Below, one piece after another: positions 1-36,161 of a stretch of 36,161 nucleotides of DNA. This DNA is from a virus. The stretch spans positions 1-36,161 of IMG/VR virus record IMGVR_UViG_3300009009_000029. One strand, given 5' to 3'. Under the pieces are notes generated by a model that saw only the letters and a program-made list of their open reading frames with translations, was not told the DNA's origin and searched no databases. Each line of letters starts with the position of its first letter. The first letter of the stretch is position 1. The translations under genes were made by a program, and so were the position numbers.

Positions 1-170
1 AGTTTTTGGCAGAGTTGGCTGGGAAGTATGGCGACTTGGGTCACGAAATCAACAATAGATCGGACTTAGAAAAATTGGCTTTGAAATATAAGTTTTTGGC
101 AGAGTTGGCTGGGAAGTATGGCAAGTTGGCTCACGAAATCAATAACAGGTCGGACTTAGAAAAATTGGCT
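1..170 (+). repeat. 90-bp direct tandem repeat, two copies
   Basis: Copy 1 starts at base 1 and copy 2 at base 91. They are nearly identical over about 80 bases, differing at a few positions (for example gcgacttgggt versus gcaagttggct). The period is exactly 30 codons, so the repeat lies in the coding frame and duplicates a protein module. The window edge falls at the repeat start, so further copies could exist outside if the sequence is not circular. Confidence 0.9.
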
Positions 171-266
171 GACCCAACATCCATAGCAATAGCCGTTCAG
201 ATATTGGTGTCCAGTTACACGATGATTGAGGGCGAGATATTGCGGGGGAGCAGAGAAAAAAAATGA
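1..266 (+). CDS. 3' part of a repeat-containing phage protein (5' end outside the left edge)
   Basis: The frame is open at base 3 and has no convincing start of its own (only a TTG at 6), so this is the C-terminal part of a longer gene. It shows two 30-residue repeats built around KFLAELAGKYG and HEINNRSDLEKLA, then a unique tail with a short hydrophobic stretch (IAIAVQILVSSYTMI) and a basic end. The reading frame and the lysine codon at the very edge match the frame left open at the right edge (35735-36161). On a circular genome the two would be one gene of 693 bases (230 aa). It lies between the small- and large-terminase genes. Function is not recognised; an ejected or packaging-associated protein is possible. 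The stop overlaps the next start (ATGA). Confidence 0.75.
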   Translation, partial: FLAELAGKYGDLGHEINNRSDLEKLALKYKFLAELAGKYGKLAHEINNRSDLEKLADPTSIAIAVQILVSSYTMIEGEILRGSREKK

Positions 267-421
267 CAAATAGCGACGCTTACAGAATTAACGAGCTCAT
301 GGTAAAGCATGGCTTTTCGCCTATTTCCATAGGTGAGAGATTTTGGGGCCAGCGAGTAATCGAGTTTATTGTCTGGCTTTCCGCCATGGCGGGTGACATA
401 AAAGTGCAGGCAAAAGATTGA
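263..421 (+). CDS. small hypothetical protein (52 aa) between terminase genes
   Basis: ATG at 263 overlaps the upstream TGA (ATGA), and the TGA at 419-421 overlaps the TTG start of the large terminase (TTGA), so the gene is coupled on both sides. The product begins MTNSDAYRINELMVKHGFSP and has one moderately hydrophobic segment (RVIEFIVWLSAMAG). No family is recognised. Its place directly before the large terminase, with tight overlaps, supports it as real. It might be a packaging accessory, but nothing in the sequence proves this. Confidence 0.6.
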   Translation: MTNSDAYRINELMVKHGFSPISIGERFWGQRVIEFIVWLSAMAGDIKVQAKD

Positions 422-1383
422 TTGACCTAGACAGCATCACATACGGAACAGTGATTAATGCCCTTTGGTGCCGTGGCGAGCTATCCTATAAGTTGGATGG
501 CTTGCAAAAGCATATCAGTAAGACGGTGCGTGAATCAAAGGCGCGTAAGATTTGTATCCTGTCGTCAAGGCAGATAGGTAAGACATACTGGGCATGCGCC
601 TACGCTTTAGAATACCTGCTTAAAAACCCTAAAAAGATAGCGCGGGTGATTGCTCCGACGTTTAAGCAGTGCCAGGATTTGGTCAATGACAACCTAGCTA
701 TCATCATGGCCGACGCGCCACAAGGGCTGTTAAAGCGCAGTAAGAGCGAGTATCGATACAATCTTTACAACGGTTCCTCCCTGCGTCTCGGCGCGCTAGA
801 GCGAGCCTATGTAGATGGTAACCGGGGCGGGAATGCCTCGCTTATCATCTATGAGGAATGCGGGTTTGTGAACGGGGAGGACTTTAATTACGGTGTCGAT
901 AGCGTGATGGGTCCGCAGTTACTTCGATCCAACGGCATCGAGATATTTGTGACAAGTCCAAGCGAAGAACCTGATCACCCAGTGCATGTCAGGGTGCTAC
1001 CCGAGTGCGAAAGCTTAGGGACCTTGTTTCAATACACGGTGTACGACAGCCCTTCGATTAACGCCGAGCAAATCGAGGAAGCAGCGCGTCGTTGCGGAGG
1101 GATGCATACGGATGCGTGGAAGCGGGAATACCTTGCGCAAATCATTCGAGTGATGTCGAAAGTGGTTATCCCTAGCTTCAACCCAGCGCGCCATGTTGCC
1201 GAGTTTGCGTTACCAAATCCTTGCTATTTGCAGCTGACGGCGGACTGGGGCGGAGTAAGAGACTTGACAGCGGGATTGGTGCATACCTACGACTACGTCA
1301 ACAACCGATTGCTCATATGGGACGAATGCGTGCATGGGCGTAACACGCCAACAAGCGCCATCGTCAAGGGCATGCGGGAGTAG
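418..1383 (+). CDS. terL: terminase large subunit, ATPase domain and first nuclease motif (ends at an in-frame TAG)
   Basis: The packaging motor ATPase. Walker A is SSRQIGKT (residues 49-56), Walker B is LIIYEE (about 142-147), and a coupling-type TSP motif follows (IFVTSPSEEP). The RNase H-like nuclease domain opens with LTADWGG, whose Asp would bind metal. A TAG at 1381-1383 (codon 322) then stops the frame in the middle of the nuclease domain. The same frame stays open to 1842 and holds the rest of that domain. Full length with the TAG read through would be 474 aa, a normal size for phage TerL. The TTG start is the first start codon after an upstream in-frame TGA and overlaps the previous stop. 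Confidence 0.9.
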   Translation: MIDLDSITYGTVINALWCRGELSYKLDGLQKHISKTVRESKARKICILSSRQIGKTYWACAYALEYLLKNPKKIARVIAPTFKQCQDLVNDNLAIIMADAPQGLLKRSKSEYRYNLYNGSSLRLGALERAYVDGNRGGNASLIIYEECGFVNGEDFNYGVDSVMGPQLLRSNGIEIFVTSPSEEPDHPVHVRVLPECESLGTLFQYTVYDSPSINAEQIEEAARRCGGMHTDAWKREYLAQIIRVMSKVVIPSFNPARHVAEFALPNPCYLQLTADWGGVRDLTAGLVHTYDYVNNRLLIWDECVHGRNTPTSAIVKGMRE

Positions 1384-1419
1384 TGGGGCGAATGGACGTT
1401 TGAAGCTAAGCACGCTGAC

Positions 1420-1842
1420 GTGCAGGGGCAAACGCTGATTGACCTGTTTGATTTAGGCGAGGAGTTTGCGACCCCTCCAAAATCGGATTGGTTAGCGTCA
1501 GTGCAGAGTATGTCTAACATCTTTGAGCTCGACCAAATCTTGATACACCCACGATGTAAATTCCTCATTCGCTCGATCCGTGGCGGCGTGTTTAACAAAC
1601 ACCGTACTGACTTCGAGAGGTTCGACGAGGCCGAGGGCATAGGCCATTGCGACGCCCTAGCGGCGTTGATGTATGCTAACAGGGTGCAAAACAGGGACAA
1701 CCCCGTGCGTCAATTCCCATATGGAGGCGACGAGCGGCACTTCGTAATGAAGCCTCAAAAGGACGATAGGGTCGATTTAGACACGATCATGCCTGTGAAT
1801 AAGTTTGGTAACGTCAAAGCGTTTGGGAGTTTTAGAAAATAA
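1420..1842 (+). CDS. terL: terminase large subunit, C-terminal nuclease part downstream of the in-frame TAG
   Basis: This continues the 418-1383 frame; it is open from 1384, and GTG at 1420 is only the first possible restart. The sequence fits the second half of the terminase nuclease: an ILIHPRCK strand, FNKHRTDFERFDE, and the acidic motif GHCDALAALMYANR carrying a metal-binding Asp. Without it the nuclease of the upstream part is incomplete. No good ribosome-binding site precedes the GTG, so a separate subunit is less likely than a nonsense change, suppression or a sequence error. CAG to TAG would be a single C-to-T change. Confidence 0.85.
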   Translation: MQGQTLIDLFDLGEEFATPPKSDWLASVQSMSNIFELDQILIHPRCKFLIRSIRGGVFNKHRTDFERFDEAEGIGHCDALAALMYANRVQNRDNPVRQFPYGGDERHFVMKPQKDDRVDLDTIMPVNKFGNVKAFGSFRK

Positions 1843-1843
1843 T

Positions 1844-2227
1844 ATGGCTAAAATCACAATTCAGCGGATCTTTGACACGACTAAAGCCTTGGCGACGGAG
1901 GCAGGGCAATCGCTGCAGGACTTTATTCAATTCCAAGCCCAGTTCGCGGAAGTGACCCTGCGAGCGCTGCGCAACGGGCTGACCTACGCGGACAACATCG
2001 ACTGCGAGATACGCACCGTTGGTATAGCCGACCAGTCAATCCTGACAATCAACTTGGCCAACAAGCGACCGACAGAGATACGGGCTCGCCGGGTGCTCGA
2101 CACGACGTACGCGCTATCTCGCCCCTTGCAGTGGGGGTTTACTGCAGCTGGCAAGCCTTTTGTGCAAGCTGTGTTCACGCCAACTCCCACCGCACCGGTC
2201 GATGTTGAAATAATCATCCTTTACTAA
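1844..2227 (+). CDS. hypothetical protein between terminase and scaffold (127 aa)
   Basis: Starts at the ATG just after the terminase stop (AAATAATATGG), with a GGGAG-type site about 17 bases upstream. An in-frame start at 1805 inside terL is less likely. The N-terminal half is predicted helical (FDTTKALATEAGQSLQDF), and the C-terminal half is beta-rich, ending in a hydrophobic strand (VDVEIIILY). Many podoviruses carry a small structural protein at this position. No family is recognised, and a virion role is inferred only from location. Confidence 0.7.
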   Translation: MAKITIQRIFDTTKALATEAGQSLQDFIQFQAQFAEVTLRALRNGLTYADNIDCEIRTVGIADQSILTINLANKRPTEIRARRVLDTTYALSRPLQWGFTAAGKPFVQAVFTPTPTAPVDVEIIILY

Positions 2228-2233
2228 AGCTAA

Positions 2234-2280
2234 TGCCTCGTCTTAGAATGTTGCCAACTCTAACCAGCTTAGGCGAGGCA
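2234..2280 (+). promoter_or_regulatory. hairpin covering the scaffold gene ribosome-binding site
   Basis: TGCCTCGTCTTAG (2234-2246) pairs with CTTAGGCGAGGCA (2268-2280): 13 positions with one G-U pair and one mismatch, and a 21-base loop. The right arm contains AGGCGAGG, the only plausible Shine-Dalgarno sequence for the ATG at 2288. AATTTTT follows, so the structure could act as a weak terminator or as translational control of scaffold synthesis. Confidence 0.6.
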
Positions 2281-2287
2281 AATTTTT

Positions 2288-3160
2288 ATGACCGAAGGGC
2301 TATCAGGCTCTTCTGACGGCGCGTCTAGCGCTGGCTCAGAGGGCAATTCTGCTATTACTCCTCCTCCTGTAACAATGCCGCAGCGCTTTAAAGTGCCTGT
2401 TGACGGCCAGGAAATGGAAGTCGACTTAGACGAGCTCAAGCGTGGCTACTCCCACTCAAGAGCGGCAAACAAACGCATGCAAGAGGCGGCTGCGATCCGT
2501 AAGCAGGAGGAGGCTCGCAAACAACGTGCGATGTCCGGCGACCTTGAATGGTTGTCTGGTGAGCTCGGTGTCCCAGAGGAGCAGGTGCTTAAGTGGGCAG
2601 AAAAAAAACTGCTCAACCAAATCGAGTATGAACAACTCCCTGAATCCGAGCGTGCTCGTCGCAAAGCAGAGGCCGAAAAGGAATCTCTCAAAAAGCAGTT
2701 GGATGAAATGACTGCTAAACAGCGGCAGGAAGCCGAGGCCATGATACTCGAGCGAGCGTATGCCGAGGTTGACGACGAGATAGGAAAGGCCTTAGTATCT
2801 TTTAAAGGTAAAAAAACACCGAGATTAATAAGACGCGTAGCGGAAGCGATGTATGCAAACTTGGAAAAAAACCAAGCGCCATTGCCATCCACGAAAGCGT
2901 TAGAGTTAGCGACACGAAGTTTAAACGAGGATGTTCAGGAGTATCTCAACGTAGCCTCACCACAGGACGTTCTCAAGCTTTTTTCTAAAGATCAACTAGC
3001 GGAAATCCGCAAGATGTTCGTCGAGGAAGCCAAAGCGCAAGCCCCGTTCGCCCGCCAAAGTGCTCCCCAAAGAGACGCAGCACCAAGTCCCTCAAGCGGT
3101 CGGAAGAAGTTATCAACCGACCAATATTTTCAAAAACTCGAAAAGAAATTTGGGAGATAA
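2288..3160 (+). CDS. scaffolding protein
   Basis: A 290-aa protein with a low-complexity Ser/Gly N-terminus, then FKVPVDGQEMEVDLDELKRGY, a motif common in phage scaffolds. A long charged, Glu/Lys/Arg-rich coiled coil covers about residues 55-165, and a basic C-terminal helix (STDQYFQKLEKKFGR) resembles the capsid-binding helix of scaffolds. It lies upstream of the capsid gene, the usual position. It would drive procapsid assembly and then leave. No protease motif was seen. Translation may be controlled by the hairpin that hides its ribosome-binding site. Confidence 0.8.
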   Translation: MTEGLSGSSDGASSAGSEGNSAITPPPVTMPQRFKVPVDGQEMEVDLDELKRGYSHSRAANKRMQEAAAIRKQEEARKQRAMSGDLEWLSGELGVPEEQVLKWAEKKLLNQIEYEQLPESERARRKAEAEKESLKKQLDEMTAKQRQEAEAMILERAYAEVDDEIGKALVSFKGKKTPRLIRRVAEAMYANLEKNQAPLPSTKALELATRSLNEDVQEYLNVASPQDVLKLFSKDQLAEIRKMFVEEAKAQAPFARQSAPQRDAAPSPSSGRKKLSTDQYFQKLEKKFGR

Positions 3161-3165
3161 TCTAA

Positions 3166-3651
3166 ATGGCATCAAGTCCGGGGCTATTTTTTTGGCAGGA
3201 TAAGATTGGACGAAACAACCCACACGTCGTCCAATTTATGTTCCAAATCACCGCAGCAAAGACCGTTAGCCAGCTTCCCCAAGGGACGCCGGTTTTGACG
3301 TCGTTTGATGCGCTCGCATCGCAAGCAGTGATCGATTCATTCCTAGGCACCACGAACGAGTTTTTGCTCGCTCAGTTTGATGCGACATCCCTAGGCACTG
3401 ACGCCTTTGGGTGCATTGTTAACTTTGGCAGGCAAGCAGACCAGCTTTATGCGGTCGAAGCTTATGTCGACGATTTGACGACCCGCGTTGATGTCGCAAT
3501 GCCCGCAAGCACTACGCTTAGCTCCTCATCCCTGACAAACGGATGCGCTAAGGGCGCTGACGGCAACATCGCAGCACGGCTCGTTATGACCGGCCTTGAT
3601 GCGCTGACTAGCGGCATTCTGTCGATTCGCTTCCTTTTCAAAGCCAAGTAA
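3166..3651 (+). CDS. putative head decoration or structural protein (161 aa)
   Basis: Starts 5 bases after the scaffold stop, with GGGAG at 3152-3156 as ribosome-binding site. The product is beta-rich with many Ala, Thr and Ser and has no signal peptide or membrane segment; it ends LSIRFLFKAK. Its place between scaffold and major capsid genes is where decoration or head-stabilising proteins are often found. That role is inferred from position only. Confidence 0.6.
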   Translation: MASSPGLFFWQDKIGRNNPHVVQFMFQITAAKTVSQLPQGTPVLTSFDALASQAVIDSFLGTTNEFLLAQFDATSLGTDAFGCIVNFGRQADQLYAVEAYVDDLTTRVDVAMPASTTLSSSSLTNGCAKGADGNIAARLVMTGLDALTSGILSIRFLFKAK

Positions 3652-3677
3652 CAATCACACAATAGGGAAATACATAT

Positions 3678-5009
3678 ATGTCACAGACAAGTAATGCCGA
3701 TGTCTTACAAACATTCAAGAGAGTTTACGGGGACTTAACCAACCTTTTGCCCGAGGACCAACCACTCGGAAAGTATATTCCGTTCAACGAAAAGCAAAAG
3801 GTCGGAGAAAAATATATTGAGGCGGTCGTATTAACCAACGAGGTGGGATTTACCCTGTCAGATTCGACAGATGCGTTCGAATTGAACCCCGCGATCGCTG
3901 GTACCGTTCGTCAGACCGAAGTTACTCCCTATATTTCGGTGCTCCCAAGTGTTATCCCATGGGGGGTGATGTCTCGTTCAAGTGGCGGAAATGATAAGGC
4001 TTTTTTCGATGCTACCAAGTTCGTGATTCGCAACAACCTCCGCTCTCATAATCGTTTACAGGAATGTTTACGGTTGTACGGGCGCGCACCTAACTTGCTC
4101 GGCTCTGTTTCGTATGCATCGCAAGTGTATCGTGGAGTAGCATTCACAAACGGCACTGGCACATTGCCCAACACTCGTTTTGGTTCGATCACATTTACCG
4201 CAGGAATCAACGCAGCTGGTAAATACATTTTGTTTAAGCCAGGCGATTTTGCATCGGGCATTTGGCTAGGCTTCGAAGGTGTCAGGATTCACCAAGTCTC
4301 GACAACCGGTGTGATTCAAGCTTCCGGTAAAGTGGTCGCAGTCGATTCGAAATACGGTATCCTGAAGGTCGACTTCACTCCTGTTGCAGCTTCCGCAGTT
4401 GGTTCCTCTCGAATCTGCTTTGACGGTATGCAAGGAGCAGGCAAGGAATACTACGGGATTGACTACATCCTTAACCGCACTGGCTTGCTATTCGGTATCG
4501 ACAACACCGAATTCTCGCTTTGGTCCGCAAACCAGTTTGATTGCCAGAATCAAAAAATCACACTGCCTCGCTTCCAAGAAGCTGTGGCCGATGCGGTCAA
4601 CAAGGGTAACCTCGAGGGCGACCTTGACGTGTGGCTAAACCCAAGAAGTTGGGCAACGATTGCTTCCACTGAAGCTGGCCTACGAGTTTACGATAGCTCT
4701 TACAAGTCCGGCGAAGCTACTCAGGGCTTTGAATCCGTAACGTTCTACACCCAAGCAGGGAAAGCGACTTTCCGTCCTCACCGCATGATGAAGGAAGGGA
4801 TTGCAATGGCGCTCCACAGCCCTTCATGGTCACGGTCGGGATCCGCAGAAGTTTCATTCCAAGTGCCTGGCATGAACCAAGACGTAATTTTCCCTCTTCA
4901 GAATATGGCGGGGTACTGTGTACGGTCGTACTCCGATCAGTACATTTTCAACCATGAGCCAGCTAAACAAATTTATTTTTATAACATCAATGACGAGGCA
5001 GCTAGCTAA
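3678..5009 (+). CDS. major capsid protein
   Basis: A 443-aa protein following scaffold and a possible decoration gene. The N-terminal helix (DVLQTFKRVYGDL) is typical of podoviral coat proteins. Sequence in the middle (about residues 165-250, GSITFTAGINAAGKYILF onward) looks like an inserted beta domain. The segment LDVWLNPRSWATIASTEAG and the C-terminal RSYSDQYIFNHEPAKQIYFYNI fit the HK97-fold P-domain and late strands of P22-like coats. It would form the icosahedral shell. The ribosome-binding site is AGGGA upstream of ATG 3678. No internal cleavage site is evident. Confidence 0.85.
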   Translation: MSQTSNADVLQTFKRVYGDLTNLLPEDQPLGKYIPFNEKQKVGEKYIEAVVLTNEVGFTLSDSTDAFELNPAIAGTVRQTEVTPYISVLPSVIPWGVMSRSSGGNDKAFFDATKFVIRNNLRSHNRLQECLRLYGRAPNLLGSVSYASQVYRGVAFTNGTGTLPNTRFGSITFTAGINAAGKYILFKPGDFASGIWLGFEGVRIHQVSTTGVIQASGKVVAVDSKYGILKVDFTPVAASAVGSSRICFDGMQGAGKEYYGIDYILNRTGLLFGIDNTEFSLWSANQFDCQNQKITLPRFQEAVADAVNKGNLEGDLDVWLNPRSWATIASTEAGLRVYDSSYKSGEATQGFESVTFYTQAGKATFRPHRMMKEGIAMALHSPSWSRSGSAEVSFQVPGMNQDVIFPLQNMAGYCVRSYSDQYIFNHEPAKQIYFYNINDEAAS

Positions 5010-5054
5010 CGGTTTTCCGTCCTTATGTGCGGCGTAGTGCGCTTTCATCACAGT

Positions 5055-5085
5055 GACGAGGCTCCCGTAATCGGGAGCACTCGTC
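5055..5085 (+). terminator. strong hairpin after the capsid gene
   Basis: GACGAGGCTCCCG (5055-5067) pairs with CGGGAGC-A-CTCGTC (5072-5085), a 13-bp stem with one bulged A and a TAAT loop. It lies in the 97-base gap between the capsid and fibre genes. There is no T-tract, so it may be a processing or mRNA-stabilising hairpin, or a factor-dependent terminator that favours capsid expression. TTCATCAC is repeated on both sides of the hairpin. Confidence 0.55.
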
Positions 5086-5106
5086 GATTCATCACCAAAG
5101 GTTAGT

Positions 5107-6249
5107 ATGCCAATTACCAAACAATGGCCAGGTGGGTCGACGAATCCAACACCTACCAGTTATTCGATCCCGCTAAATACAGAGCTCAACTGGACGCAGC
5201 TGTCAGCGTTCCTCCAAGCTATTGCCGACAGCGCACAAGGCACTAGCTTCCAGAAATTCGCGTCGAGGGTAGCAACATCAACCCCGGTGTCGATTGCTGC
5301 GACGACTGATTGCGTGGTTGTTTCCAACCTGACAGTGCCCGGCGCCGTAGCTGTGACCCTGCCTGCAGGTGCGGCGAAGCAAATCTTTTTCATCCTTGAC
5401 GGCAAGGGCGACGCAGCGACCAACAACATAACCATTACGCCTAACGGCGCTGAGACCATTCGCGGCGCAGCGACTTTAGTGCTCGATAAGAATTACTCGG
5501 GTGTGGCCATCGTCTTTACTGGCACCAACTGGGATGTTTTCGGTCCATTTATCACGCCAGGCAGTGTCACGCCTGCCGACTTTATTGGCATTCTGCCGAC
5601 ATCCAAGGGCGGTACAGGCGTCAACGGCACCGCGACATTCCCGACTTCCGGAACGGTGCCCACGGTGCCTATCGATCTAGCGACGCAAGTCACTGGGGCT
5701 TTGCCCATAGCTAACGGCGGAACGGGGCAAACAACGGCCGTTCTGGGCTTTAACGCCCTGTCGCCGCTCACGACCAAGGGCGACATCATCGTCAACGACG
5801 GCACCAACGATGTCCGCAAGGCTGTAGGATCCAATGGCCAGGTGCTTTCGGCGAATAGCGCACAAGCTGACGGGTTAGAGTGGGTATCTCCGCTCGTTAA
5901 CCCAATGGATAGCGAAGGCGACCTGATTGTAGGCGGACTTGCGGGTGCTGCGACCAAGCTAGATGCGGGCGCTACAGGGCAATTGCTCATGGCTCTTGGT
6001 GCGGCATCACCTTCGTGGGTAGACATCGTCACGACGCTTAAGACATTTAACCAAGGCGTGGCGAATCCTATCGTGATTGCCAACAACCTGACGCTCTCAA
6101 CTGCCACGGGCGTGATGCTTGTCAATCCGACGATAAATGTAGGGCAGACTTGGACACTCAACAATGCCAGTGCTTATTTAGCAGTGTTTAACAACATCAT
6201 AGTGAACGGCGATTTAATCATAACTGACGGCACCGTCCGCGCAATATAA
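5107..6249 (+). CDS. tail fibre protein with phage tail repeats
   Basis: A 380-aa protein. Residues about 65-145 form a beta domain (AVAVTLPAGAAKQIFFILDG). Next come collagen-like tail repeats of the PTR type: GILPTSKGGTG, GALPIANGGTGQTTA, LTTKGDIIVNDGT and QLLMALGAASPSWVD. These trimeric fibre repeats are common in tailed phages. The C-terminus is beta-rich and has no S74 chaperone; the next gene supplies one. It probably forms part of a fibre used for host contact. AAAGG before ATG 5107 is the ribosome-binding site. Confidence 0.8.
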   Translation: MPITKQWPGGSTNPTPTSYSIPLNTELNWTQLSAFLQAIADSAQGTSFQKFASRVATSTPVSIAATTDCVVVSNLTVPGAVAVTLPAGAAKQIFFILDGKGDAATNNITITPNGAETIRGAATLVLDKNYSGVAIVFTGTNWDVFGPFITPGSVTPADFIGILPTSKGGTGVNGTATFPTSGTVPTVPIDLATQVTGALPIANGGTGQTTAVLGFNALSPLTTKGDIIVNDGTNDVRKAVGSNGQVLSANSAQADGLEWVSPLVNPMDSEGDLIVGGLAGAATKLDAGATGQLLMALGAASPSWVDIVTTLKTFNQGVANPIVIANNLTLSTATGVMLVNPTINVGQTWTLNNASAYLAVFNNIIVNGDLIITDGTVRAI

Positions 6250-6259
6250 AGGGTTTTTT

Positions 6260-7372
6260 ATGGCTTCGACAGTACAGGCAGATACGATTGTTAATGCGGC
6301 GGGGAGCGGTGCCCCTGGATTTAGCCAAGGCTTGACAACATCAGCTTTAACCACTATTGGATCGCCCTCATCTTCAGGTGAGCATCTTATACAATCAGCT
6401 GGCGGCGGCGGATATACCGTAAAAATACAGGCAACCAATGCCTCTGCACCATCAGGTCAAAGCAATGGCCTTGTCGTCTCGGCGGGAGTTACTTCTGCCG
6501 ACACTACGTTTTCCGTGACTAACCGTTCAGCAAGCGCGAATTACGGATCTTGTAACGGGGTGGGCGCTTGGACATTAGGGCCTGCTGTTGGAGCGTCTGT
6601 TACTCACGAAGTGCGATCTAACGCCGATACAGACCTACGCATACAAGCAGGTGCAGCTTCAACATCGACACTACAATTTCATAATGGATCGGGTGACCGT
6701 GGTTCAATTTCGGCTACTCCAGGCGGAGTAATGACGTTTAATGCCATCGGCGGCACAGTAGTTGGTCAGCGGACGGATGCCGGTGCTTGGACATTAGGAC
6801 CAAGTTCTGGAGCGCTAACTCATACGATACAGTCCAATTCCAATACATTAAGAGTTCAGGGTTTAACTTCTAGTTCTGTGGTCGAGGTTAGATCTGCCGG
6901 TGGTTCTGGCGGCGGCATGTCGTTTCAAGATGCTACGGCAACTGGAGATACAGGTAGTCTTGGGCACATAACATCAATTAACGCTTTACAAGCAAGGTGC
7001 GGCGCTACTGGCGGCGTGCAATTAACAAACGGCGCAACATCTTGGACGGCTATTTCAGACGTTAATGTAAAAAAGAATATTGCAGATTTGTCCTACGGAC
7101 TATCTAGCGTTATGGAATTACGTTCGGTTTTTTACAACTATAATGACGATAAAGATGAATGTCCGAAACGCTTGGGTTTTATCGCTCAAGAAGTTGAAAC
7201 GGTTTTACCAGAATTAGTTCATTCAAACTCTTATGGAAAAATCGATGGGGAACCCACCTTGTTGTCTTTAGATGTAACAAACATGGTGCCAGTTTTGGTC
7301 AAAGCAATTCAAGAACTATCCGCAAAAAACAGTGACCTTGAAGCACGCCTAGCTTTATTGGAGGCAAAATAA
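6260..7372 (+). CDS. tail fibre or spike with C-terminal S74 intramolecular chaperone
   Basis: A 370-aa protein. The first 260 residues are beta-rich and Gly/Ser-rich, with an internal repeat (GAWTLGP...GA..TH, twice). The last about 105 residues form a Peptidase_S74 chaperone: SDVNVKKNI with the Ser-Asp pair at about 266-267, then RLGFIAQEVETVLPELV, VTNMVPVLVKAIQEL and a final coiled coil. In this family the domain trimerises the fibre and then cleaves itself off before the Ser. The gene starts 10 bases after the preceding fibre gene, so the two may form one adhesin. Confidence 0.85.
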   Translation: MASTVQADTIVNAAGSGAPGFSQGLTTSALTTIGSPSSSGEHLIQSAGGGGYTVKIQATNASAPSGQSNGLVVSAGVTSADTTFSVTNRSASANYGSCNGVGAWTLGPAVGASVTHEVRSNADTDLRIQAGAASTSTLQFHNGSGDRGSISATPGGVMTFNAIGGTVVGQRTDAGAWTLGPSSGALTHTIQSNSNTLRVQGLTSSSVVEVRSAGGSGGGMSFQDATATGDTGSLGHITSINALQARCGATGGVQLTNGATSWTAISDVNVKKNIADLSYGLSSVMELRSVFYNYNDDKDECPKRLGFIAQEVETVLPELVHSNSYGKIDGEPTLLSLDVTNMVPVLVKAIQELSAKNSDLEARLALLEAK

Positions 7373-7373
7373 C

Positions 7374-7715
7374 ATGCACGCTATGGTCAACGAAAAGAAA
7401 ATGACGGCGTTAAAAGCGCTAATCAAAGCTATGTTTGATATGGAAGCTGACGGCGACGGCGATAAGGCCATCGACCCAACTCAAGCCTTGCATGAGGCTT
7501 CGGAAACTCCCGAGGAGGAGGCCGAGGAGCACGAAGGAGGCATTTCGGAGCTCGAAGAAAACGCCATGGAACCCGAGGACGAGGACTTTAAGTCAACGAT
7601 AGCTAAATTCATGAAGCAATCTCGCCAAAGCGCTCCTAGTGGACGCACCAAGGCTGTGATCATGGCAACAAAGGCTGAAAAGCCTGTTGGTAAATTTGGG
7701 GGAATGAATAAATGA
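7374..7715 (+). CDS. acidic hypothetical protein (113 aa)
   Basis: Starts just after the fibre gene, with GGAGG about 13 bases upstream; ATG at 7383 is an alternative. The middle is strongly acidic (EEEAEEHEGGISELEEN, EPEDED) and the C-terminus basic (SGRTKAVIMATKAEKPVGKFGG). The N-terminus is a helix (MTALKALIKAMFDMEADGDGD). Small acidic proteins occur as head-closure or assembly factors, but no family is recognised. The stop overlaps the next start by ATGA. Confidence 0.6.
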   Translation: MHAMVNEKKMTALKALIKAMFDMEADGDGDKAIDPTQALHEASETPEEEAEEHEGGISELEENAMEPEDEDFKSTIAKFMKQSRQSAPSGRTKAVIMATKAEKPVGKFGGMNK

Positions 7716-8662
7716 TTTCAAGCGGCGAAGTTTTAGCAGTGGTCAAGCGTGCCGTCAGCGTTCCGGCAAGCCAGCCATTGCTAACTGACGCTGACATCCT
7801 GGCACTAGCTGATATGGTGATTTCTAGTCGCTTGGTGCCGCTTATCGAATCGTTTGATACAGATTTCTTCGTGCGACGGGACAATGTTCCGCTCGTAGGC
7901 GGACAAGCGTTTTACGATATCCCATACCGGGCTGTTGGGCGCGGATTACGAGATATATTAATCAACGACAGCCTGCTCAACGCCCGAAATCTCCCTCTTA
8001 TCGCGCTCGAGGAGGAAAATTTCTTCCTTCTGTCGACCAATGTGACCGGATTCAACTTCCACGGCGACCAAATCCATTTAATCCCAGCGCCACAAAACAA
8101 CGTCACCGACCTAAGCCTGACAGTGATTTGGCGCATGCCTCCTAGCAAGCTGATGATCGAGTCCGACGCAGGCGTGGTCGCTAGCGTGCAGTATAACGTC
8201 GCGGGACTAGACGAAGTGACTTTAAACGGCATCCCAACCTTCCTCACTACCGGCACCCAAGTCGATTTCGTGCAGCGTCGGTCGGGGAGCTCAATCCTAG
8301 AGTTTGACCGCACCGTCCAAAGTATCTCCGGCAATACCGTGCGCTTTACAACCGGGCAAGTGCCCACTTCGCTTAGTGCAGGTGACTATGTTTGTCCGCA
8401 AGGTTATAGCCCTGTTGTTAACTCTCTGCCTAATGAGTGCATTGGTCTATTATCATCACATGTTAGCTATAAAGTCCTTCAGGCAATCGGCGACTACGAT
8501 GCTGCTAATCAAATAAAAAAGCAGGATATACCCGACGAAGAAAAAGACTTTAAGTCGCTAATGAGCCCGCGAATCGACGGCGAGCCCGTGATTGTCATTA
8601 ACCGCCGGTCGCTCGTGCGCGGCAACAAATTTGCGCAACGGCGTTGGATCGGTCCTCCATGA
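7712..8662 (+). CDS. putative head-to-tail adaptor or connector (316 aa)
   Basis: Coupled by ATGA to the gene before and after. The N-terminus is helical (ADILALADMVISSRLVPLIE), a beta-rich middle follows (GGQAFYDIPYRAVGRGLRDI; LTVIWRMPPSKLM), and a helical region (CIGLLSSHVSYKVLQAIGDY) precedes the end. This pattern is common in podoviral proteins encoded next to nozzle and portal genes. An adaptor role is inferred from architecture and neighbours, not from a diagnostic motif. Confidence 0.55.
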   Translation: MISSGEVLAVVKRAVSVPASQPLLTDADILALADMVISSRLVPLIESFDTDFFVRRDNVPLVGGQAFYDIPYRAVGRGLRDILINDSLLNARNLPLIALEEENFFLLSTNVTGFNFHGDQIHLIPAPQNNVTDLSLTVIWRMPPSKLMIESDAGVVASVQYNVAGLDEVTLNGIPTFLTTGTQVDFVQRRSGSSILEFDRTVQSISGNTVRFTTGQVPTSLSAGDYVCPQGYSPVVNSLPNECIGLLSSHVSYKVLQAIGDYDAANQIKKQDIPDEEKDFKSLMSPRIDGEPVIVINRRSLVRGNKFAQRRWIGPP

Positions 8663-11600
8663 GCTATACCTATCCCGAGATACGCCAATTCAGAGGGCGG
8701 TATGTGCAGCGTAACAGCTTCGAGGTGCCTGATGGCGCTCTAGAAGTCGCAAGCAATGTTACTGTGGCCAGCGATTTTGTATTAACTAAGCGACGCGGAT
8801 TTTATAATTACTTCGTGCCAGGCGCGGGAACATTAAAATCGGTTGTTAAATATGAAAATCGATTACTCGCCTTATATGGTAACCAAGTTAGTTACTATAC
8901 AAATACCGGCACCGCTCCTAACGAAACTGGGAGCGAGACGATTTTATCCGCTGAGCCTGGAGTTACCTGGAGCGTCTCGGGTACCCGCGTGCCGCATACC
9001 ATGCAAGCGAGTGAAAACCTTTACGTCACTACCGACAACGGAGTGCTCAAACTCACCGCCTACAATAGCCTTGTGAGTGCAACGGGCGCTCCTTCCGGTC
9101 AGGACGGGTTTGCTGCATTTTACCCTGGTCAGCCGGCGGACTGGTTTACAGCTGATAAAGTGGTCGGATACCGAATCGTTTTTGGTCGCAAAGACGCAAA
9201 TGACAACTTGATTCTCGGTGCGCCGGGCGACGTGGCAACCCTGACAAATCCGAAAATCTCCGCAAACTACACTTCTGCGGGGGCTGGTCCCTGGACTGTG
9301 ACTGTGACAACAACCACGGCTCATGGCCTTGTGACTGGGCAGTACTTAGCTCTAAGCGATGCGGCTGACGCGGACGCCAACGGGACATTCCAAATTACCG
9401 TCACGACGCCCACGGCGTTTACTTACACGGTGAGCTCAGGCGATCCGATGTCCGGGACGATCAGCTACGCCCGCGCCGAAGCTGTTTTGCTTGAATTTAG
9501 CGTTCCCGAGGAGTGCGCCGATGTATCGCAAGGCTGGTTTGCACAAATCTATAGAAGCGGGCTTTTTGACATCGCTGGCAGTGTATTCGGTGATTACCGA
9601 CTAGTGACCCAGCGGACGCTGACCGCGACTGAGATTTCGTCAAACATCCTATTTTTTACCGACATCACTGCGCCGTTACTGCTCGGCGCTGAGCTATACA
9701 CCAACGAAAACACGCAGGAAGGCGAATTCCAAGCCAACGCTCGCCCACCAAAGGCAAACGATTTAGCGCTGTTTAAAAACTATGCCTTTTACAGTGACGT
9801 GACGACGCGGGCTTTTCTCGACCTGTCGGTTGTCAACCCGACGCTCATGACTGCGGGCGACCAATTTATTGTCAGGATTATCGACGGCGTCACGACGACC
9901 GAGGAAACTTACGTCGCTCGGGAGGGGGTAGCGAATACCCTTGTTTATAGTCAGTCTATTGCCGGGGCTGGCACGCTCACGGTAACATATAGTGGACACG
10001 GGTTTGCAAACGGTGACACGGTTTTTGTAAGTAATTTTATCGGCGGGTCCTACGCTAATCAGGTGGCGACGGTATCGGGCGTTACCGGCACCACTTTCGA
10101 CGTCGCCCTGACAGGCTCAGGGACGCCCACTAGCCTTTGGTTCGAAGGCGTGACCAACGGCACCAATCCAATTTTCAAACTCAATAAGACGAGCTCAAGT
10201 TTTGCTGTGCAATTGGCCGACACTGCGCTAGGGATTGTTAAAGCGATTTCCCGCAAGTCGTCGGGTCTTTGTTACGGTCGTTACTTGTCCGATTTCACTG
10301 AAGTGCCAGGTCAATTTGGGATTTTTGCCCGTGGCTTTCCCGCGTCTATCGCTGTTAGAGTGAGTGCTACAGCCATGGGCGCGGGTTTTGAGCCCGTGAT
10401 TGCGACGACATATGGCACGGTGATCAGCACGACGACCAACGAGCGCCATAACCTCTACATTTCTAAAGTGTCCGAGCCTGAAGCGGTGCCAACCATTCAG
10501 TTTTTGCCAGTTGGTAGCGAAAATCAGGCTATTTTGCGCATCGCTGCGCTCCGTGATTCGCTGATTATCATCAAAGAAGATGGCGTTTTCAGACTTGCGG
10601 GCGATAATCCCAACAACTTCGTGGTTACGATACTCGATTCGACGGTTTTATGCGCCGGAACTGACACGATTGCCGTGATCAACAACCAAGTCGCGATGCT
10701 TTCCAACGTGGGCGTAGTTTTGATCAGTGAAACAGCGGTCAATATCATCTCGCGCAAAATCGAGGAGGACATTCGGCCGATTTTAGGTCGGGCTGACACG
10801 CTTTCCCACGGTGTGGCTTATGAATCCGAGCGAATTTACCTTTTGACATGCAGTCGCCCTAACGACGCGTCGCTTTCCATATGCCATATCTACAACACTC
10901 TGACGGACGAGTGGACCACCTGGGACAAGCTATTCATCGCTGGGTGTGTCGGACCCGAGGACACGCTTTCCCTCGTCACCCTGACAAACCGGATCCTTCG
11001 GGAGCGCAAAAGCCAGACTAGGATTGATTTCTGTGACCAAAACTATTCGACAACCGTCGTTAGTGTCGCGTCAAATCTCAAAGACATCGTCTTTGTGTCC
11101 GCTTCGGCCATCCCTGAGCGGGGCGACATCCTAGTGCTTGGCAACGTGATCAACCGCATCTTGACCATACCCGTCGTTACAGCGGTCAATACCTACTCGG
11201 TCACCCTTCTTAACGAAACGACCCTTGTCGCAGCTGATACGCCGATTTTATACGGCCGCATTGTCTCGGAAATCGCCACAGCGCCCTTTCACGCAGGACT
11301 CGTGGGGCGATCCAAGCAGTTTTCGCAAACGCAGCTACACTTCCGCTCGGACCAGTGCTCGAGGCTATCCATTTACTTCATTGGCGACGTTTTCCTTGGT
11401 TCCAACGAAGTCGATTGGCGTGCTGTGTGGCAACGCGCAGGGTTTGGCTATTTCCCATTCGCATTTGACTATTTTGCCCAAGCCTACGGCATCGATTTAC
11501 CAATTGGCACCGGACCGGCACCCATATGTCGAATTTATGTGCCGATTCAGCAACAACGGACTACATTTATCAAGACCATAATGACACATGCAGAGGCGGG

Positions 11601-11667
11601 CGAAGCAATCAACTTGCAAGCCCAATCTTGGGCCATTAGGCCTTACGCTGAAAGGGTTACCCGTTGA
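8659..11667 (+). CDS. large tail protein, tail-nozzle-like (about 1002 aa)
   Basis: The best start is ATG 8659, which overlaps the upstream stop (ATGA); TTG 8644 would add five residues. The N-terminal 120 residues (RGRYVQRNSFEVPDGALEVASN; LTKRRGFYNYF; LLALYGNQVSYY) match the opening of podoviral tail-tube or nozzle proteins with a beta-propeller. Propeller blades continue (FKNYAFYSD; LRDSLIIIKEDGVFRLAG; YNTLTDEWTTWDKL). Inserted Ig-like beta modules lie at about residues 205-270 and 440-490 (TVTTTTAHGLVTGQYLALS; TVTYSGHGFANGDTVFVS). It would form the distal tail nozzle. The stop overlaps the portal TTG. Confidence 0.75.
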   Translation: MSYTYPEIRQFRGRYVQRNSFEVPDGALEVASNVTVASDFVLTKRRGFYNYFVPGAGTLKSVVKYENRLLALYGNQVSYYTNTGTAPNETGSETILSAEPGVTWSVSGTRVPHTMQASENLYVTTDNGVLKLTAYNSLVSATGAPSGQDGFAAFYPGQPADWFTADKVVGYRIVFGRKDANDNLILGAPGDVATLTNPKISANYTSAGAGPWTVTVTTTTAHGLVTGQYLALSDAADADANGTFQITVTTPTAFTYTVSSGDPMSGTISYARAEAVLLEFSVPEECADVSQGWFAQIYRSGLFDIAGSVFGDYRLVTQRTLTATEISSNILFFTDITAPLLLGAELYTNENTQEGEFQANARPPKANDLALFKNYAFYSDVTTRAFLDLSVVNPTLMTAGDQFIVRIIDGVTTTEETYVAREGVANTLVYSQSIAGAGTLTVTYSGHGFANGDTVFVSNFIGGSYANQVATVSGVTGTTFDVALTGSGTPTSLWFEGVTNGTNPIFKLNKTSSSFAVQLADTALGIVKAISRKSSGLCYGRYLSDFTEVPGQFGIFARGFPASIAVRVSATAMGAGFEPVIATTYGTVISTTTNERHNLYISKVSEPEAVPTIQFLPVGSENQAILRIAALRDSLIIIKEDGVFRLAGDNPNNFVVTILDSTVLCAGTDTIAVINNQVAMLSNVGVVLISETAVNIISRKIEEDIRPILGRADTLSHGVAYESERIYLLTCSRPNDASLSICHIYNTLTDEWTTWDKLFIAGCVGPEDTLSLVTLTNRILRERKSQTRIDFCDQNYSTTVVSVASNLKDIVFVSASAIPERGDILVLGNVINRILTIPVVTAVNTYSVTLLNETTLVAADTPILYGRIVSEIATAPFHAGLVGRSKQFSQTQLHFRSDQCSRLSIYFIGDVFLGSNEVDWRAVWQRAGFGYFPFAFDYFAQAYGIDLPIGTGPAPICRIYVPIQQQRTTFIKTIMTHAEAGEAINLQAQSWAIRPYAERVTR

Positions 11668-13616
11668 AAAACGAGTTTTGGTTACTTGACGAGGGCGAGA
11701 AAATCGTCCGCCTTATGGCTCGGATACATAACGAGTGGGGCATTTATTCGACGTCGCCATTTCGGACTGCTTGGGTCCGTAACACCCTTGCTTACTATTC
11801 CCCAGTGTTGCACCCTGGTAGCTGGGACACATCGCTGATCTTTGAAGGCCTACAGGGCGAGCTCGTCAGGATGTACACTCCGCAGGCGCGCACAATGACG
11901 AGGCAGATGGTCACTTTAGTGACTAAAAATCCCTTGTCGCTTAAAGCCATGGCCGAAGTGATGAATAACAACATCATGGACACCATGAAACTTGGCAACG
12001 CTGTCGCCGCGCAGATTGTCGACACTCAGCGCTTGGACCACAAGAAAAAGCAGTTAACCGAATGCGCAATTGTTGCAGGCATTGCCTTTTTGTACACCCG
12101 AATGCGCACGGACCGAGGCGACAAAGAGCCGATCCTTGATCAAGATGGCGCAATTGTCTACGACGGCGCTATCGATATGACGGTCCACACTCCATTTGAC
12201 GTCTATTATGATGCGACGATACCCGTGTGGGATGACGTCCCATGGGTAGAGGTTCGCACAGTGACAAGTCGTTGGGACCTTATCGCTCAGCATCCCGAGC
12301 TCACCGACGAAATCTTGGCACTTCCCTCGATGGCCACGGTATCGGGCGTTAGAACATGGTTTGAGCGCATTACTCAAAATGACGATATGGTATTTTGCTA
12401 TGAAATGTACGTTCGCCCGTGTGCCGCAATCCCCAAGGGTCGAATGATCATGTATTCGGGGGAAAAGTGCATCTATTACGACGGGCATAACGAGTATGGA
12501 TGCATACCAATTGAACCTATGATACCTGAACAGGTTATGGGCAGTACGCTAGGCTATCCGCAGTTTACTAACCTCATGGCTTGCCAAGAAATGTTTGATA
12601 ACAGCATCTCCGCTCAAGCGACTAATTTATCATCTTTTGCAGTCCAAAACATCGCTGTTCCACGATCTGCAAACGTCAACGTTCAAGAAATTGGCGGCAT
12701 GCGCTTTACGTTTTACACTCCGCAAAATATACCTGGCGGAGGAAAACCCGAGGCGATGAATCTGATGTCGTCCTCGCCGGAAAACTACAAATTTGCTGAT
12801 TTCATGGAAAATCAGATGATGAAAATGATCAACTTGAACGGAGCGCTTCGCGGTGCTCCGCCTTCAGGTGCATCGTCAGGTGTGGCAATTGCGACACTAT
12901 CAGCAAATGCGATTGAGTTTACGACATCTTTGCAGGAGGCCATGAATGACTGTATCGGACGCAGTATCAAGCATGCGCTTAATTGCCTTGTCACTTTCGG
13001 TAGTAATACTGAACGTTACGTGATGATGTCCGGCACGAATGACCAGTTGATTTCAAAGCCTTATAAAGGTAGCGATTTGAAGTCTGTGGCTGGCATTCGC
13101 ATTGCGATGCAAAACCCGCTCATGCAAACGATTGCGGGAAGGCTTGAAATATCTGAAAAGCTTCTGCAAATGCCGCGTGACTTGTGGGGCGAATACGTGA
13201 GCATTTTAGAGGGTCAACCCCTTGCCAACCTGACAAAAGACGAGCTCTCAGAAGACGACTTAATTGAAGCGGAAAACGAGGAAATGTCGAAGGGCAATCC
13301 CGTTCCAAGTCTTATTACTGACGATCATGCGAAACATATCAAAAAGCACGCTGCGGCACTGAACGATCCACGTATTAGACTGATGGGGCAATATAACCAA
13401 GTCTTTTTGGAGCATATTCAGGAGCACTACAGGCTCGCCATGGAACAGGACCCAATGCTCACTGCTATGATTCGCACGGGTAAAATGCCCGAGGGCGGAA
13501 TCCAACCTCCTCCACAGCAACAACTGGGGGAGGCGCCCGGAGGTGATCAAGTTGAAGACATGCCTGCATTGCCGACCGCAAAGCCAGCTGACGATTTACT
13601 CGGAGGGGTTAGATAA
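11664..13616 (+). CDS. portal protein
   Basis: A 650-aa podoviral portal. The helical N-terminus (KIVRLMARIHNEWGIYST) leads to a wing region with TVHTPFDVYYDATIPVWDDV. The clip/stem area has GASSGVAIATLSANAIEFTTSLQEAMNDC, the long helix seen in large portals. The C-terminus is Pro/Gln-rich (GGIQPPPQQQ), like a barrel or tail extension. It would form the dodecameric ring at one capsid vertex and dock the terminase. The TTG start overlaps the upstream TGA (TTGA). The gene lies downstream of capsid and nozzle rather than next to the terminase. Confidence 0.85.
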   Translation: MKNEFWLLDEGEKIVRLMARIHNEWGIYSTSPFRTAWVRNTLAYYSPVLHPGSWDTSLIFEGLQGELVRMYTPQARTMTRQMVTLVTKNPLSLKAMAEVMNNNIMDTMKLGNAVAAQIVDTQRLDHKKKQLTECAIVAGIAFLYTRMRTDRGDKEPILDQDGAIVYDGAIDMTVHTPFDVYYDATIPVWDDVPWVEVRTVTSRWDLIAQHPELTDEILALPSMATVSGVRTWFERITQNDDMVFCYEMYVRPCAAIPKGRMIMYSGEKCIYYDGHNEYGCIPIEPMIPEQVMGSTLGYPQFTNLMACQEMFDNSISAQATNLSSFAVQNIAVPRSANVNVQEIGGMRFTFYTPQNIPGGGKPEAMNLMSSSPENYKFADFMENQMMKMINLNGALRGAPPSGASSGVAIATLSANAIEFTTSLQEAMNDCIGRSIKHALNCLVTFGSNTERYVMMSGTNDQLISKPYKGSDLKSVAGIRIAMQNPLMQTIAGRLEISEKLLQMPRDLWGEYVSILEGQPLANLTKDELSEDDLIEAENEEMSKGNPVPSLITDDHAKHIKKHAAALNDPRIRLMGQYNQVFLEHIQEHYRLAMEQDPMLTAMIRTGKMPEGGIQPPPQQQLGEAPGGDQVEDMPALPTAKPADDLLGGVR

Positions 13617-15394
13617 TGGCCTACGCCTTTGAAAAAATTATGAATCAGATTGGCGATAACGATAAAGCCAATATTTTTGGGGGCGAACCTGGACAACAAA
13701 ATGGAGGAAAACAACAAAACTTTGCCGCAGGCACGGGCGGTCAGACTAAGACGACGACCGACGGCGATGTCAGTAGTGGGGGGGGCGCTGGAGGATCCGT
13801 GCAAAAATCAAGTTTCGTGGCACAATCACCGCAAAATACCGGTGCCCAACGTGCCTATGAAGCTGCAAAAGCCCAGCCAAGCGGAAGCTTCGCGCCCATG
13901 TCTCAAGTGTCTGAAAAGCTAGGTAAGGCGCAAACTGATTTGCAGGATGAAGCCAATGCTTATGTTAAAGCCGGTAAGGATAAGCAGGTATATAGCATAC
14001 CAAATGCTGATATCGAGAAAGCAATATCGGGCGACGAGACAGCACGCGGTGCTGTATCTAAGACGCTATCCCAGACCTTACCTGCTCCAATAGAAAAGTT
14101 TGAACCAAAAACCGATTACAATCTCGAAGAAATCGAGACTTTTAAATCAACTCCCGGCGTAGCACGCTATCTGCGAAGTGAGTATGGTCCGGGGTATACC
14201 GCAGGCCAGGCGATGTTTGACACGGGGCGCTTGCAGTCGTCGCCCGAGTATTACAACACGCTTCGAAGCCTCGAGGGCAGACAACAAGACCTGACAAAGC
14301 AGGCCAAAGCCTTGGGTGCTGCGGACACGGGCGTCGAGGCTCAGGTTAGAAAAGCGGGCGAGGAAAACCTCACCACAGCGCAAAAGGCGATTAAGAAATT
14401 CCTCGAGGACCAACAAGGGGCGCTTACAACCGCGAACCAGGGCGAGCTCACGACTTACTTATCCGACCTTGAAAAGTTAAAGGGCAATCCCAACGCCGTG
14501 GGGCAAACGAGCCTTGCTAGCTCCGACGCTTCGAAGCGCATACAACAGGTCATTAAAGAGCGCCCGGACTTGGCCAAATACTTAACACCCGAGGTGATGG
14601 CGACCTTCGGGATTGACCCCGGCAAGTTTGTGAATTTTGCGGATACGACAGGCCTAACTGCAGACAGCTTTTACAACGCTGACGAGGCTAAGCGATTCAA
14701 TAGCATTATGTCACTGCTTGGGACCGGAGGCGCAGCGAAGGCCGCAGGCATACTTCCCGCGTCGCAGTCGAGTTTTGACACAGAAAAATATTTGGGCAAC
14801 GTCTTTGGCGCTGCAGAGGCAAAAAACACCGCCGCTGATGAAGCTGCGCGAGCCAAGATTAAATCGATCGAGGACAAGCTTGCAGGCCTACTTAATAGTC
14901 AAAACACGGTGCCGAGCGCGAATACTTATGCAATCCCGGAATTCTGGAATGCGGCAAAAGTGGCAGGTTACCAAGGCGATTTCGACCCTACTTTGGTCGA
15001 CCCAAATCAATACTTCAAAGTCGACCCCGTGACCGGAAATCCTTTTGAATATGCAACAGACCAGGATGCTCAGGAGCTCAACGCCGCATATGAGGAGCTC
15101 ATGAATCCCACTAGAGTGCAGGCAGGCGCGCGAATGGGCAGGCCTAACTTCCAGTGGGATTCAACGGGCTACAAGGATGCTGTTATGGCCGCCCTTGCGG
15201 CGAGAATGCGTGGTGAGCCAGCGGCACCACAAGAGCGAGTAATCTCACCGGGTCCTGCAAACCGCGAGACCAGTCCACAGCGCGTTATCGAAGCGGCTGA
15301 ACAAGGGCTCGAGGACATCGGTTATGGCACGTTTGTCCCTCAATACAAAAAGGCAGCTAAAGAGGGCTCAAAAATTGTTGGGAGGTGGGGTTAA
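13616..15394 (+). CDS. internal virion (ejection) protein 1, putative (592 aa)
   Basis: Coupled to the portal by TAATG. The N-terminus is low-complexity Gly/Gln/Ser, then mostly helical sequence rich in Ala, Lys, Glu and Gln (DLQDEANAYVKAGKD; GRQQDLTKQAKALGAADT). It has no signal peptide or clear transmembrane segment. It is the first of four large Ala/Gln-rich genes after the portal, the usual position of podoviral internal core or ejection proteins. GPGYTAGQAMFDTGRLQSSP resembles a segment seen in such proteins. No enzymatic motif was identified. Confidence 0.6.
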   Translation: MAYAFEKIMNQIGDNDKANIFGGEPGQQNGGKQQNFAAGTGGQTKTTTDGDVSSGGGAGGSVQKSSFVAQSPQNTGAQRAYEAAKAQPSGSFAPMSQVSEKLGKAQTDLQDEANAYVKAGKDKQVYSIPNADIEKAISGDETARGAVSKTLSQTLPAPIEKFEPKTDYNLEEIETFKSTPGVARYLRSEYGPGYTAGQAMFDTGRLQSSPEYYNTLRSLEGRQQDLTKQAKALGAADTGVEAQVRKAGEENLTTAQKAIKKFLEDQQGALTTANQGELTTYLSDLEKLKGNPNAVGQTSLASSDASKRIQQVIKERPDLAKYLTPEVMATFGIDPGKFVNFADTTGLTADSFYNADEAKRFNSIMSLLGTGGAAKAAGILPASQSSFDTEKYLGNVFGAAEAKNTAADEAARAKIKSIEDKLAGLLNSQNTVPSANTYAIPEFWNAAKVAGYQGDFDPTLVDPNQYFKVDPVTGNPFEYATDQDAQELNAAYEELMNPTRVQAGARMGRPNFQWDSTGYKDAVMAALAARMRGEPAAPQERVISPGPANRETSPQRVIEAAEQGLEDIGYGTFVPQYKKAAKEGSKIVGRWG

Positions 15395-16722
15395 TGGATC
15401 CATTAACAATAGGAATCGCCGGGACCATGGCCGTTGGGGCTTTAGTCAACGCCTACAACGCCGAAAAGGCGCGAGGCGCGGACCGCCAACGCCTAAAAGA
15501 AATGAGGGCTCTTTTTGAAAAGATTAAGCCGCCCGATTACGACGTTTCAATCGATGCTCCGCCTCAATATCATGAGCAAGTGCTTGCTCAGCCGCGTTAC
15601 AGCGACCCGATGCAAGCGCCTAAGTTTGATACGTCACGCCTGACGCCTGAAGACCTAAAGCTAGTCGGTCGCTACACGCCCGAAATGGCACCTTACATTG
15701 CCGAGCAGGCACCGGAACTGGTAAAGCAAAGTCAACAAGCACTTCAAGGTCGCGATGCACAGCGCAAAGCACTTGAGCGCTACATGGCTATGGGGGAAAC
15801 CGGTGATGATGCTATTTCTGCGCAAGCTGCTTTCGATGCTCGTCAACAAGCTGGGATGGACACGCGAGGCCGACAACAAGCAATTGAGCAGAGTTTTGCG
15901 CGTCGCGGACAACTTGGAGCAGGCTTACAGTTTGCCGGACAGCTACAGGCCGGACAGGCTGAGAGTAATCAGCAAGCTTTAGCGCAAATGCAAGCGGCGG
16001 CCGATGCTCAAAGGCGCAGGCTCGAAGCGCTGTCGCAAGGCGCGTCACTCGGTGGGCAAATATACGGCCAAGAAAAGACATTGGCGGACAAGAACGCCAA
16101 CATCATAAACGATTTCAATCGCCGAATGGCCAGCACACGGCAGGACTATGAAAACCGTCGTGCAGGTGTCATGAACGAAGCCGAGCGCTACAACCTTGGT
16201 GCCGAGCAGGACATCAACAACCGGAATGTGATGAATCGCAATCGTGCGCAGGAGGCAAATCTCGACCGCAGTGACAGCCTGACAAAGTATGGTGCCGAGT
16301 TTCAGCGGGGCGAGCGTAATCGACAAGATAACATCGTCCGCGAGCGCTACGAGGACGACCGTGGCGAGCGCAATTACCGCAATGACATTGCTGAGCGCAA
16401 GGCAAACTGGGCGGCAAAGCAAAGGTCCAATCGTAACGCCATAGCAGGCCAGCAATTCGATGATCAATACCGATGGGCATCGGGTATGTCAGGAATTAGG
16501 GGCGACGAGCGTGCAGCGGCTCGTGAGCGCGATATCGACAGGGCGCAGCAAGTTCAGGGTATTGCTAACGTTGGAGCGAGTGCTTTAGAGGGGCAACGTC
16601 GGGCTGGGCAGTGGGGCGACCAGCAAAGGGCCGAGGACGAACGCGCTTACTTTGACAAAAAGGGCAATTGGATGTCCGAGCCTGAGCGCAAGCAGAGGAG
16701 GTCCATTTATGGCGACTACTAG
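15394..16722 (+). CDS. internal virion (ejection) protein 2, putative (442 aa)
   Basis: ATG 15394 overlaps the previous stop (TAATG), with GGAGG at 15380 as ribosome-binding site; GTG 15385 is less likely. A small hydrophobic N-terminal patch (LTIGIAGTMAVGALVNAYNA) could touch membrane. From about residue 140 on the protein is a long charged coiled coil with many Arg, Gln, Asn and Glu (RQQAIEQSFARRGQLGAGLQ; ERNRQDNIVRERYEDDRGER). Similar proteins in podoviruses are ejected with DNA. Function is inferred from composition and neighbours. The stop is a genuine TAG and overlaps the next gene by 14 bases. Confidence 0.6.
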   Translation: MDPLTIGIAGTMAVGALVNAYNAEKARGADRQRLKEMRALFEKIKPPDYDVSIDAPPQYHEQVLAQPRYSDPMQAPKFDTSRLTPEDLKLVGRYTPEMAPYIAEQAPELVKQSQQALQGRDAQRKALERYMAMGETGDDAISAQAAFDARQQAGMDTRGRQQAIEQSFARRGQLGAGLQFAGQLQAGQAESNQQALAQMQAAADAQRRRLEALSQGASLGGQIYGQEKTLADKNANIINDFNRRMASTRQDYENRRAGVMNEAERYNLGAEQDINNRNVMNRNRAQEANLDRSDSLTKYGAEFQRGERNRQDNIVRERYEDDRGERNYRNDIAERKANWAAKQRSNRNAIAGQQFDDQYRWASGMSGIRGDERAAARERDIDRAQQVQGIANVGASALEGQRRAGQWGDQQRAEDERAYFDKKGNWMSEPERKQRRSIYGDY

Positions 16723-17770
16723 ATACAACGACGACTTTCTAACGCCTGAAGAAGAAGCGCGGCTTATGGCCGTGCAAAGGCCGCAGGCACGTCAACAGCC
16801 TGCTCCGATGCAAGCGCCACAGCAACAACAGCCCGCTCCATTCGACATGAATTCAGCGGTGCGAGACTATTTGCAGAGGCAATTAAAAGGCCGTCCCAGT
16901 CGCTTGGAAGTCGAGGACCCATATGACGATTACGTGCAAGCGGGGATTTCCTCGTCAGCGCTGCAGGGCATCGCCGGGGGCATGGCGCAGATTGGCACCG
17001 TGCACGGCAAAACGCCTGATGTTTCGCCCTATGTCAAAGCTAGCCAAGGAATGGTCGGACCGCTTGAGAAATCGGCGTTGAACCTACAGCGTCAGCGAAT
17101 GGGGCCGCAAGTGGACCCAAGAATCCTGACATATTTGACCGAAAAGCAAAATTCGAAGCTTTTGCCACAGCGAGATTCTCAAGGTTTTTACTTACAGCAA
17201 GATGATGACGGCGTTAGCTCGTCCGGAATTAAGGGCTATGACGCTCCGAAAGCGCCCAAAGAACCAAAGGCACCAAAGCCCGAAGGTTCGGATTTGCCTA
17301 TCGACAAGAAAAAGGAAGTTGAGCATTTAGCCTCTGCAAACGCCGGTTATAAAGCCTCGAAAGCTGAATTAGACGCCGGCATTAAAGAGTATTCGCTTGC
17401 TTTAGATAACCTGAAAAAAAATGATACTAAGGCAAACCGAGATCAAGCTGTCAGGGTCGGTCAATCCCTCCTAAAAATCTTAAACTCCGCTCGCGGCTCT
17501 GATGCTGTCGGCGCCGAGGAAGTGCAAAGGCTAGGTAACGCGCTGTCATTCCAATTCGCCAACGTCAACAACCCTGGTAAATTCTGGGGCTATGACTTTC
17601 CAGGGTTTTTCGATCAAATCAATAGTGCTTCGGAAAAAATCAATAACACAATCAATTCAATTCAAAAGCAAATTGATCAAAACATGGGAAGGTCACAGGC
17701 AGCCCCAGCTAGTTCGTCCGGGCAGAATAAAGGCGCAACCACTTTAAAAAGCGCGAAGGATTTGCCATGA
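16709..17770 (+). CDS. internal virion (ejection) protein 3, putative (353 aa)
   Basis: The start is ATG 16709, preceded by AGAGGAGG; an upstream TTG at 16652 is less likely. The N-terminus is Gln/Pro-rich (PQARQQPAPMQAPQQQQ), followed by a Lys/Pro-rich linker (APKAPKEPKAPKPEG) and a helical C-terminal half (LDAGIKEYSLALDNLKKND; INNTINSIQKQIDQNMG). No domain is recognised. It sits in the ejection-protein cluster and is coupled to the next gene by ATGA. Confidence 0.55.
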   Translation: MATTRYNDDFLTPEEEARLMAVQRPQARQQPAPMQAPQQQQPAPFDMNSAVRDYLQRQLKGRPSRLEVEDPYDDYVQAGISSSALQGIAGGMAQIGTVHGKTPDVSPYVKASQGMVGPLEKSALNLQRQRMGPQVDPRILTYLTEKQNSKLLPQRDSQGFYLQQDDDGVSSSGIKGYDAPKAPKEPKAPKPEGSDLPIDKKKEVEHLASANAGYKASKAELDAGIKEYSLALDNLKKNDTKANRDQAVRVGQSLLKILNSARGSDAVGAEEVQRLGNALSFQFANVNNPGKFWGYDFPGFFDQINSASEKINNTINSIQKQIDQNMGRSQAAPASSSGQNKGATTLKSAKDLP

Positions 17771-19977
17771 GCCTTCTTTTTAGTAAAGACGGGAAAGAAT
17801 TTTTTGAAGTACCAGACACAGATGAAAACGCTGTTTTGGGCGAATCGAAGGGCTATAAGCGTTATTTAGAGTTAACCAAAAACGGCAAGGACGTTTACCG
17901 CGTGCCAGCGGACGAAAATGTACAAGAGGCTTTTGATAAGGGATATAAAACTGTCGGCATATCAAAATTTTTAGGCGAGCAGGACGCCCCGGAATTTGAT
18001 TTTACAAAAGATCTCGAAGGGCAATTAGGCGCTCGAGCTATGGGGAAGGTTTTAAAGCCTGTCGGCGACGTTCTAAGTACAATAGATTCATACACTGCCG
18101 CGCCAGCGCGTTCGGCCGCTAAAGCTTTTCAGGAAGGAAAACCCTATGGGGAAGTGCTTTCAGCTTTTACCGGCCAATTTGGTGAAGATCCGGGAAAATC
18201 CCCAACTCTAGCGAATTTGTACGAAAAAGCTGGGGTTTCTAAGCAAAAATCGATATCTTTTATGGGCGTTGAAAACCCTTTTGGAATACGCGGTCGATTT
18301 AAACAGGAAAACATAAGCCCATCAGAGGCGCTAGCAACGGCCACGGGATTTGCAATCGATCCGATGAATAGATTGCCTGGACCCAACATGGTTCGGCAAG
18401 CTGGACAAGTCTTAGGGGCTACCGGGGAAATTGCGTCAAACATGGCCAGGCCAGTCGGTCGCGTGGCTGCACATTCGTTGGCATCAGTCCCGCCAAACGA
18501 TTTTAATTACTATTTGAAACACCACGGTCGGCTAAAGGGCAAAGTTTCCGAAGGCACCGACGCTTTGCGGCATGAGATTCTAGGCGATGTTGGCAAGCTG
18601 CAGCAACAAAGCGCGATTTCGGTTGAACGCTTAAATCAGGCACAAGCAGATTTAAAAAATGCCGCTGCAAATCTAAAACAAAAAATGAGCGTCAATGAGG
18701 TCATAGGACCTGAGGACGTTGACGCTTGGCAAAGCGCTCTTGAAAATGACAAGGCGATACAAGGGGAGTTAAGCGCTCAGGCTGACAAAGTTTTAGAAAG
18801 CATTGCAATTACCGCTCCAAAATCTACCCTTTTGTCGATTTTAGACCGAGAGATTGCAAACTTTCCGCCCATCACTCCGGGAAACGCTTCGGCTCGAAAT
18901 ACTCTGGAATTTATTAAAAACGGTGTACAGCAACAATATACTGATTACTTAAATGGTCCACAGTTACGAGACTGGATGCGTACAGTCCGAAAGGAAATCG
19001 AATACGCCAAAGGCAGGGGCGAGTATGTCGATGATTTAGATCAGGCGTTGCTCAGTATCACAAGGGAGGTTAGCGAGGCGCTTAAGGGCGTCGCTCCCGA
19101 ATACAAAAAAATCATGTCGCAAATGTCACAGCGCATCGAGGCTACGAACGCCATCGCCAAAGATTTTTCCGGCGTTGATCAGGCGAAAGGCTTACGGGCG
19201 TTGCGGCAAACACAAAGCAGAGACACCGGTTTCAGAGATTTAACCGAAGGTAAGCTGCGCAATTACGCGACCAATAACCGTTACCCAGAACTACAGCAAA
19301 TTTTAGATCAGTATCAGGATTTGCGAAAAACGCGAGAAAACTACGAGCAAATAGGCTACGAGCAGGCGCCCCCGTTTCAAGATTTGCGAAACAACATCGC
19401 CGACCTTGAATTGCAATCAAATGAAGCAACGCGGCAGTTAGATGATGTTCGCGCTTTCAGCGAGACTGGCACCGAGGCAGTTATAAAAAGCGCTGGAATG
19501 CCGCATGAAGGAAAAGGGTTTTACAAAGATCAACTACAATCCTTAGATCGAAATTTTCCCGACAAAAATTATCCTGAGCGAATTCGCGACGAGGGAGTTT
19601 TAGGAGGCTTTAACAAAGAGCGGCCTAACGGCGCTCGAGCTACCTTGGGTTTAGGCAGCTTGGGCACGTTTGTAGGAAATCAAATCGCAGGTCCTCCGGG
19701 CGCGTTATTAGGCGGTATGCTTGGCGCTCAGCAAGGCATGGCCATGGATAAGATGGGCGGAAAAATCGCCCGCAAAGCTATCGACATGAGCGTAGGCGCT
19801 TCCAATTCAGTCGACCGACTAGCAAGCTTGCTCGCCAATCCAAGCCCCGCCATGAAGCCCTATATTGGCGTTTTAAACAAAGCGGCGCAGCGAGGCACGC
19901 AGGGACTTATTTTATATCATCACCTTTTGTGGAATAATGACCCCGAATATCGCAAAGCATTTTCAGAGGAGCCTTAA
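17767..19977 (+). CDS. large internal virion protein 4, putative (736 aa)
   Basis: The last and largest of four ejection-type genes. Helical throughout, with coiled-coil stretches (VERLNQAQADLKNAAANLKQ; QQYTDYLNGPQLRDWMRTVR). It has a segment typical of large phage or mobile-element polyvalent proteins (LDQALLSITREVSEALKGVAPEYKKIMS), then a glycine-rich hydrophobic region near the C-terminus (LGSLGTFVGNQIAGPPGALL GGMLGAQQG in two parts) that could insert into a membrane. A role in building the DNA-ejection channel is plausible but unproven; no lytic transglycosylase motif was seen. The start overlaps the previous stop (ATGA). Confidence 0.6.
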   Translation: MSLLFSKDGKEFFEVPDTDENAVLGESKGYKRYLELTKNGKDVYRVPADENVQEAFDKGYKTVGISKFLGEQDAPEFDFTKDLEGQLGARAMGKVLKPVGDVLSTIDSYTAAPARSAAKAFQEGKPYGEVLSAFTGQFGEDPGKSPTLANLYEKAGVSKQKSISFMGVENPFGIRGRFKQENISPSEALATATGFAIDPMNRLPGPNMVRQAGQVLGATGEIASNMARPVGRVAAHSLASVPPNDFNYYLKHHGRLKGKVSEGTDALRHEILGDVGKLQQQSAISVERLNQAQADLKNAAANLKQKMSVNEVIGPEDVDAWQSALENDKAIQGELSAQADKVLESIAITAPKSTLLSILDREIANFPPITPGNASARNTLEFIKNGVQQQYTDYLNGPQLRDWMRTVRKEIEYAKGRGEYVDDLDQALLSITREVSEALKGVAPEYKKIMSQMSQRIEATNAIAKDFSGVDQAKGLRALRQTQSRDTGFRDLTEGKLRNYATNNRYPELQQILDQYQDLRKTRENYEQIGYEQAPPFQDLRNNIADLELQSNEATRQLDDVRAFSETGTEAVIKSAGMPHEGKGFYKDQLQSLDRNFPDKNYPERIRDEGVLGGFNKERPNGARATLGLGSLGTFVGNQIAGPPGALLGGMLGAQQGMAMDKMGGKIARKAIDMSVGASNSVDRLASLLANPSPAMKPYIGVLNKAAQRGTQGLILYHHLLWNNDPEYRKAFSEEP

Positions 19978-19979
19978 CC

Positions 19980-20321
19980 GTGGCACGTAGCTTTACCCTT
20001 GTTTCAACAACCAACGCAGCTGGCGACGTCACGAGCCAAGGCTTAGACCTAGTCGACCTGACAACTGCCTCCTTTTACGTCGCGTTTTCAGGAGGCGCTT
20101 CGGACCTGGCAGGCACCCTTTACCTGCAAGGGAGTGTCGACGGCATCTCATATTTTAACTACCCGTCAGCATCGCAAGCGGTGACTGCGTCGACTGGCCA
20201 TATTTGGGACTTAAACCCCACGGGCGTGCGCTATTTCCGCGTGTTTTGGGATTACACGTCGGGAACTAGTAACATCACCGTCTTAGCTTTTACCAAAAAT
20301 ACCGTGGTGGTCGGCGCATGA
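19980..20321 (+). CDS. small beta-sandwich structural protein A (113 aa)
   Basis: GTG start 2 bases after the preceding stop. All-beta composition. The motif LYLQGSVDGISYFNYP followed by GVRYFRVFWDYTSGTSNITVLAF matches a small fibre or decoration fold often written as 'V-x-G-S-x-D-G-x-x-W ... Y-x-R-V'. The gene at 21156 has the same plan (IWVEGSLDNQNW ... FQRVRLEHRGCTTGTIQIL), so the two look paralogous. It is the first of a run of small beta-rich genes. A virion surface or receptor-binding role is inferred. The next start overlaps (ATGA). Confidence 0.6.
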   Translation: MARSFTLVSTTNAAGDVTSQGLDLVDLTTASFYVAFSGGASDLAGTLYLQGSVDGISYFNYPSASQAVTASTGHIWDLNPTGVRYFRVFWDYTSGTSNITVLAFTKNTVVVGA

Positions 20322-20803
20322 CTTATATCGTTGTCCCGGTGCCCGGCGGAGGAGGGACGCCGCCTACATTACGTCAGTTAACGCCAATCGTTGATGGGAG
20401 CTCTGCAGCTGCAGGGGAAGTCGGCGAGATTGTCAGTGCTACGACTGCCGTGCTGACAAACACTGGAGTGGGAGCAACGGGCACTTGGGGGCACGTTATC
20501 TCGTTGCTCTTACAGCCCGGCGTTTGGGAAATTAATGGCAATGCGGAATTTTCGGAAGCCGGCGCCGTCCTCACTGAGGCTATCGCCGCAGGTGTGAGTG
20601 ATAGCGCCACGGGCGTTGGTATTGGATCTTTTGCATACCAGCAACAAAGTCCATTCTTGGTCGGTCAGCCAATTTATATCTTGACGCCAACTTTGCGTGT
20701 GAGTATAGCTATTGCCACGACATACTATTTAAATACAAGGTTTTCCTACACGAGTGGGAATCCAGAACATGCCGGGATTTTGTGGGCGCTGAGATCGAGT
20801 TAA
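20318..20803 (+). CDS. fibre-tip-like structural protein (161 aa)
   Basis: Coupled by ATGA. After a Gly/Pro N-terminus, the body AAAGEVGEIVSATTAVLTNT ... VISLLLQPGVWEINGNAEFS matches the jelly-roll-like C-terminal domain seen in many tail fibres and small phage surface proteins ('GE-x-x-x-x ... L-x-x-G-x-W-x-x-x-G'). Strands continue to the end (YYLNTRFSYTSGNPEHAGIL). It likely forms a trimeric tip or decoration knob. It carries no anchor domain, so it must bind another virion protein. Confidence 0.6.
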   Translation: MTYIVVPVPGGGGTPPTLRQLTPIVDGSSAAAGEVGEIVSATTAVLTNTGVGATGTWGHVISLLLQPGVWEINGNAEFSEAGAVLTEAIAAGVSDSATGVGIGSFAYQQQSPFLVGQPIYILTPTLRVSIAIATTYYLNTRFSYTSGNPEHAGILWALRSS

Positions 20804-20832
20804 CTTATTCGTCAGTTGGTCGGCAAGCAAAC

Positions 20833-21156
20833 ATGTCTCCACAGATAAGTTTGCCGACTGAGCTCGCTTTAAAGATGCCAGACATCAATTTTCCTGATAT
20901 TAACTTTAATCCCACATTTAGCCCGGCATTTTCCCCTGTATTTAGTCCTACCTTACCCGAGCTCAACCCAACGATAAACGTGACGGTCGAGCCCACGCCT
21001 TTACATTTTTCACCTGCTATTTCCGCAGAGCCAACAATCGTAAATGTCACGAACGTGCTCCCCTGGAAGCCCATTGCGATTATCTGCTTTTTAAATACGC
21101 TGGTTTTTGCTAGTTTGAGTTACTTAATTCACTGGATTGCAATTTTTAGGCAATAA
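20833..21156 (+). CDS. small protein with proline-rich repeats and a C-terminal membrane segment (107 aa)
   Basis: ATG 20833 gives 107 aa; GTG 20782, overlapping the preceding gene, would give 124. Neither has a strong ribosome-binding site. The product has short repeated units (PDINFPDINFNP; FSPAFSPVFSPTL), an extended polar part, then one strong transmembrane helix near the end (PIAIICFLNTLVFASLSYLI) and a short basic tail. It is a tail-anchored membrane protein in the middle of fibre-like genes. A holin, spanin-like or infection-channel role can be imagined, but no family is recognised. TAATG couples it to the next gene. Confidence 0.55.
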   Translation: MSPQISLPTELALKMPDINFPDINFNPTFSPAFSPVFSPTLPELNPTINVTVEPTPLHFSPAISAEPTIVNVTNVLPWKPIAIICFLNTLVFASLSYLIHWIAIFRQ

Positions 21157-21533
21157 TGGCTTTTGTAACCGACAACTACCAGCTTGTCACGTTAGCAGAA
21201 AATCTCACGTTAGCGGCGGACTTTGAAAGCGAGCCGCACGATGTGCGGACTTTCGACATTATGTGCATCCAAGCGATCTGGTCGGGCGCCAATAGCCTGA
21301 CACTCAATTCAGCCAAAATATGGGTCGAAGGAAGTCTCGATAATCAAAATTGGTGCAACGTTTTCCCCGATTCGTCGGTAAAGCAAATCAAAGAAGTCTC
21401 GGGATGCTTGATGTACACATACGACGCCGTTGGCTGGGTATTTCAACGCGTCAGGCTTGAGCACCGTGGTTGTACAACTGGCACAATTCAAATTTTAAGT
21501 TTTGCCAAACGCAGGCGGGCAAACAACCCATGA
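21156..21533 (+). CDS. small beta-sandwich structural protein B (125 aa)
   Basis: Starts in a TAATG overlap. Its plan follows protein A at 19980: strands up to TLNSAKIWVEGSLDNQNWCN, then WVFQRVRLEHRGCTTGTIQI and a basic end (AKRRRANNP). This suggests gene duplication within the fibre/decoration cluster. It is probably a virion surface protein; the partner is unknown. Its stop (TGA 21531-21533) overlaps an ATG at 21530 that opens the next gene's frame. Confidence 0.6.
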   Translation: MAFVTDNYQLVTLAENLTLAADFESEPHDVRTFDIMCIQAIWSGANSLTLNSAKIWVEGSLDNQNWCNVFPDSSVKQIKEVSGCLMYTYDAVGWVFQRVRLEHRGCTTGTIQILSFAKRRRANNP

Positions 21534-21556
21534 CCGAATGCATCATTCAGTGAAAC

Positions 21557-21865
21557 GTGATTACCGGCACCCTGAAGGTGTCAGGATTGAATATTGGCGG
21601 GCGGGTCTCTGTCGTCACAATCGATGATGTTAGTTGGACCCCGCTCCCAGCTGTGGCGCTCGATCAAAGGAATGCGATAGGTATACAGAATTCATCGGGA
21701 GTTGAGATAAAGATAAATTATGACCCAACAACAGTAGGATATATCGGCGTAAGGATGGGAATTGAAGCGGAAAGATACTATGATATAACAGATGCAATTC
21801 CAATTTACGCGAAATCGGCGCCTGGCTCGGGCGCTGTGACCGTTATCGTCGAGGAAATATCTTAA
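21557..21865 (+). CDS. small structural protein, possibly 5'-interrupted by an in-frame TGA (102 aa)
   Basis: Open from GTG 21557, which lacks a good ribosome-binding site. The same frame extends upstream through a TGA at 21551-21553 to ATG 21530, which would overlap the previous stop exactly as most genes here do (ATGA). The native gene therefore may have begun at 21530, with codon 8 now a stop (CGA to TGA would be one C-to-T change). The domain, SWTPLPAVALDQRNAIGIQN to the end, recurs at the C-terminus of the next gene (VALPAAPLAARKNLMIQML). It is a beta-rich fold found in phage surface proteins. Confidence 0.55.
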   Translation: MITGTLKVSGLNIGGRVSVVTIDDVSWTPLPAVALDQRNAIGIQNSSGVEIKINYDPTTVGYIGVRMGIEAERYYDITDAIPIYAKSAPGSGAVTVIVEEIS

Positions 21866-21884
21866 ACGTTTTAGGGGGTTTAAA

Positions 21885-22640
21885 ATGGGTATTGTGGCAG
21901 GCGGAAAAACACAAATCTCAGCCAACATCGCGTCTATTGCAGTCGGCGATAACATCGCTTCATACCTCATTGACGCGGCTGGCAATTTATTTACCTCCTC
22001 GTTAGTTGGCGCTAAATACCATTTAGATACCTACGACGCTGGTTCGAAAGTCGAGGACGTTGCCCACGTTTCCGGCGACGTGCTCAATACCTACGCAGTA
22101 CGTAGGGACACCGCGACCGCCCTTGGTGCTGACGGCGACTATGTCCCGTTTATCACCGATGCTGACGGTAAATTGTGGACCGCAGCTAGCTTGCCTAGCA
22201 TTCAGGACTTTACCAAAGCAGAGGACTCTGCGGTCGCCGATGGGCAAATTCTCGCTATGGTCGGCGTTGTCAGGAATGATGTTGCCGGTACCCAAGTCGG
22301 TGCCGATCAAGATGCCGCTTGGTTGCAACAAAACAAAGTTGGCGAGCTAAGGGTCGTCAACAAAGCTGAAACTGCAGTTTTGCAACAAGTGATCACTGTT
22401 GGCACCACAGCCGTTGCTTTACCTGCAGCACCGCTCGCTGCTCGCAAAAACTTGATGATTCAAATGTTGTCCGGAGGCGAGCTCTATATTGGCTCTGCAA
22501 CTGTGACCTCCTCCGGCGCTACTCGAGGACCTTTGCTTGGTCGCGGTGGGTTTGTAACTCTAGACGTATCCGACGACGTTGATGTTTATGGCATCGCCAA
22601 CGCAGCTGGTAAAGACGTAGCTGTTTTAGAAATGGCTTAA
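21885..22640 (+). CDS. structural protein with repeated beta modules (251 aa)
   Basis: AGGGGG precedes ATG 21885. Two tandem modules are visible: VRRDTATALGADGDYVPF followed by DADGKLWT, and VRNDVAGTQVGADQDAAW followed by KVGELRVV. Such modules are typical of phage structural proteins. The C-terminal 80 residues (TAVALPAAPLAARKNLMIQM ... LDVSDDVDVYGIANAAG) repeat the domain of the preceding gene. It probably coats or extends a fibre or capsid, as inferred from these shared domains. Confidence 0.65.
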   Translation: MGIVAGGKTQISANIASIAVGDNIASYLIDAAGNLFTSSLVGAKYHLDTYDAGSKVEDVAHVSGDVLNTYAVRRDTATALGADGDYVPFITDADGKLWTAASLPSIQDFTKAEDSAVADGQILAMVGVVRNDVAGTQVGADQDAAWLQQNKVGELRVVNKAETAVLQQVITVGTTAVALPAAPLAARKNLMIQMLSGGELYIGSATVTSSGATRGPLLGRGGFVTLDVSDDVDVYGIANAAGKDVAVLEMA

Positions 22641-22653
22641 TTTAGGGGTTTTT

Positions 22654-22908
22654 GTGAAGTTTTCAGAAATTGCAAAAGACGATCGCATCAAGCTTGCAGA
22701 CTTTTTAACAAGTCTGCGAGCCGTTAAAATGCCCGAAGCAAATATGCTTAGCATGGTCCATTTTGTTGATGGCTTGCGTTGGGTGCAGGAAGCGGCACAA
22801 GGGATTGCTAGGGCATATGCTGACGAGCAAAAAGAGCTAAAGTTCGTGGACGAGACGGCTAAAAAGGATTTTACTATCAAATCTTACGTGCCGGGGGCAA
22901 TTGAGTGA
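22654..22908 (+). CDS. small helical protein in the fibre cluster (84 aa)
   Basis: GTG start with TAGGGG about 9 bases upstream. All-helical, in contrast to its beta-rich neighbours: MKFSEIAKDDRIKLADFLTS, LRAVKMPEANMLSMVHFVDG, then a charged helix. It has no membrane segment. It could be a fibre assembly chaperone or a minor virion protein; no family is recognised. The stop overlaps the next GTG (GTGA). Confidence 0.6.
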   Translation: MKFSEIAKDDRIKLADFLTSLRAVKMPEANMLSMVHFVDGLRWVQEAAQGIARAYADEQKELKFVDETAKKDFTIKSYVPGAIE

Positions 22909-23504
22909 ACGGCGGCGGTGATCTAGACAGCACTATGCAGCTTAGAGGCGGGACGGACCAAACCTTAATCGGGAATGTGTCCGACCGCCTACTTGTATCT
23001 GCAGCAATTCAAAACGCGACGACTGCAACCTATAGCGCATCCAACGTTTTTAAACTCGCAAACACTGCGACGGACGTTTTTACGATTAGCGGCTCAGCGT
23101 CAAAGACCGTTAAGATCTACCGAATCCTATTCTACCTGACAGCGACGACCGGCAGTAATGCCACGATTAAAGGGATTCGCCGGTCTGCTTTAAACACGGG
23201 CGGAACATCGTCGTTGCTCACAAAAGTGACATTCGACACGACCAACGCCGCAGCTACAGCTGTCGTGCGAAGCTACACGGCAAACCCGTCAGCGCTTGGC
23301 GCGACTGCAGGCGACGCCCTTACTTTTGGCGTCTACGTCTCGGGCGGCGGGACCATTGGCTCAAACCCATTTAGTTTGCTGATTGAAAATACCACACAGC
23401 CGATTGTTTTGCGAGGGCTAAATGAGCTATTTGCTGTGAACATGAATAGTGTCACTTTTGCCGGTAATTCCGCACGGGCAACCGTGGTTTGGACGGAGGA
23501 ATAA
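22905..23504 (+). CDS. beta-rich structural protein (199 aa)
   Basis: The GTG start overlaps the previous stop; ATG 22935 is an alternative. The core, ATYSASNVFKLANTATDVFT followed by ISGSASKTVKIYRI, is a recognisable pattern in small phage structural proteins. Further strands follow (LLTKVTFDTTNAAATAVVRS) and a final strand (SARATVVWTEE). A virion surface role is inferred. It belongs to the run of small beta-rich genes from 19980 to 23914. Confidence 0.65.
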   Translation: MNGGGDLDSTMQLRGGTDQTLIGNVSDRLLVSAAIQNATTATYSASNVFKLANTATDVFTISGSASKTVKIYRILFYLTATTGSNATIKGIRRSALNTGGTSSLLTKVTFDTTNAAATAVVRSYTANPSALGATAGDALTFGVYVSGGGTIGSNPFSLLIENTTQPIVLRGLNELFAVNMNSVTFAGNSARATVVWTEE

Positions 23505-23506
23505 AC

Positions 23507-23914
23507 ATGCCTACAGGGACACTATTCACGCCGACAAAAGTCGAAGAATTTAACTCGGCTGTTTTGAAATATAATGGTTACGGCGTCACTGGGGCGCTTA
23601 CTCCACTTGCGACGACCGACCTTGACTGCTCGTTTGCTGACGATATGCTAGTGACCGCCATCGAATTAATCGTTGATGCGCCGCAAGCCGGTGACTACAT
23701 GGTGCTGTCTGTAGTGCATCCAAGCGGGACTGTGCTTAACGTGTTCGTTGAGCGTTGGTATATGGGCATCTCAAGCTTTCGGGCATTCTACCAGATTGCC
23801 TACCCGTCAAAACTAATCGCTGGTTTAATCCTGCGGGCTTCCTATGTCAGCGTTAACGCCGTCGCCCCTACGTTTGTGGCAGGGAATTACGGACTTCACA
23901 AGGTGATGTGGTGA
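23507..23914 (+). CDS. hypothetical structural protein (135 aa)
   Basis: ATG 23507 with GGAGG at 23495 is the clear start; an earlier TTG at 23489 contains that site and is unlikely. The protein is beta-rich with aromatic residues (DYMVLSVVHPSGTVLNVFVE; RWYMGISSFRAFYQIAYPSK) and no signal peptide. It is the last gene of the small structural run, before lysis. Exact role unknown. It is coupled to the next gene by GTGA. Confidence 0.6.
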   Translation: MPTGTLFTPTKVEEFNSAVLKYNGYGVTGALTPLATTDLDCSFADDMLVTAIELIVDAPQAGDYMVLSVVHPSGTVLNVFVERWYMGISSFRAFYQIAYPSKLIAGLILRASYVSVNAVAPTFVAGNYGLHKVMW

Positions 23915-24441
23915 GAGTTATTTTCGCAAAGGGTAGGTCGTGGACTGCAGACGTTATCGCGTCGGTATGCGATACAGATGTTTCTCATGTCGCTCTCATG
24001 ACTGATGTTGCAAAAAACCTCAGCCTTGTGTTTCACTCGACAAGCGCGGGCGTTGAGATATGCAGCTACTCCAAGTTTAAAAGGCTATACATTGTCAGAA
24101 GGTCGTATGAAATACCTTGTAATTCGGCTTACGGAAGTAACTATCACCTTAGGAAATTATTCGAAAAATACGAAGGTTGCAAATATGACTATTTTGCCTT
24201 TGCGTATCTTGGCCTTTACCTATGCCTTAAAAAGCTGGGTATAAAACTCCCGGCTGAAAACCGCTGGCAAAACCGAAATCATTTTATTTGCACCGAATTT
24301 GCGTCAATGGCGATCATGGGTCATATTGATAGTATGTACACATTAAAATCGCTCGAGGAGCACATTAAGGAGCACTTTCATGACCTCCGTATGTCGTTCG
24401 ACGACCCTCCTGTATCCGCCATTTTTAGCCGAAATGAATAA
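23911..24441 (+). CDS. permuted NlpC/P60-like (YiiX-type) papain-fold enzyme (176 aa)
   Basis: The likely start is GTG 23911, overlapping the upstream TGA; GTG 23908 is also possible. The motif SHVALM supplies a His (about residue 26) and FICTEFAS supplies the Cys (about 127). His before Cys is the order of the circularly permuted NlpC/P60 group (YiiX/YaeF, LRAT-like). Members act as amide or ester hydrolases on peptidoglycan or lipids. Between them is an aromatic stretch (KYDYFAFAYLGLYLCL) that could touch membrane. Being next to the endolysin gene, it may help lysis or be a virion enzyme; which is unknown. It overlaps the endolysin gene by 62 bases. Confidence 0.7.
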   Translation: MRVIFAKGRSWTADVIASVCDTDVSHVALMTDVAKNLSLVFHSTSAGVEICSYSKFKRLYIVRRSYEIPCNSAYGSNYHLRKLFEKYEGCKYDYFAFAYLGLYLCLKKLGIKLPAENRWQNRNHFICTEFASMAIMGHIDSMYTLKSLEEHIKEHFHDLRMSFDDPPVSAIFSRNE

Positions 24442-24811
24442 GGGTATCGAAAAGGCTCGTGCCGCTGGACACGACATTTATATCTTTGAGACTTTTCGAA
24501 CGCCTGAGCGTCAGGATGCGCTATATTTGCAAGGGCGTTCGATTGGCGGTCGTATTGTGACCTACTCAAAAGGCTGGCAATCCTGGCATCAATACGGCGT
24601 TGCAGCAGACATCGCTCTGAAAAAGGATGGGCAATGGTCTTGGGATTTTTCGCCAAGCCTTATAAGTCATTACTTCCGCGATTTGGTGATTAAGTGGGGC
24701 GGTGATCATGACGGACCACATTACCAGTGGTTGAAACTGCCTCCCATTCGCCAAGCCAAGGCAATGGTCGACAAGAATGGCATCTTAGCGTTTTGGCAAA
24801 CATTAGATTAA
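24380..24811 (+). CDS. endolysin, M15-type L-alanyl-D-glutamate endopeptidase (143 aa)
   Basis: The VanY/T5-endolysin fold of family M15. Zinc ligands are His70 in SWHQYGVAADIA, Asp77 in the same motif, and His114 in GPHYQW. IFETFRTPERQDALYLQGR is the usual substrate-side motif. It would cut the L-Ala-D-Glu bond of murein stem peptides to release progeny. The catalytic domain fills the whole protein, with no added wall-binding domain and no signal peptide, so export would need a holin. The start is ATG 24380 with AAGGAG at 24366. It ends 2 bases from a convergent minus-strand gene. Confidence 0.9.
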   Translation: MTSVCRSTTLLYPPFLAEMNKGIEKARAAGHDIYIFETFRTPERQDALYLQGRSIGGRIVTYSKGWQSWHQYGVAADIALKKDGQWSWDFSPSLISHYFRDLVIKWGGDHDGPHYQWLKLPPIRQAKAMVDKNGILAFWQTLD

Positions 24812-24813
24812 AA

Positions 24814-25038
24814 TTAAGGTGTTTGCTCATTGCAAAAGCGAAACGCGGCGCGGTATTCAAAGTATCGCTTAGCATGTTTTTGGGCGCTCTTTAAACGCGG
24901 CAAAAAATTAAAGACGTCGGGTAAGACGTCTTCAAGGGTGTAACTGTGATTGCAAAAAGCAATGATTTCTCGAACCGGCGACCGCATCTTATAAAAATCT
25001 AGCTCGTCGCACCAATAGTAATTGCGTGCGAGCTCCAT
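24814..25038 (-). CDS. small hypothetical protein (74 aa)
   Basis: The frame could start as far up as 25266, but that part overlaps the DNA-binding-like gene at 25050 and has implausible composition, so ATG 25038 is chosen. The product has aromatic and charged residues (MELARNYYWCDELDFYKMRS; DVFNFLPRLKSAQKHAKRYF). No family is recognised. It is the last gene of the minus-strand recombination operon and starts 11 bases after the previous stop. Confidence 0.55.
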   Translation of the reverse strand: MELARNYYWCDELDFYKMRSPVREIIAFCNHSYTLEDVLPDVFNFLPRLKSAQKHAKRYFEYRAAFRFCNEQTP

Positions 25039-25049
25039 TTTGTCAAAGA

Positions 25050-25229
25050 TCAGGCGTTCATCACGCCTTCGATAATTTCCCTCATGACAAAGCTGTAGGT
25101 TTTTTCGCCCTTTGACGCCCTTATCTGCGCCTTTAGCCATTTTTTCTGTGATTCGGTCACTCGCACGCAGATTGCAGATGCGTTCAGTTTCTTTTTTGAC
25201 GATTTGCGGCTTGTTGTAGTGCTTGGCAT
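25050..25229 (-). CDS. ribbon-helix-helix-like small DNA-binding protein (59 aa)
   Basis: After a basic Ser/Lys N-terminus comes NASAICVRVTESQKKWLKAQ, a strand followed by a helix, and SFVMREIIEGVM, a second helix. This is the Arc/CopG ribbon-helix-helix pattern. ATG 25229 has GGAG at the right distance; TTG 25259 or ATG 25244 would add up to 10 residues. Such proteins usually repress their own operon. Here the likely target is the divergent region near 26.8 kb, which is an inference. It is the fourth gene of the minus-strand operon. Confidence 0.6.
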   Translation of the reverse strand: MPSTTTSRKSSKKKLNASAICVRVTESQKKWLKAQIRASKGEKTYSFVMREIIEGVMNA

Positions 25230-25292
25230 TTTTGCGTTCTCCATTTTTGTCTTTGCCAAACTTCATTTAATTTTTCCTGTGGTTTTTGTCAA

Positions 25293-25910
25293 TTACTCTT
25301 TGAGAGCCTCCTCGATTTTGAGGAGAATCATAGGGACTTCCGGACCGTCGACCAACTCTGACAATTCTAAGTGCGTGCGGCCAGTGGCTTGCGCTAAGTT
25401 AATTCCGCGCTTTTCTGCTATGTCGATGTATTTGATGATTATGTCACGAGCAGATTTTTTTTCAACAACTTCCCTAGTCTCGACGTTTATTTGCTCCGCT
25501 TCGAGCATTGCTGCGGCGTAAATCTCAGGTTTGGAGTTTGTCAGGGTTGGATAATCCTGCTCGTCCTCGTAGCGAAGCGCTTTCATCAACTCCGCTTCGG
25601 CGTCGACTGGGACGGTTTTAAACATGCGGCGTAAAATGGTTTTCTTGGCCATCTCGCCCCATGTATTGAGCCAGGCAGGACTGTTACTCGACGCGGCTCG
25701 ATTGCGAATTTCCTCGATTTGCGAGCGCTCCATGACTTCAAATTTGTCGCCGCCATTCACTAGCTTTAGGATGCCGTAGACGTGGGTGATGTCCGCGTCC
25801 TTTTTGGATGTCGCGCCCATGGGATTATGCATCGACTGCCATTGCCCATTTTGCATGTAATACTCAAATTTCTCGCCAGGGTAGACTGCGTGCGCTTCCG
25901 CAGTTTTCAA
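25293..25910 (-). CDS. recT: RecT-like annealase, C-terminal part (after frameshift)
   Basis: This continues the RecT protein begun at 26260, one frame away. TAEAHAVYPGEKFEYYMQNG matches the RecT segment after the conserved 'IGYKGLI-LARR' motif. DADITHVYGILKLVNGGDKF, WLNTWGEMAKKTILRRMFK and LRYEDEQDY are further RecT hallmarks. A one-base insertion near 25912 would fuse the two parts with perfect spacing. As it stands, a TTG at 25910 overlaps the upstream stop (TTGA), so coupled translation of a separate fragment is possible. Its role is single-strand DNA annealing in phage recombination. Confidence 0.8.
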   Translation of the reverse strand: MKTAEAHAVYPGEKFEYYMQNGQWQSMHNPMGATSKKDADITHVYGILKLVNGGDKFEVMERSQIEEIRNRAASSNSPAWLNTWGEMAKKTILRRMFKTVPVDAEAELMKALRYEDEQDYPTLTNSKPEIYAAAMLEAEQINVETREVVEKKSARDIIIKYIDIAEKRGINLAQATGRTHLELSELVDGPEVPMILLKIEEALKE

Positions 25911-32196: not shown

Positions 32197-33756
32197 TTGA
32201 CCGAACATTTAGACCCCAAGATTCTCCGTTTTGAGAAGAAAAAGCAAGCGGAAATTGAGGGAAAAGCAAAAAGTCGGCAAGGCTACAATGCCTTTAGGAA
32301 CTACATTGAATTGCCAAAGGAGGACGGACAAAAGCAAGCATTCATGCCGAGGAGCATGGACGAGCTAGCAGGTGAGTTTATGGGAAACTTCCCAGACATG
32401 GTCCGTTACAACCACAAGATTTGTAATATCGTCAATGATAACAATCGCCCGGGATGGCGCGAAATGCGCTTTTTAGAGGATTCGAAGGACCTCGAAACGG
32501 CGATAAATGACATGGGCTGGCTGCGGGACTTTAAAAGTAAAGACATGCTGAGCGTTAAGTGGGAATCATTTTTTAGGAGCCTTCGAAACCGCATCACGCC
32601 CGTCAGGACCGTCAGCGACTATCCGACATGGCCTATGGGACCGGGGCAAATTGCGCTAAGCCCGCCCATCGCGCCTGCACAAACAGGTGCCTTGGACGCC
32701 TTTATCGACTTTTTCAACCCGCTGACGCCCCACGACCGTCTACTCATGAAGGCCTTGGTCGCAACGGTAGCTTGGAGCAATGGTCAGGGTAAGCGACCAT
32801 TGTTTGTGATTGCCGGAGCTCATGATGCCGATAAGACGATACAGATCGGCAAGTCGACCTTCGCTGAGATGATTCAGGAGCTCTTTGTAAGCCCCGGCGA
32901 CTTAGACGTCCGAGACGACGCAGCGAGATTCACAATCAACTTGATGGCTAATGCTCATAAGCGAGTGATCAGGCTAGACAATGTCAGGAGTATATTCAAT
33001 AGCGCGATCATTGAGCGCTTCGTTACCAGCAAATACTTGCAAGGGCATGTGTTCGGTGTCGGCAACAGGATGATCGAAAATCACGTGACGTTTATTCTCA
33101 CAGCCAACGAACCCAACCTGACAATCGATTTGGCAAGCCGCTCTGTGGTGATCAGGCTTGCGCGTCCTTTGCCGGGTAACTCGTGGCTCGAGGAAAACGT
33201 CAAGGCTTGGATTGAGGCCAATCGTGAGGCCGTTCTGGCTGATTGTGCTTATGTCCTGACCTTACCGCGAGGGGCGAATGATCGAGAGTGTGCGACCCGC
33301 TTTCCCGAGTGGGAGCGGACCATATTGCATAAGCTGGGTGATGATATCGGCGCCGGTATTAAGCTTGATCAAGAGCGACTACAAGATAAGAGCGAAGAAC
33401 ATGCGGCTTTTAGGGATTTTATCTATTCTAAGATAATAAGCTATAAAATTGCTATAAAAAACGAGACCGATTTTATACTTTCGCCTGAAACTTTTAACAT
33501 CTTTATTTCAAGCGAAATCGTTTGCAGTTGGTACTTCGAATTCTCGGGTCTGCGCTACGCTCATAGCCGTGGAAGCTATGGAAAGGTCATAAAAAAACAG
33601 TGTGTTGAATCGGGTTTGTTTCCGCATCCTGGAAAATTGCGGGTAGGCTCGGTCAATCCGAGGGGGTTTTGGTTTTCGAAGCCTATTCGCAAGCGAGCAA
33701 CCTATGGTATTCTTCATAAACGGAATGAGGACCCCTACGCTATCTTTGTTAAGTAG
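32197..33756 (+). CDS. SF3/D5-like replicative helicase (519 aa)
   Basis: TTG start with AAAGGAG at 32181. The N-terminal 150 residues form the D5_N-type region (MDELAGEFMGNFPDMVRYNH). The AAA+ core has LMKALVATVAWSNGQGKRPL, then a Walker A (QIGKSTFAEMI), a Walker B-like strand (HKRVIRLDNVRS), sensor 1 (HVTFILTANEPNL) and an arginine-rich RSVVIRLARPLPG. The C-terminal part, about 130 aa, is a likely winged-helix (FRDFIYSKIISYK ... RYAHSRGSYGKVIKKQ). This is the phage/viral primase-associated helicase plan. It ends in TAG just upstream of the iteron region. Confidence 0.8.
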   Translation: MTEHLDPKILRFEKKKQAEIEGKAKSRQGYNAFRNYIELPKEDGQKQAFMPRSMDELAGEFMGNFPDMVRYNHKICNIVNDNNRPGWREMRFLEDSKDLETAINDMGWLRDFKSKDMLSVKWESFFRSLRNRITPVRTVSDYPTWPMGPGQIALSPPIAPAQTGALDAFIDFFNPLTPHDRLLMKALVATVAWSNGQGKRPLFVIAGAHDADKTIQIGKSTFAEMIQELFVSPGDLDVRDDAARFTINLMANAHKRVIRLDNVRSIFNSAIIERFVTSKYLQGHVFGVGNRMIENHVTFILTANEPNLTIDLASRSVVIRLARPLPGNSWLEENVKAWIEANREAVLADCAYVLTLPRGANDRECATRFPEWERTILHKLGDDIGAGIKLDQERLQDKSEEHAAFRDFIYSKIISYKIAIKNETDFILSPETFNIFISSEIVCSWYFEFSGLRYAHSRGSYGKVIKKQCVESGLFPHPGKLRVGSVNPRGFWFSKPIRKRATYGILHKRNEDPYAIFVK

Positions 33757-33779
33757 TTGATTTAATAGACAAAAGAAAA

Positions 33780-34064
33780 TGTACCATTATGTACCATTAG
33801 GTGTACCATTATGTACCATTAGCTTTTGTCAATAAAATCATCGCTGTACCATTTGTACCATTAAAAACGAACCCCCCAGATGTTCAACTTTTGCGTTGCC
33901 TAAAATTGCCCTTTCTGTTTTTTTTACTCTCTATTTCTAATGGTACTAATGGTACTAATGGTACAAAATAATATAAATATATAATATATAAGACAAAACC
34001 GTTTGTACCATTACACTTCGTTTCGTTTAGTTCTAATGGTACAAATGCCGATTCTAATGGTACA
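33780..34064. repeat. iterons TGTACCATTA, twelve copies in both orientations
   Basis: Plus orientation: 33780, 33790, 33802, 33812, 33845 (last base T), 33854 and 34004. Minus orientation (TAATGGTACA; two end in T): 33938, 33947, 33956, 34034 and 34055. Spacings of 9-12 bases within pairs or triples, and 21-22 between others, place sites on about one helix face. Each copy centres on GTAC. They would bind a phage replication initiator or repressor. Confidence 0.9.
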
Positions 34065-34121
34065 AACGGGTGATCGGGCGAAATCATTTTGGTAGCTCAA
34101 CTGACCATAACCGTGTATATT

Positions 34122-34140
34122 TCCTCCAAAACATGGAGGA
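34122..34140 (+). promoter_or_regulatory. hairpin sequestering the ribosome-binding site of the post-origin gene
   Basis: TCCTCC (34122-34127) pairs with GGAGGA (34135-34140), loop AAAACAT. The right arm is the Shine-Dalgarno sequence of the ATG at 34144. This would lower translation unless the structure is opened. It is the second such arrangement in this genome after the scaffold leader. Confidence 0.55.
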
Positions 34141-34143
34141 TTT

Positions 34144-34428
34144 ATGGAAGCCAAGTATGTGCGCGGGCACAACCTGAAAAACGAGGTCATTCTCAACATA
34201 CCTGCAAATTTGTACGGCTATGAATGGCGAGTGACTGCAGGCCAAGGTATGGTCAACATACAACGCCGATCCTTCCTAAATGGTGGAAAATACAGGATAA
34301 TGATGAGAATGCCCGCAGCTGAATGGCTTGAATTTGTCAGGGTTGAGCTGGACGGAAAACCGCCTATGGAGGTCGCAAAAGCGCTCCATAAGCATACCGG
34401 TGGAAGGAAATCTAAGTGGACCAACTGA
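34144..34428 (+). CDS. small protein after the origin, possible iteron-binding regulator (94 aa)
   Basis: ATG 34144 with a perfect GGAGGA site. Composition: an N-terminal beta part (NEVILNIPANLYGYEWRVTA) and a C-terminal helical part (RMPAAEWLEFVRVELDG; PMEVAKALHKHTGGRKSKW) ending in basic residues. It adjoins the iterons and its ribosome-binding site is hairpinned, so an origin-binding or copy-control role is tempting but unproven. It resembles the minus-strand protein at 28637 in plan. Confidence 0.6.
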   Translation: MEAKYVRGHNLKNEVILNIPANLYGYEWRVTAGQGMVNIQRRSFLNGGKYRIMMRMPAAEWLEFVRVELDGKPPMEVAKALHKHTGGRKSKWTN

Positions 34429-34670
34429 TCGCGGTGTCGACGACACTGTCCGGGCTGGCACTTGGGGCTACCCTGACAGTGCTTTTTGCGATAAAGCTTT
34501 TTATCAAAGAATACGGGCTATTAATCGAGAAATGCGATGCGGTGATCAAGGAAGCGCATCAGAATTTGAAGCAAGCGAACGAGGTCAATCAGGCTTTGGC
34601 GGCTAAGATAGAAAGTTTGGAGGATGGACTAAAAACGCTTGACTTTTGGCGGACACAAGGGAAGAAATAG
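34416..34670 (+). CDS. membrane-anchored coiled-coil protein (84 aa)
   Basis: GTG start with GGAAGGAAA upstream, overlapping the previous gene by 13 bases. One N-terminal transmembrane helix (VSTTLSGLALGATLTVLFAI) is followed by a cytoplasmic or periplasmic coiled coil (IKEAHQNLKQANEVNQALAA). This is the layout of inner spanins and of some Rz-like or exclusion proteins. The lipoprotein at 29438 is far away, so a spanin pair is only a possibility. Stop TAG is followed directly by TAA. Confidence 0.55.
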   Translation: MDQLIAVSTTLSGLALGATLTVLFAIKLFIKEYGLLIEKCDAVIKEAHQNLKQANEVNQALAAKIESLEDGLKTLDFWRTQGKK

Positions 34671-34705
34671 TAATATCAATACCTTACACGCATTTGGAGT
34701 ATAGC

Positions 34706-35059
34706 ATGAATAACTTCCGCGACGGCTACTTAGAAATTGGCGAGCCGTTAGGCATGATTAATCAGGACGTTAGCCTCGTGGCGGACGATCAAGTTTTGAT
34801 TCTCAACCCTAAGACTTCCCTGATTCGGATCACGAGCGACAACACCACGGCTACAAATAGGACCTTCACTTTTCCGGGCGGCTATCGCATGGGTCAGCAA
34901 CTCATGCTCACCGTCGTATCGGGCGGCGCCACGACATGTCAGCTTGTGGATGGCGGAAACGTGGCTTTAAGCGCTGCTTGGACCCCGCAGCTTAACGACA
35001 CCCTATCGCTCGTCTGGAACGGCTCTGTGTGGCTTGAGCAGTGCCGCAGCGATAACTAA
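34706..35059 (+). CDS. small structural, fibre-related protein (117 aa)
   Basis: ATG 34706 with GGAG at 34696; an in-frame TTG at 34646 is less likely. All-beta: DVSLVADDQVLILNPKTSLI, TATNRTFTFPGGYRMGQQLM, and the terminal LSLVWNGSVWLEQCRSDN. This ending ('W-x-G-x-x-W-x-E-x-x-R-S-x-N') is common in small phage fibre-associated or decoration proteins. It resembles the N-terminal domain of the fibre at 5107 (TLPAGAAKQIFFILDGKG). The role is inferred. TAATG couples it to the small-terminase candidate. Confidence 0.6.
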   Translation: MNNFRDGYLEIGEPLGMINQDVSLVADDQVLILNPKTSLIRITSDNTTATNRTFTFPGGYRMGQQLMLTVVSGGATTCQLVDGGNVALSAAWTPQLNDTLSLVWNGSVWLEQCRSDN

Positions 35060-35613
35060 TGTCGAACTACAAAAAGCCGGGTCGCCCCCCCAAGAAGAAA
35101 AAGAAAAACGACGATGATGGGCATCACCCGGCTTTTGAGGTTGGGGAGATATTCAAAGATCCGCCCACAGCGGACGAGGTGTCGAAGATCTTTAGCGGGA
35201 CTGTGTCCAACGCGGGCTTCAAGGCGGCTCAGGAGGCGCATCAACCCGGCCAACAGATAGTGACGAAGGTTGTTGCTGGGTTTGCAGTTGGGTCGCAGAA
35301 TACCGCGACGATCAAAAAGCGCTTAAGCAAGTTTTGGCGTATGCCTCGCAATCAGCTGCAGGCGCTTGTGAATGACCCAGACACGACGATGGGCGACATA
35401 GCTTTGGCGGCGATTTTAGTTAAAGCTGCGAGCGAAGGTTGTCCTATCAAACTCAATTTCATTTTGGATAGGATGATTGGTAAAGTTAAAGTCGCGCATG
35501 AAAAGATCGAGGTGGACGAGCTATTGCAGAAAATACCGACTGAGAAGTTAGTGGCGTTGCTTGAGGACTTGCCAACAACGATTGATGCCAAGGCTGTGAA
35601 AGTGGAGGTTTAA
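35059..35613 (+). CDS. putative terminase small subunit (184 aa)
   Basis: A basic N-terminus (KKPGRPPKKKKKN) is followed by RLSKFWRMPRNQLQALVNDP, then DIALAAILVKAASEGCPIKL, NFILDRMIGKVKVAHEKIEV and a final helix. 'Lets a helix end in LDRxxGK-V-x-x-x-x-E' is typical of small terminase-like proteins. It lies two genes upstream of the large terminase on the closed circle, the usual order. It would recognise phage DNA and load TerL. It starts in a TAATG overlap. Confidence 0.65.
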   Translation: MSNYKKPGRPPKKKKKNDDDGHHPAFEVGEIFKDPPTADEVSKIFSGTVSNAGFKAAQEAHQPGQQIVTKVVAGFAVGSQNTATIKKRLSKFWRMPRNQLQALVNDPDTTMGDIALAAILVKAASEGCPIKLNFILDRMIGKVKVAHEKIEVDELLQKIPTEKLVALLEDLPTTIDAKAVKVEV

Positions 35614-35734
35614 AAAGGCCAGGGGTTAAAGCTTTGCTAATCCCAAATCTCCCTATCTTTACCATTGCACACGGTTATTTAAAAGGGAGCCCTAGCCGTG
35701 GTAAGATATAGCTCAAATTCAATGAGAGGTCAAA
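35614..35734 (+). promoter_or_regulatory. intergenic region after the small-terminase gene
   Basis: A 121-base gap. GGGGTTA (35622-35628) pairs with TAATCCC (35638-35644) around AAGCTTTGC, a 7-bp stem with one G-U pair and no T-tract. Further on, TTGCAC (35666) and TTAAAA with 17 bases to TAAGAT (about 35702) are weak promoter-like elements. CACGG/CCGTG forms an inverted repeat. It may hold a promoter for the downstream late genes. Confidence 0.3.
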
Positions 35735-36161
35735 ATGGATTTCCCGCGCATTCGTCAGACATTCGGTGTGACCCCCTACAATCCTGACAGAGATACTGAC
35801 GAAAAGCGGCGGGCGATCTTTGAGCACTACCAGTCGCAAATGGGCGCGCAGCCGTTGCCTGAGGAAACACTGCCGTGGAATAAACCATTCCCTCCCGGTG
35901 TGGCGATGCAAGAAGGGTTTGACGACATGCTGCAGCGGCGCGTTGTAGATCCATTAGCACAAGCTGGCTTTGAAGGGATGGGCGCAGGCCTAGCTGCAAT
36001 CCCAAGTGCTGCGCATAGCATGATTGTCCCGCAGACCGAGTTTGATATAGCGGGGACTATCATACCGTTGCCGGGTGTGGCAAAGGCGATGAAGAAGGGC
36101 AAGTTTCGCAAGATTCGCAATGCGATGAAAGCGGAAGACCCTGAGAATGTAGGCAAGATTA
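35735..36161 (+). CDS. 5' part of a phage protein running off the right edge
   Basis: ATG 35735 with GAGAGG upstream. At least 142 residues: MDFPRIRQTFGVTPYNPDRD, a Pro-rich segment, an Ala/Gly-rich hydrophobic stretch (GFEGMGAGLAAIPSAAHSMI; FDIAGTIIPLPGVAKAMKKG), then a basic helix. Such stretches occur in ejected or polyvalent phage proteins. One base remains at the edge, and joined to the first two bases of the window it reads AAG and continues into the repeat protein at 1-266. It is thus probably the same gene, total 230 aa. Unknown function. Confidence 0.7.
   Translation, partial: MDFPRIRQTFGVTPYNPDRDTDEKRRAIFEHYQSQMGAQPLPEETLPWNKPFPPGVAMQEGFDDMLQRRVVDPLAQAGFEGMGAGLAAIPSAAHSMIVPQTEFDIAGTIIPLPGVAKAMKKGKFRKIRNAMKAEDPENVGKI

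Follow-up and report, generated by a model that had tools for sequence, protein, structure and literature searches.

Genes and repeats at positions 33757-34143

The window analyzed here is a whole virus record of 36,161 bases, which lacks end repeats and thus may be incomplete. Positions 33757-34143, with a G+C content of 34%, form the exact gap between the stop codon of a helicase gene (33756) and the next start codon (34144). The helicase gene (32197-33756, plus strand) encodes a D5/SaPI-like superfamily-3 helicase of 519 amino acids with a Walker A motif, IGKST. Directly upstream of it lies a gene for a primase-like protein (31351-32142, plus strand; phrog_1883, E 1.4e-12; phrog_2135, E 8.7e-11), a relative of which is annotated in MW202458 as "primase c terminal 1 (pricT-1)," so that the first-pass annotation was correct in placing primase and helicase genes beside the repeats. 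Also upstream is a Holliday-junction-resolvase-like gene (30787-31365, minus strand; phrog_1770, E 3.4e-18), and the gene on the other side of the gap (34144-34428, plus strand) encodes a small protein, here called the 34144-type protein, with no Pfam or PHROG match. Genes for terminase, portal, internal virion, and tail fibre proteins were found elsewhere in the record, along with one RecT-like and one Gam-like gene. We recognized no DNA polymerase among the larger open reading frames scanned, several of which had no family match; the earlier description of a genome without its own polymerase therefore holds for the recognizable larger reading frames of a possibly incomplete record. As minor observations, the RecT-like gene is split into overlapping minus-strand reading frames (25293-25910 and 25907-26260) that match different parts of phrog_148, which may reflect a frameshift, a sequencing error, or a programmed shift, and positions 23908-24441 (plus strand) weakly match the enoyl-CoA hydratase-like phrog_1128 (E 6e-5).

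Within the gap, GTACCATT occurs 12 times between 33781 and 34063, and the predicted seven direct copies (starts at 33781, 33791, 33803, 33813, 33846, 33855, and 34005) and five inverted copies (starts at 33939, 33948, 33957, 34035, and 34056) were all located. Eleven of the 12 are exact copies of GTACCATTA, and the inexact one at 33846 reads GTACCATTT. No further copy of GTACCATT was found in the rest of the 36,161-base record, and TGTACCATT was counted 10 times against 0.24 expected and a maximum of 2 after shuffling. The first site begins 24 bp past the helicase stop codon, and successive starts are 10, 12, 10, 33, 9, 84, 9, 9, 48, 30, and 21 bp apart. The tight spacings are 9-12 bp, so the earlier phrase, near one helical turn, fits them only roughly.

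The sites fall into blocks. Block 1 consists of four direct TGTACCATTA copies spaced 10-12 bp apart (33780-33821, plus strand); block 2, 65 bp past the first site, of two direct copies at 9 bp (TGTACCATT and TGTACCATTA; 33845-33863, plus strand); and block 3 of three inverted copies of TAATGGTAC in a perfect 9-bp tandem (33938-33964, minus strand). Block 3 is followed by a core of 27 nucleotides containing only A and T (33965-33991), the longest A/T run in the window, which bears out the A/T-only stretch noted previously and is a candidate unwinding element. Nine sites lie to the left of this core and three to its right, the latter being a lone direct copy (iteron 10; 34005-34013, plus strand) and two inverted copies (iterons 11 and 12; 34034-34042 and 34055-34063, together 34034-34063 on the minus strand).

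Arrays of related phages and their repeat words

Related contigs were brought in via the portal protein (G001 to G005), via an iteron-pattern scan (G006, among the matches listed), and via the protein encoded at 34646 (L150, which is near-identical to L151, and L157), yielding a set of nine distinct phages including the window. A helicase homologue with 26-64% identity was present in all six of G001 to G006, and an iteron array lay directly 3' of the helicase gene in all nine phages, that is, in every relative for which the DNA past the gene was read. When the helicase alone was used as a query against viral contigs, phages, and plasmids, or the primase alone against viral contigs, no relatives were returned. 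A full seven-member helicase alignment was too diverse for a profile scan, and a four-member alignment used in its place led only to viral contigs already known as relatives; in genome contigs, neither this alignment nor the 34646 family gave any relatives. The other contigs among the listed iteron-pattern matches had no array of this kind, and the two that were read (L017 and L060) look like coding NGT-type repeats. Silvanigrella aquatica CP017838 was also set aside, as it has structural genes in common (portal, 34%) and no helicase homologue was found in it.

The nine phages use eight different repeat words. GTACCATTA is shared by the window and G006, and the others are GTAACATTA in G001, GTTCCAGTT in G002, TGAGCCTCA in G003, GTAGGATTA in G004, GCTACCGAT in G005, GTAACAGTA in L150, and GTTTCGGAT in L157. 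Among 256 loci examined, a two-orientation GTACCATT cluster was detected only in the window and G006.

In most relatives, the sites follow one order: four direct, two direct, three inverted, an A/T-rich stretch, one direct, and two inverted. Measured from the first site, the sites lie at 0, 10, 22, 32, 65, 74, 157, 166, 175, 224, 253, and 274 in the window and 0, 9, 20, 32, 64, 73, 156, 165, 174, 245, 274, and 283 in G005, a phage with a different word and a helicase only about 26% identical to that of the window. Using site lists curated by hand with up to two mismatches allowed, and counting as agreement a site that has the strand of a window site and lies no more than 2 bp from it, we observed 44 positional agreements with the window over the eight relatives, whereas 5,000 gap permutations averaged 13.6 and reached at most 26. 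Agreement was strongest for G002 (9/11), G005 (9/11), and G004 (7/11); taken singly, it was modest for L150, L157, and G001 and not significant for G003 and G006. Most of the order is kept at shifted distances in G001, L150, and L157, and the order is kept with a degenerate block 2 in G006. G003 is the clearest exception to the layout, and G004 departs from it in the right half.

Individual elements of the layout recurred as well. Four direct sites spaced 9-12 bp apart open the array in all nine phages (the first being degenerate in G001 and L150), and most relatives have a site, degenerate in some, 63-66 bp past the first one. An inverted tandem in the phage's own word was observed in G001, G002, G005, G006, and L150 and, with two units, in L157, and most relatives have a 40-mer rich in A/T close to block 3. 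A single direct site 49 bp past the last inverted-tandem site is common to the window, G001, G002, G006, and L150, in which it is degenerate. These comparisons indicate that the site arrangement is nearly constant across the nine phages and that eight words fill it. The spacer between blocks 1 and 2 of the window (CAATAAAATCATCGCTGT / CAATAAAATCATNGCTGT; 33830-33847, plus strand) appeared by eye to be nearly identical in L157 (about 1983-2000) and partly so in G001, with the iteron words differing, and is possibly a second cis element that may bind another factor. We also noted extra genes for proteins of 60-74 amino acids between the array and the 34144 homologue, one in G002 (L142) and three in G006 (L146).

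The helicase and recognition of the repeats

The window helicase matched DUF5906 weakly, and six of the nine family members match this domain. A model of the helicase (pLDDT 70.9) had its best fold matches to two SaPI replication helicases, PriRep1 with double-stranded DNA (7pds_F, Z 13.4) and SaPI5 (7ola_C, Z 12.2), followed by poxvirus D5/E5 (D5, Z 11-12) and, lower, papillomavirus E1; no P4 alpha structure was among the fold matches listed. No sequence-level match to the solved SaPI proteins was detected. The C-terminal domain (33388-33753, plus strand; residues 398-519), modelled alone with a pLDDT of 88, came out as a winged-helix-like domain, with a predicted recognition helix around residues 458-471. 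Its fold matches were weak (Z up to 4.2), and many were winged-helix DNA binders, with C-terminal portions of PriRep1 (7pds_D 346-474, Z 4.0) and SaPIbov1 Rep (8tch 452-550, Z 3.5) among them; a Foldseek search with this domain gave no match with an E value below 0.7. SaPI Rep reads iterons located just downstream of its own gene via its C-terminal domain (PMC7581432), and by analogy the C-terminal domain of the window helicase is a putative iteron reader.

Comparison of G001 with G002 provided a natural exchange at this locus. Most of their aligned DNA is about 91-94% identical, and nucleotide matching is absent from approximately codon 21 of the helicase gene to about 10 bp past the last G001 iteron. 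Upstream, resolvase and primase are 97% and 91% identical, compared with 40% for the helicase, and downstream identities are 91% (74/81) for the 34144-type, 87% for the 34416-type, 96% for the 34646-type, and 95% for the 35059-type proteins. The repeat words, GTAACATTA in G001 and GTTCCAGTT in G002, are strongly different. In G001, the exchanged segment contains no sizeable gene other than that of the helicase; in G002, it contains in addition a gene for a protein of 74 amino acids. G001 and G002 differ in other mosaic segments too, so the helicase-array exchange is not the sole one. As judged from these alignments, the difference between G001 and G002 at this locus is an exchange of the helicase body plus the array, and the helicase gene and its repeats seem to be exchanged together, as a single cassette.

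The first-pass annotation had proposed the 34144-type protein as the binder of the repeats. Our results speak against this proposal, since the G001 and G002 homologues are so alike despite their unlike words that the protein would not be a word-specific binder, and in G003 and G005, the two most distant relatives examined, we detected no homologue in the neighbourhood of the array. Because the helicase changes together with the array while neighbouring proteins stay alike, the helicase is the best candidate for the word-specific binder on the evidence of this comparison. A protein encoded outside the exchanged segment is unlikely to be the reader of the word unless a few differences suffice. 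Helicase similarity is no simple predictor of the word, and C-terminal domain identities do not track it: the G002 helicase is nearer to that of the window than is the G006 helicase (64% versus 57% overall and 58% versus 49% in the C-terminal domain), although it is G006 that has the window's word and G002 that has another. A few residues may decide word specificity. G006 and L150, whose words differ, are 82% identical in the ATPase core and 50% identical in the C-terminal domain, a contrast that fits reading of the word by the C-terminal domain.

A probable replication origin of satellite type

Considering the position and architecture of the array, both evident across the compared genomes together with the helicase-array exchange, we conclude that the phage very probably replicates from an origin at 33757-34143, with the helicase (32197-33756) probably its initiator. 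Comparison thus strongly supports the earlier reading as an iteron origin, with like arrays in nine phages at the position occupied by SaPI/PICI origins. The proposed GC-skew check lent it no support, as cumulative skew has no clear turning point at the array. By analogy with the SaPI and P4 systems, helicase subunits would bind the twelve 9-bp sites, probably via the C-terminal winged-helix-like domain, and helicase rings would assemble on the two site clusters flanking the A/T core, melt this core, and then unwind outwards. The primase-like protein would start synthesis, and the polymerase would presumably be that of the host.

Other functions for the array appear improbable to us. One is that of an operator through which the helicase or another protein controls the downstream genes or its own operon, with replication starting elsewhere. 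The array does lie between two gene groups of the same strand, so that its right edge may hold a promoter for the downstream group, and iteron arrays often autoregulate as well. However, twelve sites packed into about 280 bp around an A/T-only core far exceed what an operator needs, the word changes with the helicase gene, which is upstream, and the array keeps its layout although the gene directly downstream varies, additional small genes being present in G002 and G006. In addition, we detected no convincing sigma-70 promoter (1 found, 1.7 expected). A function of the sites in partition (as a centromere-like array) or in the initiation of packaging, instead of as an origin, is in our view less credible still and very improbable. 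Clustered short repeats mark such sites too, and a possible small-terminase-like gene, its role guessed from position only, lies 1 kb away (35059-35613). The protein of the latter type is nonetheless among those conserved between G001 and G002 despite their differing words, and no partition gene was recognized among the window proteins scanned.

It is also doubtful that the array is an origin whose word is read, not by the helicase, but by the 34144-type protein, some other protein of the phage, or a factor from the host, which then recruits the helicase. Such an order of events is known from lambda, in which O binds the iterons and P and DnaB are then recruited, and the lack of a parallel between helicase similarity and word similarity is compatible with it. 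Against it stand the 91-97% identities of the 34144 homologues, primase, resolvase, and 35059-type proteins in two phages with different words, and the helicase being the only sizeable gene in the exchanged G001 segment. A host factor, moreover, would need matching changes in each host.

With the helicase as probable initiator, the best reading of the module, drawn from gene order, fold, and array layout, is an initiator-helicase and origin like those of SaPIs (PICIs) and P4, carried by a phage with virion genes of its own. The description of the origin as new-looking is thus partly right, its kind being already known from satellites. PICI origins lie 3' of rep and contain two iteron sets flanking an A/T-rich region, an organization stated to be present in no other known bacterial replicon (PMC6092414). 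The placement of the window module in a tailed-phage lineage that encodes its own virion runs against that statement. Shared with SaPIs/PICIs are the succession of a primase gene, a helicase-initiator gene, and an origin directly 3', two groups of short iterons around an A/T-rich region, a SaPI/D5-like helicase fold, and a shared arrangement in which each island has its own iteron sequence (PMC6092414, PMC7581432). In contrast, the window is a 36-kb phage and not a satellite; its own terminase, portal, internal virion protein, and tail fibre genes rule out a whole PICI. Its site order of 4+/2+/3-/AT/1+/2- and the lack of a sequence match to the solved SaPI proteins also set it apart.

P4 alpha is a helicase-initiator of the same broad superfamily as the window helicase. 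The 8-bp type I repeats of P4 are likewise closely spaced and present in either orientation, the alpha gene is followed immediately on its 3' side by crr, and the ori order of --- + -- is that of the right half of the window array, which may be chance. P4 differs in its word (TGTTCACC), in having its sites split between ori and crr, about 4.7 kb apart, compared with a single array here, and in that alpha joins primase and helicase in one protein, whereas the window has separate primase-like and helicase genes. The lambda origin also has iterons adjoining an A/T-rich tract, and initiator and iterons form a matched pair, as in the type specificity known in lambdoid phages. The iterons bound by lambda O are located within the O gene (PMC7466680). 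The window array, in contrast, is intergenic, and its presumed initiator is a helicase, which lambda O is not.

Eight naturally occurring words on an almost uniform scaffold, and one cassette exchange that happened in nature, make the recognition code of a helicase-initiator and the tolerance of origin geometry directly testable in this family. Only tentatively, we suggest that the module might be a swappable replication type, in which a fixed scaffold of about 12 positions accepts wholly new words, selection keeps co-infecting phages and satellites off each other's origins, and words diversify rapidly. Finally, in a siphovirus record with a primase relative (L009, MW202458.1), GGTAACAGCA-type repeats in both orientations surround an A/T-rich stretch at 40000-40360, on the 5' side of an annotated dsDNA helicase gene, and are perhaps a second, distant example of such an array.
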